Of a stretch of 64,000 nt of DNA, positions 1 through 64,000 are shown in pieces. Position numbers and translations under genes: made by a program. Under the pieces are notes generated by a model. It was not told the origin of the DNA, made no database searches, and worked only from the letters and a program-made list of their open reading frames with translations. How positions within the stretch are numbered: the stretch's first letter is position 1; the number at the start of each line of letters is the position of its first letter. The DNA comes from Candidatus Goldiibacteriota bacterium HGW-Goldbacteria-1 (lineage in GTDB: Bacteria > Oederibacteriota > PGYV01): the NCBI GenBank assembly GCA_002839855.1, contig PGYV01000004.1, positions 7,556 to 71,555 of the forward strand, read 5' to 3'.

Positions 1-107
1 ATGATCTTATCTCTGTCTTCCGCTTATGCTTAATTGCTTATAGCTTATGATCTTATCTCTATCTTCCGCTTATGCTTAACTGCCTATAGCTTAACTGCTT
101 AAACCCT
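1..107. repeat. Tandem repeat array downstream of htpX
   Basis: Two imperfect copies of a unit of about 55 nt built from the words CTTATGATCTTATCTCT, TTCCGCTTATGCTTAA and CTGCCTATAG. The array directly follows the htpX stop on the minus strand. Related words recur at 1176-1212 and 1285-1320. No coding potential is seen. Confidence 0.75.
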
Positions 108-929
108 TCTCCATTTTTCCAGATTCGCTTTTCTCTGGGCGAAGGTCGGGTGGGTGGAAAACAGGCTTGCAAGCATGCCTGCGGTAAAGGGGCTGGCGAT
201 AAGCATGTGCTGTGTTGCCGGGGTGGCGTGGGTGGGAAGCTGTTTTTTCATTCCGCCTGTTATGGCTTCAAGCGCTGATATTAAATCCTGCGGCCTGCCT
301 GTAATGTTGGCGGCTTCCGTGTCAGCGGCGTATTCCATGGAACGTGAAATCATCATCTGTACAAGAATAGCCGCTATCGGCCCAAGTATCATTATTAAAA
401 TTCCGCCCATACCGCCGCCGTTATCGTCATCCCTTCCGCCAAAAAACATCGCAAAACGCGAAAGCATCATTATGGCGCCTGCCGCGGACGCGGCAATTGT
501 GCCTGTTAAAATATCACGGTGTTTAACGTGCGAAAGTTCATGTGCAAGCACAGCTTCAAGCTGGCGCTGGTCAAGTGTATTTAATAATCCCGTGGTTACC
601 GCCACAACTGCGTTATTGGGGTTTCTTCCCGTGGCAAAAGCGTTTGGCGAAGGTTCATTGACAATATATACTTTAGGCATTGGAAGCTGCGCAATGGTTG
701 AAAGCCTTTGAACCGCGGCGTAAAGCTGCGGTGCCTGCTGCGGCGTTACCGGCTGGGCTTTGTATGCCCTAAGCACCATTTTATCTGAAAACCAGTAACT
801 GAAAAAATTCATGCCCACGGATACAGCCAGCGCAATCATCATGCCCTGCTGCCCGCCGAAATAATTTCCTATAAACATAAATAACGCCACAAAACCTGTC
901 ATTAACAGCATTGTTTTAAAGTAATTCAT
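99..929 (-). CDS. htpX: HtpX-type M48 zinc metalloprotease
   Basis: Membrane zinc endopeptidase of the M48B family, which in known bacteria degrades misfolded membrane proteins. The zinc motif HELSH is at residues 130-134, with the third ligand glutamate probably in MEYAAD (198-203). Two N-terminal hydrophobic helices (about 5-45) and two more between the zinc motif and that glutamate (about 142-160, 175-193) fit the HtpX topology. At 276 aa the length is close to the usual 280-300 aa. A strong AGGAGG site lies just upstream of ATG. Between it and the terminator at 973-1008 is a CCCCTT-T-AAGGGG palindrome (958-970) that could be an operator. Residues 165-175 form an Asp/Gly-rich loop. Confidence 0.93.
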   Translation of the reverse strand: MNYFKTMLLMTGFVALFMFIGNYFGGQQGMMIALAVSVGMNFFSYWFSDKMVLRAYKAQPVTPQQAPQLYAAVQRLSTIAQLPMPKVYIVNEPSPNAFATGRNPNNAVVAVTTGLLNTLDQRQLEAVLAHELSHVKHRDILTGTIAASAAGAIMMLSRFAMFFGGRDDDNGGGMGGILIMILGPIAAILVQMMISRSMEYAADTEAANITGRPQDLISALEAITGGMKKQLPTHATPATQHMLIASPFTAGMLASLFSTHPTFAQRKANLEKWRRV

Positions 930-972
930 GTTATTACCTCCTGAATTAATAATATTTCCCCTTTAAGGGGAT

Positions 973-1008
973 AAAAAAAAGGCGGAACACGTATTAACGC
1001 GCCCCGCC
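973..1008 (-). terminator. Rho-independent terminator upstream of htpX
   Basis: On the minus strand a 12-bp stem (GGCGGGGCGCGT, TAAT loop, ACGTGTTCCGCC, including G-U pairs) is followed by eight T. It would end transcription coming from the PilZ gene before htpX begins. Confidence 0.8.
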
Positions 1009-1221
1009 CCTTTATCAAACAGAGTTTTTTTAAGTCAACTGCCGCGGGCTGCCTGCTCCGCCATAGCAACTTTGATCGCTGCTACGGCCGGGAAAGGGTT
1101 CGCCTGCTACTTCTTACTTCAAAAACTAGACGCGATATATCGCGTCTCTACATTATCCGTTTTTTACCTTTTTTTCCGCTTATGCTTATCTGCCTTATGC
1201 TTAATTGCTTATTTTTAACAC

Positions 1222-1253
1222 CAACTGCCGCACCCTAAAGGGTGCGCCTACCA
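1222..1253 (+). repeat. Hairpin repeat unit (GCACCC/GGGTGC stem)
   Basis: The frame CAACTGCC, a hairpin GCACCC-TAAA-GGGTGC, then GCCTACCA. The same frame with other stem bases recurs around 7.4-7.8, 13.7-13.9 and 49.3 kb. Confidence 0.75.
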
Positions 1254-1325
1254 CATCCAGAACAAAATACTGCCAAACCTTTTTCGCTTATGCTTATCTG
1301 CCTTATGCTTAATTGCTTATGTTTT

Positions 1326-1694
1326 CTATCCCACCACATCTTCTATCATTTTCTTGTCTTCATCTTTTAAAACAAGAAATTCTATGCCTATCCTGTACCT
1401 TTTAATATTGGAATCCTTTGCCACCCAGCGTACTTCCGCGAATGTTATTACCGGCTCTTTGCGGCCTTCCACCGTGAATTCAAGGCGCAATATCTGGTCA
1501 GGTACAAGTTCCATTTCGTCAAGCAGCTGAATGCCGCCTATGCTTATATTGGCGCTTTCAGTCACTTTTCTTGAAGCCTGCCTTTTAATATCGTCAATTT
1601 CATTGGGGATTGATACCACTTTATATGACACGGATATCTTTTTATCCGTCCTCTTAAACTTTCTTCTTTCAATGTAAAGTTCGCTGTCTGTCAT
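1326..1694 (-). CDS. PilZ domain protein
   Basis: A single-domain PilZ protein of 122 aa, a family that binds cyclic di-GMP. The RxxxR motif is at residues 11-15 (RKFKR). The second motif is NISIGG at 49-54, in place of the usual D/NxSxxG. A charged insertion of about 25 residues separates the first strand from that motif, as in the two PilZ-like proteins at 37-38 kb. No effector domain or membrane segment is present, so it may act as an adaptor. It is followed by a spacer with repeats and a terminator. Confidence 0.82.
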   Translation of the reverse strand: MTDSELYIERRKFKRTDKKISVSYKVVSIPNEIDDIKRQASRKVTESANISIGGIQLLDEMELVPDQILRLEFTVEGRKEPVITFAEVRWVAKDSNIKRYRIGIEFLVLKDEDKKMIEDVVG

Positions 1695-1790
1695 ATTTAA
1701 CCCCTTTCATTAGTTTATAACACTATTATAAACCTAATAAATTTACCTGTCAATACAGCAAGTAACGGATGATAATCTCTATCTTGAAAT

Positions 1791-1822
1791 AAAAAAAGGG
1801 CGGCGGTTAAAACCGCTGCCCT
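1791..1822 (-). terminator. Terminator after the 994-aa repeat protein gene
   Basis: On the minus strand a GGGCAGCGGTTTTAACCGCCGCCC hairpin is followed by seven T, about 20 nt past the stop codon of the secreted protein gene. Confidence 0.85.
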
Positions 1823-1840
1823 TAAAAGAGAGTTTATTAT

Positions 1841-4825
1841 TTAATTAAGGTTCTCGCCGTCATCCACGGTAAGAGCTTTAAATAAAACAGCTTTTACTTT
1901 CTTAACTTCCCTCTCCCCTGAATCTTTCTGCCCTTCAATATAAATTACGTAAACGCCGCTTGCAACTGACGCCCCGCCCGCGGACCTTGCGTTCCAGGAC
2001 AGGCTGCCCGCAGCCCTGTCTGCCTTAAATTCTTTTACAAGTTCGCCTGTAATATTATAAATCTTTACCCTTACCGTACCGGGCCCCGCGTTTGCCCAGG
2101 CAATTGTCATAGGCAGATTAAGTTCCGGTATCACATAGTACGGATTAGGATACGCTTTTACCTCTCCAAGCGCGTCATTGCCGGATTCATTTAGTATGGT
2201 GACCGACTTTGAAGCCTCTGTTTTAAACCCGTCAGATGTCTTTACTTCCACCTGTATTTCATAAACGCCTGAAGACACCATCTTGCCTTCGTTATTTTTT
2301 CCATCCCATGACATGGACGCACCGTCAGCATAGTTTATAATTACATCCGGATTATCTTTGCCTATTATCATTACATCTTCTATGCCAAGGCTTATCCTGC
2401 CCGCAGTGGCTTTACGTTCTTCTATCCTGCGCACCAGTTCTCCCGCGCTGTTGAAGATATTTATCCTTACATATTCTTCGCTTCTTAAAAGCTGTACTTC
2501 CCTGTTTGTGGTTTCAAGGTGTCCGTATTCATCCTTTACCGATACCTTTATATAATAAAGCCCGTTGGTTAATGCCTGCCCGTTGTCATTGGAACCATCC
2601 CATGCGAACTTAATTTCAAGGCCGCCAAGCTGATCCGGCGTCATAAGTCCGGGCATTATGAATTCAAGAGGGTTTATGTTGCCGTTAATATCCATGTCAT
2701 ACGGGTCATATACTTCTGAATCTTTGCCGTTAATACGCATATAAAGGTCGCCTATATTCTCTGATATCCTTACTTCGCAGATTAGTTTCACGCGCTCGCC
2801 CGCTTCGTTGTAGGCTTCAATCTTTAATACATACGGGAACGGCACAGGGGTAAGGGTAATAGTTGGCGTCGGTGTATTGGTCTGGGACATTGTATTGGTA
2901 ACCGTTGCCGTAAACGTGGGCGTCGGTGTGGAAGTTAAAGTAATAGTAAGCGTAACCGTTTGCGTGGCAGAAGGTGTGGCAGTGGGTGTGGATGTCCTTG
3001 TAATAGTTACCGTAGATGAAGGTGTTGCCGTCGGTGACGGTGTATTTGTCATCGTGCTTGTGGGGGTAAATGTCGGAGAAACAGTATTAGTCGGGGTTGC
3101 TGTAGGCGTGCTTGTAGTTGTCACCGTGCTTGTAGGCGTCGCGGTTTTTGTGTGTGTAACAGAAACAGACGGCGTTGCTGTGGGTGTGGGTGTATTTGTT
3201 TCTGTATTTGTCCTTGTTATGGTAACAGTGGAAGAAGGCGTAGCTGTAGGCGTAGGGGTACTTGAAAGCGTTACCGTAGGTGTATTTGTATAAGTGGCAA
3301 AAAAGGTGACCGTAATTGTGGGAGTGGCGGTTGAAGTTGGCGTGTCAGTCCTTGTAACTGTAATAGTTGCCGAAGGTGTTGCAGTTGGCGTGGCTGTATA
3401 TGTAATGGTTGTTGTGGCGGTATTCGTTACTGTGGATGTCGGTGTCGCGGTTTTTGTGTCCGTAGGCGTCGGTGTGGCTGTGCGGGTAACCGTGATAGTG
3501 GGAGTGTTTGTCATACTTTCCCAGTAAGTTATAGTAATTGTGGGTGTAGGTGTATTTGTAGCAGTATTAGTCCTTGTTATCGTCACTGTGGCGGTAAACG
3601 TCACAGTAGGCGTTGCGGTAAATGTCACTGTTCCGGTGGCAGTTGGCGTGGCTGTTGGCGAAGAAGTAACCGTGGATGTAGGCGTGGATGTTATCGTAAT
3701 TGTCCTTGTCGGAGTGGCAGTGGGCGTATTTGTCATTGTATCAAAAAATGTAATTGTAACTGTGGGTGTGGAAGTATTTGTGGGCGTACTTGTCCTTGTA
3801 ACCGTAACTGTGGAAGTGGGTGTGGCAGTCATAGTTGCCGTATATGTTATCGTGGTTGTGGCAGTCAGCGTATTAGTTGAAGTAGATGTGGAAGTAGGCG
3901 TGGCTGTCCTTGACATTGTAGGTGTTGATGTATTAGTCACTGTAACCGTGGGCGTTGAAGTCAGCGTCTGGGTTGAAGTGCGCGTGGATGTCCTTGTGGC
4001 TGTCATGGTATTTGTAAATGTGATTGTCCTTGTAACTGTCCTTGTGGCTGTCATTGTGGATGTGGGTGTGGGCGTGGGTGATTCAAGTATCGGCTGAATT
4101 TCAACGGTTGCAACAGATGTCATAAACGGCGTACCCGCTGCATTTTTCACCCAGCCGACGTTAGTGACAGATTCAAAAGTGTGTGTTGGTGTGGCCGTGG
4201 GCACTGAACATGGAAGGACTCCTGAGTCCGGATCCACAGTTCCCCCGGTATCTAACCATTCATCTTCAAGCACACCGCCCCTGAATAAAGCCACATGTGC
4301 GTAATCTGAATATACAGTGGTGCTTTCCGGGGGATGACTATAATCATCGCAGCCGCCGTCAAAAGGGTTTATCCATCCGTTAAGGTATATTTCCATACTT
4401 CCTGCCATCCATCCGCCTGCCGCTATAGGATTCTGGGGTGTAAAAGGCACTGATACTTGAACAGTAGCGTGGTCTGCAGCACACGGATAAGCAGTCTGAA
4501 CAAGCGCGCCTACGCTTCCCTGCTGGTTCCAACCCGCCGTTGAAGGATATGCTGAAGTATAATTTCCGTTAACCTGCGGTGAATTAACAAGATATGTACC
4601 TGCATTGTCAAACCACGTCACAATATTAAAAGGCCCCGATACAGGCGCGCCGGTATTATTTATAATCGCAAACTGCAGCCTGAAACCGCCCATGGCGCAG
4701 GGGTCGGCAATAAGCCTGGTCTTAAGGTCAAGCCCTGAAGCGCCAAAAGAATATGAAGCAGACAGAAAAACAACTGCCAGTGAAAACAACACCCTGTTTA
4801 ATCTGCTGTTCATTTTTAACTTCAT
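1841..4825 (-). CDS. Secreted Thr/Pro-repeat protein with FlgD-like C-terminal domains
   Basis: A large exported protein (994 aa) of unknown function. ATG at 4825 is chosen because GGAG lies 6 nt before it and the signal peptide then starts properly (basic [11 protein letters not shown], hydrophobic core, SFG-AS cleavage). An N-terminal beta-rich domain (about 30-230) resembles the surface-protein CARDB type. It is followed by roughly 400 residues of TPTxTxT repeats, a likely extended glycosylatable stalk. Three beta domains follow: two carry the FlgD-Ig pattern ([24 protein letters not shown]), and the last has YPNPYYV...[10 protein letters not shown]...[10 protein letters not shown], resembling type IX sorting domains. 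It is 22 nt downstream of the DUF11-like gene, so probably co-transcribed. I infer surface attachment; the export route is not shown. Confidence 0.75.
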
Positions 4826-4847
4826 AAACATCTCCATAAATTAGAAC

Positions 4848-7130
4848 TTAATTTATTGTGCCTCTCCAGCTTACGCAGCCGGAAGCGCCCGGAAGCTGAG
4901 TCCCGATATTCCATGTAATCGTTCCACTTGTGGCGCCTACTGATACTCCGGTGCCGCCGTTATTAATACCGGTTACCGTAGTCCTTGGCGGTATTGGGTC
5001 AGTTATCACAATATTTGAAGGAAGCTCGCCTGTATTTTCCCAGCAAAGAGTAAACGTCACTTCATCGCCAAGGTCTATAATATTCGGATTTGCAGTTTTA
5101 ACAAGGGAAACATCTTCAATGCAGTTAACCGTAAGCACAACATCATTTGATATCTGTGTTACACCTACACCGTTTATTGACGCATTGTTTGTTATCGGGT
5201 CACAGGAAATAACTTCCGCCCACCAAGTAAACGTGCCCGCTTCGTCGCCTGTAACAGTAAAACCCGATGTCCACTGCAATCCGGTATTATTTATAGTATG
5301 CGGCAGCGGCGAAGAAGAACCGCGGTATATAAGCTGTGTTTCCGGATAATTATCTGTTACTGTTATGGGTTCAGTTCCCGTGAACCTTGGTTCGTAAATT
5401 ACAAAGTTATTGTATAAATCATCAACGCAGCAGTTGTCGCCGCCCTGGTTTGCAACACCGGTTTTCCACGTGCCGGAAGCACAGGATGAATTGGCAGGAG
5501 GAGAAGTGTCTGTCCAGGTTACAACCCAGCCGCCGGGTTCGGGGTCGCCCTTTACCCATACTTTAGCGCGGAACTGATAATCACTTAAAGCTTCAACCTT
5601 CATTGTATACCACTTGTTGGTTTCAATATCCATCGGCGTTGTGCCCGAAGCCGGCCATATACAGGTTGCAGGATCACCATTACAGCGCTGGAATCCCAAT
5701 GAACCGTTGCCGTTGCCGCCTATTGTTACGTCAACAGACAATACCGCGGAATAAGCTATGGCGCCCGCGCCGCTTACATTATTATTTCTTATAAACACAA
5801 GGGCATCCGCGCCTTCGTATGACGCTTCTATCATTATATCTGTCATTATTATCCCTGTGCAAAAAGTTGTGGGTTCATTATGAAGAAGGCCGGGATAAAC
5901 ATGATCCGGAGAAGAACCCCTTAAATATCTGTCGCCTGTGCCGCACGGGTCTTCAATTGTCCATCCGTCGCCTACACCACCCGGCGCCGCAATTGACCAG
6001 CCCGATGGCGGATTTGCCCCGCCAACGGAATTATTATCAAAAGGTTCATACACTATTAACTTAGAACCCTGCAGGTCATATTCAACAAAATATGTGATTG
6101 TGTCGTGAAGGTTAATCTGCGTGACAGACTGAGATTTTGAAATATTTAAAGCCGGTTCGCCGACTACTAAATTTGCGGTTGACGTTTTGGTTAACGCGCC
6201 AATTTTACCTGTTGCTGTATTGCTTATTGTCGTACCATCAGCAAGGTCTGTGTTCATCCTTAAAAGCACCCAAACCGTTCCTTCAGCTTTACCCTGAACT
6301 CCTGTCCTGTTTGGCAGCGTCCAGGTTAAAGTCTGCGGCAGCGGTCCCACAGTGTAAGAACTTACTATTCCTGAAGGACCCGCAGATACAATACTTACTC
6401 CAGGCAAATTAGGCAGCGGGTCTGTTATTACAAGCTGCCCGTTCTGATATGAATAATCAATTGAATACACAAACAAATCGCCGGCATCCTGTAAATTGCC
6501 TTCAACTTTTTTATTAATCGTAAAATCAGGATCCAGAAGCGGTATTGACCAGGATACTGAATCGTGCTGGCATGTGCCGTCAAAAGTTGTCCATTCCCCG
6601 CCGCCTATATTAGAATCTTTCATCCCGGCGTGAAGGTAAAGCGTTGTATTATTACAACCCGGAAAACTGTCAGCAGAAGGTACCCTGATTGTGTATTCCC
6701 TGTAATAAGTAAACCCGCTCCCGCTTGGGCAAAGAGTGCAGTTATATCCTGTTGTTACGCCTGACTGGTTGTTTGCTTCGCACCCTATACTGTTATCCGT
6801 GCCGCCCGGCATACCCACAGGCGTAAGGTTTGACTGGCAGGGTACATTCTGCTTGCCGTAAACAACAAACATCTGCCCCTGTCCTGAAAGCTGTGCGTTT
6901 AAAAGGGTGGGCGAAGTGCTTATTGCCATAGCCAATGAACCATCGCTGCAGCATTGCGAACAATATGTTATTCTTACAACAGCAGTTTCACCAAAATTTG
7001 GATTCGGAGGGGTAATAGAAAGGTCAAGAATATTAGGCTGAGCCATAACAATTAATGGCAGAAGTATTACAAACGCCGCAATAGCAGCTGTTAAAAATAT
7101 TTTTTTTCTTTTACTTACGGGTGCCGTCAT
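4848..7130 (-). CDS. Secreted DUF11-like repeat protein
   Basis: An exported protein of 760 aa. ATG at 7130 has AGAGGAG just upstream and starts a classic signal peptide (MTAPVSKRKK, hydrophobic core, VMAQ); an extension to 7217 lacks these. After a Cys-rich N-terminal region (about 30-200) come DUF11-type beta domains with typical phrases such as FTINKKVEGNLQDAGD, LNISKSQSVTQINLHD and VSLVKTANPNIIDLGD. An inserted lectin/glucanase-like region lies around 400-580 (ending FVIYEPRF). DUF11 domains occur in bacterial surface proteins as spacers. It stops inside the last DUF11 unit with no anchor or sorting domain, unlike its two neighbours. It is first in an operon with the Thr/Pro-repeat protein. 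Confidence 0.72.
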   Translation of the reverse strand: MTAPVSKRKKIFLTAAIAAFVILLPLIVMAQPNILDLSITPPNPNFGETAVVRITYCSQCCSDGSLAMAISTSPTLLNAQLSGQGQMFVVYGKQNVPCQSNLTPVGMPGGTDNSIGCEANNQSGVTTGYNCTLCPSGSGFTYYREYTIRVPSADSFPGCNNTTLYLHAGMKDSNIGGGEWTTFDGTCQHDSVSWSIPLLDPDFTINKKVEGNLQDAGDLFVYSIDYSYQNGQLVITDPLPNLPGVSIVSAGPSGIVSSYTVGPLPQTLTWTLPNRTGVQGKAEGTVWVLLRMNTDLADGTTISNTATGKIGALTKTSTANLVVGEPALNISKSQSVTQINLHDTITYFVEYDLQGSKLIVYEPFDNNSVGGANPPSGWSIAAPGGVGDGWTIEDPCGTGDRYLRGSSPDHVYPGLLHNEPTTFCTGIIMTDIMIEASYEGADALVFIRNNNVSGAGAIAYSAVLSVDVTIGGNGNGSLGFQRCNGDPATCIWPASGTTPMDIETNKWYTMKVEALSDYQFRAKVWVKGDPEPGGWVVTWTDTSPPANSSCASGTWKTGVANQGGDNCCVDDLYNNFVIYEPRFTGTEPITVTDNYPETQLIYRGSSSPLPHTINNTGLQWTSGFTVTGDEAGTFTWWAEVISCDPITNNASINGVGVTQISNDVVLTVNCIEDVSLVKTANPNIIDLGDEVTFTLCWENTGELPSNIVITDPIPPRTTVTGINNGGTGVSVGATSGTITWNIGTQLPGASGCVSWRGTIN

Positions 7131-7424
7131 GATTTTTTCTCCTCTTTTCGGCAATTTTTTCCCGTTATAATAAGCGTCGATTAAAACATCCCTAATTTCC
7201 GCGAGGCGTGCGGACAATTCGCCCCTTAAATTCTTCTTCCTTATTATTAGACAACCCGCCCGGTAAAAAGTTCCGTTTTAGTAATCCTATTTTAACTGGT
7301 AAAACCCGCTTTGTCAAACGATTAAAAAGGATAAAAATCAGAAAGCTTAGATGCTTAGACGGTTAGAGGCTTGGCTTAAAAACACGAGGGACGGATGCAC
7401 GGAGGGACAGAGGGACGGAAGTAA

Positions 7425-7480
7425 GATCGGCGGTTCAGTTTTAGATCTGGTAGACGCGGGTCTTTAGCCCGCGGCAGTTG
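7425..7480 (-). repeat. Inverted repeat copy A (hairpin family)
   Basis: On the minus strand the frame CAACTGCCGC, hairpin GCGGG-CTAAAGA-CCCGC, GTCTACCAGATCTAA. A nearly identical inverted partner lies at 13864-13919, so the pair brackets the 1857-aa gene. Confidence 0.8.
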
Positions 7481-7520
7481 ATTTTAAAGTTTGGTGTTTT
7501 TTTATGTTTTGTTGTGGACT

Positions 7521-7550
7521 TGGTAGGTGCGCCTTTTAAGGTGCGGTTGG
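7521..7550 (-). repeat. Hairpin repeat unit
   Basis: On the minus strand CCAACCGCACCTTAAAAGGC followed by GCACCTACCA. It has the family frame with a weaker CACCTT/AAGGCG-type stem. Confidence 0.6.
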
Positions 7551-7651
7551 AGCGAGCCTGTAAACGAAAGTATTATGGGACAGTTGATTTTAGTTTTAAG
7601 ATTTGATTTTTTTAGTATTTTTTTCGGTATAAAAGCGCGATTTTTTTTATT

Positions 7652-7714
7652 CAACTACCGCACATAATACCGAACAATTTTATTATAGGTTCGTTATTAA
7701 AAGGTGCGCCTACC
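7652..7714 (+). repeat. Inverted repeat copy B (long hairpin unit)
   Basis: The family frame CAACTACCGCAC...GGTGCGCCTACCA encloses an extra hairpin with a loop of about 13 nt, of the form ATACCGAAC...GTTCGTTAT. The inverted partner at 13775-13838 matches over about 63 nt with five substitutions and one gap. One pair of substitutions is compensatory (GAAC/GTTC against GAGC/GCTC). Confidence 0.8.
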
Positions 7715-7737
7715 AACCATTAAACAAAACATAAAAT

Positions 7738-7763
7738 CCGCGGGCTAAAGACCCGCGTCTACC
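7738..7763 (+). repeat. Hairpin repeat unit (GCGGG/CCCGC stem)
   Basis: CCGCGGGCTAAAGACCCGCG followed by TCTACCA. It has the same stem and loop as copy A, in the opposite orientation. Confidence 0.7.
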
Positions 7764-7858
7764 ACTACATAATACAATTATAAACTTTAGACCCAAATGA
7801 TTTTTCTTCCGACCTTCCGTCCCTCCGTCCCTCCGTGCATCCGTCCCTCGGCCTTTAT

Positions 7859-10800
7859 TTACGGTATCAGCTCCACTTCCAGATTATTCCCCACAACAAC
7901 CGCTAATTTTAACGTCCTGTTTTCCCTCTCGCCGGTGTCTTTCTGCGCCTCTATCCTGCATATATACAGCCCTCCGGATACCACTTCTCCGCCGGCGCTT
8001 GTTAAATCCCATTGTATATATCCCTTATTCAATTCAACCCCGAACTTTCTTATAAGTTCGCCTTTTATATTATATATTTTTATCCGCGCCGTGCCCTGCG
8101 TAATCGCGCTCCACGCTATGGTAACAGGTGTAAGCGGCCCGTTAGTTACAAAATGCGGGTTTGGGAATATCCTTACTTCTCCCAGCAATTCGCCATTGCC
8201 CTCTTTAATAATTGTTATTGTCTTTGACGCTAATATTGAATAATTATCCCCTGTCTTTATTTCAACCTGTACTTCATACAGCCCGGAATCCACAAGGCGG
8301 CCTTCCGCGTTTCTACCGTCCCATTCAATTGACTGTCCGGGCGCGTAATTAATTATTACCTTTGACTTATTTCCTATAAGGGCGGTCTCTTCAAGCCCAA
8401 GGCTTACAGCGGTGCCAAAAAGCGTGGGCGCTTCTATCCTGTGCACAAGCTCTCCCGCGGTGTTGAATATATTTATCCTTACGTACTCTTCTTTATTTAA
8501 TACCTGAATATCCACTATCCTTGTATCCACGCTGCCATACTCATTAGCTATGGAAATTTTTATGTAGTAAGCCCCGTTGCTTACTTTCTGTCCGCTGTCT
8601 GATGTGCCGTCCCACGGATATTCAGCCGCAAAATCGCCGCCCTGCTGGTCAGAAGTCTGAACTCCCGGGAATTTTATTACCACATCTTCAGCATGAGGGT
8701 TAATAGTGGCTGATTCAAGCCCGTTAATAAGCAGTATAACATCTTCTATAAGGTCTGAAATTCCCGCCGCGGCAACAGTTTTTACTTTTTCTCCCGCTGA
8801 ATTATAAATATCAATGTGCATCATATAAGGCAGCGGCACAGGAGTAAGTGTGGCAGTGGGTGTCGGCGTATTTGTAGGCGAGAATGTATTTGTCAGTGTG
8901 ATTGTAAAAGTAACTGTCGGCGTTGAAGTAAGCGTCACTGTGGGCGTAGCTGTTGTAGTTGCGGTAGGAGTGTTTGTCAGCGTCATCGTGGGGCTTCCGG
9001 TTACGGTTGATGTAGGCGTCGCGGTCAGTGTTGATGTAGGCGTCGCGGTTATTGTTATTGTGGGCGTGGCAGTCTGCGTTGAAGTGGGCGATATCGTATT
9101 TGTGGGAGTAGCTGTCGGCGTATTTGTCGGTGTATTTGTGCTTGTGGCGGTAAACGTGGAAGTAATTGTAATTGTCGGCGTACCGGTAAGCGTGGCTGTC
9201 GGCGTTGAAGTCAGTGTTATCGTGGGCGTGTTAGTCTGCGAAATAGTATTGCTGGGTGTAGCAGTTGGCGTAATTGTCTCTGTTATTGTCATTGTGGCCG
9301 TCATTGTTGATGTCTGCGTTATTGTAACCGTTATCGTAAGCGTCGCTGACGGGGTTGCGGTAAGCGTGACAGTGGGGGTGCTTGTCTGCGAAACCGTATC
9401 CGTTGGCGTTGCCGTAGGCGTAATTGTATCTGTAATAGTGGCTGTCGCGGTTAAAGTTGAAGTATGTGTTATTGTGGCGGTGGCTGTAAGCGTTGATGTT
9501 TCTGTTGATGTTAAAGTGACGGTCGGCGTGTCTGTGGATGTATTTTCAGCGGTAACTGTAACACTTGGCGTGGCGGTAAAAGTAATAGTGGGAGTATCTG
9601 TCTGCGATACCGTATCCGACGGAGTTGCTGTCAGCGTTACCGTGGGCGTTGAAGTAAATGTTATTGTCCCTGTCGCCGTATGCGTAATTGTAGGCGACGC
9701 GGTTACTGTCGCCGTAGGCGTTGCCGTGATTGTAATAGTGGGAGTATCTGTCTGTGATACCGTATCCGAAGGTGTTGCAGTGAAAGTTATTGTCGGCGTT
9801 GAAGTATATGTTATTGTCCCTGTCGCCGTATGCGTAATTGTAGGCGATGCGGTTACTGTCGCCGTAGGCGTTGCCGTTATAGTAATAGTGGGAGTATCTG
9901 TCTGCGATACCGTATCCGAAGGTGTTGCCGTAAATGTTATTGTGGGCGTTGAAGTATATGTCACCGTCCCTGTTGCTGTCGGTGTTGCAGTAGGCGAAGA
10001 TGTAATAGTTGCTGTGGGCGTTGCGGTTATTGTAATTGTCGGCGTGTCTGTCTGCGATACCGTATCCGAAGGTGTTGCCGTAAATGTTATTGTGGGTGTT
10101 GAAGTATATGTCACCGTCCCTGTTGCTGTCGGTGTTGCAGTGGGTGAAGATGTAATAGTTGCTGTGGGCGTTGCGGTTATTGTAATTGTCGGCGTGTCTG
10201 TCTGCGATACTGTATCAGTGGGTGTAACCGTAAGCGTCTGCGTGGGCGTTGATGTAAATGTTATTGTGGAAGTTGGCGTATCCAAAACCGTATTTGTAGA
10301 TGTTGGTGTGGCCGTAAATGTGATTGTCGGAGTGTCTGTCTGCGAAACTGAATTTGTAGGCGTGGCGGTTAACGTCTGCGTTGGCGTTGCCGTAAATGTT
10401 ATTGTCCCGGTCGCCGTAAACGTAACCGTGGGCGATGAAGTAATTGTTGCCGTGGGCGTTGCTGTAATTGTAATAGTGGGTGTATTAGTACGCGATACTG
10501 TATTGGTCGGCGTCGCAGTTAAAGTCTGCGTAGGCGTTGCCGTATACGTTATTGTCTGTGTCGCGCTTGGCGTTGCAGTAGGTGATGATGTAATTGTTGC
10601 TGTCCGCGTTGCTGTTACAGTAATTGTAGGAGTATTAGTCTGCGATATTGTATTTGTGGGTGTTGCCGTTAATGTGTTCGTTGGCGTTGATGTATAAGTT
10701 ACTGTCCCCGTTGCCGTCGGCGTTGCTGTAGGTGATGATGTGATTGTTGCTGTCCGTGTTGCTGTTACAGTAATTGTGGGGGTATTTGTCTGCGATATTG

Positions 10801-13432
10801 TATTTGTGGGTGTTGCCGTTAATGTGTTCGTTGGCGTTGATGTATAAGTTACTGTCCTTGTTGCCGTCGGCGTTGCTGTAGGTGATGATGTGATTGTTGC
10901 TGTCCGTGTTGCTGTTACAGTAATTGTAGGGGTGTTAGTCTGCGATATTGTATTTGTGGGTGTTGCAGTTAACGTGTTCGTGCGCGTTGATGTATAAGTC
11001 ACTGTCCTTGTTGCTGTCGGCGTCGCCGTCGGCGACGATGTAATTGTTGCTGTCCGCGTTGCGGTAATTGTAATTGTGGGAGTGTTAGTCTGCGATATTG
11101 TGTTTGTGGGTGTTGCCGTTAACGTGTTCGTGCGCGTCACTGTAAAGGTTACCGTTGACGTTGCTGTAAACGTCACAGTGGCAGTTGAAGTCCTTGTTGA
11201 TGTTGGTGTTGCTGTATTTGTTATCGTATAAGTAATTGTCCTTGTAGAAGTCGGCGTGGCAGTCCGCGTAAAAGTTACAGAGGGTGTAGCTGTTAAAGTA
11301 TTAGTCGGCGTGCTTGTAAGCGTCCTTGTGCGGGTTACTGTTAAGGTGGCTGTCGTTGTAGCGGTTCTTGTTACTGTCCTTGTCACAGTCCTGGTTGCCG
11401 TGGGCGTGGGCGACGCGCACAAATTATGCATTTCAACGGTTGATACTATTGTAGGCGTTGTCTGATAAGCAAGCGATGCAAGGTTATACCAGTCACATCC
11501 ATTCCGGGCTGTCATCTTAAGCACAACTGGCAGCGTATAACAACCTGTAAAACCCGGAGAGGTAAAACTAACAGTATAACTCCCGCCTGAGCCCCCTGAA
11601 ATACTGCTGATTCCTGTCGCGGGATTGCCAATGTAGTAAGGATTCATATACTGCCAGCTGTCAATCGAAGACGACCAATCATCCTTTATGGTCAGACTTC
11701 CCGACGATACAACCCCGCCTGTATTGCATATCTGAATGTTAAAAGTTATTTCATCGTTAACAACAATACCCGTGGTCTTACTTGCTGATTTTACAATTGT
11801 AAAGTTTGGCGGCATTGTAGGTGTCATTGTGGGCGTTATCGTCCTTGTCACTGACGGTGTAAATGTCGGCGAGCAGTAATTATTCATAACCACGGTTGAA
11901 ACAATTGTGGGCGACCCCATATAGCTGTTAAGGGTAGCGTCATTGTGCCACGGCCCGCAGCCGTAATTATTTGCCGAATGCACACGGTACTCTAAATCCA
12001 CGCACCCTGTAAAACCCGGCTGCTGAAAATGAATGTTAAAAGTCCTGTAATCATTACCGCCGGTTGTATCGTAATAATCTATTCCAACCGCGGGGTTGTC
12101 CACGTTATACGGGCCGTCAAACTGCCAGTCCCCCGGCGCTGATGTCATATCGTCATAAATTGTCATTACTCCCTGCCACGCGGCGCCGCCCGTATTGCAC
12201 AGGTGTATTGTGTAAGTAAGGTAATCGTTATTTCCGCTTACAGTTGTTTTACTTGCCGATTTTACCATTGTAAATACCGGCGGGTCCGGGCAGTAATTTT
12301 CAACCACCGCAGTTGCCACAACCGTAGGCGACGCAAGGTACGTTAAATTTGCGGTATTATCCCAGACATCGCAGAAAGTGGGAGAACCGCTGTAAAGTTT
12401 TACAGCGTAATTGTAATCATAGCAGGTGTCAGCCGGAAATCCGTTTGCAAAAGTGATAGACCCTGTCTGTCCGCTGCCGCTGTAATCAATAAAACCAAGC
12501 ATAGTATCGGTGTAATCATTTGGCCAGAAATACTGCCAATTATCAACCGCGCTTGACCAGTCATCAGCAATAGTTACAGGATTTCCGGATGTTCCGCCGC
12601 CTGTATTGCAGATGTGCAGCGTGAACGTAACTTCATAAGGAGTTGTAAGCCCCACATTTGTGGCCGGGTTTGCGGTCTTACTTAATGTAAAATGCGGGGG
12701 TTCCGGAGTGGGGTCAATTGTAAGGTCAAATCCCTGCCTTGTTAAAATTTCTTTACAGTCATCAGCAGCCGTTTCAGAATCGGTTGAATAACTTAACGCG
12801 GGCAGAAGGCTGTTAGTGGCAGGATCAAATATTCTCTTTCCAAACTTCATGCCCTCTTCATAGGACGGGGTTACCCATGACATACCCGAACCTGTCTGAT
12901 CATAAAGCGGGTCATACCAGTTGCGTCCACCGTATGTAGGCATATCACCTGCAGGACAGGAATCATCATAGTGAAGATCAATATTCGCGATATCAGCGCT
13001 GCTTACGTAAGAATGGCCGCCTTCGGAACAAGTCACATCAAGGCTGTAAGAAGTCCAAAGTTCATACGCGCCCGTGTTAAGAGTTCGTACAGAAATCACA
13101 TTACCGGTAGGCTGTAATAAAGCAAGCTGCGCCGGGCTTAAACTTATGCATAAAGGAGCCGGAGGCCCCGGGCTTCCGCTTACATCGGCATAAGGGAAAG
13201 CTGAATCCACGGCACCGCCGGGAAAATCCCATAAAGTCGTATTAGTTATCAACGTGCCATTTATGTAAACCTGGGCAATGTCATCAACAGCGGCGCAAAG
13301 CTGGGCAGAAGAGGGGGTACAGGCGGTGTAAGCAGGGGTATTAATAAGAATTGTTACCATTGCCAAAAAAACTGCAATGAAGGTAATTCTTCTTATTGCG
13401 GCTGTCTTTTTTACCGCTATTTCCGCTGTCAT
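7859..13432 (-). CDS. Giant secreted Thr/Pro-repeat protein with FlgD-like C-terminus
   Basis: Exported protein of 1857 aa. AAGGGGG precedes ATG, and residues 1-38 form a signal peptide ending PAYTA. Residues about 40-240 form a Cys-containing domain. Three related DUF11-like domains follow (about 245-660), each opening with F-T-x-x-K-S/T-A and containing CNTGG. About 870 residues of TPTxTxT repeats then include a 50-residue higher-order repeat with the landmarks TISQTNTPT and ITSSPTATP, repeated at 150-bp steps in the DNA. The C-terminal part (about 1540-1857) matches that of the 994-aa protein: [37 protein letters not shown]. The two share architecture and are clearly paralogous at the C-terminus. 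The role is probably a cell-surface stalk or adhesin, by inference. Long antisense frames across the repeat are a by-product of the ACN/CCN codons. Confidence 0.75.
9600..11100 (-). repeat. 150-bp coding minisatellite
   Basis: Within the giant gene the phrase TCTGTCTGCGATACCGTATC and its surroundings recur about every 150 bp (near 9597, 9747, 9897, 10047 and 10197, continuing with more divergence to about 11.1 kb). Each unit encodes 50 residues. Neighbouring copies are almost identical, which suggests recent expansion and probable length variation. Confidence 0.85.
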
Positions 13433-13730
13433 CGCATCCCCCTTAAACGAGAGCGCATTCCTTAATTATATTAGACATCATAACTATAAAATAGTTCCCC
13501 TAATTAATGATTCTAACAGATAATATTATACCTGTCAAAAGAATTAAAAATATAGCATTTTAAGCAGATAGGCAATTAAGCAGAAGCGAAAAAAGGTTTG
13601 GTTGGCGCGGGCCCGCGAAGTGAAAATCCGGGTTGCGAGCTGAAGCAGGCGGGACAACTGCGTGTCTTTAGTCCGCAGTTGAAGCGAGTTTAGGAGCGAA
13701 ATAATCAGGGACAACTAACAATTTCAGAAC

Positions 13731-13757
13731 ACGCGCCCTAAAGGGACGCGGCTACCA
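13731..13757 (+). repeat. Hairpin repeat unit
   Basis: ACGCGCCCTAAAGGGACGCG followed by GCTACCA, a variant stem of the hairpin family. Confidence 0.6.
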
Positions 13758-13774
13758 CTACAAAAAAACCGTTT

Positions 13775-13838
13775 TGGCAGGCGCACCTTTTTAATACCGA
13801 GCCTATAATAAAATTGCTCGGTATTATGTGCGGCAGTT
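13775..13838 (-). repeat. Inverted repeat copy B'
   Basis: Inverted partner of 7652-7714, with a perfect AATACCGAGC/GCTCGGTATT inner stem. Confidence 0.8.
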
Positions 13839-13863
13839 AAAAAATTAAAAACAAAATTAACTG

Positions 13864-13919
13864 CAACTGCCGCGGGCTAAAGACCCGCATCTACCAGATC
13901 TAAACAGAGCCGCCGATCC
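13864..13919 (+). repeat. Inverted repeat copy A'
   Basis: Inverted partner of 7425-7480. The 40 nt at 13864-13903 differ from the partner at only a few positions, and similarity continues through the GATCGGCGG flank. Confidence 0.8.
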
Positions 13920-13920
13920 G

Positions 13921-14018
13921 CCTAGCTGCCCAGCTGCCCAGCTGCCCAGCTGCCCAGCTGCCCAACTGCCCAACTGCCCAGCTGCCTAGCTGCCTAGCTG
14001 CCTAGCTGCCTAGCTGCC
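13921..14018. repeat. AGCTGCC short tandem repeat array
   Basis: About a dozen copies of a unit near 8 nt (AGCTGCCC or AGCTGCCT) directly downstream of htrA. The same words occur at 37340-37425 and 54329-54490. Confidence 0.85.
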
Positions 14019-14022
14019 GCCC

Positions 14023-15399
14023 TTACTGCCTTATCGTAAACGCCAGGTATATCATCGCGTTTCTGCGTTCTATCAGCATTACTACTTCATTGCCCCTGCC
14101 AAGTTTTGCGGTAATTGAATTAAACACATCCGAATTTTTTATCCTGACGGTATTTATTTCATGAATAATATCGCCTTTCATTACACCGGCCTCATCAGCC
14201 ACAGAACCGGTTTCCACATTTACCACCACAACTCCGGCTGTGGAATCCGTGCCATACTGCCTTGCGTACTCTTCATTCATATCAACCACAAGCATTCCAA
14301 GCGAGCCTGACTGAGCTTTTTCGCTTACCTGCGCGGTTTCAGCTTTGCTTCTGTCAAATATTTTTACCTTAAGATCTTTTTCAGCCCCTTTTCTTGACAC
14401 TTTCACAATAACAGTCTTGCCCACAGGCGTACTTGCCACAAGCGACTGAAGCTCCCGGTATTTTGTCACTTTCTTGCCGTCAAACTGCATAATTACATCG
14501 CCGTTTTTTATACCGCCTTTTTCCGCGGGGCTTTCTTTGAATACCTGAGAAATAAGCACGCCTTCTTTTACCTTAAAATGTTTTGCCAGTTCCGGTGTAA
14601 GTTCCTGTATGCCAACGCCCAGCCATCCCCTTACCACTTTTCCGCCGTGTATAATATCTTCATAAATTTTTCTTGCCATATTTGACGGTATGGCAAAACC
14701 TACCCCGTCATATCCGCCGGAAGCGGAGGAAATAGCGGTGTTTATCCCCACAACTTTTCCTTCCAGATCAACAAGCGGGCCTCCGGAATTTCCCGGATTA
14801 ATAGCGGCATCTGTCTGCAGAAAATCATCATATGCGCCGGCGCCAATCACCCTGCCCTTGGCGCTTATTATCCCCTGCGTTACTGTTTTTTCAAGGCCAA
14901 ACGGGCTTCCTATCGCCACCACCCAGTCGCCCACTTTTATCGCGTCCGAATCCGCAAGCACCGCTGCCTTTAAACCTTTTGCGTCTATTTTTATCACGGC
15001 AAGGTCAGTTTCTTTATCAACGCCTATAACCTTTGCCTTATACTCTTTTTCATTGAAAAGTTTTACGGTTATTTCATCGGCTCCGCCCACCACGTGATTA
15101 TTGGTAAGGATATATCCGTCATCTGACACTATAAAACCGCTTCCTAAACTTCTTCTTTTTATAGAATTGTCCTGCCCGCTCTGCGGAGGTACTCCGAAGA
15201 ATTCCTGCATAAAGGGGTCATTAAAAAACCTGTCATAATAAGGGTCGCGCTGCCTTTTTTCTATTTTAACCGTGGAAATATTCACCACAAATGGCTCTGC
15301 TATCTGCGCGATTTCACTGAAACTTGAAGGTATCATGGGTACTGCCGGAAGGGTAAAAGGAAATACAAGGACAAACAACAAGACGATAAATTTTTTCAT
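14023..15399 (-). CDS. htrA: HtrA/DegP-family periplasmic serine protease
   Basis: Trypsin-like protease of the S1C family that degrades damaged envelope proteins. A signal peptide spans about 1-20. The catalytic triad is visible as His102 (TNNHVV), Asp132 (TDLAVIK) and Ser205 (GNSGGPL). Two PDZ domains follow (about 245-345 and 365-458). At 458 aa the length matches DegP/DegQ. The Q-linker loop DPYYDRFFNDPF is typical. AGGAGG precedes ATG. It lies 68 bp downstream of the DUF4340 gene and may be the last gene of the run that starts with dnaJ, which would join cytoplasmic and envelope protein quality control. Confidence 0.95.
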   Translation of the reverse strand: MKKFIVLLFVLVFPFTLPAVPMIPSSFSEIAQIAEPFVVNISTVKIEKRQRDPYYDRFFNDPFMQEFFGVPPQSGQDNSIKRRSLGSGFIVSDDGYILTNNHVVGGADEITVKLFNEKEYKAKVIGVDKETDLAVIKIDAKGLKAAVLADSDAIKVGDWVVAIGSPFGLEKTVTQGIISAKGRVIGAGAYDDFLQTDAAINPGNSGGPLVDLEGKVVGINTAISSASGGYDGVGFAIPSNMARKIYEDIIHGGKVVRGWLGVGIQELTPELAKHFKVKEGVLISQVFKESPAEKGGIKNGDVIMQFDGKKVTKYRELQSLVASTPVGKTVIVKVSRKGAEKDLKVKIFDRSKAETAQVSEKAQSGSLGMLVVDMNEEYARQYGTDSTAGVVVVNVETGSVADEAGVMKGDIIHEINTVRIKNSDVFNSITAKLGRGNEVVMLIERRNAMIYLAFTIRQ

Positions 15400-15467
15400 A
15401 AATTACCTCCTGCTTTTTTACAAACCTTACTGATATTTGACGCCTGCCGTCTTAAAAAAGTTCAAAT

Positions 15468-16790
15468 TTATAAACCATAAAATCCCGGCAGGTTAATGTT
15501 ATTCATTTTATTTTTATCAAACGAAAACACGCCGTCAGCCGTCTTCATGTAATATAATTCCCCGTCCGCTTTATCACCAAATATAACGCCGATGTCTTCA
15601 GCGCCCGCTTTTTTCATTATGATTTCAAGTAAAGGCTGTGGCTGTGTAAAAAATTCCGCTTTTGCTCCGGCCTTAAATTTTTCAACGTACTCCATCCGCC
15701 TTATCGCGGAAATTACCGCCCCTGTATCTGTTATTTTTTTCTCTTCTTTGGATAAACCTTGTGCTTTAACGGTCTTCCATTTTTTATCTTTTCCCCTGGC
15801 TCCCTCAATAAACTTATTTTTGTATTTAATCTCTACCCTGTCAAAACTGTCATCTTCAATTACAAGTATCTGTTTGTTTAAAATGTCTTCAGCTTTTGGA
15901 ATACCGTTATATATGTAATCCGGCAGTTCAAATATGCCGGGAACACCCTGCGCTTTGGCAAAAACAGAATTTTTCACCCCGTCCAGAACGCCAAAATAAA
16001 CAGTCTTTTTGCCGTCAGGTGTTGTCAGAACAACCTTCTGCGAAGGTAACGCAAGGCCGAATTTAGCCGCGTCTTTGTCAGCTTCAAAATACTTAACCGC
16101 GCTGTTTTTTACGTAAGAAATTACAGCGCCTACCCTGTCTTTTTTAGCAGAAGCATTAAACGGTTTTATCAGATTCCAGCTGCCTTTATCATTTTTCTCA
16201 AGCGTGTATTTCCTGTCCTTTAAGTCAATCTCTACAACGCTTACGTCCGGCTCTTCCACCTTAAATAAGCCTTTATTCCTGAAATCAAACAGCCTTTTTT
16301 CAGAGTGTTTCTTAAGGACACTGTCAATTATGCAGAAGTTTTTATCTTCATTTTTAACAGCATAAGCGTAGCTTTCCGTGGGGTTTTCATCGCCAAAATT
16401 AACAGAATATTCCTTATCCGCATAAAACTTAAATCCTGTATTATCATTTTTCCCAAGCCCGTATTCCGCGGGGTTCCCATCTTCAATTTTTCTCTGTATC
16501 TTCGCCTGTGCAAAATCTTTTAACATTTCATTTATCACACCGTCATCAGCGGGCGCTTTTATGGGGGCTTCAAGATTCCAGTTGTTACCATCTTTTTGAA
16601 CAGAGATAATGCCCTGCCCATTATTAACAGTAATTTTGGTCACTGCATCCTCTTTAAACCCCGGAAACAGTTTTTCCTGTTCCGCCTTTTTTTCCTTATC
16701 AGCGCTTTTCTTTTTAATTTCCACAAAATAATAGTACGCGCCAAGCAGCGCGAAAATTACAAGCGCCGTTATGGTCTTCTGCGGTTTCAT
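15468..16790 (-). CDS. DUF4340 domain protein
   Basis: A 440-aa protein with one N-terminal membrane anchor (about 6-23) and a large extracytoplasmic part of repeated beta modules, as in DUF4340 proteins (ITVNNGQGIISVQKDG, VEIDLKDRKYTLEKND, VEIKYKNKF). In many bacteria DUF4340 genes follow gldG-like genes, as here: its start overlaps the GldG stop by 4 nt. The role is unknown; it is probably an extracytoplasmic component of the ABC system. Lys-rich composition is otherwise like its neighbours. Confidence 0.8.
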   Translation of the reverse strand: MKPQKTITALVIFALLGAYYYFVEIKKKSADKEKKAEQEKLFPGFKEDAVTKITVNNGQGIISVQKDGNNWNLEAPIKAPADDGVINEMLKDFAQAKIQRKIEDGNPAEYGLGKNDNTGFKFYADKEYSVNFGDENPTESYAYAVKNEDKNFCIIDSVLKKHSEKRLFDFRNKGLFKVEEPDVSVVEIDLKDRKYTLEKNDKGSWNLIKPFNASAKKDRVGAVISYVKNSAVKYFEADKDAAKFGLALPSQKVVLTTPDGKKTVYFGVLDGVKNSVFAKAQGVPGIFELPDYIYNGIPKAEDILNKQILVIEDDSFDRVEIKYKNKFIEGARGKDKKWKTVKAQGLSKEEKKITDTGAVISAIRRMEYVEKFKAGAKAEFFTQPQPLLEIIMKKAGAEDIGVIFGDKADGELYYMKTADGVFSFDKNKMNNINLPGFYGL

Positions 16791-18316
16791 GGCTTTCTTC
16801 TCCTTAAAAACACCATTATTCCCGCGGTTATTACCAGCAGCGGCAGCAGGACTATCGGTATAATAAATAACATTGCGCCCTGTATTTTGGAAATAAACAG
16901 CGGTTCAAAGTTTCTGCCCTTTGGCCTTATGGAAATTTTATCTGAATCCTGAGCAAGAAAACTTACCACGTTTAAAAACATATCCCTGTTTCCCGAAGAG
17001 GCAATAAAAGTATTATTGGCAAATTCGCTGCTGCCAAACACCGCTATTGCGGCTTTTGCCGGTGTGGTGTTTCCTTCATTTGCAATTTCTGTCACGGCGC
17101 TTACCACAAGAGGCCCTTCTATATCTTTTGAATCCAGCCCTGCCTTTGCTTCCTTTATACCTGCAAGGTCTGTTTCTCCCCAGCTGCCCGGATTTGTACG
17201 TGACAGCGATACCGCATTACCGGACAGTTCAAACGTGCGGCACATGGGAAGAAATGTTGCGACTGTGAAGCCTTTTGTAATTTCGTGGCTTTCATACGAT
17301 GAAATTACCGGCATAAGAAAATCGCCGCCAAGCATCTTGCTTATCTTATCCACCACAATATCATTGTGCGGTTTAAAACCGTATGCGGAAATTAAACTTT
17401 CAAGATTAGGCAGTTTTACAAGCGGGGGATAAAGCACAAATACCCTGCCGTTATTGGAAATATAATCTTTCAGCACTTTAATCTCATTGGGGAACAAATC
17501 GGCCTGCGGGCCGGCTATTATCAGCACAGCTGCGTCGCGAGGCACAGAAGTCATTGTAAACAGTTCCACCTGCTGCGCTTCATAATTCTGCGAAGCAAGC
17601 GCGGCTTTGGCTGACCCATAACCGGATTTATCGTTGGCAGGCGAATCAATTGAAGGTTCTCCGTGCCCTTGCGTAAAATAAACTTTCTTCTTTATATCAT
17701 TGGTAAGCCTTAGTACCGCATTTGTAAACCCCTCTTCGGTAAGGTTATCCACTGTTTCCGATGTGTTATTGTCTTTTCTGCTCATGACCACCACACCGTA
17801 ACGGTCCACGTTGAATTTTTTTCCCATTGCCGGGTTTTTATCCGCGTCAACAGGGTTATACCTGAACTTTGAATTCATCTTTTCGTATGATTTTAAGGTG
17901 TCTTCAACTTCCATATTTTTCGCGGTCACAGAAAAAAAGTAATACGCATCAATATCTTTCTTTAATGCCTTTAATGTCTTTGCGGTCTGGTCAGACAGCG
18001 AATATTTTTTATTCTTTGTCAGGTCAAACTGTTTAGCGTTGGATATAGCCACAGCCATTACAAGCACGGCTATGCCCACCACTAAAATAGAATATATAAC
18101 GGAGTTTATTCCCTGCTTCGCGTTTTTCCCGGACAGCGCGGTTATAATTGTTTTTCTCTCCGTAAAAGCGGCATACCCCGCGCAGACAAGCCCAAGCGCA
18201 AGCGAAATAAGCGCGGCTGTGTTTAACATTCCTATAAGCGCCGCTGACAGAGCTGACAGCAGTATAAGCACAAGCCCGGTTATCAGCAGTATTTTATTCA
18301 ACACGTTTTTATTCAT
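16787..18316 (-). CDS. GldG-family ABC transporter accessory protein
   Basis: A protein of 509 aa related to GldG/ABC_transp_aux. ATG at 18316 is preferred because GGAGGGG sits 6 nt before it; an upstream GTG would overlap that site. Two N-terminal helices (about 8-50), a third helix (about 70-92), then a DUF4350/GldG-like extracytoplasmic region (KKYSLSDQTAKTLKAL, YFTQGHGEPS, LIIAGPQADLFPNEI), and a C-terminal anchor (about 480-505) before RRRKP. In Bacteroidetes GldA/F/G serve gliding, but this operon type is widespread in non-gliders, so transport of an unknown substrate is the safer reading. It starts 2 nt after the permease stop. Confidence 0.85.
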   Translation of the reverse strand: MNKNVLNKILLITGLVLILLSALSAALIGMLNTAALISLALGLVCAGYAAFTERKTIITALSGKNAKQGINSVIYSILVVGIAVLVMAVAISNAKQFDLTKNKKYSLSDQTAKTLKALKKDIDAYYFFSVTAKNMEVEDTLKSYEKMNSKFRYNPVDADKNPAMGKKFNVDRYGVVVMSRKDNNTSETVDNLTEEGFTNAVLRLTNDIKKKVYFTQGHGEPSIDSPANDKSGYGSAKAALASQNYEAQQVELFTMTSVPRDAAVLIIAGPQADLFPNEIKVLKDYISNNGRVFVLYPPLVKLPNLESLISAYGFKPHNDIVVDKISKMLGGDFLMPVISSYESHEITKGFTVATFLPMCRTFELSGNAVSLSRTNPGSWGETDLAGIKEAKAGLDSKDIEGPLVVSAVTEIANEGNTTPAKAAIAVFGSSEFANNTFIASSGNRDMFLNVVSFLAQDSDKISIRPKGRNFEPLFISKIQGAMLFIIPIVLLPLLVITAGIMVFLRRRKP

Positions 18317-18318
18317 CG

Positions 18319-19095
18319 TTAACCCCTCCACTGTTTTGATTCAAGCACGCGAAGGCTTAAGAAATAAAAGATAAACATAAATACCCCGTAATACGCAAGG
18401 TCAGCGGTATCTATAACGCCTTTGCTGAAACTGTCATAGTGCCTGATGACGGACAGGTTGGAAAGCACCCTTCCCAATGCCGGGTCCACCACAGCGCTTA
18501 ACCAGTCAATTATCCATATGAATAAAAGCACCGCAAAAGTAATTACCGCGGCAACTATCTGGCTGTCAGTAAGCCCCGATATAAAAGTTCCCAGCATTAT
18601 AAAAGCGCCGCCTAAAAGCATAAGGCCAAAAAAGCCGCCGATTACCGGCGCCATATCAAAGTTAGCGGACAGTTTTAATGTAATCACAGACGACATGGCC
18701 CCTGTAAGCATTGCAAGAAAAACCGTGTACGCGCCGCAGAATTTTGCCGCAACCACGGCAGCATCGCTTACGGGAAAGGTAAACAGCAGTTCCATTGTGC
18801 CTTCACGCTTTTCTTCCGCGAACGTCCTCATGGTAATAAGAGGCAGTACAAGAAGGAGAATAAAAGAGATGTTAAAAAACCACGGCCTGAAAATTCCGTC
18901 CAGCGTGGTTAAGTCCATCATATTCTGCTGATAACTGTTCATGCTTCTTAATGATACTTCGGAATAATAGTTGGCAATGGAGGCGAAAAAATACCCGGAA
19001 ATGGCCATAAAGACAACTATTAAAACATAAGCTATGGGCTGGCTGAAAAATATTTTAAGTTCTTTTTTATAAAGCCCTATAAATTTACTGAACAT
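18319..19095 (-). CDS. ABC-2 type permease (GldF-like)
   Basis: Membrane permease of 258 aa with six hydrophobic helices, as expected for ABC-2/NosY/GldF proteins. The element RTFAEEKREGTMELL between helices 2 and 3 is the coupling-helix motif of this family. ATG at 19095 is chosen for the GGGAGG site 6 nt upstream; it overlaps the end of the ATPase gene by 11 nt. The partners are the ATPase upstream and the GldG-like protein downstream. Confidence 0.88.
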   Translation of the reverse strand: MFSKFIGLYKKELKIFFSQPIAYVLIVVFMAISGYFFASIANYYSEVSLRSMNSYQQNMMDLTTLDGIFRPWFFNISFILLLVLPLITMRTFAEEKREGTMELLFTFPVSDAAVVAAKFCGAYTVFLAMLTGAMSSVITLKLSANFDMAPVIGGFFGLMLLGGAFIMLGTFISGLTDSQIVAAVITFAVLLFIWIIDWLSAVVDPALGRVLSNLSVIRHYDSFSKGVIDTADLAYYGVFMFIFYFLSLRVLESKQWRG

Positions 19096-20035
19096 TTTCA
19101 TCCTCCCTTGTGACAAGCTTCAAAAACACATCTTCCAGGGTAAGCTGCTGGCGCTTTAATTCTAAAAGCGCCCATTTATTACGCGCTATGCGATGCACAA
19201 TTTCACGCCTTAAATCCGCGCCTTCTTCCGTATCAATTGTATATGTATAAATTCCCGGTTCAACTTCGTCTTTTTCTTCGGCGGATGATACGCCTTTTAT
19301 GGAAAGCATTTCTTTAATAAATTCACCTTTAGGAGCTTCAACTTCAAGGTGTATTCTTGCCCCTTTGTTAAAAGTCTTTTCAAGGTCAGCGACATTATCC
19401 TGCGCTATTATCCTGCCTTCATTGATGACAATAACCTTATCACAGGTTACGCTTACTTCCGGCAGAATATGCGTGGACAGTATTATTGTGCGGTCGCCGC
19501 TCATTTTTTTTATCAGCGTCCTTATTTCTTTTATCTGTTTTGGGTCAAGCCCTGATGTGGGCTCGTCAAGTATCAGCACTTTTGGGTCATTTAATATTGC
19601 CTGGGCAAGCCCCACCCTTTGTTTATAGCCCTTTGAAAGTTTTCCTATAATAGAATTTCTGACATCAATAAGCCCTGTCTCTTCCATCACGCGCTCTATT
19701 GCCCCTTTTTTATTATCTTTTGCCACGCCCTTAATATCGGCTATGAATTTCAGATAATCACATACGGATAATTCCTTGTAAAGCGGGACGTTTTCCGGCA
19801 TATAGCCAATCTGCTCTTTTACCTTTATGGGTTCTTTGGTGATATCATAACCCGCAACTTTTACGATTCCATCAGAAGGCGGAAAAAAACCTGTTATCAT
19901 CCTCATTGTGGTTGTTTTACCCGCGCCGTTGGGCCCTAGAAAACCTATAATTTCGCCCTTGTTTACGGTAAAAGTGACATCATCCACCACTGTTTTACCG
20001 CCGAATTTCTTGCTTACATTTACAAGTTCAATCAT
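19085..20035 (-). CDS. ABC transporter ATP-binding protein (GldA/CcmA type)
   Basis: ATPase of 316 aa. Walker A GPNGAGKT is at 34-41, signature LSKGYKQR at 133-140, Walker B VLILDEP at 153-159, D-loop SGLD, and the H-switch STHIL. A C-terminal extension of about 100 residues (ARIHLEVEAPKGEF...) is typical of the DUF4162-type drug/gliding ABC ATPases. It lies 19 bp downstream of dnaJ and heads the four-gene transporter set. Confidence 0.93.
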   Translation of the reverse strand: MIELVNVSKKFGGKTVVDDVTFTVNKGEIIGFLGPNGAGKTTTMRMITGFFPPSDGIVKVAGYDITKEPIKVKEQIGYMPENVPLYKELSVCDYLKFIADIKGVAKDNKKGAIERVMEETGLIDVRNSIIGKLSKGYKQRVGLAQAILNDPKVLILDEPTSGLDPKQIKEIRTLIKKMSGDRTIILSTHILPEVSVTCDKVIVINEGRIIAQDNVADLEKTFNKGARIHLEVEAPKGEFIKEMLSIKGVSSAEEKDEVEPGIYTYTIDTEEGADLRREIVHRIARNKWALLELKRQQLTLEDVFLKLVTREDENVQ

Positions 20036-20054
20036 GGCTTCTCCCCTAAACTTT

Positions 20055-21188
20055 TCAGTATTTCATATCTTTTAATTTGGCAAGTTCCTGCATAAGTTTC
20101 TTTTCTTTATCGCTTAACTTTGACGGAATCTCCACATTAATTACAATAATAAGGTCCCCGGTTTTGCCGGTTTTGATACTTTTAGCGCCCTTTCCTTTTA
20201 TTTTTTGCGCCGACCCCGGCTGAGTGCCTGCCGGAATTTTTACTTTCACGGCGCCGTCCATAAGCGGTATTTCAATTTCCGAGCCCAGAACCGCCTGCGC
20301 AAGATTTATGGACGCTCCGTAATAAAGATCATCGCCCCTGCGTTCAAATTGATTACTTTCTTCAACACCAAAAATTACGTATAAATCGCCGCGGCCGCCT
20401 TTGCCATAATCACCGTGCGCGCTTATTTTTATCTTTATCCCGTCAGTCACACCCTGTGGTATTTTTATCCTTATCTTTTCTATCTCTTTCTCGCTTCCTG
20501 TCCCCGCGCATTTCATGCAGGGCGTGATGATAACAGTCCCCCTGCCGTCACACTTGGGGCACGGCTTGTTAATCATAAAACCGCCCTGGGAAAAATGAAT
20601 GCTGCCGCTTCCCGAACATGTTGGGCACTGCTGCGCGCTTGTCCCCGGCGCCGCGCCCGTGCCGTTACATAAGGTACACTGCGAATCACGCGGTACTTTT
20701 ACTATTGTTTCGCCGCCTTTTAAAGAAAGGTCAAACGGTATTTTAATCCTTATGATTACATCATCGCCCTTTTGCGGCGCAGCTGACCTGCCCTGGCTTT
20801 GCCCCCTTCGCTGAGGGCCGTTTTCAAAGAACATGTCAAAAATATCAGAAAAGCCGCCGGAGCGGTTCTGCCCAAACATATCTCCAAAAATGGATGAAAA
20901 ATCCGCATTCCCCTGATAATTGCCGTTCTGGCCGCCGCGGCCCACATTGGAAAAATCATATCCGCCCGCCTGCGCCTGTTTTAACTTTTCATACTGCGCC
21001 TTTTTTTCCGGGTTGGAAAGAACTTCATACGCTTCACTTATCTCTTTAAAGCGGTCTTCCGCGGCTTTGTCGCCGGGATGCGCGTCAGGATGGTATTTTT
21101 TTGCAAGCTGGCGGAACGCCTTTTTTATTTCATCGCCGCTTGCCTTGTCGGTTAACCCAAGTACCTTATAATAATCTTTTAACTGCAT
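20055..21188 (-). CDS. dnaJ: Chaperone DnaJ (Hsp40)
   Basis: DnaK co-chaperone of 377 aa. J-domain with the HPD motif in YHPDAHPGD, a Gly/Phe-rich linker (about 75-130), a zinc domain of four CxxCxGxG modules (CTLCNGTG, CPTCSGSG, CPKCDGRG, CMKCAGTG), and the C-terminal substrate-binding domains. ATG at 21188 has AAAGGTG at suitable distance; the in-frame GTG three codons earlier would overlap that site. It sits 550 bp downstream of groEL, separated by the structured element at 21318-21520 and a hairpin, so it may have its own promoter. grpE is not in the window. Confidence 0.96.
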   Translation of the reverse strand: MQLKDYYKVLGLTDKASGDEIKKAFRQLAKKYHPDAHPGDKAAEDRFKEISEAYEVLSNPEKKAQYEKLKQAQAGGYDFSNVGRGGQNGNYQGNADFSSIFGDMFGQNRSGGFSDIFDMFFENGPQRRGQSQGRSAAPQKGDDVIIRIKIPFDLSLKGGETIVKVPRDSQCTLCNGTGAAPGTSAQQCPTCSGSGSIHFSQGGFMINKPCPKCDGRGTVIITPCMKCAGTGSEKEIEKIRIKIPQGVTDGIKIKISAHGDYGKGGRGDLYVIFGVEESNQFERRGDDLYYGASINLAQAVLGSEIEIPLMDGAVKVKIPAGTQPGSAQKIKGKGAKSIKTGKTGDLIIVINVEIPSKLSDKEKKLMQELAKLKDMKY

Positions 21189-21317
21189 ATAGGACACCTT
21201 TTCTTTCTGAATTTGCGCCTGTTTTAAGTGCAGATTTGTAAGTGCAAAACAATTTCTGCCTATGTAAAACTCCGGATAAATCCAAAATACAAAAGCTTCA
21301 GTCTAAATAAATATTAA

Positions 21318-21520
21318 ACAGAGGTTGGGTTTATTTTTTTATGAACCCTGCCCAAGTTCCCTTTATGCCGCTGAATCCATATTTAATGCGCCGCCGGCAA
21401 ATCCGTACCGGGCGCCAGTCAGCGGATTGCGGTCGATTAAAATACCATAGACTTCAAATCGCTTTTGACTACAAGCACCGCAATTTGCAGGGGTCATAAA
21501 AAAATGAACCCGGCCTCTGT
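21318..21520 (+). ncRNA. Predicted structured RNA, copy 1 (long terminal stem)
   Basis: A 203-nt element whose first and last 34 nt pair with four non-Watson-Crick positions. Three of these are G-U if read on the plus strand, but would be A-C on the minus strand. Internal blocks are shared with the element at 38470-38673 at the same or nearly the same offsets: CTGCCCAAG (+30), CGCCGGCA (+74), GATTGC (+107 against +106), TTCAAAT (+135 against +136), CAATTTGCAG (+163). A short inner stem CCGC..AATCC/GGATTGCGG also seems to be kept by compensatory changes. A plus-strand hairpin with a T-run follows at 21568-21632. The RNA class is not recognised. A mobile miniature element is the alternative, but the divergent ends argue against it. 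Confidence 0.6.
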
Positions 21521-21567
21521 AATTATCAGTAAATACTTTTATCAAAGAGCTTAAAATAAAGCGACTG

Positions 21568-21632
21568 CATATTGCATGCCGCGGCCTTTTTCAAGGCCGC
21601 GGTCAGCAATATGTAATTTTTCTTTTTTAAAA
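21568..21632 (+). terminator. Strong hairpin with plus-strand T-run
   Basis: Outer stem CATATTGC/GCAATATG and inner stem CCGCGGCCTT/AAGGCCGCGG around a TTTC loop, followed on the plus strand by TAATTTTTCTTTTTT. It fits termination of a plus-strand transcript such as the element at 21318-21520. It could also serve groEL from the other side, although the minus-strand tail is less T-rich. Confidence 0.65.
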
Positions 21633-21675
21633 CCATCCCGCTTCGCCATAAGTTAATGATAATGGCTCCGGGGAT

Positions 21676-21737
21676 AAATAGAATCCCACAGGTACCCTTG
21701 CGGTATAACGCTCGATACTACCTCGCGTTGATTCTAT

Positions 21738-21740
<3 letters not shown>
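21676..21740. repeat. Inverted repeat overlapping the groEL stop codon
   Basis: TAAATAGAATC at 21676-21686 pairs exactly with GATTCTATTTA at 21730-21740, which contains the groEL stop. The 43-nt loop has a second partial palindrome (GGTATAACGCTCGATACTACC). Confidence 0.6.
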
Positions 21741-23411
<1,671 letters not shown>

Positions 23412-23437
23412 TTATTTTTTTAATTTGTTATCGTTTA

Positions 23438-23725
23438 TTACTCTATTACAGCCAGCACGTCTTCGTCTGTCATTACAAGGTATTCCTTGTCATCCATTTT
23501 TATTTCCGTTCCGCCGTACTTGGAATAAAGAACCTTGTCGCCTTTTTTAAGGTCCATAGGCTTTCTTTTTCCATCTTCCATAATGGCACCCGGGCCCGCT
23601 TCAACAACCTCGCCCTTGGATGGTTTTTCTTTTGCTGTGTCCGGAATGATTATTCCGCCTTTCTTTGTTTCCTCTTCTTCAAGCGGTTTTACAATAATGT
23701 GGTTCGCAAGCGGCCTTAATTTCAT
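23438..23725 (-). CDS. groES: Co-chaperonin GroES (Hsp10)
   Basis: Lid of the GroEL chamber, 95 aa, the usual size. Starts LRPLANHIIVKPLEEEE and contains the mobile-loop region KKGGIIIPDTAKEK plus the conserved YSKYGGTEIK. It lies between dnaK (35-bp gap) and groEL (56-bp gap), so all three are probably one transcript. Confidence 0.97.
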   Translation of the reverse strand: MKLRPLANHIIVKPLEEEETKKGGIIIPDTAKEKPSKGEVVEAGPGAIMEDGKRKPMDLKKGDKVLYSKYGGTEIKMDDKEYLVMTDEDVLAVIE

Positions 23726-23760
23726 AATTCTGTTTCCTCCTTTAAATTTTTTATTAAGAT

Positions 23761-25692
23761 CTATTTTTTCTTTTTGTCTTCATCCACAACTTCATATTCC
23801 GCGTCAACAACACCGTCTTTGTCTTTCTTTTCTCCTGCGGCTGCGCCTTCAGCACCTGCACCTGCACCTTCAGCTCCGGCGGCTCCGGGCTGTGCTCCCG
23901 CGTACATCTTCTGCGCCACTGCGTGGAACTTGTTGGAAAGTTCTTCCATTGATTTCTTCAGGTCTTCCGAAGAAGCTTCATTTTTCACTTTTTCTTTAAG
24001 CGAAGCCACAGCTGCCTCTATGTCTTTCTTTTCCTGCTCTGTAACCTTATCGCCCGCTTCTTTAAGGGATTTTTCAACATTGTACGCCAGCGATTCAGCC
24101 TGATTCTTTGTGTCAATGGCCTCTTTCTTTTTCTGGTCTTCTGACCTGTGTGCTTCCGCGTCTTTTACTATGTTTTCAATCTCGTCCTTGTTAAGCCCGG
24201 AAGACGCCGTTATGGTTATCTTCTGCTGCTTGTTGGTCGCCATATCCTTGGCAGAAACATTGATTATGCCGTTGGCGTCAATGTCAAATGCCACTTCCAC
24301 CTGCGGTATTCCGCGCGGCGCCGGCGGGATGCCGTCAAGATGAAAACGGCCAATAGTTTTGTTTCCGGATGCCATGTCGCGCTCGCCCTGAAGCACGTGA
24401 ATTTCCACGCTTGTCTGATTATCAGCCGCTGTGGAAAACACTTCTGATTTTTTTGTGGGAATCGTGGTGTTCCTGTCAATAAGCCTGGTGAAAACTCCGC
24501 CCAATGTTTCAATGCCAAGCGAAAGCGGGGTGACATCAAGAAGAAGCACATCTTTAACTTCTCCCTGCAGCACGCCTGCCTGAATGGCGGCGCCTATGGC
24601 CACAACTTCATCCGGGTTTACGCCTTTATGCGGTTCCTTGCCAAAAAGTTTTTTTACAATTTCCTGAACCGCGGGCATCCTTGTCATTCCGCCCACAAGC
24701 ACCACTTCGTCTATGTCTTTTAATTCAATTCCGGAATCGCGGATCGCGTTCTTAACCGGCTGAACCGTCCTTTCAATTAAACTGCCGACAAGCTGTTCCA
24801 GTTTAGACCTTGTCATTGTCATAACAAGGTGCTTTGGGCCGCTTGCGTCAGCTGTTATAAAAGGAAGGTTGATTTCTGTCTGCATAGTGGATGAAAGTTC
24901 TATCTTGGCGCGTTCTGCCGCTTCTTTTAACCTCTGAAGCGACATTCTGTCTGTCCTTAAATCTATGCCGTTCTCTTTCTTAAACTCTTCGGCTATCCAA
25001 TTCATTATAGACTGGTCAAAATCATCGCCGCCAAGATGCGTGTCGCCGTTGGTGGACTTAACTTCAAACACACCATCGCCGATTTCAAGGATTGAAATAT
25101 CAAAAGTTCCGCCGCCTAAGTCATATACAGCAATCTTTTCATTTTTTACTTTGTCCAGCCCGTAAGCAAGCGACGCGGCTGTAGGTTCGTTGATTATCCT
25201 TAATACTTCAAGGCCCGCTATTTTACCCGCGTCCTTTGTGGCCTGCCTCTGTGAATCATTGAAATAAGCCGGCACTGTAATAACAGCCTGCGTGACAGTT
25301 TCGCCAAGATAGCTTTCCGCGTCGGCTTTAAGTTTTGCAAGCACCATCGCGGAAATTTCCGGCGGGCTGTAGCGTTTGCCCATTACTTCCGCGTGCGCGT
25401 CGCCGTTGTTTGCGGCAACAATGTGAAAAGGCACTTCTTTTGTTTCTGTTGCCACTTCAGAATGCTTTCTTCCCATAAAACGCTTGATGGAAAAAATTGT
25501 ATTTTCCGGATTAGCAACCGCCTGCCTTTTTGCCGGCAGCCCTACCACCCTTCCCCCGTCTTTTGAAAAACCAACAACCGACGGTGTAGTCCTGTTACCT
25601 TCTGAATTTACAATTACCTTTGGTTCCTTTCCTTCCATTACAGCAACGCAAGAGTTCGTAGTTCCAAGGTCAATTCCGATAACTTTTCCCAT
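23761..25692 (-). CDS. dnaK: Chaperone DnaK (Hsp70)
   Basis: Hsp70 chaperone of 643 aa. ATPase domain with [14 protein letters not shown] at the N-terminus, the phosphate-2 motif [12 protein letters not shown], and the linker/substrate domain with [14 protein letters not shown]. The C-terminus has an Ala/Gly-rich stretch ending [15 protein letters not shown] at 25692 is chosen because AAGGAG is 9 nt upstream; an ATG three codons earlier touches that site. It heads dnaK-groES-groEL. Upstream lies a sigma-54 promoter (25753-25768) and two palindromes rather than a CIRCE/HrcA site. Confidence 0.97.
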
Positions 25693-25752
25693 CTTATTCA
25701 TCTCCTTTTCCAGAGTTCAAAATTCAAGCTTGTAATTCTTCATCCTATATAT

Positions 25753-25768
25753 AGCAATTGCTGTGCCA
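25753..25768 (-). promoter_or_regulatory. Sigma-54 promoter of the dnaK operon
   Basis: On the minus strand TTGGCACAGCAATTGCT: the -24 element TGGCAC (25768-25763), 5 nt, and the -12 element TTGCT (25757-25753). This matches the sigma-54 consensus YTGGCACG-N4-TTGCW at all key bases. The predicted start is about 40-50 nt before the dnaK ATG. Confidence 0.72.
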
Positions 25769-25818
25769 ATTATTTGCGCCTTATTTTTATAGGCTTTTTT
25801 TTAATATATAACAGTTAG

Positions 25819-25867
25819 TGTTTCATTTTGAAACATAGTTATTTTTTGATTGTTTTAATATGAAACG
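25819..25867. promoter_or_regulatory. Paired palindromes upstream of the sigma-54 promoter
   Basis: TGTTTCA-TTT-TGAAACA is perfect at 25819-25835. A second, weaker copy TGTTTTAATATGAAACG lies at 25851-25867, 32 bp away (three helical turns). The positions, roughly 80-120 bp before the predicted transcription start, are where sigma-54 activators bind. The protein that binds is unknown. Confidence 0.55.
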
Positions 25868-25916
25868 GCTGTTAATCGGCACCCGGAGGATTGTATGTCA
25901 TTAAAAACGACAAAAC

Positions 25917-26543
25917 CTAAAAATTAATCACGCCTTTAAACACCATTATTAAAAGTACCTGAAGCGAAAATATAAAAAATATTATCTTAGAAGCCTGATC
26001 AGAATATACAAATTTATTCTTTACATAATGAAAAATCAGCATGTAAAACACCGCCGATATAACCGCAATAATAACACCGCTTCCCGATACGGGTATTGAA
26101 ACAGAAAAAACAGGCCACAGGTACATTAAAATTTTAGTTATTCTGCTGTTTACATTTTTATCCGCGCTTTGCGCCAGCACAGCAAAACAGACAGTTGACA
26201 GTATTCCGGCAGGCAGGGTTATAAGCTCCGGCATTGCACCCGTGGTTCCATAGTAAGCCGCACCGGCCTGTGCGCTGACAATTATTACAGCGGAATAAAT
26301 ATCGGATTCATTTTCAACTTTATTACCCGCGGCAAATAATAACCCCGCGCAGAATATAAAAGATGATACAACAGCCGTATATGCGCTTTGCCCCGTAAAG
26401 TAAAGAACAAAAACAGCGCCTGTGATTACCGTAAGAACATAATCATTTAACGAAAAACGATCTTTAAATCCTGTCCAGCGCTCCCTTATGCCAAACAGTA
26501 CAATCACAAGTATAAATACCAAAAAGAAATATAATATGTTCAA
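25917..26543 (-). CDS. Unrecognised polytopic membrane protein (208 aa)
   Basis: Not recognised. About six or seven hydrophobic helices: 2-17, 31-50, 55-72, 82-100, 105-125, 135-172 (probably two) and 185-203. A short cytoplasmic-looking stretch RERWTGFKDRF follows the first helix. The start is TTG with GAAGGTGAT upstream; it overlaps the TGA of the small gene before it. It is last of five overlapping genes (29485 to 25917), so its product is expected to act with theirs. Confidence 0.65.
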   Translation of the reverse strand: MNILYFFLVFILVIVLFGIRERWTGFKDRFSLNDYVLTVITGAVFVLYFTGQSAYTAVVSSFIFCAGLLFAAGNKVENESDIYSAVIIVSAQAGAAYYGTTGAMPELITLPAGILSTVCFAVLAQSADKNVNSRITKILMYLWPVFSVSIPVSGSGVIIAVISAVFYMLIFHYVKNKFVYSDQASKIIFFIFSLQVLLIMVFKGVINF

Positions 26544-26692
26544 TTGTCATCACCTTCAAAAAAAACAAATACCAGCCCGCATATAACGGCGGCTGAAGCG
26601 GCAAAAAAAACCGCAGGCAGCGCGCCTGCAGCTCCCGCTATTGCAAAAACCGCGCCTGCAGAGGCGAATATCAGCATTCCGGATAAGTTCAC
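26540..26692 (-). CDS. Small membrane protein (50 aa)
   Basis: A GTG-started reading frame of 50 codons with GGAGG 6 nt upstream. It overlaps the preceding stop (GTGA) and the following TTG start. The product begins MNLSGMLIFASAGAVF and is almost entirely hydrophobic: two helices separated by a short turn (about 4-27 and 27-46), with an acidic tail EGDDN. The tight overlaps on both sides and the ribosome site make it a real gene despite its size. No family is recognised. Confidence 0.7.
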   Translation of the reverse strand: MNLSGMLIFASAGAVFAIAGAAGALPAVFFAASAAVICGLVFVFFEGDDN

Positions 26693-27867
26693 AGGACGCC
26701 TCCGGAATATAATATAAAAACAAATGCCGCCGAGACAAACAGCAGTTTTAACGTGTTTACCGAAATAAAAATCCGCTTTATAAAAACGGAATTCAGTTTC
26801 GAAATCACACCAAGGATTATTATCAGATTATTAACCGCGCTTACTGAAAATATAGCCGCACCAATATATCCCGCCATCTGAAGAAACTGGTTTTCGGAAG
26901 GCATTATACAAATTATGCTTATGGCAAAAACTTCTGCTGTCAGGGTTAAAAAAGAAATAATAACCGGAAGCGCCGGTTTTACTATTTCATCCGGCCTGAA
27001 TTTTAACTGTGTTACATTGCCTAAAATATCTTTGCTCCTGTTTAAAAGTGCAAACGCGCCAAATAAAAGCACATAATAAACGCCGGCCCCTTTCAAAATT
27101 AAACCCGCGCCTTTGGTAAACAGTATTCCAAATAGAAATAAAAATAACAGCGATACAGAGCCCGCAAAGAAAAATTCCCCGCGGTTTTCCTGCGTTATTG
27201 TGTTATAAACAGAGACCGCAATAAAATATATAAACGCGCCCGCTATTGCATAAGGATTCAGCAGGCCCGCCAGTGCGGTCAAGGCAATCAGTTCAAAATA
27301 AACACCCATTAACGTTTCCGGTTGTGCCACTTTTGCCGTTAAACCGCCTTTATCGCTAAACAGCACTGCATTGGAAGAAGCAAGGGCAAAAAAGAAACCC
27401 ATACTTTGAAAGAATACGGTATTGCCCGCGCTGAAAAACAGCACGCACGCAGCCGCGTAAAAAGCTTTCTGCGCCGCCAGTTCCCTGTGAATTCCGGATG
27501 CGAACAAAAGCGAAAAACCCGCGCCCGCAAAAGCCGCCGCTTTCAAGGCAGGTGCCTGAGCGTTTAACGAAACCATGGCGCATAAAACAAAAAGAAACAT
27601 AGCTCTTATATCTTTACTTCCAGACAGAACCGCCATTAACAAAAGCACGCACACAGCAGCCGCGGAAAGTGACGAAAGTAAGAAATATGCAAAAAACGCG
27701 TCAGCTCCCGCTGTGTAAATTATTCCAAAAGCGGTAATTATTCCCGCAGCGGTAAAAAATAAGCCGCCCGCTTTTTTCATAAAATCCTTACGCATCACAC
27801 TGCATATGAAACCGGAAAAAATAATCATAACCGGCAGGAATATAATATAACGTTCTATATGCGTCAT
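26689..27867 (-). CDS. Unrecognised polytopic membrane protein (392 aa)
   Basis: Not recognised. About eleven or twelve hydrophobic helices along the whole length. No proton-channel signature of the NuoL/M/N family is visible, although size and helix number would suit a reduced member. The loop around SKDILGNVTQLKFRPDEI is the longest polar stretch. ATG overlaps the upstream stop by 4 nt and its stop overlaps the next GTG, so translation is coupled across the set. Partner in an unidentified membrane complex, by inference. Confidence 0.65.
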   Translation of the reverse strand: MTHIERYIIFLPVMIIFSGFICSVMRKDFMKKAGGLFFTAAGIITAFGIIYTAGADAFFAYFLLSSLSAAAVCVLLLMAVLSGSKDIRAMFLFVLCAMVSLNAQAPALKAAAFAGAGFSLLFASGIHRELAAQKAFYAAACVLFFSAGNTVFFQSMGFFFALASSNAVLFSDKGGLTAKVAQPETLMGVYFELIALTALAGLLNPYAIAGAFIYFIAVSVYNTITQENRGEFFFAGSVSLLFLFLFGILFTKGAGLILKGAGVYYVLLFGAFALLNRSKDILGNVTQLKFRPDEIVKPALPVIISFLTLTAEVFAISIICIMPSENQFLQMAGYIGAAIFSVSAVNNLIIILGVISKLNSVFIKRIFISVNTLKLLFVSAAFVFILYSGGVL

Positions 27868-29075
27868 ATCAGCCCGTTAACCTGTATTACCAAAAGTTTA
27901 TTGTCTTTTCTTGACGCCACAAAAAGTTTTCTGCCGTCTTTAGAAAAAGCCATATTCCCCGGAAGGGTGCCGGGATCAAATTTTATTGTATGTTCTATCT
28001 GCCCTGTTTTAATATTCACAGATACCACTTCGTCTTTTAACGGGATGCTTAAAAAAATGTGCCTTTTACTTCTGGAAACCGCCCCGCCTGACGGGCCGCC
28101 GGGCACAATTATGCTGTCTGTAATACGGTACTGCGCCATATCAAATACCGTAACGCTGCCTTTGCCGTTATATGAATACTCCCATTCATTTACCACCGCA
28201 AGCTCTCTTTTATTCATCTGCAGCAGCGCCACCGGAGATGTGCCCGTCTGCGCCCTTGTAAAGACAATCTGCCTTTTTTCCGTCTCCGCCACTTCTATTG
28301 TATTTGTATACTTGCAGGTAATGTATAAATATTTACCGTCCGGTGATAAAAACAGCGCTGACGGCCACCTGCCTGACTCTATTCTGCCTGTCACTTTTTT
28401 CTGCGCGACATCTATCACGGATATCCTGGAAGAGCCCATGTTGGCGGCATAAATAAGCCCTTTTTTAGAGTCATAAACAACAGCGGCGGGAAACTGCCCT
28501 CCGGTTGAAACATTATATGTTTCTTTTGATACCGTGTCATAAATTGTAACTGTCCCCGACAGCCTGTCAGCGGAAATTATTTTTTTATCCTGTTTTGTTA
28601 TGTCACAAGGGTACCCGCCCGCCTGAATCTTATATTTTTCCTTCAAATCCCCGCCAAATACCTTAATAGTGTTTCCTGTCAGGCTTCCCACAATAAGTTC
28701 ATCGTCCTGCGAAATATATACTTCACCGGGGGTGAATTCAAGTTTAATCTCGCCTGCAACCGCGGGCATTTCCGGCTTGCCCGCGCACCCGTTAAAAAAA
28801 ACAAGCGATACAAGCAATACAAACAGAGCCAGATAATACTCTTTTCTTATTCTAACAATATCACCCGCTGATGCCATAAAATAAAAACAATATAAAGTAC
28901 CGGCCAGAAACGCTATGTACTGCACAGCCATGCCGCCGCCCAGTATAAGATAAATTATCCCCGCCTTAAGCATAAGCGCGGACATAATAAGAAACCCTTT
29001 TTTATCGCCTTTATAAAAAAGAAAATATGCGCTAATTGCCGCTGCCACAGTCAGAATAACAATAAAAGCATGCAT
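27864..29075 (-). CDS. Membrane domain fused to a beta-propeller (403 aa)
   Basis: Residues 1-97 hold four hydrophobic helices (about 3-20, 28-47, 50-70, 80-97). The first three have the spacing of NuoK/MnhC-type subunits, without their conserved glutamates. Helix four ends LVFFNGC with Cys97 in a lipobox-like context. Residues 100-403 are a YVTN-type propeller with repeated blades (GLIYAANMGSSRISVIDV, GKYLYITCKYTNTIEV, GRKLFVASRKDNKLLVI). No plausible internal start separates the two parts, so this appears to be a true fusion with the propeller outside the membrane. It starts at the upstream stop (1-nt overlap) and ends overlapping the next start. Confidence 0.68.
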   Translation of the reverse strand: MHAFIVILTVAAAISAYFLFYKGDKKGFLIMSALMLKAGIIYLILGGGMAVQYIAFLAGTLYCFYFMASAGDIVRIRKEYYLALFVLLVSLVFFNGCAGKPEMPAVAGEIKLEFTPGEVYISQDDELIVGSLTGNTIKVFGGDLKEKYKIQAGGYPCDITKQDKKIISADRLSGTVTIYDTVSKETYNVSTGGQFPAAVVYDSKKGLIYAANMGSSRISVIDVAQKKVTGRIESGRWPSALFLSPDGKYLYITCKYTNTIEVAETEKRQIVFTRAQTGTSPVALLQMNKRELAVVNEWEYSYNGKGSVTVFDMAQYRITDSIIVPGGPSGGAVSRSKRHIFLSIPLKDEVVSVNIKTGQIEHTIKFDPGTLPGNMAFSKDGRKLFVASRKDNKLLVIQVNGLI

Positions 29076-29485
29076 TATTCTTTACTCCTTATGGAATTAA
29101 TCAGCATTCCGGCAGAATACAGACATAGAAATACCAGCGCCGCTGACAGAATGTTTTTGCTGATAATGACATCACCGGTTAAAAAACCCGCGGCGCCCCT
29201 GTAAATTGCAAATGCAATAACAGCAGCTGACAGCAGAAACGGCAGAATATCCCGTAAACGCCAGGATGTTTTTTCACCGCAGCGGAAAATAAGAATATCT
29301 GCCGCAAAAGAAAAGAAAGCAAATATCATGGAAGCTCCCCCTTCAATCCCCATCGACCGCATGCACGCGAAAATTCCCGCATTGCAGGCTGCCAGAAAAA
29401 GAAAAGCAGCACGGCTGTTATTTATGAAATAAACAGCCGGCTGCATTAAAAGTAAGATAACAATAAAAATTATCTGCACGGTCAA
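29075..29485 (-). CDS. Unrecognised membrane protein (136 aa)
   Basis: First of the five overlapping membrane genes, 31 bp after secF. Five hydrophobic helices: about 3-20, 25-41, 50-68, 80-98 and 112-130. Topology and place before the NuoK-like gene are reminiscent of NuoJ, but no diagnostic residues are seen, so this is only a suggestion. Confidence 0.62.
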   Translation of the reverse strand: MTVQIIFIVILLLMQPAVYFINNSRAAFLFLAACNAGIFACMRSMGIEGGASMIFAFFSFAADILIFRCGEKTSWRLRDILPFLLSAAVIAFAIYRGAAGFLTGDVIISKNILSAALVFLCLYSAGMLINSIRSKE

Positions 29486-29516
29486 AAATCCTTTAAGCGG
29501 TTAAAACAAACCGCTT

Positions 29517-30440
29517 CTATTTTACCGTCCTGTGTTTTTTCTCAAACATCTCCCAGTCATACACCATGGGGCTTGCCACAAAAACGGAAGAATACACGCC
29601 AAGCACAATACCTATGACAAATGAAAAGGAGAAATTGAAAAGCACGTTGCCGCCATAGAATAAAAGCGCCGCAGCCACAAACATGGTTGTTAAAGCTGTT
29701 ATTACACTTCTGCTTAAAACCTGGTTTATGCTGGAATTCATTATTTCATTTAAGGGCTGTTTAAGAATATTTCTCATGTTTTCCCTTATCCTGTCAAACA
29801 CAACAACCGTATCTGTCAGCGAATAACCCGCAAGGGTTAAAAGCGCCGTTACAACCAAAAGGTCTATTTCTTTGTTAAACAGAACAAGTATTCCTATAAC
29901 AACAATAACGTCATGAAAGGTGGCAAGCGTGGCTGCTACCGCAAACTTAAATTTAAACCTTATCCAGATATATACAAGAATACCCACAAGCGCCCAGAAT
30001 ACCGCAAGAAAAGCTTTTTCTTTAAGCTGCGAAGACACCACAGGCCCCACTTCACTTGACCCTGAAACGGTAATTGCTTTATCTCCCGTACCCGCGGTAA
30101 GTACTGATACCACTTTTTGTTCCGCCTGTCCCGCTTCCGCGTCTTTTACGCCTATCCTTATCATAAACTCATTGCTGTCAGCGGCGCCTACCTGCTGTAT
30201 AACCGCTTTATGAAAGTTACTTGCGATCATGGTTTCCCTTATCTTGCCTACTGTCATAGGTTCGCTGAACTTAACCTGAACCGTTGAACCGCCGGTAAAA
30301 TCAAGGCCCATATTGGCAGTGCCCGTAATTACCTTGAAAATACCAAACAGGCCATTTAACAGAAGAATTAAAGAGATTACATACGCAATCTTTCTTTTTC
30401 CGATAAAATCAAACTTTGTGTTTTTTATCAATTCAATCAT
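29517..30440 (-). CDS. secF: Protein translocase subunit SecF
   Basis: Partner of SecD that uses the proton gradient to help export through SecYEG. 307 aa with six helices: the first near 15-35, a periplasmic P1-like domain (FTGGSTVQVKFSE), then five helices with conserved YSLTDTVVVFDRIREN. It follows secD by 13 bp. Confidence 0.96.
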   Translation of the reverse strand: MIELIKNTKFDFIGKRKIAYVISLILLLNGLFGIFKVITGTANMGLDFTGGSTVQVKFSEPMTVGKIRETMIASNFHKAVIQQVGAADSNEFMIRIGVKDAEAGQAEQKVVSVLTAGTGDKAITVSGSSEVGPVVSSQLKEKAFLAVFWALVGILVYIWIRFKFKFAVAATLATFHDVIVVIGILVLFNKEIDLLVVTALLTLAGYSLTDTVVVFDRIRENMRNILKQPLNEIMNSSINQVLSRSVITALTTMFVAAALLFYGGNVLFNFSFSFVIGIVLGVYSSVFVASPMVYDWEMFEKKHRTVK

Positions 30441-30453
30441 TTTTCATACTCCT

Positions 30454-31791
30454 TTATATACTTAAGGTTTTATAATTTTTTCTTAAATCAAAAACAGACT
30501 TTGTCACAAAGAACGCGGTGAAAAGGCTTATGGTGATACCCCAGAACATGGTGACCGCGAAACCCCTGATAGGGCCGGTGCCAAACTGGAACAAAATCGC
30601 GGCAGTGATAAGAGAAGTCACGTGCGAGTCAATAATGGTCCAAAGCGCCCTGTTATACCCCGCGTCAATTGCCGCCCTGATTGTTTTTCCGGTCCTTAAC
30701 TCTTCCCTGATTCTTTCAAGTATTAAGATATTGGAATCAACAGCCATACCCAAAGTAAGCGTAATACCCGCGATGCCCGGAAGCGTAAGCGTGGCGTCAA
30801 GCGCGGCAAGTATTCCAAAGATGAAAATAACATTTAAGGCAAGCGCGAAATCCGCTATAATTCCCGACATTCCATAATATATCGCCATGAAAATTAAAAC
30901 CAGAAGCGCGCCGATAAACATGGAAGTCATACCTTTTTTAACCGCGTCTGCCCCCATCGAAGGCCCTATTATCTGTTTGTTGACAATCTTGACAGGAGCC
31001 GGCAGAGCGCCCGCCCTTAATATAAGCGCAAGGTCTCTTGAAGTGTCAATTGTAAAGTTGCCTTCTATTACCCCTTCGCCGCCGCTTATCCTGCTTTTAA
31101 TAACAGGCGCGGAATAAACTTTATCATCCAGTACAATTGCCAGGTTGCGGTTTACGTTGTCTCCCGTAATTTCGGCAAACTTTCTGCCGCCCGCGGGTGA
31201 CAGTTTAAATCCTACAACAGGTTCACCGTACTGCCCCATCTGCACTTTCGCGTCAATAAGGTCGGCTCCGGTTATTAAATCCTTTTTTTCTATAACGTAA
31301 CGTTCGCCTTCCTTGCCTTCCAGCACCATTACTTCGGCCGGAACTTTGTCTGGGTCAATGTTTCCGTCGGCATCCGTCATTTCTGTTACCTTATACCTTT
31401 CACTGACAAGCTTAAATTCAAGCAGTGCCGTTTTGCCTATGATGTCAAGCGCGCGGGTTGTGTCCTTAATGCCCGGCAGCTGAATCACTATGTACTTTTC
31501 GCCTTCCCTTTGAATCAAAGGTTCTGCCACGCCAAGCGCGTCTATCCTGTTCCTTAAAATCTCCAGGGCGCGCGAAACGGCTTCTTCAAGTTTTATATTT
31601 TCCGGCAGCTTGGTTTCATCCACGGCAAGCTTTAAAAGCATACCGCCCTGAAGGTCAAGCCCAAGTTTTACACTTCCTTTTTTTGTAACATTTCCTTCCG
31701 CGTCCTTTATATCCATTGGCGGCCATATCTGCCATACCGAAAGGATTAAAAGCGCGAAAGTTAAAACAGCAACAAACTGAATCTTTCTCAT
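30454..31791 (-). CDS. secD: Protein translocase subunit SecD
   Basis: Membrane export subunit of 445 aa. Contains LGLDLQGGMLLKL after the first helix, the P1 domain (ALEILRNRIDALGVAEP, IVIQLPGI), and five C-terminal helices with TLGMAVDSNILILERIREEL. ATG at 31791 has GGAGG 7 nt upstream; the in-frame TTG before it is not needed. It lies 31 bp downstream of the transketolase C-terminal subunit, so it may be read through from that operon. Confidence 0.96.
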   Translation of the reverse strand: MRKIQFVAVLTFALLILSVWQIWPPMDIKDAEGNVTKKGSVKLGLDLQGGMLLKLAVDETKLPENIKLEEAVSRALEILRNRIDALGVAEPLIQREGEKYIVIQLPGIKDTTRALDIIGKTALLEFKLVSERYKVTEMTDADGNIDPDKVPAEVMVLEGKEGERYVIEKKDLITGADLIDAKVQMGQYGEPVVGFKLSPAGGRKFAEITGDNVNRNLAIVLDDKVYSAPVIKSRISGGEGVIEGNFTIDTSRDLALILRAGALPAPVKIVNKQIIGPSMGADAVKKGMTSMFIGALLVLIFMAIYYGMSGIIADFALALNVIFIFGILAALDATLTLPGIAGITLTLGMAVDSNILILERIREELRTGKTIRAAIDAGYNRALWTIIDSHVTSLITAAILFQFGTGPIRGFAVTMFWGITISLFTAFFVTKSVFDLRKNYKTLSI

Positions 31792-31824
31792 CAAATTTCC
31801 TCCTTATAAAATTATTTCTATTTT

Positions 31825-32772
31825 TTATCTGTTAAGCAGTTTTTTTGCTTCAGCAGTGATATTATTACCTGTTAAACCATATTTATTGAACAGCGCTTCC
31901 GGTTCGCCGGATTCTGCGAACATGTCCATCATGCCGATTCTTTTAACCCTGACAGGAAGGTTTTCTGAAAGCACTTCACACACGGCGGAACCAAGCCCGC
32001 CTACTATACTGTGTTCTTCTATTGTTATGACATTGCGCGTCTTTCCCGCGGACTGTATTATCATCTTCGCGTCTATGGGTTTGATTGACGGCATGTGTAT
32101 TATCTCCGCGGATATTCCGTCTGATGCAAGCAGCTTATGCGCTTCAAGCGCCTTAAACAACATTACACCGGTGCTGATAATGGTTATGTCTTTGCCTTCT
32201 TCCGCAATTATTCCTTTGCCGAATTCAAACTTGTAATTCGAATCAAATACCACAGGCGTATTCATCCTTGCAAGCCTTAAATACACTGGTGAATCGTAAT
32301 AATCCGCAAGGTACTCTATTATTTTTTCCGCTTCAACAGAATCAGCCGGGGCAACAACTTTCATATTTGGTATTGCCCTCATTATGGCAATGTCCTCGCA
32401 GGCCTGGTGAGTGGGGCCGTCTTCGCCCACGGATATTCCGGCGTGCGTGACCGCTATTTTTACGGGTAAGTTCGGATAGCATATGGAATTTCTTATCTGT
32501 TCCCACGGCCTTCCCGAACCGAACATGGCAAAGGTGGAAGCAAACACGGACATTCCGGATGCAGCAAGCCCCGCTGCGGTTCCCATTAAATCCTGTTCCG
32601 CGATTCCCATGTCAAAAAACCTTTCAGGATAAACTTTTCCAAAACGTGCTGTCTGCGTGGACTTTGCAAGGTCCGCGTCCAATACAACTAAATTCTTATG
32701 CGTAGCGCCAAGTTTTGCCAGCGTGTCGCCGTATGTATTTCTCATTGATGTGGGTTTTGCGCTCATTTGCAT
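31825..32772 (-). CDS. Transketolase, C-terminal subunit
   Basis: Pyrimidine-binding and C-terminal domains of a split transketolase (315 aa), catalysing two-carbon transfer in the pentose phosphate pathway. Landmarks are GIAEQDLMGTAAGLA with the catalytic glutamate, THAGISVGEDGPTHQ, and the C-terminal NVITIEEHSIVGGLGS. ATG at 32772 lies 6 nt after GGAGG inside the upstream gene, whose stop overlaps at ATGA. The TPP pyrophosphate-binding half is in the upstream fusion gene. The pair is a transketolase rather than DXS, judged by length and motifs. Confidence 0.92.
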   Translation of the reverse strand: MQMSAKPTSMRNTYGDTLAKLGATHKNLVVLDADLAKSTQTARFGKVYPERFFDMGIAEQDLMGTAAGLAASGMSVFASTFAMFGSGRPWEQIRNSICYPNLPVKIAVTHAGISVGEDGPTHQACEDIAIMRAIPNMKVVAPADSVEAEKIIEYLADYYDSPVYLRLARMNTPVVFDSNYKFEFGKGIIAEEGKDITIISTGVMLFKALEAHKLLASDGISAEIIHMPSIKPIDAKMIIQSAGKTRNVITIEEHSIVGGLGSAVCEVLSENLPVRVKRIGMMDMFAESGEPEALFNKYGLTGNNITAEAKKLLNR

Positions 32773-34550
32773 TTGCACCCTCCAAGTTCATTAAGGGCTT
32801 TTTCTGTCTCTGCCTCATTGGGTGCGGCTCCGTGATATTCCACTTTTCTTTCCATGAATGATACGCCTTTGCCTTTAATTGTCCTTGCTATTATTATGGT
32901 CGGGATTCCCTTAACTTTTTTTGCCTCTTCAAACGCTTCCATTATTGCTTCAATGTTATGCCCGTCAATTTCTATTACGTTCCAGTTAAACGCTTTCCAC
33001 TTTTCCACCACAGGTTCAAGCCCGCACTTTACCTGCCCTATGCTGCCGTCTATCTGAAGCCCGTTATAATCAAGAATCGCGCAGACATTATCAAGCCTGC
33101 GGGTATACGTGGACATGGCCGCTTCCCATATCTGGCCTTCCTGTATTTCGCCGTCGCCAAGCATTACATAGACGCGGTTGTTCAAGCCTTTTAATTTTGA
33201 AGCCAGCGCCATTCCGTTGGCAATGGAAAGCCCCTGCCCAAGCGAACCGGTGGTCATATCAACGCCGGGGGTTTTTTTCATATCAGGGTGGCCTGAAAGG
33301 TCACCGTCAATTTTACGCAGATTCCACAAAGCCTCTTCTTTCATAAAACCCGCTTCAGCAAGAGCGGTATAAAGCGCGGGCGCGGCGTGGCCTTTCGAAA
33401 GAATAAAACGGTCGCGTTCTTCCCACTTTGGATTTTTAGGATCTATCTTCATAACGTGTTTGTAAAGAACCGCTATCACATCCGCGGCGGACAACGAACC
33501 TCCCGGATGACCCGAACAGGCGTATCCAAGCATTTTTATTATGTTAAATCTCATATTCACCGCTGTCTGTTCCAGCATTTTTATTGTGTCAGTATATTTC
33601 TTATAACTTCCGCCCGCCTTATGGTGTTCTGCCAGAAATGAATCCAGCTGCGCTTTATCCGGAAGCCCTTCCTGCGCGCCTATTGTCTGCGTCACTATCG
33701 CGCCTGCCGCGTTGCCGCAGTCAATGGCGTCAATTACAAATTTTCCGTCCGCAATGGCACACGCGACAGCACCCACAAAAGCGTCCCCGCCGCCTACGGT
33801 ATCTTTGACATCCATTCCATAACCATGAAATACGGTGGAGCCGTGTTCGTTTACAAGAAGCGTGCCTTCTTTTCCCATTGTTATAATTACATGGTTAACG
33901 CCAAGTTTGCGCAGTTCATTGCCCGCAAGCGAGCCTGTTTCCATGTGTGATATAAGCCTGTTTGTCAGGTATCCGCCTTCGCGTTCGTTCATTATTACGA
34001 TATCAAGCCCGCGCAGGACTTCTTTTATTTCATCGCGGTGTTTGGTGCCGGCGTTGCCGACATTCATCACTGTCTTGACCTTATATTTCTGCGCCAGTTC
34101 CAGCGCGCGTTTGATTGCAGGTATCGGTATTTCGGTACAGACTACAACCACTTTGCTGCGCTTAATTGCCGCTTCTGCTTTATCAATATCAGAGGGTATA
34201 AGCGTGTCATTAGACCCGGTGAACCAGGTGACCTTATTACCTTTCTGCCCTGTGGTGTTTACAAGCGCAACGCCTGTTGAAACAGATTCATCTATTATAA
34301 AATATTCAAGATTTATATTGGGGTGTTTTAAGTTTTTCATGGCAATGTCAGGAACCTGATCTTTGCCTTTTTTGGCAATAAAATTCACTTTTTTTCCAAG
34401 CCTGGCAATTGCCACCGCCTGATTAGCGCCTTTTCCGCCCGGTAATATGTAAAAATTATCCCCGGCAACAGTTTCCCCGCGTTCAGGCATACGTTCTGTT
34501 TTTACCATAAAATCTATATTAATACTGCCTATAACCGTAATTTCATCCAC
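32763..34550 (-). CDS. Ribokinase-like kinase fused to transketolase N-terminal subunit
   Basis: A 595-aa two-part enzyme. Residues 1-305 are a PfkB-family sugar kinase: VIGSINIDFMV start, sugar-binding PGGKGANQAVA (37-47) and the catalytic DTVGGGDAF (250-258, base Asp256; the usual form is DTxGAGDxF). Residues 315-595 are the transketolase TPP domain with SGHPG (346-350), KGHAA (386-390), GSLGQG (435-440), GDG (465-467) and DYN (494-496). The residues are intact in both halves, so both may be active. Ribokinase makes ribose 5-phosphate, a transketolase substrate, so the fusion links salvage to the pathway. GTG start with GGAGG 10 nt upstream. I know of no standard protein with this architecture. 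Confidence 0.9.
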   Translation of the reverse strand: MDEITVIGSINIDFMVKTERMPERGETVAGDNFYILPGGKGANQAVAIARLGKKVNFIAKKGKDQVPDIAMKNLKHPNINLEYFIIDESVSTGVALVNTTGQKGNKVTWFTGSNDTLIPSDIDKAEAAIKRSKVVVVCTEIPIPAIKRALELAQKYKVKTVMNVGNAGTKHRDEIKEVLRGLDIVIMNEREGGYLTNRLISHMETGSLAGNELRKLGVNHVIITMGKEGTLLVNEHGSTVFHGYGMDVKDTVGGGDAFVGAVACAIADGKFVIDAIDCGNAAGAIVTQTIGAQEGLPDKAQLDSFLAEHHKAGGSYKKYTDTIKMLEQTAVNMRFNIIKMLGYACSGHPGGSLSAADVIAVLYKHVMKIDPKNPKWEERDRFILSKGHAAPALYTALAEAGFMKEEALWNLRKIDGDLSGHPDMKKTPGVDMTTGSLGQGLSIANGMALASKLKGLNNRVYVMLGDGEIQEGQIWEAAMSTYTRRLDNVCAILDYNGLQIDGSIGQVKCGLEPVVEKWKAFNWNVIEIDGHNIEAIMEAFEEAKKVKGIPTIIIARTIKGKGVSFMERKVEYHGAAPNEAETEKALNELGGCKCK

Positions 34551-34573
34551 TAAAAAAGTCCTCCGCTATTCTT

Positions 34574-34604
34574 ATTATATAATGCAGTAATACACATAAG
34601 GCAA
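34574..34604 (-). promoter_or_regulatory. Promoter of the kinase/transketolase operon
   Basis: On the minus strand TTGCCT (34604-34599), 17 bp, then TATATA within TATATAAT (34581-34574), about 25-30 bp before the GTG start. Confidence 0.55.
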
Positions 34605-34744
34605 AATAAAGGCAGTTTTAGCCCCATGTCCTGATTTTTTACCCGAAAATGCATTAAACTTACAGGTTAAAAAAAGGTTTTTATATTATACACATTTTTT
34701 AGGTATTTTCTATACTTTTTTGCAGTATCCGGTATTTTGCCGGG

Positions 34745-37249
34745 CTATGCCTTTATAATCTTTACCAGCATATCCTTCTGCTTCTGCATGAATTTTGCCG
34801 CGGCCGCCTTTGTGGCGCCTTCCACGTAAATATGAAAATACGGCCTGTCATTATCCGGAATAATAAGCGCGTTGGATGTGGTTTCAGTGAACCTTATGCC
34901 TTCAACTTCATTAACGTCGTTCTTTTTCTTCATTTCGCCAAGCGCCATCATAACTGCGCCCCTTTTATCCCATGGTACAGGGACTGTATCGGTAAGTTTT
35001 ATGTACTTTGGAAGCGAAGCCACTAAAGTGGAAAGCGGTTTGCCGTATTTTGCCAGGTATTCAAGGAATTTTACCGTGGATATCATGGCGTCAAAAGCCG
35101 GCTGGAATTCCGAAAAAATGTACCCGCCTTTTTCTTCCGCCACAAACTTTGCCTTGCCCGTGTTAGCGGCTGTCATCATGGCGCGGTAGCTTGTACCCAC
35201 GCGCAATGCTTTGCCGCCGTCTGCCAGCGCCATTTTTTCAAAAACTCCGGGTACATTTACCGGAACCGCAACCGTAGCGCCTTTATTTGAACCAAGGAAA
35301 AGTTTTACCATTGTCATAAGGCCGTCATCTTCAATCAAAAGCTGGCCTTTATCATCTACAATAAAAATTTTCTGAGCGCCGGCGTCTATCATTATACCGG
35401 CGTCCGCTTTTAAGGTCTTTACCATTCCGGCAAGGCTGTCTAAGTCTGTCTGAAATTTTTCCGCGGAACGGGTAAGTTTTTTCTCGTTATTATGGGCGTT
35501 TAGCGCTATAACATCACAGTTAAGCCCGCCTAAAATGGACGGGAAAATATTTAAAGCATTACTGTATGAATAATCTATGATTATTTTGAACCTTCTGGCT
35601 TTTATCTTTTCCACGTCCACAAATTTCATGAAACCGTCCTGATAATATTCCAGCGCCCTTGGCGGGTATGAAATTATCCCCACATCATCGCTTTCCGCCC
35701 TTCTGTATTCTTCGCGGAAAAAAGAATTTTCTATGGATTTTTCCTGTGACAGCGAAATGTCCATGCCGTCGCTGTCAAAGAATTTAATATCAAGCATCTT
35801 CGGGTCATACGGCGACTTTCTTATATGAAGCCCGCCCGCCACTTTTAGAGACTTGGCGACATATTTTGTAACCGGAAGCGGCATTATGCGAAAGTCGTAA
35901 ATGTTAACGCCTGTTGAAAGTATGCCCGCCATTATGCTGCGTTCTATCATAAATGACGCCCTGTGGTAATCGCGCGATATCAGCACATGGCTGCCTTTTT
36001 TTAATGTGGACCCAAACGCGCCGCCTATCCTTGCGCCTATTTCAGGTGTAATTTCTGTGTTTGCCATGGCGGTAATGCCGTAAATATCAAACAGCCTGTT
36101 GCTCCACCGTTCGCCGTAAATAAGCGATCCGGAGATAACAGAAAAATCATCCACTGTCTTTTTTGGCCACAGCTTTACTTCAGGTTTAATTATGGTCTCT
36201 TTTCCAATATGGCAGTCGTCGGAAATAACCGCGCCCACGCCAATGTACGCCTTGTAACGTATCATATTGTTGCGGCCTATTACAGCCTCTTTAATATCAA
36301 CTTCCTTTTCAATTTTGTTGTTGTCCCATATGATAGAACGCACAATCTTGGCGCCGCTGTCAATATAACAGTTGTCGCCGATTACAGAACTTGCTATTTC
36401 CGCGCCCTCTTCAATAGTGACGTTGTTTCCAATCACCACGGCGTCCCTGAATTTTACGCCGGCTGCTATCTTTACGTCTTTTCCCACCCATACGTCGCGT
36501 CCTATCTTGCCTTTTCTTTCGCCTTTAATTTCACACTCTATTTCGCCTTTTAATATATCCTCGTGCACCTGCCTGTATTCCGCAAGCGTACCGATGTCTT
36601 TCCAGTAACCGTCCCCGGTAAAACCATACAGGGCTTTCTTCTTTGCAAGCAAATCCGGAAAAAGCTGTTTGGCAAAATCATAGTCCACATTTTCAGGGAT
36701 GTTTTTGAAAATTTCCGGTTCAAATATGTAAATGCCGGTATTTATAGTGTCAGAGAACACTTCACCCCAGGATGGTTTTTCAAGAAGCTTTGATACCTTC
36801 CCGTCCTTTTCTGTGACCACAATGCCGTATCTTAAAGGGTCTGTGGACTTTGTAAGCACTATGGTGGCAAGCGCTTTATTTTTTTTGTGGCTTGCCATGG
36901 CATCGCCAAGATTGAAACTTGTAAAAACGTCGCCGCTTATAATCAGGAAACTGTCATCTTTCAGTTTTTCTTTTGCAAGCGTTATGCAGCCTGCGGTACC
37001 AAGGTCCTGTTCGGACGTGACGTAATTAATTTTAACGCCAAAATCCGCGCCGTCCCTGAAATAACTTGTTATCACTTCCGGCTGAAAATACAGCATCATC
37101 GTAATATCCGTCATGCCGTATTTCTTTAAGAGGTTTATTATGTGCTCCAGCATCGGCGTGTTCATTACCGGCGCCATGGGTTTGGGAATGTTTGTGGTAA
37201 GCGGCCTTAACCTTGTTCCAAATCCGCCTGCAAGAATAACTGCTTTCAT
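34745..37249 (-). CDS. Sugar-1-phosphate nucleotidyltransferase with degenerate phosphomannomutase domain
   Basis: An 834-aa fusion. Residues 1-235 are a nucleotidyltransferase with GGFGTRLRP (8-16), SGDVF (105-109) and KPSWGEVF. Residues 245-375 are left-handed beta-helix repeats. Residues 380-830 have the phosphohexomutase fold but have lost its motifs: the catalytic TASHNP loop reads HIRKSP (475-480), the Mg-binding DGDADR reads DAGAQK (622-627) and GExSGH reads EEKGGY (705-710). I infer a GDP-mannose or related NDP-sugar synthase whose mutase part is now regulatory or structural. Proteins of this ManC/PMM layout are known from other phyla. AGGTATTC-type leader before ATG. Confidence 0.85.
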   Translation of the reverse strand: MKAVILAGGFGTRLRPLTTNIPKPMAPVMNTPMLEHIINLLKKYGMTDITMMLYFQPEVITSYFRDGADFGVKINYVTSEQDLGTAGCITLAKEKLKDDSFLIISGDVFTSFNLGDAMASHKKNKALATIVLTKSTDPLRYGIVVTEKDGKVSKLLEKPSWGEVFSDTINTGIYIFEPEIFKNIPENVDYDFAKQLFPDLLAKKKALYGFTGDGYWKDIGTLAEYRQVHEDILKGEIECEIKGERKGKIGRDVWVGKDVKIAAGVKFRDAVVIGNNVTIEEGAEIASSVIGDNCYIDSGAKIVRSIIWDNNKIEKEVDIKEAVIGRNNMIRYKAYIGVGAVISDDCHIGKETIIKPEVKLWPKKTVDDFSVISGSLIYGERWSNRLFDIYGITAMANTEITPEIGARIGGAFGSTLKKGSHVLISRDYHRASFMIERSIMAGILSTGVNIYDFRIMPLPVTKYVAKSLKVAGGLHIRKSPYDPKMLDIKFFDSDGMDISLSQEKSIENSFFREEYRRAESDDVGIISYPPRALEYYQDGFMKFVDVEKIKARRFKIIIDYSYSNALNIFPSILGGLNCDVIALNAHNNEKKLTRSAEKFQTDLDSLAGMVKTLKADAGIMIDAGAQKIFIVDDKGQLLIEDDGLMTMVKLFLGSNKGATVAVPVNVPGVFEKMALADGGKALRVGTSYRAMMTAANTGKAKFVAEEKGGYIFSEFQPAFDAMISTVKFLEYLAKYGKPLSTLVASLPKYIKLTDTVPVPWDKRGAVMMALGEMKKKNDVNEVEGIRFTETTSNALIIPDNDRPYFHIYVEGATKAAAAKFMQKQKDMLVKIIKA

Positions 37250-37339
37250 TGAATACCTCCGGTAGAGTGGTATGAATTCATATTAATTATTATATTATAC
37301 AATTAATGCGGATTCAATAGCGGTTATTAAAACACGCAG

Positions 37340-37425
37340 CTCGGCAGCTCAGCAGCTCTGAAGCTCGGCTAACACGCAATACCGAGCCGCTGAGCTGCCC
37401 AGCTGCCCAGCTGCCCAGCTGCCGC
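37340..37425. repeat. AGCTGCC word array with inverted arms
   Basis: GCAGCTCGGCAGCTCAGCAG on one side and CCGAGCCGCTGAGCTGCCC on the other could fold back. The array directly follows the PilZ-like gene stop on the minus strand. Confidence 0.7.
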
Positions 37426-37427
37426 CG

Positions 37428-37883
37428 TCAATCCAGCTTTATTTCCGCGCCTTTTATGGCAAGGATTTCTGTAAGGGTAAGATACTTATATTTTGTCATG
37501 TCGTGGTGGGTTATTTTCAGGAATTTCAGCGCCACAAGGTACCTGCCGCTTGCGGTCTTTATGCACCTTATGGTTTCCGCAAGCGCCGTGCACGTGCTTG
37601 ACAGCCCGGGCAGCGGCATATAAAAATTTACAGCCGCTATGCTTTTTTCGGGGATGCTTTCGTTTGAATACATCAGAAGTCCGGATGTGGAAATATTTAC
37701 AGTTTCGTTCTCTTTAAAAACCCTGAAAATCTCTTCGGGGTTAAACTTTTTGGCAAGTTCAAGGTCTTCTTTGCTGTCGCCCAAAACCCTGTAACGCACC
37801 TTTACATTTACCGCTACCCTGGGGTATTCACGCCTTTCCTGCGGAAAAAGCAGGTCGCCTTCTTTCTCTTCCTTTTCGTTCAT
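37428..37883 (-). CDS. PilZ-like protein (second of pair)
   Basis: A PilZ-like protein of 151 aa. RxxxR is at 18-22 (RREYPR) and the NxSxxG-type motif NISTSG at 63-68. An acidic/charged insertion (about 33-60) lies between the motifs. Its start overlaps the stop of its paralogue by 4 nt, so both are translated together. Probably cyclic di-GMP sensing; no output domain is present. Confidence 0.75.
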   Translation of the reverse strand: MNEKEEKEGDLLFPQERREYPRVAVNVKVRYRVLGDSKEDLELAKKFNPEEIFRVFKENETVNISTSGLLMYSNESIPEKSIAAVNFYMPLPGLSSTCTALAETIRCIKTASGRYLVALKFLKITHHDMTKYKYLTLTEILAIKGAEIKLD

Positions 37884-38350
37884 TTTCCGGCCTGCCCCTC
37901 GAAACTCTGTTCTTTGATATTTAATAGATCATTTAAATTTAAGTATGTATAATTTTTCAGGTTGTGATGAATTATTTTTACGAATCGCAGCCCCACTTTA
38001 TATGCGTAAAAACCGCCTTCGGTATTTGATTCCCTTCTTACCACCTCTGCCAGTGCCTTGCAGTTGCACGATATTCCCGGCACAGACAGATACATGGTAA
38101 CGGCCATCAGGCTTTTAAGCCTTATTTCTTCGTTCACGTACATGGAAAGGCCGTTCTTGGAAACATCGGATGATTCGCCCTGGCTGTAATCCTGCATCAT
38201 TTTATCAGGGTCAAAATGGCGCGCCATAGCTTTTTCCGCCTCTTCAGGCGTCAAAAGTTTGTATCTTACGGATACTGCCATAGACTGCCTTGGATATTCC
38301 CTTTTTTCATTTGCTTTCAAGTGAAGCTCCCCGTTTTTTGTATTTTCCAC
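37880..38350 (-). CDS. PilZ-like protein (first of pair)
   Basis: Paralogue of the next gene, 156 aa, sharing the KREYPR (16-21) and DVSKNG (62-67) motifs and the middle insertion (about 35-58). The C-terminal halves align as well (HHNLKNYTYLNLNDLL against HHDMTKYKYLTLTEIL). The pair arose by tandem duplication. Confidence 0.75.
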   Translation of the reverse strand: MENTKNGELHLKANEKREYPRQSMAVSVRYKLLTPEEAEKAMARHFDPDKMMQDYSQGESSDVSKNGLSMYVNEEIRLKSLMAVTMYLSVPGISCNCKALAEVVRRESNTEGGFYAYKVGLRFVKIIHHNLKNYTYLNLNDLLNIKEQSFEGQAGK

Positions 38351-38710
38351 AACCCACCTCCCTATATTTATTACCGATTATATCACAAAAATTTGCCGCC
38401 TGAATCATTCTTTTTGGCATTATAAATGTCAGCTAAAAAATCAGGTTGGTTTAACAAATCAAATATATGACATGGATTCAGTATGTTTTTTCAGAAGCGC
38501 TGCCCAAGCATACTTTATATCCGGCAATCCGGATGTGATGCCGCGCCGGCATACAAGTACATCCCACAGGCTCCCGATTGCCAATGATGTTAATATACAG
38601 GGGATTTCAAATTTTTCCGATTACAAACATACCAATTTGCAGCGCTTTCTGAAAAAATATACTGAATCCATGTAAAAATTATAATTACTCAGAAACACGC
38701 AGCTGAAATA
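38351..38710. other. Spacer holding structured element copy 2
   Basis: This 360-bp spacer contains the element at 38470-38673. A short plus-strand frame at 38472-38675 lies wholly inside that element and is not taken as a gene. AT-rich DNA at 38360-38465 could hold a plus-strand promoter, but no clear boxes are seen. Confidence 0.65.
38470..38673 (+). ncRNA. Predicted structured RNA, copy 2 (long terminal stem)
   Basis: A 204-nt element. The first 33 nt and the last 34 nt pair throughout except for one bulged base; the single non-Watson-Crick pair is G-U on the plus strand. Shared internal blocks with copy 1 are CTGCCCAAG (+30), CGCCGGCA (+74), GATTGC, TTCAAAT and CAATTTGCAG (+163). The terminal stem sequence (ACATGGATTCAGTATG...) differs from copy 1 at many positions while pairing is kept. 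An inner hairpin ATGCCG-CGC-CGGCAT within GGATGT...ACATCC is visible. No T-rich terminator follows directly. Confidence 0.6.
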
Positions 38711-38986
38711 TTATTTATAATAACAGATATACGCCGCGGATTCTTCGCACCTGCAGTCAAAAGACACCTTTGGTTCCACAATAAAACTTTCGCCTTTTTT
38801 ATACACTTTCCATTCCTGTCCGGGAAGTTTGGCAGACATCTGCCCTTCCACCACCGTCATTGTTTCCTGTGTGGCAGTTCCAAAAGTATATTGTCCGGGC
38901 TCTATCACACCGACTGTGGCATTTCCGAATTTTCCGTTTAAACTTAAACTTTGAACTTTGCCTTCAAAATACTCTGAATGTTTCAT
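38711..38986 (-). CDS. ppnP: Pyrimidine/purine nucleoside phosphorylase PpnP
   Basis: Small cupin-fold enzyme (91 aa; DUF1255, formerly YaiE) that splits nucleosides with phosphate. Matches the family along its length: NEYFxGKV-type start (SEYFEGKVQSL), ASVGV-like ATVGVIEPGQYTFGTA, EMTVxxG (ETMTVVEG), LPGQEWKVYKKGESF, and the C-terminal Y-x-C-x-Y. It lies downstream of nrdJ, a suitable nucleotide-metabolism neighbour. Confidence 0.9.
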   Translation of the reverse strand: MKHSEYFEGKVQSLSLNGKFGNATVGVIEPGQYTFGTATQETMTVVEGQMSAKLPGQEWKVYKKGESFIVEPKVSFDCRCEESAAYICYYK

Positions 38987-39004
38987 GATAGTCTCCGTTT
39001 TTTA

Positions 39005-41266
39005 TTAGAGGCACTTGGAATAACCGCAGACCCTGCACACATTGCAGCCGCCTTCGTGTTCCATTGTGGTGCCGCATTCGGGGCAGGTTTCTCCCATTGT
39101 CTTTTCCATTGTATTTTTGAATATGAACTTATCTTTATTTTCGCTTTTTTCATGAATATATTTTTCCATGGCTATACCGATGGCATCCGGGCAGCTTAAC
39201 ACAATTCCGCCTTCCTGCCACGCGGGCGCCGGGCAGCGCGTGCCCCTTAAATGTTTTACAATTACTTCCGGTTTTACGTGCGCCCTTAAAGCCACTGATA
39301 CCAGGCGTGATATCGCTTCCGCCTGCGCGCTTGCGCATCCGCCGGATTTTCCCATTGTGGTAAACAATTCACAGATACCTTCTTCATCTTCGTTAACCGT
39401 AACGTAAAGGTTGCCGCAGCCCGTTTTCATCTTTATTGTGCGGCCAAAAGTGATATCCGGCCTTTTTCTCGGTTCAATGTCCGCATGCTTTAATATGCTG
39501 TCAGGGTCAGCGGTTTTTACCTTTGCCCCGGAAGAATCTTTTGTTGAAACAGTTAACACCTGTACATCGCGCGATCCGTCGCGGTAAATTGTGACGCCTT
39601 TGCAGTCCATTTCATACGCCAGCATATAAACTTCGCGCACGTCATCTTTTGTGGCGCTGTTCTTGAAATTAACGGTCTTGGAAACCGCGTTGTCGGTGTA
39701 TTTTTGAAAAGCCGCCTGCATCTTTATGTGCCATTCAGGGTCAATATCGTGCGCTGTCACAAATGTTTTCTTGATATCTTCCGGTACTTCTTTCATATCA
39801 TCTGTGATGTGGCCGTGTTCACCTATCTTCATCATCAGATTATCGCTGTAAAACCCGCGCTCGCGCGCCGCCTTTAAAAAGCTTGCGTTTATTTCCGGAA
39901 GCCTGTCATTATCCATAACAGTTTTAATGTACGCCACCGCAAAAAGCGGCTCTACGCCGGAACTGCACGCTGCTATCATGCTTAAAGTGCCGGTGGGCGC
40001 GATGGTGGTTAATGTGGCGTTTCTTAATTTTTTTCCTTTTGCTTCAATAGCGGAGCCTTTATAATTTGGGAACAGTCCGCGTTTTTTACCAAGCTCCACG
40101 GATTCCTTTTCCGCTTCTTCGTGGATAAACTTCATTACTTTTTCCGCAAGTTTTACAGCTTCTTCGGATTTATATGATATGCCCATTTCTAAAAGCATAT
40201 CCGCCCAGCCCATGACTCCAAGCCCTATTTTGCGGTTGCCGCGCACCATCTTATCAATTTCATCAAGCGGGTAACGGCTCATGTCTATGACGTTATCCAG
40301 AAAACGCACCGCAAGTTTTACGGTCTTTGCCAGTTTGGTATAATTCACTTTTTTATCATCAAGCATATTGGCAAGGTTAACGGAACCTAAGTTGCACGCT
40401 TCAAAAGGCAGAAGCGGCTGCTCTCCGCACGGGTTGGTGGATTCCATTTCGCCAACGTTAGGCGTGGGGTTGTCCCTGTTTATCCTGTCAATAAATACAA
40501 TGCCGGGGTCTCCGTTTCTCCACGAATATTCCACCATCATGTCAAATATCTCGCGCGCGTCTTCCTGCGCTATTACTTCCCCGTTGCGCGGGTTTATCAG
40601 GTCATACTTTCTGCCGTGCTTTACCGCTTCCATAAACTTTTCGGTGATGGCTACGGAAATGTTAAAATTATTTATGTCCTTGTCATCCGCCTTACATGTG
40701 ATAAATTCACGGACATCCGGATGGTCCACGCGCAGAATTCCCATGTTGGCGCCGCGGCGGGTTCCGCCCTGCTTTACCGCTTCTGTGGCGGCGTTAAATA
40801 CTTTCATGAAAGATACCGGGCCGGACGACACGCCGTTTGTGGTTTTAACCTTGTCGCGGTTTGGCCTTAAGCGCGAGAAAGAAAAACCGGTTCCGCCGCC
40901 GCTTTTATGTATTATTGCCGCTGACTTTATGGCATCAAAAATTCCGTCAATGGAATCCTTAATAGGAAGTACAAAACACGCCGCAAGCTGCTGAAGGTCG
41001 CGCCCGGCGTTCATTAACGTGGGGGAATTGGGCAAAAAGTCCAGCGAGGTCATAAGGTTATAAAAATCTTCCGCCGTGTTGTCAACTTCAGCCTGGTTTG
41101 CCCCGTAATTTCTTTCTGCCTGGGCAATATTATTCGCCACCCTTACAAAAAGCTCTTTAGTACCTTCAATTGGATTGCCCTTATCATCCTTTACAAAGTA
41201 CCTTTTTCTTAATACCGTAAGCGCGTTGTCCGAAAGCTTAGGCTCGCGCAGTTTGTTTACATCCAT
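39005..41266 (-). CDS. nrdJ: Adenosylcobalamin-dependent (class II) ribonucleotide reductase
   Basis: Makes deoxyribonucleotides using a cobalamin radical; 753 aa. Core landmarks are SPTLMNAG, the AACFVLP cysteine, HKSGGGTGFSFSRLRP, KQGGTRRGANMG, the active-site NPCGEQPLLPFEACNLGS, and a C-terminal zinc-ribbon (CPECG...CNVCRVCGYSKC) that probably carries the reducing cysteines. No NrdB-like subunit is nearby, as expected for class II. AGGAGG precedes ATG. Upstream lie a near-consensus promoter (41348-41375) and two NrdR boxes (41396-41443). Confidence 0.96.
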   Translation of the reverse strand: MDVNKLREPKLSDNALTVLRKRYFVKDDKGNPIEGTKELFVRVANNIAQAERNYGANQAEVDNTAEDFYNLMTSLDFLPNSPTLMNAGRDLQQLAACFVLPIKDSIDGIFDAIKSAAIIHKSGGGTGFSFSRLRPNRDKVKTTNGVSSGPVSFMKVFNAATEAVKQGGTRRGANMGILRVDHPDVREFITCKADDKDINNFNISVAITEKFMEAVKHGRKYDLINPRNGEVIAQEDAREIFDMMVEYSWRNGDPGIVFIDRINRDNPTPNVGEMESTNPCGEQPLLPFEACNLGSVNLANMLDDKKVNYTKLAKTVKLAVRFLDNVIDMSRYPLDEIDKMVRGNRKIGLGVMGWADMLLEMGISYKSEEAVKLAEKVMKFIHEEAEKESVELGKKRGLFPNYKGSAIEAKGKKLRNATLTTIAPTGTLSMIAACSSGVEPLFAVAYIKTVMDNDRLPEINASFLKAARERGFYSDNLMMKIGEHGHITDDMKEVPEDIKKTFVTAHDIDPEWHIKMQAAFQKYTDNAVSKTVNFKNSATKDDVREVYMLAYEMDCKGVTIYRDGSRDVQVLTVSTKDSSGAKVKTADPDSILKHADIEPRKRPDITFGRTIKMKTGCGNLYVTVNEDEEGICELFTTMGKSGGCASAQAEAISRLVSVALRAHVKPEVIVKHLRGTRCPAPAWQEGGIVLSCPDAIGIAMEKYIHEKSENKDKFIFKNTMEKTMGETCPECGTTMEHEGGCNVCRVCGYSKCL

Positions 41267-41347
41267 GTTATTCCTCCTGAATATACGTAATATATGCGTA
41301 TAAGTTTTTTATGGGATTCCACCATTTTTATTTAAAACAGGATTGCA

Positions 41348-41375
41348 ATTATACACCCCAAGGATGTGGTGTCAA
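41348..41375 (-). promoter_or_regulatory. Sigma-70 promoter of nrdJ
   Basis: On the minus strand a perfect TTGACA (41375-41370), 16 bp, and a perfect TATAAT (41353-41348). The transcript would have a leader of about 75 nt. Confidence 0.85.
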
Positions 41376-41395
41376 GCCATTTTTTACCCGCTTAT

Positions 41396-41443
41396 ATACA
41401 ATATGTTGTATTTGTGGGGCAATCACACCACAATATGTAACAG
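41396..41443. promoter_or_regulatory. Pair of NrdR boxes
   Basis: ATACAATATGTTGTAT (41396-41411) fits the NrdR consensus ACACWATATAKWGTGT-type pattern closely. CCACAATATGTAACAG (41428-41443) is a weaker copy. The 32-bp spacing (three turns) is typical of paired NrdR boxes. They lie just upstream of the -35 element. Confidence 0.7.
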
Positions 41444-41664
41444 CTGGCAAGTAACAGCTAACAGGTTACAAGTTACAACTTACAGGTTACAGGTTACAGC
41501 TCGCAACTTGCAACTTGCAACTTGTCACTTGTCACTTGTCACCTGTCACCTGTCACCTGTCACCTGTAACCTGTCACCTGTAACCTGTCACCTGTCACCT
41601 GTAACCTGTCACCTGTAACCTGTCACCTGTAACTTGTAAGTTGTAACTTGTAACCTGTTACCTG
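41444..41664. repeat. CACCTGTAAC short repeat array with 30-bp inverted arms
   Basis: Degenerate units such as CACCTGTCACCTGTAAC and CAACTTGCAACTTG. The first arm at 41464-41493 (GGTTACAAGTTACAACTTAC...) pairs with 41626-41655 with a single mismatch over 30 bp. The array reaches the stop codon of the tautomerase gene. Confidence 0.85.
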
Positions 41665-42027
41665 TCACTTGATTATTTCAGACGCCATTTGCCCGCCGCG
41701 GATTCCCCAGTCTTCCTTTGGCACATCATAAATTATTATCATGACCGCCTGCGGGTCTATACCCGCGTCATTTTTCAGGTTTTCAACAATCAGCCTGTAT
41801 AAAAGCTTTTTCATCTCCTGCGTCCTGCCTTTAAATGCCGACACTTCCACAAGGGTAAACCCCTCTTTGCCGTCCATGTTTTCCGGCTCATACTCATTCA
41901 TGAAAAGTGTGCGGTCCGTCTGCGGTATCTTAAACGCGTCCATCAGAGCTTTATGAACCGCGCCGAATATTACTTTCTTTTCTTCCGCTGTCTTTCCTTT
42001 TTTTAATGATATTGTTACTTTTGGCAT
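41665..42027 (-). CDS. Tautomerase-superfamily protein
   Basis: A 120-aa member of the tautomerase/MIF superfamily. ATG at 42027 is chosen because GGAGGG lies 4-5 nt before it and the product then starts MPKVTISL, leaving the Pro-1 used as the catalytic base in this superfamily. The length and ending (PKEDWGIRGGQ) fit the longer Tautomerase_2-like group (about 125 aa) rather than the 60-aa 4-oxalocrotonate type. The substrate is unknown. Confidence 0.8.
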   Translation of the reverse strand: MPKVTISLKKGKTAEEKKVIFGAVHKALMDAFKIPQTDRTLFMNEYEPENMDGKEGFTLVEVSAFKGRTQEMKKLLYRLIVENLKNDAGIDPQAVMIIIYDVPKEDWGIRGGQMASEIIK

Positions 42028-42104
42028 ATTACCCTCCATTTTTTATTTGAATAAGTTTATCAATAAACAGTATTAAAGTCAAAACCCTCCGTCTGAAATA
42101 CTTA

Positions 42105-42133
42105 TTTACATTTCCGCCGCTTTTCATTATTAT
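42105..42133 (+). promoter_or_regulatory. Promoter of the glycosyltransferase/TauE pair
   Basis: TTTACA (42105-42110), 17 bp, TATTAT (42128-42133), about 30 bp before the TTG start. Confidence 0.55.
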
Positions 42134-42162
42134 AAATACACATAAACTTTAAGGAGAAAAAT

Positions 42163-42870
42163 TTGCCTTCAGTCTCTATTGTAATACCGGCGTTTAACGA
42201 GGAAAACAGGCTTCCAAAAACACTTGAACTTATACGAGATTACCTTGTTAAAAGCGGCACAGATGCCGAAATTATAGTCGTGGATGACGGCAGTTCGGAT
42301 GCTACAGTTTCTATTGCGGAAAAATACGGCGTATCCGTTATTAAAAACCCCGGCAACCGCGGCAAAGGCTACTCTGTAGCGCACGGTTTTTTAAAATCAT
42401 CCGGAGAAATCATATTTTTTTCCGACGCCGACCTTTCCACGCCCATAGAATTTATGGCTCCTTTTATTAAGCTTCATAATGACGGTTTCGACATCGTTGT
42501 TGCGTCCCGCGCGGTACCGGGCGCCTTTAAAAAAATTAAGCAGCCTTTTTACAGGGACTTTATGGGCAGGACCTTTAATTTATTTGTTAAAACAATGACG
42601 GGCTTAAAAATAAACGACACCCAGTGCGGATTTAAAAGTTTCAGGCGCAGCTGCGCCCTTGAAATAGTAAAAAGAAGGACCATAGACGGTTTTGGCTTTG
42701 ACGTGGAATTTCTGTATATTGCAAAACTGCTTAAATATAAAATATGCGAAAGCCCTGTGGAATGGTTTGACGCCCCAGGCACAAAGGTCAACCCGCTGCG
42801 CGATTCCGCCAAAATGTTTTTTAACCTTATCGAAATTGTTTTTAAGCGCCTTTCCGGAAGATACAAATAA
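42163..42870 (+). CDS. Family 2 glycosyltransferase (dolichol/undecaprenyl-phosphate type)
   Basis: Transfers a sugar from a nucleotide sugar to a polyprenyl phosphate, by family. 235 aa with VSIVIPAFNEENRLPKTL, VVDDGSSDAT and the metal-binding DADLSTP, then TQCGFKSFRR and the DVEFLYIAK element typical of DPM1/ALG5-like enzymes. It lacks a C-terminal membrane region. It starts at TTG with AAGGAG 6 nt upstream. One of the few plus-strand genes; the TauE-like gene starts immediately after its stop. Confidence 0.9.
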   Translation: MPSVSIVIPAFNEENRLPKTLELIRDYLVKSGTDAEIIVVDDGSSDATVSIAEKYGVSVIKNPGNRGKGYSVAHGFLKSSGEIIFFSDADLSTPIEFMAPFIKLHNDGFDIVVASRAVPGAFKKIKQPFYRDFMGRTFNLFVKTMTGLKINDTQCGFKSFRRSCALEIVKRRTIDGFGFDVEFLYIAKLLKYKICESPVEWFDAPGTKVNPLRDSAKMFFNLIEIVFKRLSGRYK

Positions 42871-43650
42871 GTGGCTGTTACTTTTATTCTCTTTTTCTGC
42901 GTGGCTGTAATATTTTCCATGCTTGGCCTTGGCGGAGGCGTTTTTTACGTCCCCCTTCTTCTTCAGATAGGGCTCCCATTTCACGAAGCGGCCGCAGTTT
43001 CCGTCTGCATAATGATAATAATGTCGGTTACCGCCACAGCCGTTTACAATTCAAATAAACTGATTGACTGGAAAATAGTTATCTTTATGGGGCCATGCGC
43101 TATAATCGGCGCGCTTATAGGCGGGCTTAATTCGGTTATTTTTTCGGAAACAATTCTGGAAATTCTCTTCGGAATAATGATGCTGATATCCGCATTACTT
43201 ATGCTTAAAACCCCGAAAGAAATAAATCAGCCAAAACCTAAAAAAATAGGCTTCATAGAAAGCAAAATGACCGGGATTACGTATTTTATCAATTTATGGC
43301 TTGGGGTTCCCCTGTTTTTTCTTGCCGGTTTTATAGCTTCGCTGCTGGGAATAGGCGGCGGTTTTGCCAAAGTCCCTATTATGACCTTTATTTTTCGCGT
43401 GCCTTCCAAAGTGGCTGTTGCCACATCTTCCGCCCTTATTGTGCTTACAGCGTCTGCCGCGGCAGCCGGGCATTTTGCGGCAGGCAACCTTAACCTTAAA
43501 CTTGTGGCCGTTCTTGGCGCAGCAGTTTTTGCCGGCGGATACTTAGGCTCTCACATTTCCGCCAAAGCGGATAAAAAATTCATAAATGCGGCCCTTGCCA
43601 TAATAATGTTCGCTGTATCGGCGTGGATGTTTTACAGGGCGTATATTTAA
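42871..43650 (+). CDS. TauE/SafE-family membrane transporter
   Basis: Sulfite exporter TauE/SafE family (formerly DUF81), 259 aa, seven or eight helices. The family internal duplication shows as GLGGGVFYVPLLLQIG near the N-terminus and GIGGGFAKVPIMTF in the second half. The likely cargo is an organosulfur anion, but the family is broad. The start is GTG directly after the glycosyltransferase TAA. Confidence 0.88.
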   Translation: MAVTFILFFCVAVIFSMLGLGGGVFYVPLLLQIGLPFHEAAAVSVCIMIIMSVTATAVYNSNKLIDWKIVIFMGPCAIIGALIGGLNSVIFSETILEILFGIMMLISALLMLKTPKEINQPKPKKIGFIESKMTGITYFINLWLGVPLFFLAGFIASLLGIGGGFAKVPIMTFIFRVPSKVAVATSSALIVLTASAAAAGHFAAGNLNLKLVAVLGAAVFAGGYLGSHISAKADKKFINAALAIIMFAVSAWMFYRAYI

Positions 43651-43758
43651 CCCATAGACTTTTATCCCATATCCCATAAATAAAAAAAACTACACCACAG
43701 TTGTTTCATTACGTTTGTACTGTAAGTTTGGATTCTATATATTAAACTTAATACGCAT

Positions 43759-44772
43759 CTATATACTGCTAATTCTCTCTGCGTATTTGTAGGTAATGTG
43801 CTGGCCACTGGCTGTATCTTTCCATCCCTGGACTTCTTTGTGCGTTTTTTCGGAAAGTTGCTTGGAACTTAGAGGGGTAAGTTTTTTACAAATTTCATCC
43901 ACAAGTTTCTTTTCACTTTCAGAAAAAACCGATTCATCAGGTTCAGCTATGTTTGTATACTGATGCCCTTCACCAATTTCAAAAGGTATAACCTGCATAT
44001 TAACCATTTTATTGGCAGTCATATAATCAAATAAATCATGATACTCATCAACAACAGGCCCATAAGGGCCATGCGCGTAACGCAGGCCGGTCATGGATAT
44101 TCCGCTGTTCTTAAAATTCAAAAAATCAGAATAGAACAAGCACTTTACAAGTTGAACCTCAAACAGACTTTTCTTTACCGAACATTTAATAATTTTCAAA
44201 ATAAGATTTTCCGCCTTCTCAATACTAAACGGCCTGTTGCCGCTGAATTCATTCGGTTTGTACCTGAATTTAAGTTGAATTATTTTTTCATAAGGGTTTA
44301 TCTGCCCTAAAAGTCTGTCTAAATTATTTTCGAATTCAAACCTTTCACTTTCTTCTAAATTATCCTTAAGTTTGTCCTCATAGATCATCTTCATATTTTC
44401 CGGATCATTAACAAATTTCAGGACTTCATCATGAGCATCATCCTGCAATGCTCCTTTTTCATATTTATATATTGTTAATTCTCCCCACCCCAAAAGTTTG
44501 GAGAATGGTTTGCTGCTAAGTTTGTACTTTTCTCTTATATTTTTTATCTCATCCGGCGTTAAAAGATTGTGATTTTTTCTGTAGTTATCATACGCAAGCG
44601 TAAATGAATCCTTACCTTCCCCATTCATCAGTAATTCACTGCCGCAACAGGTACATTTCGGCATATCCGATGTTACCTTTATTTTTTCGCCTCTGACCAT
44701 AACTTCGCGTTCTGCCGTTATAATTTCGGGTACTGTTAATTTCCCGCATTCCGGACATAATACTTTTTTCAT
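43759..44772 (-). CDS. MqsA-type antitoxin with Panacea domain
   Basis: Antitoxin of 337 aa. Residues 1-50 form a zinc site with CxxC pairs at Cys6/Cys9 and Cys40/Cys43. A helix-turn-helix follows (about 73-125; LLGWGELTIYKYEKG). The C-terminal half (about 190-335) is a Panacea (DUF4065/SocA) domain: KCLFYSDFLNFKNSG, GLRYAHGPYGPVV. Panacea domains are known as versatile antitoxin modules. It starts 19 bp after the toxin gene; toxin first is the mqsRA order. It probably represses the operon through the sites at 45132-45180. Confidence 0.88.
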   Translation of the reverse strand: MKKVLCPECGKLTVPEIITAEREVMVRGEKIKVTSDMPKCTCCGSELLMNGEGKDSFTLAYDNYRKNHNLLTPDEIKNIREKYKLSSKPFSKLLGWGELTIYKYEKGALQDDAHDEVLKFVNDPENMKMIYEDKLKDNLEESERFEFENNLDRLLGQINPYEKIIQLKFRYKPNEFSGNRPFSIEKAENLILKIIKCSVKKSLFEVQLVKCLFYSDFLNFKNSGISMTGLRYAHGPYGPVVDEYHDLFDYMTANKMVNMQVIPFEIGEGHQYTNIAEPDESVFSESEKKLVDEICKKLTPLSSKQLSEKTHKEVQGWKDTASGQHITYKYAERISSI

Positions 44773-44791
44773 GGCACCCTCTTATTCTTTA

Positions 44792-45112
44792 TCAATTATG
44801 AAATGAAATTATTGTCATATAAGTCATCCCGTCATCTTCCAGAAATCTTATCTTTATGTAAACATTAATACCATTAACTGTTTTTCTGAAGGTATAAATT
44901 TCACCCTCATGCCCTCCTGTATCCTTTTCAGGGCCTTTTGAGCAGTCTTCAACTTTCAAATCAGAGATAACTTCAGATACATCTTTTAGAAACGGCGGAA
45001 TATAATTCAAACGGTCAAAAGTCTCTATATTTTTATTCCTGGCAGCAATAGTAAAATCCTGGGATCTTGCCATTTCGCGAACCAGTTCCAGTGTCCCCTC
45101 CGAAATTCCCAC
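44792..45112 (-). CDS. MqsR-like toxin
   Basis: A protein of 106 aa placed as MqsR-like (RelE-fold mRNA interferase) from its size, gene order and C-terminal strand pattern NVYIKIRFLEDDGMTYMTIIS, which parallels the QVYLKITVIHDVLIVSF segment of MqsR. The N-terminal helix region (TLELVREMARSQDF) also fits. The GTG start lies only about 12 nt after the -10 box, so the transcript would be nearly leaderless, unless translation starts at the internal ATG 13 codons later. Confidence 0.7.
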   Translation of the reverse strand: MGISEGTLELVREMARSQDFTIAARNKNIETFDRLNYIPPFLKDVSEVISDLKVEDCSKGPEKDTGGHEGEIYTFRKTVNGINVYIKIRFLEDDGMTYMTIISFHN

Positions 45113-45124
45113 TCTTACACCCCA

Positions 45125-45180
45125 ATTATATACAATTTTAAGATAACTTTCAATAATTATTTTTGTTATCTTATGATAAC
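45125..45180 (-). promoter_or_regulatory. Promoter and operators of the MqsR/MqsA-Panacea operon
   Basis: On the minus strand TTGAAA (45153-45148), 17 bp, TATAAT (45130-45125). A palindrome GTTATC-TTAT-GATAAC lies at 45165-45180. A related copy GTTATCTTAAAATTGT exactly fills the promoter spacer (45147-45132). The two are 33 bp apart. Binding there would block RNA polymerase. Confidence 0.7.
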
Positions 45181-45214
45181 GTTTATTGTTGCACTAAATA
45201 CTAAAACTATTATA

Positions 45215-46237
45215 CTATTTATTACTCTTCGGCTTAATCTTGAAGTACTTAACCCTTACCGGCAGGGCGTAATGCAGGATTAAGAGGATTAAACCCCAGA
45301 GGAGAAAAATTGTGTAATTCTCCTCGTACTTTATCTGTTCTTTTTTACTTTTATTCTTTTCCATCAAATATGTATCTTCTTTAATCTTTCTAAACGCGCC
45401 GGCGTCCGTTATCCTGTAAAACCTGCCTTCCGTAATTCCCGCTATCTGCCGCAGTTCATTATCATCAAGCCGTGATATTACTTCCTGCCCTTTGTATATT
45501 TTATTGTAAACCCTGCCCCACGCGTCACGCCCTTCGGGAATTTTTCCGCCTTCTTTTGTACCCACGCCCACGGCGTATATCCTTATGCCTTTTTCAGCGG
45601 CATACTTCGCGGCAGCTATCGGGTCGCCGCCTTCAGTGTTTTCGCCGTCAGTTATAAGAATCAGTATTTTGGACTTTCCGCCTTTTGACTGCAGCCGGTC
45701 AACAGAATTGCGGATGGATGTATCCAGTGCTGTGCCGTCTTTTGCCAGCATTCCCGGATACAGCCCGTCTATGATAAGGTTCAAAGTTTCGTAATCAAGT
45801 GTCAGCGGGCACTGCATAAAATCCACGCCCGCAAACGTCATCATTCCCACCCTGTCGCCCGCAAGGCTGTTTATAAAATCACGAAGCCCCTTTTTAACAA
45901 CTTCCATCCTGTTTGGCTGCATATCAACCGCGCCCATGCTTGAAGAGACATCCATGGCAATCATTATATCTATACCGGACGCTTCATTTACAAACGGAAT
46001 GGGTTTTCCCTGCGGCCTTGCAAGGGCAATAATTATAAGCGCTGCAGCGGCAAAAAGCATGATATATTTTAACGCCGCCAGCCTGTAATCTACCGGCGTC
46101 ATAATATTTGCCGCCGTATTTTTATCGGCAAATCCATGCATGGCGCGCAGTATCTTAAAGACCCTGTATCCAAGGTAAGCGCACAGCGGTACCACAGCTA
46201 TCAGGATTAGTAATGCCTTTTCATTTCCAAAATTCAA
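45215..46237 (-). CDS. BatA-like VWA domain membrane protein
   Basis: von Willebrand factor A protein of 340 aa. Helices at about 5-25 and 52-70, a VWA domain with the metal site DVSSSMG, and a C-terminal helix (about 308-328). The start is TTG with AAGGAG 6 nt before. Last of the MoxR-DUF58-VWA-VWA operon, known as the Bat (aerotolerance) set; the precise molecular job is unknown in general. Confidence 0.88.
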   Translation of the reverse strand: MNFGNEKALLILIAVVPLCAYLGYRVFKILRAMHGFADKNTAANIMTPVDYRLAALKYIMLFAAAALIIIALARPQGKPIPFVNEASGIDIMIAMDVSSSMGAVDMQPNRMEVVKKGLRDFINSLAGDRVGMMTFAGVDFMQCPLTLDYETLNLIIDGLYPGMLAKDGTALDTSIRNSVDRLQSKGGKSKILILITDGENTEGGDPIAAAKYAAEKGIRIYAVGVGTKEGGKIPEGRDAWGRVYNKIYKGQEVISRLDDNELRQIAGITEGRFYRITDAGAFRKIKEDTYLMEKNKSKKEQIKYEENYTIFLLWGLILLILHYALPVRVKYFKIKPKSNK

Positions 46238-46301
46238 ATTTTACTCCTTAAAAATATTTTTGCCGTCGAGCAGCGGCACTTAACCGCAAAAACTTATCAA
46301 A

Positions 46302-47300
46302 TCAAATCCTTAGTAATTTAACCGCTTCAAGCAGAAGCGCCAGAAGCAGCAAAATAACGCCTGCAATTAAAAACGCGTAAAATTTGTCTTCGTGCTTTTC
46401 ATAATTTTTAACTTTAATTTCCTGTTTTTCAAGCTGTGCTATGGTGTCATATATTTTTTGCAGGGCATTATTATCAGTTGCCCTGAAATACCTTCCCCCG
46501 GTCACAGAGGCCACGCGCCCCAAAGATTCCTCGTCCGGTTCCTCATACATTACCGGCCTGCCGTAATTATCCACATAAGGCCTGCGGTTCCCGTAAACAT
46601 CAAAGCCATACGCCTGCGCGCCGCCTTTTTTTCCTATTCCTATCGTATATATTTTTATTCCCTTATAGGCGGCAATCTTTGCCGCTTCTTCCGGAATCAT
46701 TCCCCTATTGCTTCGGCCGTCCGTTGTCACTATCATCACTTTGGAAGCGCCGGAACTTTCAAGCCTGTTTATACCGTTTAATATCGCCTCGCCTACCGCT
46801 GTGCCGTCTATCTTTACCGTTTCAAAATTTATCTGCTCTATAAATGTCCGTATAATTTCATAATCGTTTGTAAGAGGGCATTGGGTAAAACTTTTGCCTG
46901 CAAAGACCACCATTCCCACCCTGTCATTTTTTAAACCCGCCACAAAATCATTTATTACTTTTTTTGCCGCTTCAAGCCTGTTTGGTTTTAAATCATCAGC
47001 CTGCATGCTTCCGGAAACGTCCAGCACCGCTATTATATCAATGCCTTTTATGATTTCTTCGGTCTCTTTTTTAACCGACTGCGGCCGCAGCAGCGCTATG
47101 ATAAGAAGTATTACAGCGGCTAACTTTAAAATATCCGGAAGATACACAATAAGCGGTGCGGTTGTTTTCCCCCTGCTTATTCCTTTTATATTGGAATGGA
47201 CAACTTTGCCCCGAAAGATTATCCGCAGTATCAGGGATATAATAAATATACCCGCCATTATCCCCGCAGCCAGAAACAGATTTTCGTTTTCAAACCTCAT
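46302..47300 (-). CDS. BatA/BatB-like VWA domain membrane protein
   Basis: Paralogue of the next gene, 332 aa, with the same layout: N-terminal helices (about 8-27, 55-72), the VWA metal site DVSGSMQ, a Tyr/Gly-rich insertion (KKGGAQAYGFDVYGNRRP), and a C-terminal helix. ATG overlaps the DUF58 stop by 4 nt and has AAAGGAG upstream. Confidence 0.88.
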   Translation of the reverse strand: MRFENENLFLAAGIMAGIFIISLILRIIFRGKVVHSNIKGISRGKTTAPLIVYLPDILKLAAVILLIIALLRPQSVKKETEEIIKGIDIIAVLDVSGSMQADDLKPNRLEAAKKVINDFVAGLKNDRVGMVVFAGKSFTQCPLTNDYEIIRTFIEQINFETVKIDGTAVGEAILNGINRLESSGASKVMIVTTDGRSNRGMIPEEAAKIAAYKGIKIYTIGIGKKGGAQAYGFDVYGNRRPYVDNYGRPVMYEEPDEESLGRVASVTGGRYFRATDNNALQKIYDTIAQLEKQEIKVKNYEKHEDKFYAFLIAGVILLLLALLLEAVKLLRI

Positions 47301-48178
47301 CTTAATCTCCTTTCGCGTTTTTTAAAAAAGGAGACTATTTCCTTAAGATAAGAACCGCCGCATTCAAGTTTTATATAATCAACACCCGTGGACCGGAACA
47401 GTTTGAATAATTTATCATCTTTGGTTCTTTGCATTTTTAAAGCCGCGGCTTTTCCGCCCGTGCCGGAAGTATCCACCCACTGCGTCTCCCCTGTTTCCGG
47501 GTCAAAGAAAGGCACTATGCCCATGTCCGGCACTTCGTATTCGGCAGGGTCACGCAGTACCGCGGCAATTACTTCATGCCTGTGGGACAGAATCTTAAGG
47601 GGTTCAGAAATATCTTTTTCATCAAGAAAATCAGATACTATAAAAACCGTGCTCTTCTTTTTTAAAGCGTGCGCCAGATAAGTTACAGCCGCGCCTATAT
47701 CAGTACCTTTATTTTTTGTTTCGTGGTATACAATTTCGCGCAGAATCCTTAAGACGTGTTTTTTTCCTTTTTTGGGCGGAATATACTTTTCAGGGACGGA
47801 AGTAAAACCCAAAAGCCCCACCCTGTCGCTGTTTATCGCGGCGGCAAAAGCAAGGGCTGCGGTAAAATCAAGCATCAGCCCGCTTTTTAAGGTCTGCCTG
47901 GTGCCAAAATTCAAAGAGCCGCTTAAATCCGCGGCAAAGACCACCTGCATTTCACGCTCTTCAATAAATGTTTTGATGTAGGGCATATTCATCCTGGCGG
48001 TGACGTTCCAGTCAATTACCCTTACATCATCACCGGGATTGTATTCCCTGACCTCGGTAAATTCTATGCCGCGCCCTTTGAATGACGACAGATATTCGCC
48101 CTGAAGCTCCGTGTTTACAAGGTGCTTCGCGGTAATCTCTATTTTTTTGATTCGTTTAAGAATATCTTTTGAAATCAT
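47297..48178 (-). CDS. DUF58 domain protein
   Basis: Soluble DUF58 protein, 293 aa. Family motif GRGIEFTEVREYNPGDDVRVIDWNV-type region near residues 35-60 and a degenerate VWA-like fold behind it (VVFAADLSGSL). DUF58 proteins are constant partners of MoxR ATPases. It lies between moxR (24-bp gap) and the first VWA gene (4-nt overlap). Confidence 0.9.
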   Translation of the reverse strand: MISKDILKRIKKIEITAKHLVNTELQGEYLSSFKGRGIEFTEVREYNPGDDVRVIDWNVTARMNMPYIKTFIEEREMQVVFAADLSGSLNFGTRQTLKSGLMLDFTAALAFAAAINSDRVGLLGFTSVPEKYIPPKKGKKHVLRILREIVYHETKNKGTDIGAAVTYLAHALKKKSTVFIVSDFLDEKDISEPLKILSHRHEVIAAVLRDPAEYEVPDMGIVPFFDPETGETQWVDTSGTGGKAAALKMQRTKDDKLFKLFRSTGVDYIKLECGGSYLKEIVSFFKKRERRLR

Positions 48179-48202
48179 CTGTATGCCCGTATACCGTTTA
48201 TA

Positions 48203-49186
48203 TTACGGTACTTTTATTTTGTTGATTATCTGCGCTATAACATCGTCAGGTTTTATTTCTTCGGCTTCCGCTTCATAAGACAGAATTATCCTGTGCCTTA
48301 ATACGTCATAGGCGCACTCTTTTATGTCATCCGGCGAGACATAGCCCCTGCCGTCCATAAAAGCCAGCGCTTTCGCGCACAGAATAAGACTTATGGAAGC
48401 CCTGGGAGAACAGCCGTATTCTATAAGGTGGGAAAGTTTCAATTTGTGTTCTTCCGGATTACGTGTAGCAAACACTATGTCGGTGACATAATCTTTTATG
48501 CTTTCATCCACAAAAACGGAGTCCACGGACGCCCTCATATCAAGGATGTCCTTTGGTTTTAATATCCTGCCGGTTTTTACCTCTTCACCCGCGGTCATCC
48601 TTGTAAGTATCTCTTTTTCTTCTTCCCTTGTGGGATAACCCACAACAGCTTTCACAAGAAACCTGTCCACCTGCGCTTCAGGCAGCGGGTATGTCCCTTC
48701 GGTTTCTATGGGGTTCTGCGTGGCCATTACCACAAAAGGTTCTTCAAGTTTAAAAGTCTTATCGCCTATTGTCACCTGTTTTTCCTGCATAGCTTCCAAA
48801 AGCGCGGACTGCACTTTGGCAGGCGCCCTGTTAATTTCATCAGCCAGAATGATATTGGCAAAAATCGGCCCCTGCGAAACCGAAAATTCTCCTGTCTTCG
48901 CGTTATAAATTCTTGTGCCGGTTAAATCAGCAGGTAACAAATCCGGAGTGAACTGAATGCGTGAAAACGACGCCTGAATAGTTGCGGAAAGGGTCTTTAC
49001 CGCAAGCGTTTTTGCAAGCCCGGGTACGCCTTCAAGAAGTACGTGCCCCCTGCATAAAAGGCCGGTTATAAGGGAACGTACCATATGTTTTTGTCCCACA
49101 ATCACTTTTTCCGTTTCATCAAAAACCGTTTGAATCTTTTCTGACAGTTCCTTATCCTTCGCCGATAATTTTACAATCTTTGCCAT
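48203..49186 (-). CDS. MoxR-family AAA+ ATPase
   Basis: AAA+ chaperone-like ATPase, 327 aa. Walker A variant LLEGVPGLAKT, Walker B ILADEINRAPAKVQSALLEAMQE, sensor 1 ATQNPIETEGTYPLPEAQ and an arginine-rich sensor 2 (GCSPRASISLI). It probably activates or assembles a target through the VWA proteins. GGAGGAATTG precedes ATG. First gene of the Bat-type operon. Confidence 0.95.
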   Translation of the reverse strand: MAKIVKLSAKDKELSEKIQTVFDETEKVIVGQKHMVRSLITGLLCRGHVLLEGVPGLAKTLAVKTLSATIQASFSRIQFTPDLLPADLTGTRIYNAKTGEFSVSQGPIFANIILADEINRAPAKVQSALLEAMQEKQVTIGDKTFKLEEPFVVMATQNPIETEGTYPLPEAQVDRFLVKAVVGYPTREEEKEILTRMTAGEEVKTGRILKPKDILDMRASVDSVFVDESIKDYVTDIVFATRNPEEHKLKLSHLIEYGCSPRASISLILCAKALAFMDGRGYVSPDDIKECAYDVLRHRIILSYEAEAEEIKPDDVIAQIINKIKVP

Positions 49187-49411
49187 TTCAATTCCTCCGT
49201 ACGATATTATTGGCAGTTCAACCGTTCTTCCAAACCGCCGAGTTTTCCCCTATGTTTTATGTTTAACTGCCGCACCCTAAAGGGTGCGCCTACCAAACCT
49301 TCCGACCTTCCGACCTTCCGACCTTCTGACCTTCCGACCTTCTGACCTTCTGACCTTACTTCCGTCCCTCTGTCCCTCCGTGCATCCGACCCTCTGACCT
49401 TCCGTCTTTCA
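49187..49411. repeat. Spacer with hairpin unit and CCTTCCGA word array
   Basis: One hairpin-family unit (AACTGCCGCACCC-TAAA-GG..., 49265-49294), followed by CCTTCCGA/CCTTCTGA units (49297-49405) that end at the L,D-transpeptidase stop codon. Confidence 0.75.
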
Positions 49412-50161
49412 TTATCTTATTACCACCCTCATCCCTTTCTTCACATACCACGATAACTCTATAACATCTGAATTACGCATCCGCACGCAGCCCTGAGAAG
49501 CGTCATGGCCTATGGATACTGGGTCATTTGTTCCGTGAATGGCAATACCGCCGCCAATTTCCGCGTATGTTCCGTCTTCATTCATGGGTACGCGCCCTTC
49601 ACGGATGGCCTTTCTGTATTTTTTATAATCTTTCGCGTTGGGAAAATCAAGCCTCATAAAAACCGGGCCGTAAGAATTAATACCAAGGTCCTGTGTTGTC
49701 CCATACCGCGTATATCCGTCTTTTGCCCTGTAATATGTTTTATTTAAAGAAGTCAGGTTATTTCTGCCCTGATTAAAATTATCCCGCAGCTGCTTTACCT
49801 TTTGCTTAATTTCACCTGTATCTTCATTACACAGTACGGCATCTTTTAAACGTTCTTCAGCAAGCACCAGCTGCCACGGTTCCATCACCGTATATATCTC
49901 GGTTATTCTGTATTCTCCCGCCGGCGTACACATGTCTTTCTGGTACACTTTGTCGCCGCCGCCTGAACCGGACGCTATATCATAAACAAACATAACATCA
50001 AGCGCGGAGGAAAGCAGGTAAAGTTTTTTCTCCGGTTTGTTAACGTATATAACATGGGTGTCGCCTTCCTCTAAAAATTCCTTAAGGAAGTCAAAATTAG
50101 ACGCGTAAGCAGCCGTAAAGGCTGCCGCTATAATGGAAAAAAGAAGAATTACCCTGCGCAT
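49412..50161 (-). CDS. L,D-transpeptidase (YkuD fold)
   Basis: Periplasmic peptidoglycan cross-linking enzyme (249 aa). ATG at 50161 starts a signal peptide (MRRVILLFSIIAAAFTAAYAS). The catalytic motif is HGTN...SxGCVRM (IAIHGTND, then DASQGCVRMRN) near the C-terminus. An inserted charged segment lies around 95-130. There is no clear ribosome site; the start is 1 nt after the upstream TAA, so translation probably reinitiates. Confidence 0.9.
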   Translation of the reverse strand: MRRVILLFSIIAAAFTAAYASNFDFLKEFLEEGDTHVIYVNKPEKKLYLLSSALDVMFVYDIASGSGGGDKVYQKDMCTPAGEYRITEIYTVMEPWQLVLAEERLKDAVLCNEDTGEIKQKVKQLRDNFNQGRNNLTSLNKTYYRAKDGYTRYGTTQDLGINSYGPVFMRLDFPNAKDYKKYRKAIREGRVPMNEDGTYAEIGGGIAIHGTNDPVSIGHDASQGCVRMRNSDVIELSWYVKKGMRVVIR

Positions 50162-50162
50162 T

Positions 50163-51191
50163 TTAATCAAGCACGGATATCGTAAGTTCCGGCCTTTTAA
50201 CCGCGCAGAATTCAATTCTGGCTTCCGCGAAAAGTTCCTGGAAACTTTTATCCGGGTATAAGTTGGATGTCACAAATCTTTTTATCTTGGCATTAACCAC
50301 CATCTTGGCGCATATAATACACGGAGAGTGCGTGCAGTAAATTGTGGCGCCCTGCGTGCCGCCGCCGTGAAGCGCGGCCTGTATTATGGCGTTCTGCTCC
50401 GCGTGAATTGCGCGGCAGATTTCGTGTCGCGTGCCTGACGCAATTCCCATCTGGTCGCGCAGGCATCCAAGTTCCGTGCAGTCCTTAACCCCTGCCGCCG
50501 CGCCGTTATAACCGGTGCTGACAACGTAATTATTTTTAACTATGACGGCGCCCACGTGATGGCGCAGGCAGGTGGAACGCTCTGCGGTTAAGTATGCCAT
50601 CTTCATAAAGTATTCATCCCACGACGGGCGTGAATACGGTTTATATTCCAGTTCTTTAAGAATTGTATCCAGTTTTCCCGTAAGCTGTTCAAAGGTGCCG
50701 GAATTGTCAATTTTTATATCCGCCAGGTCATAACACCGGGAAAGCTGCTGTGCTTTTTCATCCGCGGAATTTTCTTTTTCTTCTTTCTTAATAAAGTCTT
50801 CAAGTGTGGAAGCGTCTCCGGGGCGCGCGCGCTTAATTGACCTTTCAAACCGGGTCTTAACGTCCGCGCTTATCCCTATTAATTTAAAGCCGGGAAGGTT
50901 TTTTCTTAACTCCTCAATTTCATGTACATTCCTTATGCTGTCAATAACCGCCTGAGGCGAATTTTTTATTTTTTTAATTGTCCTTGCGGCAAGCACCGCG
51001 GAGCCTTCGCTGTTCCTTAATTCATTTCCTATAATAATAAGGTTATCCCTTACCGGCTCTTTGCCCCTTAATTTGGCTTCATCGCGGAGGATATCTGATA
51101 ATGAAGATGCAATGAACTTTTTACGTTCTACAAGATATTTAATGGCTTCGCCCTTGCCTGACGCGTTTGGTCCCGTAAATCCAAGAAACAT
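50163..51191 (-). CDS. P-loop kinase-like domain fused to cytidine/dCMP deaminase
   Basis: A 342-aa fusion. ATG at 51191 has GAGGTGG just upstream, and the product starts FLGFTGPNASGKGE, a P-loop with GKG instead of GKS/T. Residues 1-185 resemble dephospho-CoA or nucleotide kinases. Residues 195-335 are a zinc deaminase with HAEQNAI and PCIICAK, plus the ComEB-type TCLRHHVGAVIVK and GYNGAA. The same domain order occurs in AvcD antiphage deoxycytidine deaminases, which are longer, but also in housekeeping proteins, so a defence role is open. Confidence 0.85.
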   Translation of the reverse strand: MFLGFTGPNASGKGEAIKYLVERKKFIASSLSDILRDEAKLRGKEPVRDNLIIIGNELRNSEGSAVLAARTIKKIKNSPQAVIDSIRNVHEIEELRKNLPGFKLIGISADVKTRFERSIKRARPGDASTLEDFIKKEEKENSADEKAQQLSRCYDLADIKIDNSGTFEQLTGKLDTILKELEYKPYSRPSWDEYFMKMAYLTAERSTCLRHHVGAVIVKNNYVVSTGYNGAAAGVKDCTELGCLRDQMGIASGTRHEICRAIHAEQNAIIQAALHGGGTQGATIYCTHSPCIICAKMVVNAKIKRFVTSNLYPDKSFQELFAEARIEFCAVKRPELTISVLD

Positions 51192-51272
51192 ATGCCACCT
51201 CGTATTTTTATCGTTTTCCCTGGCAATCATTATACTTATAGGATGATATTTTTCAATAGCTAAAAATCTAAA

Positions 51273-51393
51273 ACACGAGGGACGGATGCACAGAGGGTCG
51301 GATGGTCGGCTAAAACACAAAAAGACGCTGACACAAATACACGGATGGTCGGTTTAAACCTTCTGTCCCTCCGACCTTCCGTCCCTCTGTCCC
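51273..51393. repeat. GAGGGACGGATG word array with inverted arms
   Basis: GAGGGACGGATGCACAGAGG on one side and CTGTCCCTCCGACCTTCCGT on the other form potential fold-back arms. It directly follows the DUF89 stop. Confidence 0.7.
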
Positions 51394-52245
51394 TCATCCC
51401 TTCATAAGTACTATCCCCCCAAGCGGTAATCCGGTGTGTTTGGCTACAACATCGCATTTAAGTTTAAGCAGGTAGAATGCGGGAACAGGCTCGCCGTAAA
51501 GAGATTCAAAGTTGCCCTGCCCCTTGCTTATTATCATGCCCGCTGAATAAAAACGTCTTTTAAAATCTTCTGACGCGTATTCAAGGACAATACCCGGCGA
51601 ATCCGCGCCGGACGAAATCACATCCGCCACTTTGTCAATCCCCGCGAAAACCGCGTCGTGATAAAGAGCGTCATTTAAAATAGGGCTTTCTTTAACCACA
51701 TAAGTTATCTTTGTCCCGTAAATTCTCTGTATTTCTTCAATAAGTATCCTGTCAAAAACAGTTTCACCTGTATTGTCGCCAAGATACAATATTTCTATAT
51801 TTGCTTTCAGTGCCTCTTTAAACGCTTCATAATCCAGCACCGCGAATTCTTTTGTCATTACATCGTCAAGGTCGGCTTCCAGGTCAAATTCAAGCTGAGC
51901 GCCAAAATCAATCACATTGCCCGCAATTGCCGCCCTTATGGCGGTTAAAAGCGGATCGGCAGATTTTGTAACTTTTAATTTCATGGAATCAAACATGGAC
52001 ATTGCTATGTGATTGTATTTTTCTTTTATCGCAAGGTACGGGTCGGAATTATTCAGGTGCGCCCTTAATATCCTGTGCATATTGCGGCTTATGTGCGGCG
52101 GGTTATTTTCTATGTTAATTGTCTTTAAAAAATCTTCCGCTTTTTCCGCGGCCTGCATTACCTTCTTTTCATCCGCGCCTGCCAGCCGTGACGCCTGTAT
52201 CGCCTGCCTTAAAAGGCAAGGCAGGCATTCGGGATATGTTTTCAT
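51394..52245 (-). CDS. DUF89/ARMT1-like damage-control phosphatase
   Basis: DUF89 family protein, 283 aa. Starts with the zinc-like motif ECLPCLLRQA, and has the phosphatase core GDNTGETVFDR, then VVKESPILNDAL and ISSGADSPGI, with the metal-binding Asp and Asn in the family pattern. DUF89 enzymes hydrolyse damaged or surplus phosphometabolites. It lies 21 bp downstream of the radical SAM gene. Confidence 0.88.
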   Translation of the reverse strand: MKTYPECLPCLLRQAIQASRLAGADEKKVMQAAEKAEDFLKTINIENNPPHISRNMHRILRAHLNNSDPYLAIKEKYNHIAMSMFDSMKLKVTKSADPLLTAIRAAIAGNVIDFGAQLEFDLEADLDDVMTKEFAVLDYEAFKEALKANIEILYLGDNTGETVFDRILIEEIQRIYGTKITYVVKESPILNDALYHDAVFAGIDKVADVISSGADSPGIVLEYASEDFKRRFYSAGMIISKGQGNFESLYGEPVPAFYLLKLKCDVVAKHTGLPLGGIVLMKG

Positions 52246-52266
52246 ATAATTCTGCCGGAAAATTTA

Positions 52267-53202
52267 TCAGGCATGTTTCCCCAGAAAAAATTCTTTGCCT
52301 TCCCTGACTGTTTTATCCACCAGCCCGTCATACTCAAGTTCCCATAAAAGTTCCTGCGCTTCATTCCGGTTTATATTCAGCATTGTGCTTACCTCTTCGG
52401 CAGACACAGGCCTTAATCTGGCGCTTTCATAAATAATACTTTTCAATTCTTCTTCCTGCGCTTCAATCCTTGCGCCGGAATATCCTGAAACCGCTTCTGC
52501 CTTTGGCCCAAGTATAAGACACGCGCGTTTTGCCGCCTCCGCGTCCACGGGCCTGGCGTATTCTTCCGCGCCCGCGCGGGCAACGGTGTTTAACTGTATT
52601 TTTTCTATGTTTTCAAGACTGTTTATAAACCTGCGCATTTCAAAAAGTTCCGAAAGGCTGTCATTGATTCCTTCCACAAGAAGAATTTCAAGAAATATGC
52701 TGCCCTTGTAACCGGCACAAAAATCCTTTAATCCCTGCAGCATTAAATCAAAATCAACCCCCGCAGCCGGGCGGTTTACTTTTAAAAATGTGCTTTTGGT
52801 GGCCGCGTCAAATGAAGGAACCACAATGTCCGCGCCGGACAGCGCATCCCTTACTTCCGGCATGTGTAAAAGCACTCCATTTGTCAAAACAGCCACTTTA
52901 CAGGGCGATATTTTTTTCGCATCTTCTATCACTTCTTTTAAATTCAGGGCAAGCGTGGGCTCGCCTGCGCCGGAAAATGTTACTACATCTGCTTTTCCGC
53001 CGTTTTTAAAAAACTCTTCAAGCTCCGCTGTAACATCATGCGTTTTAACAAACAGCCCGCGTTCATTGGAAAGCGATACACCTTCTGTTTTTCCAAGTTC
53101 GCAGTAAACACAGTTTAAATTGCAGTGTTTTTTGCCAAGCAGGTCAACACCAAGCGATAAACCAAGCCTTCTTGAAGCCACCGGCCCAAACAGATATTTC
53201 AC
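52267..53202 (-). CDS. Radical SAM protein (COG0731-like) with winged helix
   Basis: Radical SAM enzyme, 311 aa. The cluster-binding cysteines are in KKHCNLNCVYCELG (CxxxCxxC), followed by the SAM-binding FSGAGEPTLALN. The N-terminal GPVASRRLGLSLGVD is typical of COG0731 proteins related to wyosine synthase TYW1. A C-terminal winged helix (about 255-300; VSAEEVSTMLNINRNEAQ) may bind nucleic acid. The start is GTG with GGTGGTAAT upstream. The substrate is unknown. Confidence 0.85.
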   Translation of the reverse strand: MKYLFGPVASRRLGLSLGVDLLGKKHCNLNCVYCELGKTEGVSLSNERGLFVKTHDVTAELEEFFKNGGKADVVTFSGAGEPTLALNLKEVIEDAKKISPCKVAVLTNGVLLHMPEVRDALSGADIVVPSFDAATKSTFLKVNRPAAGVDFDLMLQGLKDFCAGYKGSIFLEILLVEGINDSLSELFEMRRFINSLENIEKIQLNTVARAGAEEYARPVDAEAAKRACLILGPKAEAVSGYSGARIEAQEEELKSIIYESARLRPVSAEEVSTMLNINRNEAQELLWELEYDGLVDKTVREGKEFFLGKHA

Positions 53203-53215
53203 ATTACCACCGCCA

Positions 53216-53530
53216 TTATTTTTTATACCTTACCTTGTCGCCAAGTGATTTCACTTTCTTTTCCATTGTAACCGCGTGAATGTCACGCCTGTCATCTATC
53301 TTTATAGTCACCACCACCCTCTGCACGTCAATGTCACAGAATACTTCTTCGTGCATGGTACGCGCGTAATCATAAAGGTCATTTACTTCGCCTTCAACAA
53401 CCGTCCCCATAGGGCATATGTGATATTTAGCCCCTTTTTCCTGAAGAATCTTTATCGCGTTTACCAGGTATTCACTTACCGATGTTTTATTGGTGCCTAT
53501 GGGAACAATAGAAATGTCCATTATCGCCAT
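53216..53530 (-). CDS. MTH1187/YkoF-type thiamine-binding protein
   Basis: Small protein (104 aa; DUF77, thiamine-binding family). Matches ISIVPIGTxxxSVSEYL, GAKYHICPMGTVVEG and the VVVTIKIDDRRD strand near the end. AGGAGG precedes ATG. It is located 13 bp before the radical SAM gene. Confidence 0.88.
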   Translation of the reverse strand: MAIMDISIVPIGTNKTSVSEYLVNAIKILQEKGAKYHICPMGTVVEGEVNDLYDYARTMHEEVFCDIDVQRVVVTIKIDDRRDIHAVTMEKKVKSLGDKVRYKK

Positions 53531-53570
53531 ATCTTTCCTCCTGACATTAAAATATAGTTTTTATGCTTTA

Positions 53571-53612
53571 CCTGTTTCTTGTTACCTGTAATCTGTAACT
53601 TGTAACCTGTTA
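53571..53612. repeat. CCTGTAACTTGTAAC word array
   Basis: A short block of the same words as the array at 41444-41664, placed between the hemolysin III-like gene end and the thiamine-binding protein start. Confidence 0.65.
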
Positions 53613-53624
53613 CTTTTTTATCCT

Positions 53625-54278
53625 TTACGCCACAAACATTAACAACATAAAAAAATGGCACACAGCCGCGCCAAGTACAAACATATGCCATATGGCGTGG
53701 TGATATTTAATCCTGCGCCAGACATAAAATATTACGCCAAAAGTATATAAAAGGCCGCCGGCTAACAGCCACAACAGAAACTCTTTTGGCACAGTGTTTA
53801 TAACAGGCCATATGGCAGCCAGAATAAGCCACCCCATTACCACATAAATAGCAGATGACAATTTAATATACCTTCCGGTAAAAAATACTTTGAATATTAT
53901 TCCAAGTATTGCCAGCCCCCAGACTATCCCGAAAAACGTCCATCCCCACGCGCCGCCGGTTAAAAGCAGGCAGACGGGCGTATATGTGCCGGCTATCAGG
54001 GTATAAACAGCGGAATGATCAAGGATTTCAAAAACATTTTTTGCCTTAACAGGTACAAGGCTGTGTGACATGGTTGACATAAGAAACATTATTACCATGC
54101 TTGCCCCGTAAATAGAAAGGGTGGTGATTCTTAAAGCGCCCCCTTTTTTAGCGGCAATTACGATAATTATAACCAGCCCGGCAATGCTTAATAAAGCGCC
54201 TATCCCGTGAATTATACTGTTAGCAATCTCTTCGCCAACTGTCTGTTTTTCTGATATTTGTTCTATATTTTCAGCCAT
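53625..54278 (-). CDS. Hemolysin III family (PAQR-like) membrane protein
   Basis: A protein of 217 aa with seven helices and the family landmarks NSIIHGIGALLSIAG, STMSHSL, LDHSAVYTLIAGTYTP and HAIWHMFVLGAAVCHFF. The conserved histidines suit the zinc-dependent hydrolase proposed for this superfamily. No convincing ribosome site is seen before ATG. Confidence 0.92.
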   Translation of the reverse strand: MAENIEQISEKQTVGEEIANSIIHGIGALLSIAGLVIIIVIAAKKGGALRITTLSIYGASMVIMFLMSTMSHSLVPVKAKNVFEILDHSAVYTLIAGTYTPVCLLLTGGAWGWTFFGIVWGLAILGIIFKVFFTGRYIKLSSAIYVVMGWLILAAIWPVINTVPKEFLLWLLAGGLLYTFGVIFYVWRRIKYHHAIWHMFVLGAAVCHFFMLLMFVA

Positions 54279-54576
54279 AATATAACAATGTTACTACCGG
54301 CACAGGGAAAGTCAAGAAAAAATATATTAAAGGGCTGCAGCTCAGCGGCTCGGCGGCTGAGAAGTTCAGCAGTTTTGGTAATGACCGAGCTGCAGAGCAT
54401 CCGAGCCGTCGAGTTTCCCCTCTGCTTGCGCTTATTTACTTGCTTCAACCTAGCTGCCTAGCTGCCTAGCCGCTGAGCTGCCAAGCTGCCGTCCTATACT
54501 ATTTTCTTGAAAAAATCCCTCTTTCCTTTATAATATACCCTGTTTAACAATCTACCAATTTTAGACGGAGTGTGAC
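54279..54576. other. serS upstream region with AGCTGCC array
   Basis: Spacer between divergent genes. AGCTGCC/CGGCTCGG words (54329-54490) form inverted arms, followed by the serS promoter. No T-box element is seen. Confidence 0.7.
54507..54534 (+). promoter_or_regulatory. Promoter of serS
   Basis: TTGAAA (54507-54512), 16 bp, perfect TATAAT (54529-54534), followed about 35 bp later by GGAGTG and the serS ATG. Confidence 0.75.
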
Positions 54577-55851
54577 ATGCTTGACATTAAATTAATACGT
54601 GATAATCCGGCAGCTGTAAAAGCCTCCCTTGCAAAAAAGGGCGTAAAACCGGAAGCAGTGGACGAAGTTCTGGCTATTGACATAAAACGCCGCGAAATTA
54701 TCGGCACTGTGGAAGCCATAAAAGCGGAAAATAATAAAAAAAACCCGGACATTGCCAGGCTAAAAAAAGAAGGCAAAGACGCAACAGCACTTCTGGCCGA
54801 GATGAAAACCGCTTCCGATAAAATTAAAACCATGGACGCCGAGCTTTCAAAATTAGACGAAGAGCTCACACTTAAACTTTTATATATCCCCAACATGCCC
54901 GATGAATCAGTTCCCCTTGGCGCGGATGAAACGGCAAACGTGGAAACTTCACAATGGGGGCAGAAAAAATCTTTTTCTTTTAAGCCAAAACCACACTGGG
55001 AAATAGCGGAACACCTTGGCATACTTGATTCGGAACGCGCAGTTAAGGTAACAGGCGCAAGGTTTGTATTTTATAAAGGCGCAGGCGCAAGGCTTGAACG
55101 CGCGCTTATAAACTTTATGCTTGATACACAGACAGGCGCAAACGGGTATACAGAGTTGTTACCCCCTATTCTTGTGAACCGCGAATCCATGACAGGCACG
55201 GGCCAGCTTCCCAAGTTTGAAGAAGACTCTTTTAAACTTACCAACCCGGATTTTTTCTTAACCCCTACCGCGGAAGTGCCTGTGACCAATATCCACAGGG
55301 ACGAGATACTTGCGGAAAAAAGCCTTCCCATCTGCTACGCAGCTTATACTCCGTGCTTCAGAAAAGAAGCCGGAAGTTACGGCAAGGATATGAAAGGCAT
55401 TGTAAGAATGCACCAGTTCAATAAAGTGGAACTGGTAAAATTTACCACACCCGAATCATCCTATGACGAACTTGAAAAACTTTTAAAAGACGCCGAAAGC
55501 ATATTACAGAAACTTGACCTGCACTACAGGGTAATGCTGTTATCAACCGGAGATATGACTTTTTCTTCCGCCAAGACGTATGACATTGAAGTCTGGCACG
55601 AAGGCGCGGGACGCTACTGGGAAACATCTTCCTGCAGCTGCTTTACAGATTATCAGGCGCGCAGGGCCAGGATCCGCTTTAAGGACAAAGAAAATAAAAC
55701 ACGCCACGTGCATACATTAAACGGCTCCGGGCTTGCCACTTCAAGGTTATTGCCTGCCATACTTGAAACGTACCAGACAGAAAACATGGAAGTAATAATT
55801 CCTGAAGCCCTAAGGCCTTACATGGGCGGAATGGAAAAGATAACAAAATAA
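54577..55851 (+). CDS. serS: Seryl-tRNA synthetase
   Basis: Charges tRNA-Ser; 424 aa. N-terminal coiled-coil arm (about 30-105), then class II motifs: motif 2 FRKEAGSYGKDMKGIVRMHQF and the SerS-specific SSCSCFTDYQARRARIRFK, and motif 3 LNGSGLATSRLLPAILE. GGAGTG precedes ATG. Two serine tRNA genes lie about 2.5 kb downstream on the opposite strand. Confidence 0.97.
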   Translation: MLDIKLIRDNPAAVKASLAKKGVKPEAVDEVLAIDIKRREIIGTVEAIKAENNKKNPDIARLKKEGKDATALLAEMKTASDKIKTMDAELSKLDEELTLKLLYIPNMPDESVPLGADETANVETSQWGQKKSFSFKPKPHWEIAEHLGILDSERAVKVTGARFVFYKGAGARLERALINFMLDTQTGANGYTELLPPILVNRESMTGTGQLPKFEEDSFKLTNPDFFLTPTAEVPVTNIHRDEILAEKSLPICYAAYTPCFRKEAGSYGKDMKGIVRMHQFNKVELVKFTTPESSYDELEKLLKDAESILQKLDLHYRVMLLSTGDMTFSSAKTYDIEVWHEGAGRYWETSSCSCFTDYQARRARIRFKDKENKTRHVHTLNGSGLATSRLLPAILETYQTENMEVIIPEALRPYMGGMEKITK

Positions 55852-55868
55852 GGTTATGGAGGGATAAA

Positions 55869-56090
55869 ATGGCTGATGTTATTAAAGAAGTAAAAAAAGA
55901 CGTTAAGGCCAAAAAGAAAACCGGTTTATATGTGATAGGCGTGGCTCTTGTGGTGCTTGTGCTTGGATATTATGTCTTATCACTTGTCAATCCGGACGCC
56001 AGCAACTGGGCCGGCGCAGCAGCCCCTTTTCTTATAATAGGCGGTTATGTGGCAATAGCAGTGGGAATTTTAATCGGCTGGGACGAGTAA
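55869..56090 (+). CDS. Small two-helix membrane protein
   Basis: A protein of 73 aa, 17 bp after serS with GGAGGG upstream. A lysine-rich N-terminus (EVKKDVKAKKK) is followed by two helices (about 20-40 and 48-68), ending GWDE. This suggests a small DUF3098-like family member, which I cannot confirm. It ends before a strong terminator, so it is co-transcribed with serS. Confidence 0.75.
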   Translation: MADVIKEVKKDVKAKKKTGLYVIGVALVVLVLGYYVLSLVNPDASNWAGAAAPFLIIGGYVAIAVGILIGWDE

Positions 56091-56110
56091 ATATAAACTT
56101 CAATATTCAA

Positions 56111-56141
56111 AAGCCCCTGCCAAAAGGCAGGGGCTTTTTTT
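56111..56141 (+). terminator. Rho-independent terminator after serS operon
   Basis: AAGCCCCTGCC-AAAA-GGCAGGGGCTT followed by a run of T. Confidence 0.93.
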
Positions 56142-56165
56142 ATTTCTGCTACACTTTTTGTCGTT

Positions 56166-56519
56166 TTATTTATTAAAGTTAATTTTGGTGAGTGCAATAA
56201 TATTAAAAACCATCAGTATAAAGGTTAAAAGACTTATGGCTACTGATGTACGTTCCATACTTATAGCAATTCGCGAAGCAGCAATAAGCACAATCAAACA
56301 CAACATACTTAAAATCACGCAATGAATCAACTTTTCTTTTGTTCCAAAGTTTTTTACAAACTTCGCATACACCATAAAACAAACAAATAAGACAGCGGAT
56401 ATTACAGTTAAAAAAACATAAAGCCATTTACTGGTAACTTTAAATATCTCCAACACAACAATTGTTACAAGCACAACACCAAGCAGATTAATAGACATTA
56501 CTGCTTTTTTATCACTCAT
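56166..56519 (-). CDS. Unrecognised four-helix membrane protein
   Basis: A protein of 117 aa with four helices (about 8-27, 32-52, 63-84, 92-112) and little else. Not recognised. It follows the PIN toxin gene by 30 bp and is more AT-rich than its surroundings, so it may have arrived with the toxin-antitoxin pair. Confidence 0.6.
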   Translation of the reverse strand: MSDKKAVMSINLLGVVLVTIVVLEIFKVTSKWLYVFLTVISAVLFVCFMVYAKFVKNFGTKEKLIHCVILSMLCLIVLIAASRIAISMERTSVAISLLTFILMVFNIIALTKINFNK

Positions 56520-56549
56520 TTAACCACTCCGTTTTTCTTTTTATAAATT

Positions 56550-56972
56550 TTACAAAGTTTTTATGAAATCAGCAGGTGTAATTATTTTAATATTTTTATA
56601 CTTTTTTACATCCAATAAATGCCTGTCGCCGGAGATAATATAATCCGCTTTAAACTCATCCGCACATTCAAGAATCCTGTTATCGGGTTCATCTTTTATG
56701 ATATTTACAGTCTCCGTAGGATATACAATGACAGAGTGGCGCCTTATAAGGTCGGAATACTTTACAGCGGTTTCCGCGTCATAGTCAAACTTTCTGACGC
56801 ATACACCGGTAAATTCCCTTAAGATTTCGTCAGACAGTCCAAGCAGTATCTTACCGTCAAATATGTCATCAAATATCCTGACCACAGTGGTCCCGGGATA
56901 AACAAACACGGATATCAGTATGTTTGTATCAACGGTGATTTTTATTTTTTTTGTGTTCCTGCCTGTATTCAT
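56550..56972 (-). CDS. PIN domain ribonuclease toxin
   Basis: PIN nuclease of about 140 aa. Acidic residues are seen in VDTNIL at the N-terminus, DEILREF, and DEPDNRILECADEF...DYIISGDRHLL, which supply the metal site. ATG at 56972 is chosen for GGGTGG just before it; it overlaps the antitoxin end by 44 nt. Antitoxin is upstream, the usual VapBC-like order. Confidence 0.85.
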   Translation of the reverse strand: MNTGRNTKKIKITVDTNILISVFVYPGTTVVRIFDDIFDGKILLGLSDEILREFTGVCVRKFDYDAETAVKYSDLIRRHSVIVYPTETVNIIKDEPDNRILECADEFKADYIISGDRHLLDVKKYKNIKIITPADFIKTL

Positions 56973-57192
56973 GTACCACCCTGTTGATGTCGTCTTCACT
57001 TACAACGCCCATTTTTCTTGCCCTTTCAGAAAATTCAGTACGTGCCTCTTCAAGGTCTTTCTTGCCGCAATAAGCCATAACAGCTTCGCTGATTACGGAA
57101 CTGACGCTTTTATTTTCCGCTCTGCTTATTTTATGCACTTTTTCCGTAAGCTCCCCGGGTATTGTTATACTTAACGCTTTTACTTTTTTCAT
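56929..57192 (-). CDS. Ribbon-helix-helix antitoxin
   Basis: CopG-type antitoxin, 87 aa. Residues 4-12 (VKALSITIP) form the DNA-binding strand and residues 14-45 two helices (ELTEKVHKISRAENKSVSS). The charged C-terminal part (50-87) would bind the PIN toxin. AAGGAG precedes ATG. Autorepression through the inverted repeat at 57205-57246 is likely. Confidence 0.85.
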   Translation of the reverse strand: MKKVKALSITIPGELTEKVHKISRAENKSVSSVISEAVMAYCGKKDLEEARTEFSERARKMGVVSEDDINRVVHEYRQEHKKNKNHR

Positions 57193-57204
57193 AAATATCT
57201 CCTT

Positions 57205-57252
57205 AATAATATTTTATATTATAAATATATACTATAAAATATTATTTGTCAA
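57205..57252 (-). promoter_or_regulatory. Promoter and operator of the RHH/PIN operon
   Basis: On the minus strand TTGACA (57252-57247), 17 bp, TATATT (57229-57224). A perfect inverted repeat with 14-bp arms (AATAATATTTTATA, 57205-57218, and its complement at 57233-57246) surrounds the -10 box. Confidence 0.75.
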
Positions 57253-57273
57253 ATCCGTTATTTTTAATAAATG

Positions 57274-57311
57274 AGGGCCGGTTACGCTCTCTTTATGCGA
57301 TAACCGGCCCC
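57274..57311. terminator. Hairpin between the DUF6448 gene and the antitoxin promoter
   Basis: GGGCCGGTTA and TAACCGGCCC form a strong stem with a loop of about 17 nt. The minus-strand tail is only moderately T-rich. Confidence 0.5.
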
Positions 57312-57339
57312 GGGTATGGCATTATAAAATCACAATAAT

Positions 57340-57918
57340 TTAATGTTTATGCCCCGATTCGCTTTCAGATTTAATAAGGCCGTGAAGATTTTCCACAAGA
57401 TGTATGTAACTGATATACGCTTCAATGTATTTACGTCCCTGTTCCGGGCTTTTATCAGCGGTTTTGCGGAGCGCCACTGCATTTTCAAACCTTTTGTTTA
57501 CTTCGGCAGTTATGTGTACCGCAAGCTTGTCCGTCAGTTCTTTGACAGAACCTGTTTCCAGCGCTTTATCCCCCATTAATACTGCCGCATCAATTTCTGT
57601 ACCTTCAGGTTTTATACCGGTATATGAAGCTCCTTCACCTACTCTGTGCACTCGCACAAGGTTTTCAAGGAAATATTTTTCGGCAATTTCCTTCGCGCCG
57701 GCAGAAGCGGCTTTTTGAGCTTCCGCAAATATAGACTTTATCTCTTTTTCATCGCTTTTTTTAACCCATTTAAGAACCGGCGTTACATCGTTTTTTTCAA
57801 ATGCAGCTTTCGCCTCCTTTATCAGCGGGCCTTCAATAGTGTCACAATGAGCTAAAACACTTGCCGAAAAAAGAACCGTTAAAACTAATGATAATGCTAA
57901 AACCGCTGTCTTCTTCAT
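57340..57918 (-). CDS. DUF6448 family exported protein
   Basis: A protein of 192 aa with a signal peptide (1-23, cleavage after VLA). The mature part starts HCDTIEGPLIKEAKAAFE and is all-helical. Metal-binding potential is shown by the N-terminal His-Cys, the HLVENLHGL element and the SGHKH end. This is the pattern of DUF6448 proteins, whose function is unknown. GGAGG precedes ATG. Confidence 0.82.
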   Translation of the reverse strand: MKKTAVLALSLVLTVLFSASVLAHCDTIEGPLIKEAKAAFEKNDVTPVLKWVKKSDEKEIKSIFAEAQKAASAGAKEIAEKYFLENLVRVHRVGEGASYTGIKPEGTEIDAAVLMGDKALETGSVKELTDKLAVHITAEVNKRFENAVALRKTADKSPEQGRKYIEAYISYIHLVENLHGLIKSESESGHKH

Positions 57919-58019
57919 AATTTCCCTCCTTGTTTTTTATATATCACCATTATTGTAATATATTAGCGGTGTTGTGTCAAACTATTAATATTAACTGCAT
58001 TAAATTCATTATCCCCTTA

Positions 58020-58208
58020 TTATTCTTTATTAAACCTTTTCTTCATCGCCCTTGTCGGAAAAAGGACTGAATACTTTTCCCCCTGCCATTTAATGAATTT
58101 ATCTGTACAGTCACTGCATATGTCATAACTGTGTTTTTCGTCAATAACAATATGATGGAATTGCGATGTATAGTTGTCTATCTCTTTTTCACACAGGCTG
58201 CATTTCAT
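58020..58208 (-). CDS. Small Cys-rich protein
   Basis: A protein of 62 aa. ATG at 58208 has AAAGGA 7 nt upstream; a longer frame to 58298 runs into the terminator and is not used. CSLC and CSDC pairs with a HH in between suggest one zinc site. Unrecognised. Confidence 0.65.
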   Translation of the reverse strand: MKCSLCEKEIDNYTSQFHHIVIDEKHSYDICSDCTDKFIKWQGEKYSVLFPTRAMKKRFNKE

Positions 58209-58287
58209 TTTATGTCCTTTGTTGTTTTTATAAATTATACATCGCAGAAATGACTTGTCAATGGAGGGCTGCCACAATCCCCAAAAT

Positions 58288-58323
58288 AAAAAAGCCACAG
58301 GATACTAAACCTGTGGCTTTTTT
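58288..58323. terminator. Bidirectional terminator after tRNA-Ser(UGA)
   Basis: AAAAAAGCCACAGG/CCTGTGGCTTTTTT with an 8-nt loop. It ends the tRNA transcript on the minus strand. Confidence 0.9.
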
Positions 58324-58331
58324 ATTTTATA

Positions 58332-58416
58332 TGGCGGAGGACGAGGGACTCGAACCCCCAAGGGCTTTCACCCGTCTGATTTCAAGTCAGATGCCTTACC
58401 ATTAGACTAGTCCTCC
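58332..58416 (-). tRNA. tRNA-Ser (anticodon TGA)
   Basis: Acceptor GGAGGAC/GTCCTCC, anticodon stem TCTGA/TCAGA with loop CTTGAAA (anticodon TGA), a long variable arm GGG/CCC as expected of class II tRNA, T-arm GGGGGTTCGAGTCCCTC, and encoded CCA. Confidence 0.93.
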
Positions 58417-58578
58417 GAAGGCCAACTGTATAATCTTTTAAAAACCTCGGACAGCACAGGAGCGCTGTCCCTACAAGAGCTTTTTCTATGGCGGAAAGGC
58501 CATAGTGCCTTCTACCTTTAATTATCCTATCATATAAAAAAGGCCGAAGGTACCGACTCTTCCTTGCTGTAAATTTCA
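58417..58578. other. Spacer between serine tRNAs
   Basis: Contains a GGACAGC/GCTGTCC hairpin followed by CTACA (58449-58474), resembling the hairpin-repeat family, and a loosely paired AAAGGCC...GGCCGAAGG segment. Confidence 0.5.
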
Positions 58579-58670
58579 TGGCGGAAAGGGGGGGATTCGA
58601 ACCCCCGGGCCCAGTCACCCGGACCAACTGATTAGCAGTCAGCTGCCATCGGCCACTCGGCCACCTTTCC
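58579..58670 (-). tRNA. tRNA-Ser (anticodon GCT)
   Basis: Acceptor GGAAAGG/CCTTTCC, D-arm GGCCGAGTGGCC, anticodon loop CTGCTAA (anticodon GCT), a long variable arm, T-arm GGGGGTTCGAATCCCCC, and encoded CCA. Confidence 0.95.
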
Positions 58671-58732
58671 GCATAATAATGCTAAGTTAACAAGTTACAC
58701 AATTATGTAATAAAAGTCAATAATATAAGGTA

Positions 58733-59302
58733 TTATTTAACCTCTTTTTTCACATACTCTGAAGCTTCAACACCGTCAAAATAAAGGCTTTTCAGTATCA
58801 TATCGCCATTTTTAACGGACGCCTTTACGTATATTTTCCCTCTGTATGTCCACATTACCCTGTCCACTTTGGGGGCAATCTTTTCATTCATAAACAGTTT
58901 ATTATTAATAAATTCAAAACGCGCGTTCCCTTTTTCTAATATATCACCGGTAAGCCTTACAGTGACAACCGCTTCTGAAGATACTGCTGTTTTGTATTTT
59001 AACAGATATTTGACATACGCAAATCCGTCTTTATCAATAGCAAGTACCCCGTCAGCCAATTCATTATTTTTTAATACTACAGTTGCTTTTGCCGTATTGT
59101 TTTCATATCTTAATGTGACATACCTGCCTCTAAACGGGTCATAGGGATCAGCCGGGCGCACCAGAAACTTGTATTCAGCGCCGGAATTAAGCGCAAGTTC
59201 GCTTTTAATAATTGTGTAAATTGGAAAAGCCGCCTGCCCTGCCAGAAGGATTATTATGACAGCTTTAAAAATCTGAATATAGACAGGGTTATTTTTTTTC
59301 AT
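58733..59302 (-). CDS. GDYxxLxY-type membrane-anchored protein
   Basis: A protein of 189 aa with one N-terminal helix (about 10-32) and a beta-rich outside domain with the family motif variant RGRYVTLRY near residue 60. Such proteins are encoded next to DUF2157 genes, as here (14-nt overlap). Function unknown. Confidence 0.82.
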   Translation of the reverse strand: MKKNNPVYIQIFKAVIIILLAGQAAFPIYTIIKSELALNSGAEYKFLVRPADPYDPFRGRYVTLRYENNTAKATVVLKNNELADGVLAIDKDGFAYVKYLLKYKTAVSSEAVVTVRLTGDILEKGNARFEFINNKLFMNEKIAPKVDRVMWTYRGKIYVKASVKNGDMILKSLYFDGVEASEYVKKEVK

Positions 59303-60638
59303 CGGCTGATATCCTTTTGCTTATAAAGTAATTTGCGGCAAGAAATACAATTCCCATTATTATAAACGCAATGCCCCTTGCAAGCAGGCTTAAGTCCATA
59401 TCAAGAAACCTGAGAACCACAAGAATGCCAAACAGAAACATCCCGGAATTCACGGTCATCATATGCCTGTTTTCAATTCCGAATTTTATTGTCACGGCGC
59501 TTAAGTAAACAATGTATATGTTTATAAAGAAAAGCACTGCCGCGACAGATACATCCCCCAGCACTTTTTCCGTTAATGCCACAAAAATATAACACGCAAT
59601 AACAATTATAAACGACGCGCCGTAATCAAGTATCATTTTCTTTTTAGACTTAATTACATCTATCATCATATATAACGCGCATGCCGGCAGCAGAATAGTA
59701 AGAAGGTAATCAAAAATAGCGGCCTGCGCGAAAAACCTGGACGCGTTCCTGTAATGATTCCAGCCGATTGAATTCCACGCCCAGTCGTATGACAAAAGCA
59801 GCATCAGGATTGCTATGCCAATTGCAGAAAACCAGTTATATGGTTTTTTAACCGCGGGTTCATCGTCATCATATAAACGCGCGCTTAACATGTAAATAAA
59901 GCAGAAAAGCGATGAATAAATTATCATCCACAGCCCCGGCACGCATTTTTCAAGCGTAAGCCCGACAGCCGCGGTAAACGCAGCCGCGGTTATAAAAGAT
60001 GTCCTTATTACAACCGGCGAATACCTGTCTTCAATAAATAGCTTTATGTAAAAAGGCATTGCTGCCGCTATAAACAGCCAGAACGCGGTGGCAAATCCAT
60101 CGTGAATCTGAACCGCGGAAGCCCAGGCAATTGCGCCCGCCATATATAGAAAATATACCATTGGGCTTTTTAATACATAGATTATGGGAAAACCCAGCAC
60201 AAGCCATATAAGAAAGAAGTCCGCTATTTCACCGTGAATGTTATACGTCTGTGAAATCAGCGATATTGTGGCGCCAATAGATAAAAACCAGAAAACAGCC
60301 ACCCCTTCTTTCCATGATTTTCCCATTCCCTTTTTGTACGTAAGATAACCTGCGCCCATGCCAATGGCAAGGGGTAATAATGAAACCGCAATCTTAAACA
60401 GCCTTGGTATCTTGTCCCAGTTGTACCCGATTAAAAGTATTATGCCCAGCCCAATTAATACCGAACCCATCACATAAAATATGGCAAGTACGGGATTTAA
60501 CGCGTTTTTATCCACAAGGCTGCCGTAATAATTTCTTATTTTTTCGGACACAGCCCCGGATACAACTTTATCAGCTTCCAGCCTTGGAAGTTCATCATAA
60601 AGCCATTTGACGTGTTTCCTGTTTTTGTTATTTACCAT
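59289..60638 (-). CDS. DUF2157 membrane protein
   Basis: A protein of 449 aa. A soluble N-terminal region (1-50) and about twelve helices. The DUF2157 part has GLGIILLIGYNWDKIPRLFKI and GAGYLTYKKGMGKSWKEG. AAGGAAAAAATA precedes ATG, which overlaps mazG by 11 nt. Probably forms a complex with the GDYxxLxY protein. Confidence 0.87.
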   Translation of the reverse strand: MVNNKNRKHVKWLYDELPRLEADKVVSGAVSEKIRNYYGSLVDKNALNPVLAIFYVMGSVLIGLGIILLIGYNWDKIPRLFKIAVSLLPLAIGMGAGYLTYKKGMGKSWKEGVAVFWFLSIGATISLISQTYNIHGEIADFFLIWLVLGFPIIYVLKSPMVYFLYMAGAIAWASAVQIHDGFATAFWLFIAAAMPFYIKLFIEDRYSPVVIRTSFITAAAFTAAVGLTLEKCVPGLWMIIYSSLFCFIYMLSARLYDDDEPAVKKPYNWFSAIGIAILMLLLSYDWAWNSIGWNHYRNASRFFAQAAIFDYLLTILLPACALYMMIDVIKSKKKMILDYGASFIIVIACYIFVALTEKVLGDVSVAAVLFFINIYIVYLSAVTIKFGIENRHMMTVNSGMFLFGILVVLRFLDMDLSLLARGIAFIIMGIVFLAANYFISKRISADEKK

Positions 60639-61398
60639 TATTTTTTCCTTTTTTTGTTGTGTTCCACAGTTTAAGCATCTCTTTTTCGCTTATTTTTTTA
60701 TGAAGCCTGCCTTCTATTTTACCAAACCTTTTTATGAATTTGTCATTCGCCCTGTGAAGCGCTTCTTCCGGGTTTATCCCGCTGTAATACGCAAGCGCCG
60801 CGGTTACAAACATAAGGTCACCAAGTTCTTCTGTCAGCAATTTTTTATTTTTTGATACTATCTCTTTTTTAACTTCCCGGGCTTCTTCTTCCACTTTTTT
60901 GAATACGCTTGCCGCGTCTTTCCATTTAAACCCGGTTGTCACTGCCTTGCTTATAAGCCTTCTGCTGCGCAAAAGCGCCGGCATCCCTTTTGGCACGCCT
61001 TCCAGCACTGATTTACGTTTCTTTGTTTTCTTTTTTTGTGCTTCCCAGAAATCCTTAACCTGTTTGCCGGTATTAATACCCTTTTTATCGCCAAATACGT
61101 GCGGATGCCTTGATATTAATTTATGATTAATTCCTTTTATTACGTCATCAATATCAAATTTGTTTCTGTCTTTTGCAATCTGCGCGTGAAACACCACCTG
61201 TAACAATAAATCACCAAGTTCTTCTTTAAGTTCATTGTCATTTTTTTTATTTACGGAATCAATGACTTCATACGCTTCTTCTATCACATATGGAAGCAGC
61301 GATTTATGCGTCTGCTTTTTATCCCACGGGCACCCATTAGGGGCGCGCAGAGCGCGCATTATACCGGTCAGTTTTTCAAATTCATTATTTTTTGCCAT
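60628..61398 (-). CDS. mazG: Nucleoside triphosphate pyrophosphohydrolase MazG
   Basis: Removes pyrophosphate from (deoxy)nucleoside triphosphates; 256 aa with two MazG domains. Metal-site motifs are EEAYEVID...EELGDLLLQ in the first and EEEAREVKKE...EELGDLMF in the second, plus CPWDKKQTHKSL at the start. ATG comes directly after the cstA TAA, and AAGGTG lies inside the cstA end. Confidence 0.95.
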   Translation of the reverse strand: MAKNNEFEKLTGIMRALRAPNGCPWDKKQTHKSLLPYVIEEAYEVIDSVNKKNDNELKEELGDLLLQVVFHAQIAKDRNKFDIDDVIKGINHKLISRHPHVFGDKKGINTGKQVKDFWEAQKKKTKKRKSVLEGVPKGMPALLRSRRLISKAVTTGFKWKDAASVFKKVEEEAREVKKEIVSKNKKLLTEELGDLMFVTAALAYYSGINPEEALHRANDKFIKRFGKIEGRLHKKISEKEMLKLWNTTKKGKNNGK

Positions 61399-62991
61399 TT
61401 ATATCACCTTTTTATCTTTTGCCAGCTTTACCACATAAAGCGCTGTACCAAGCAGCAGAAATGACAGTATTGCAAGCGGGTAGTTTTTTGCCGTAAAATT
61501 CTTTGCCATAAGAAAAGCAATCGCTGATATTGTGACAAGAAACATAAATACCGCGGGTATCTTTACAAACAGGTTGTTTTCTTTTCTCTTTGCAAAGTAC
61601 GCGGTCACGGCCAGAAGCGCAAGGCATGCCAGAAGCTGGTTGGCGGAACCGAACACGGGCCATATTGCCATAGTACCGCTTTTATTAAAAGCGAACAGAG
61701 CGGCAACCCCCACTGTTATTGCGGTCGCTAAATACATATTTCCAAGTACAGGGTTATTGGTATTTTTAACTTCAAAAAGTTCCTGAAAAGTGTACCTGCC
61801 AAGCCTTGCCGCCGTATCAAGTGTGGTAAGCGCGAACGCGCTTATCACAAGGGCGCAGAAAGAAACCCCTGCTTCAAACGGCAGGCCCATTTTCACGGTA
61901 AAAGCGGCTATTCCTTTTATAAATATCTCTTCAGGCTTGCCCACCGACAAAGACAGCATATAGTTCTGCTGTGTCAGCATAGCCGCGGTGATAAGCGCAA
62001 TTACCGCAAGCATGCCTTCAAGCAGCATTCCGCCGTATCCTACAAACTGCATGTCTTTTTTTGAATCAAGCTGTTTGGATACCGTACCTGACGCAACAAT
62101 TGAATGAAACCCGGAAATAGCCCCGCATGCAACAGTTACAAAAAGTATCGGAAACATATACCCCACATTTTTTACGTTGAATCCGGTAAACGCAGGAAGT
62201 GATATTTCCGGCCTGTATGCTATTACACCGGCAAACCCGGCAATTATTATCATGTAAAGAAGGAAAGAATTCAGATAATCCCTTGGCTGCAGAAGTATCC
62301 AGACAGGCGTGACAGAGGCTATAAAGATGTACGCGAATAATATTAAGACCCATACAGTATAAGTAAGTTTTGCCGGGAACACCCCTCCAAACGCTATTCC
62401 CGCCAGTAAAAACAAAACCCCTATTACAGTGGAAATAAACAGCGGCGCCTTTTTAACATACACCGCATACCCAAACAGCACGGCAATTAACATAAAAGCG
62501 CCCGAAGCTGTTGCCACCTGCGGATAAGCCGTAAAGGTGTTGGCCACAACAATGGTAAAAACCGCAATTATAAGAACAAGCGCAAGCCATGTAAAGACAA
62601 GAAAAACCCTTTTGCCGGCTTTGCCAAGATACTCTTCCATAAGCCCGCCGATGGACTTGCCGCCGTTTCTTACCGACACGACAAGCGACGCAAAATCGTG
62701 AACCGCCCCCATAAAAATATTACCCAATATTATCCATAAAAAAACCGGCAGCCAGCCGAACATGGCGCCGGCTATCGGACCCACAATGGGCCCCACGCCC
62801 GCAATTGACGCAAAGTGGTGTCCTAAAAGCACGTACCTTTTTGCGGGTTCAAAATCCACGCCGTCGCGCTGTTCATGCGCCGGGGTTTTTTTTGTATAAT
62901 CAATTTGAAATTTGCGCGCTATCCACCTGCCATAAGTATGGTAGGCGGTTATAAACAAAGCCGCGGCAATAAGCATAAGCAAAAGTCCCAT
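61399..62991 (-). CDS. cstA: CstA-family carbon starvation/peptide transporter
   Basis: Inner-membrane transporter of 530 aa with about fourteen helices. Matches the CstA N-terminal domain: YVLLGHHFASIAGVGPIVGP, GAVHDFASLVVSVRNGGKSIG and GFHSIVASGTVSKQL. It is shorter than E. coli CstA, lacking the C-terminal extension, like many family members. Pyruvate or peptides are known substrates. Confidence 0.93.
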   Translation of the reverse strand: MGLLLMLIAAALFITAYHTYGRWIARKFQIDYTKKTPAHEQRDGVDFEPAKRYVLLGHHFASIAGVGPIVGPIAGAMFGWLPVFLWIILGNIFMGAVHDFASLVVSVRNGGKSIGGLMEEYLGKAGKRVFLVFTWLALVLIIAVFTIVVANTFTAYPQVATASGAFMLIAVLFGYAVYVKKAPLFISTVIGVLFLLAGIAFGGVFPAKLTYTVWVLILFAYIFIASVTPVWILLQPRDYLNSFLLYMIIIAGFAGVIAYRPEISLPAFTGFNVKNVGYMFPILFVTVACGAISGFHSIVASGTVSKQLDSKKDMQFVGYGGMLLEGMLAVIALITAAMLTQQNYMLSLSVGKPEEIFIKGIAAFTVKMGLPFEAGVSFCALVISAFALTTLDTAARLGRYTFQELFEVKNTNNPVLGNMYLATAITVGVAALFAFNKSGTMAIWPVFGSANQLLACLALLAVTAYFAKRKENNLFVKIPAVFMFLVTISAIAFLMAKNFTAKNYPLAILSFLLLGTALYVVKLAKDKKVI

Positions 62992-63028
62992 TAATCATCC
63001 CTCCGTAATAATTGATAGAATCTTTCTA

Positions 63029-63475
63029 TTATTTTTTGGCCCAGGTATCTTCCTGGTGGAATATTTCACGCATTTCAAACTTTTTAACTGCCCTGAAAAT
63101 AAAAAAATATCCAAGAGGATGCACGTTGTTTGACAACAGATCCGGTATCATATGGGAAAGGTATGCTATAGTAAACACGGCGGCAAATGTAATCGCTTCG
63201 CCACCGATTAAAAGCCCAATTATCCAGGCAATAGGGACGTATTCCAGACAATGAAAAACAATATGAAGTTTTTTAAAATCCCCGGTGTATGATTTAATAA
63301 ACATGTGCTTAAAGTCAAATTTTCTTTCTTCCCTGACATAGTCCCAGACATGGTCCACGTCTATCAGAAACCCAAGAAAAAGTGACATTAATAAATACCA
63401 CACATTATAACCTGTTAACACCCACAGGCTGATGCTTGTAGGCACTGCCACAATTGCGTGCTGTGACGCCTTCAT
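63029..63475 (-). CDS. Small membrane protein with His/Asp motif
   Basis: A protein of 148 aa. Three or four helices, the motif LIDVDHVWDYVREE after the second, LHIVFHCLEYVP, and SHMIPDLLSNNVHPLG. The spacing of these His and Asp residues recalls metal-dependent membrane hydrolases of the YdjM/DUF457 type. It sits 1 nt after argH. Confidence 0.65.
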   Translation of the reverse strand: MKASQHAIVAVPTSISLWVLTGYNVWYLLMSLFLGFLIDVDHVWDYVREERKFDFKHMFIKSYTGDFKKLHIVFHCLEYVPIAWIIGLLIGGEAITFAAVFTIAYLSHMIPDLLSNNVHPLGYFFIFRAVKKFEMREIFHQEDTWAKK

Positions 63476-64000
63476 TTATTTAAGGAACCTTTCCGCGTCT
63501 GCAATCTGTTTTGTAACACTTTTAACAGAAGGCGACCCTGCCGTTTTCTTCATGTTTACGGATTTTTCCGGGCTTAATGACGCTATCATTTCCGCGTTAA
63601 GTTTTGGCGATATTTCCGCCAGTTCCGCCTTTGAAAGCTGCGTGAACTGTTTTTCTTTTTCCACACAGTAACCGACAAGTTTTCCCGTGATTTCGTGCGC
63701 GTCCCGAAAAGGCACACCCTGTTCCACAAGGTAATCTGCCACGTCTACGGAATACATAAAAGTATTTTCGTTATTATCTTTTTTAAACGCTATGTTATCA
63801 ATAAGCCTTGCAGCTATGTGCAGGCATGACTTTATTTCATCCAGTGACCTGAAAAGCGTCACTTTATCTTCCTGCATATCCTTATTGTATGTAAGCGGAA
63901 GCCCTTTCATCATTGCCAGCATGGATAATAGATTTCCCATAAAACCGGCTGACTTACCCCTTAAAAGTTCGGCTATGTCGGGGTTCTTTTTCTGCGGCAT
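63476..64000 (-). CDS. argH: Argininosuccinate lyase, C-terminal part (cut by window end)
   Basis: The last 174 residues of the enzyme that releases arginine and fumarate. The signature MPQKKNPDIAELLRGK of the fumarase/aspartase superfamily lies at the window edge, so the N-terminal half is beyond 64000. The C-terminal helices (VADYLVEQGVPFRDAHE) are typical of ArgH. The neighbouring membrane gene starts right after its stop. Confidence 0.95.
   Translation of the reverse strand: MPQKKNPDIAELLRGKSAGFMGNLLSMLAMMKGLPLTYNKDMQEDKVTLFRSLDEIKSCLHIAARLIDNIAFKKDNNENTFMYSVDVADYLVEQGVPFRDAHEITGKLVGYCVEKEKQFTQLSKAELAEISPKLNAEMIASLSPEKSVNMKKTAGSPSVKSVTKQIADAERFLK

Follow-up and report, generated by a model that had tools for sequence, protein, structure and literature searches.

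A secDF-linked membrane gene set encoding a divergent antiporter-like subunit and a beta-propeller protein in Candidatus Goldiibacteriota

Introduction

What do five overlapping membrane genes behind secDF encode in Candidatus Goldiibacteriota bacterium HGW-Goldbacteria-1? The genes (A to E; Table 1) lie on the minus strand of a 64,000-nucleotide stretch of DNA (the window), directly downstream of secD (positions 30454-31794) and secF (29517-30440), and are followed by dnaK. Complex I, Mrp, MBH, MBS and formate hydrogenlyase have a membrane arm in common, and it has long been asked how the antiporter-like subunits of such arms are coupled to a driver. The gene set analyzed here is predicted to encode a distant relative of these subunits together with a propeller-bearing protein.

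Results and discussion

Gene organization and conservation

An ORF check agreed with the first-pass annotation of the locus, which had described five genes with overlaps of 1-4 nt behind secDF. The overlaps are 1, 4, 4 and 4 nt (TAATG, ATGA, GTGA and TTGA). Gene A probably starts at the GTG at 29479 rather than at the TTG at 29485, because an AAAGGA sequence (29494-29489; spacing judged by eye) is 9 nt before the former and merely 3 nt before the latter.

Table 1. Features of the gene set (positions in the window; TM, transmembrane).
Feature	Position	Strand	Description
Gene A (gene 1)	29075..29485	-	134-136 aa; five predicted TM helices, N-out/C-in
Gene B (gene 2)	27864..29075	-	403 aa; 3-TM domain, lipoprotein-type signal and YVTN beta-propeller
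B residues 1-79	28839..29075	-	three TM helices, N-out; Lys37 in TM2
B residues 80-97	28785..28838	-	positive start, hydrophobic stretch, lipobox-like Gly-Cys97
B residues 98-403 (~100-403)	27867..28784	-	soluble YVTN/YncE-type beta-propeller
Gene C (gene 3)	26689..27867	-	392 aa; predicted divergent antiporter-like subunit (NuoL/M/N, MrpA/D fold)
C residues 223-228 (TITQEN)	27184..27201	-	end of TM8; aligned with NuoL/M/N loop
C Glu312	26932..26934	-	aligned with TM12 Lys/Glu of NuoN/NuoM
C Asn346	26830..26832	-	within TM helix; invariant in 12/12 relatives
Gene D (gene 4)	26540..26692	-	50 aa, GTG start; two TM helices, N-in/C-in; core member
Gene E (gene 5)	25917..26543	-	208 aa, TTG start; about six TM helices

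The set had been expected to be left hypothetical by standard annotation. This is true of genes A, C, D and E, which have no significant match in Pfam or NCBIfam, but not of gene B, the propeller of which was the sole match when all five proteins were compared with PHROGs, Pfam and NCBIfam. Four proteins out of five without a significant Pfam or NCBIfam match could suggest chance ORFs or mis-assembled genes. This explanation is already refuted and its probability is negligible: order, length and topology are conserved across the order, dN/dS values against the nearest relative are 0.10-0.28 for the five genes and the predicted fold of C is confident. Judged from these comparisons, the five ORFs are real genes under purifying selection and not chance ORFs, because the other two genomes of the genus carry them in identical order (with the locus split over two contigs in one), their dN/dS values are low and they include an order-wide core, A-B-C-D. 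The 50-residue, GTG-started membrane protein noticed in the first-pass annotation is the product of gene D, with two TM helices and a dN/dS of 0.10.

The core A-B-C-D is found in the same order behind secF in all 13 genomes of the order with a recoverable locus, each locus being either complete or interrupted by a contig end alone. The homologues thus occur together and are not scattered, as would be expected of the dedicated multi-gene membrane set that had been proposed. Gene E is restricted to two families (f1 and f6) and is an add-on to the core. In a set of 384 genomes, B was not found at E<=1e-20 outside the order, save for one generic propeller protein. The GTDB contig collection, scanned once, yielded the known genus relative only. 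Sequences of A, C and E drift fast and the B propeller stays conserved. Within the order, A, C and D have diverged past ordinary detection and were located by synteny behind secF; an HMM search with a C profile from three genomes failed to recover the other members of the order. Weak C-profile matches in two genomes (G000 contig 7 and G007) were rejected as chance, as they sit in other, mostly large reading frames.

The fixed place of the set behind secDF suggests, as neighbourhood evidence, a function close to the envelope or to protein export. One explanation is that the set serves SecDF or the Sec translocon as an accessory that links export to ion flow or to membrane insertion, and that the propeller acts on periplasmic substrates as they emerge. 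The set lies directly behind secF in all examined genomes of the order (with one intervening gene in three of them), and it is followed by dnaK/groESL in the genus and by dnaK in another genome of the order (G006), all of which is consistent with such a role. However, these are neighbourhood data alone, secDF has different neighbours elsewhere in the phylum and the sequences showed no link to YajC, YidC or other components of the Sec system, so a Sec accessory is considered unlikely. In the three genomes with an intervening gene, this gene encodes a Na+/Ca2+ exchanger (PF01699); its insertion between secF and A gives a hint of cation biology.

Gene B: a three-helix domain, an internal lipobox-like signal and a propeller

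All five products had been described as membrane proteins. Each does have predicted TM helices, but B is mostly a soluble propeller, which had been missed. This propeller is recognized by PF10282 (E-value: 4.7e-12; 46.2 bits, cut-off 21.7), PF21783 (E-value: 7e-12) and NCBIfam TIGR02276 (E-value: 9.2e-20; 70.4 bits, cut-off 27.85), and in sequence it resembles YncE and the surface-layer YVTN beta-propellers (PDB 1l0q, 3bws and 3vgz). Unlike these proteins, it follows a three-helix membrane domain and an internal lipobox-like signal in the same chain and has motifs of its own (NEWEY and C-x-YTN). Its invariant motifs are W237-P238, C254-x-Y-T-N258, N296-E-W-E-Y300 and N303; the propeller holds the most conserved motifs of the set.

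Cys97 is invariant in 14/14 relatives and forms a G/S-C pair after a charged start and a hydrophobic stretch. The signal is internal, and cleavage and lipidation at such a signal behind three other helices would be unusual. Nothing relevant on internal lipoboxes was found in the literature, the coverage of which was incomplete.

The N-terminal domain of B has three predicted TM helices with the N-terminus outside, as in NuoK and MrpC; MrpC has three TM helices (PMC9568556). Order-wide profile comparison gave no NuoK or MrpC signal for this domain and a weak colinear alignment with TM1-3 of NuoJ (z=3.6). The conserved TM2 glutamate of NuoK is absent, and nearby there is instead Lys37, which is buried in TM2 and invariant in 14/14 relatives.

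Genes A and E: assignments to complex I subunits

Gene A has the helix number and topology of NuoJ by positive-inside counts, but profile comparison gave no NuoJ signal. Its structure model (pLDDT 68) had no PDB match, although the test of the A fold alone is weak because the model is of low confidence. Neither A nor D has recognized relatives. The by-eye reading of A as NuoJ and B as NuoK is consequently rejected: the likeness in size, helix number and topology stands, the profiles are silent and A matches nothing in the PDB. A by-eye reading of E as NuoH-like was rejected by profile comparison.

Gene C: a divergent antiporter-like subunit

A kinship with the membrane arms of complex I, Mrp and hydrogenases had been proposed. 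The relation holds, but it is carried by gene C, which had been left unassigned. AlphaFold2 was run on a 12-member, order-wide alignment of C; the resulting model (pLDDT 82, pTM 0.82) contains 14 long helices, and TM2 is followed by a beta-hairpin. A Foldseek search of the PDB with this model returned 47 matches at E<=0.001 (query TM-score up to 0.69). All 47 are antiporter-like subunits (of complex I, NDH-1, formate hydrogenlyase, MBS or Mrp); a match to unrelated known families, which the first-pass annotation had named as a possible outcome, was not among them.

Profile comparison agrees with the model. Aligned by hhalign with the order's own NuoL, NuoM, NuoN, HyfB and HyfF, the order-wide C profile scores 35-40 over up to 261 columns, while reversed or locally shuffled decoys score <=21 and unrelated membrane proteins <=16. 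A comparison with 60 decoys (maximum 23) gives z=9.1. The probability given by HH-suite itself is only 12-37%. Profiles from three genomes were too shallow for any signal, and order-wide profiles gave one for C alone. C lies below the PF00361 cut-off and no Pfam model detects it; HMMER searches of canonical Nuo/Hyf proteins and of PDB sequences, made with the order-wide profiles, found no canonical-subunit match for C or A. On the evidence of the predicted model and the profile alignment, which give fold and remote homology, C is a divergent antiporter-like subunit of the NuoL/M/N, MrpD type.

The polar residues of C are partly those of canonical subunits. TITQEN aligns with the Q-T-D/N-x-K-R-L-L-A-Y-S loop that is canonical in NuoL/M/N, and the Glu312 site, acidic in 10/12 relatives, corresponds to the charged TM12 position (NuoN K395 or NuoM Glu). 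An Asp in TM9 is present in 9/9 relatives outside the genus. The TM5 Glu/TM7 Lys pair of NuoN (E133/K217) is not present: the TM5 site is Gly in the genus and E/D/N in 7/9 others (within one helical turn, the alignment being uncertain), and the TM7 Lys and the P-F-H-x-W/PD loop are absent from every family of the order. The TM8 Lys (NuoN K247) is missing in this genus and in families f1 and f6, and a Lys lies within one turn in f2, f3 and f5. Because the canonical proton path is only partly preserved, and least of all in this genus, C may have lost the ability to conduct ions.

These losses bear on a possible, though doubtful, alternative in which C has kept the antiporter fold but no longer transports ions and serves, together with A, D and the helices of B, as a degenerate scaffold that only holds and positions the propeller (e.g. 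for envelope assembly or quality control). The loss of most canonical TM5, TM7 and TM8 charges in the genus would fit a scaffold, as would the fast drift of A, C and E beside a conserved propeller. However, buried polar residues including Glu312 and Asn346 are kept over most of the order, Lys37 of B is invariant and a mere anchor needs one helix.

Comparison with known systems

C shares its fold, helix number and beta-hairpin after TM2 with NuoL/NuoM/NuoN, MrpA/MrpD, HycC/HyfB/HyfF and MbsH (PF00361), together with a colinear profile alignment, a motif (TITQEN) at the Q-T-D-x-K-R-L-L-A-Y position and a TM12 charge. It differs from antiporter-like subunits in its low identity (~11%, below every curated cut-off), its shorter length, the lack of the TM7 Lys and PFH-W-PD loop and the lack of an adjoining redox gene. 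No redox subunits of complex I or group-4 hydrogenase were found near the locus. Like Mrp operons (MrpA-G), the set is membrane-only and combines an MrpD-type subunit with small helical partners; unlike them, it has no recognized MrpA, E, F or G, and Mrp has no propeller lipoprotein. No description of an antiporter-like subunit with a propeller lipoprotein was found in the literature, coverage of which was incomplete.

The genome also carries a canonical nuo operon and a hydrogenase-4-like operon on other contigs, and the set is therefore an extra. Since C is remotely related to NuoL/M/N and HyfB/F encoded in the same genome, the set might supply the cell's own complex I or hydrogenase-4-like complex with a paralogous distal membrane module. 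This is very unlikely: the locus is separate and has a conserved link to secDF, both canonical operons carry their own antiporter-like subunits and neither has a counterpart of the periplasmic propeller.

Proposed function

With a complex I-type fold in C and an outside propeller in B, the set appears to encode a stripped-down ion-handling machine. Whether A-B-C-D is a redox-free, stand-alone membrane module derived from complex I/Mrp, with a periplasmic propeller and likely ion-conducting or ion-gated, is judged an even call from the sequence and model evidence. We infer from the gene order that A to E would form one complex, and further infer that it would transport ions.

Such a module would work in the following way. 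A-B-C-D, with E in some families, would assemble around C into a small inner-membrane complex that lacks a cytoplasmic arm, redox or other. C would be the large subunit of ion-handling type, drawn from the membrane arm of complex I, Mrp and group-4 hydrogenases. Beside it would stand three small helical partners (A, D and the three-helix domain of B), as their co-conservation and topology suggest. The second half of B would be exported and its internal lipobox recognized, giving a lipoprotein propeller anchored on the outside of the membrane, as the invariance of the signal and of the cysteine suggests. The complex would then move or gate a cation (protons or another) through C or beside it, while the propeller (W-P, C-x-YTN, N-E-W-E-Y) would bind a periplasmic partner or ligand and couple this binding to ion movement.

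It is tentatively suggested that the set represents a new class: a redox-free ion-translocating machine, SecDF-tied and confined to one order, in which new small subunits join an antiporter subunit of the complex I type and a lipid-anchored propeller gates or drives the assembly from outside. Strongly drifting antiporter-like members such as C escape Pfam and are found only via synteny and structure. A natural variant that has no cytoplasmic arm, has lost several canonical charges and carries its accessory domain on the opposite face would reveal the indispensable features of the fold, and would show whether the antiporter-like fold serves uses beyond redox or plain antiport.

Organization of the gene cluster

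On the minus strand, secD and secF are followed by five open reading frames (genes A to E) and then by dnaK, groES and groEL. The five ORFs were found as the first-pass annotation had described them, with successive overlaps of 1, 4, 4 and 4 nt along A-B-C-D-E. The start of gene A is probably GTG 29479. The source genome is 2.86 Mb, and both further genomes of its genus keep the A-E order between secF and dnaK (one split over two contigs). All five can be classified as real, fairly fast-drifting genes, because comparison with the nearest relative gives dN/dS values of 0.20 for A, 0.10 for B, 0.19 for C, 0.10 for D and 0.28 for E (secF: 0.05).

Features of the window and exchanger inserts in related loci (loci numbered on the secF-oriented strand)
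Feature	Coordinates	Strand	Basis
Gene A	29075-29485	minus	ORF in window
Gene B	27864-29075	minus	ORF in window
Gene C	26689-27867	minus	ORF in window
Gene D	26540-26692	minus	ORF in window
Gene E	25917-26543	minus	ORF in window
PfkB/ribokinase-type sugar kinase-transketolase fusion, 595 aa	32763-34550		domain matches
C-terminal transketolase half	31825-32778		
834-aa fusion	34745-37249		
385-aa ORF	50163-51320		
Na+/Ca2+ exchanger, locus L121	1033-2037		PF01699 confirmed
Na+/Ca2+ exchanger, locus L122	970-1965		PF01699 confirmed
Na+/Ca2+ exchanger, locus L124	986-1984		read from sequence only

Gene C

Gene C encodes a divergent antiporter-like subunit. Comparison with complex I and Mrp, proposed in the first-pass annotation, places the likeness in gene C: the AlphaFold2 model (12 relatives; pLDDT 82, pTM 0.82) has 47 Foldseek matches in the PDB (E-value <=0.001, query TM-scores up to 0.69), all of them antiporter-like subunits of complex I, NDH-1, formate hydrogenlyase, MBS or Mrp. 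Independently, hhalign scores the C profile at 35-39 against same-order NuoL, NuoM, NuoN, HyfB and HyfF profiles, the alignments being mostly colinear and 208-261 columns long; decoys made by reversal or local shuffling score <=21, and SecD, SecF, DctM, DctQ and SulP <=16. The NuoM match has z=9.1 against 60 decoys. A conserved T-x-E-E/N loop after TM8 aligns with the canonical Q-T-D/N-x-K-R-L-L-A-Y-S loop, and Glu312 with the TM12 Lys/Glu. HH-suite itself assigns this link a probability of only 12-37%, and neither Pfam models nor HMMER searches detected it; the assignment is therefore based on the fold and the decoy-controlled profile comparison.

Residues named in E. coli NuoN are Glu133, Lys217, Lys247 and Lys395 (Lys247 and Lys395 being essential), and the MrpD pair is Glu137/Lys219 (PMC13073174, PMC9568556). 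The TM7 Lys is absent from every C relative examined. The TM8 Lys is retained only in families f2, f3 and f5, and the TM5 site is Gly in the source genus and Glu, Asp or Asn in most other relatives, although both assignments may be shifted by one helical turn. The TM12 acid is retained in 10 of 12 sequences, Asn346 in all 12, and a TM9 Asp in all nine from outside the genus. As the canonical charges are kept only in part, ion conduction by the C family is plausible, with its weakest case in the source genus. The main rival explanation is a scaffold that retains the antiporter-like fold without transport.

Genes A, B, D and E

The five products had all been described as membrane proteins; gene B, however, joins a membrane part to a soluble YVTN/YncE-type beta-propeller (residues 98-403) that had been overlooked. 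N-terminal to the propeller are three TM helices (TM2 with an invariant Lys37) and a fourth hydrophobic stretch resembling a lipoprotein signal, with a basic start, hydrophobic core and G/S-C end whose Cys is invariant in 14/14 relatives. Positive-inside counts predict an N-out protein with three helices and an exported propeller, which may be lipid-anchored outside. The propeller motifs W237-P238, C254-x-Y-T-N258, N296-E-W-E-Y300 and N303 are invariant order-wide.

The earlier likening of A and B to NuoJ and NuoK stems from the helix number and predicted topology that A and the B N-domain share with them. This likeness stands, but profile comparison gives no significant match for A with NuoJ (z=2.3) and no signal for the B N-domain with NuoK. 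The B N-domain has only borderline likeness to the first three NuoJ helices (z=3.6), and one decoy comes close to that score. The weak A model (pLDDT 68) has no match in the PDB, and no relatives of D and E were recognised. The genome's own nuo and hydrogenase-4-like operons are located elsewhere, away from A-E.

Distribution

Genus-level C profiles gave no other convincing match in 45 genomes of the phylum; loci in the rest of the order were found via the genes behind secF. By synteny, these also carry the A-B-C-D core (A: 134-152 aa, 4-5 TM; B: 400-417 aa; C: 389-429 aa, 10-13 predicted TM; D: 47-54 aa, 1-2 TM). The homologues occur as a set, whole or broken only by a contig end, in 13/13 genomes with a recoverable locus; a secF search of a fourteenth (61% complete) gave no match. 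Gene E is limited to families f1 and f6. In other orders of the phylum, the genes behind secF are unrelated. Among 384 genomes, the B profile matches order members with full loci at E-values <=1e-135 and nothing comparable elsewhere, the sole further match below 1e-20 being a propeller protein of generic type that lacks the membrane part. Across the order, the cluster is a conserved core of four genes (five here) that includes C, a divergent antiporter-like subunit, and B, in which a membrane domain precedes the propeller.

Three genomes of the order, belonging to two families, have a gene for a Na+/Ca2+ exchanger (PF01699) between secF and A. Genome G008 has two near-identical secF-A-B-C-D copies on different contigs (L119 and L136); these probably stem from mixed strains in the assembly, which has 4% contamination, and not from duplication.

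Other fused genes

In the 595-aa fusion, PF00294 spans residues 1-298 and PF00456, the N-terminal domain of transketolase, residues 332-590; the next gene encodes the C-terminal half. Its counterpart in genome G001 is also 595 aa. This protein could pass ribose 5-phosphate directly to transketolase. The 834-aa fusion joins a nucleotidyltransferase with hexapeptide repeats to a phosphomannomutase/phosphoglucomutase, and the 385-aa ORF joins P-loop AAA_17 and cytidine/deoxycytidylate deaminase domains.

Proposed function

The A-E proteins are proposed to form one complex, which would move or gate an ion. The set is a new variation on the membrane arms of complex I and Mrp and not a wholly new fold.
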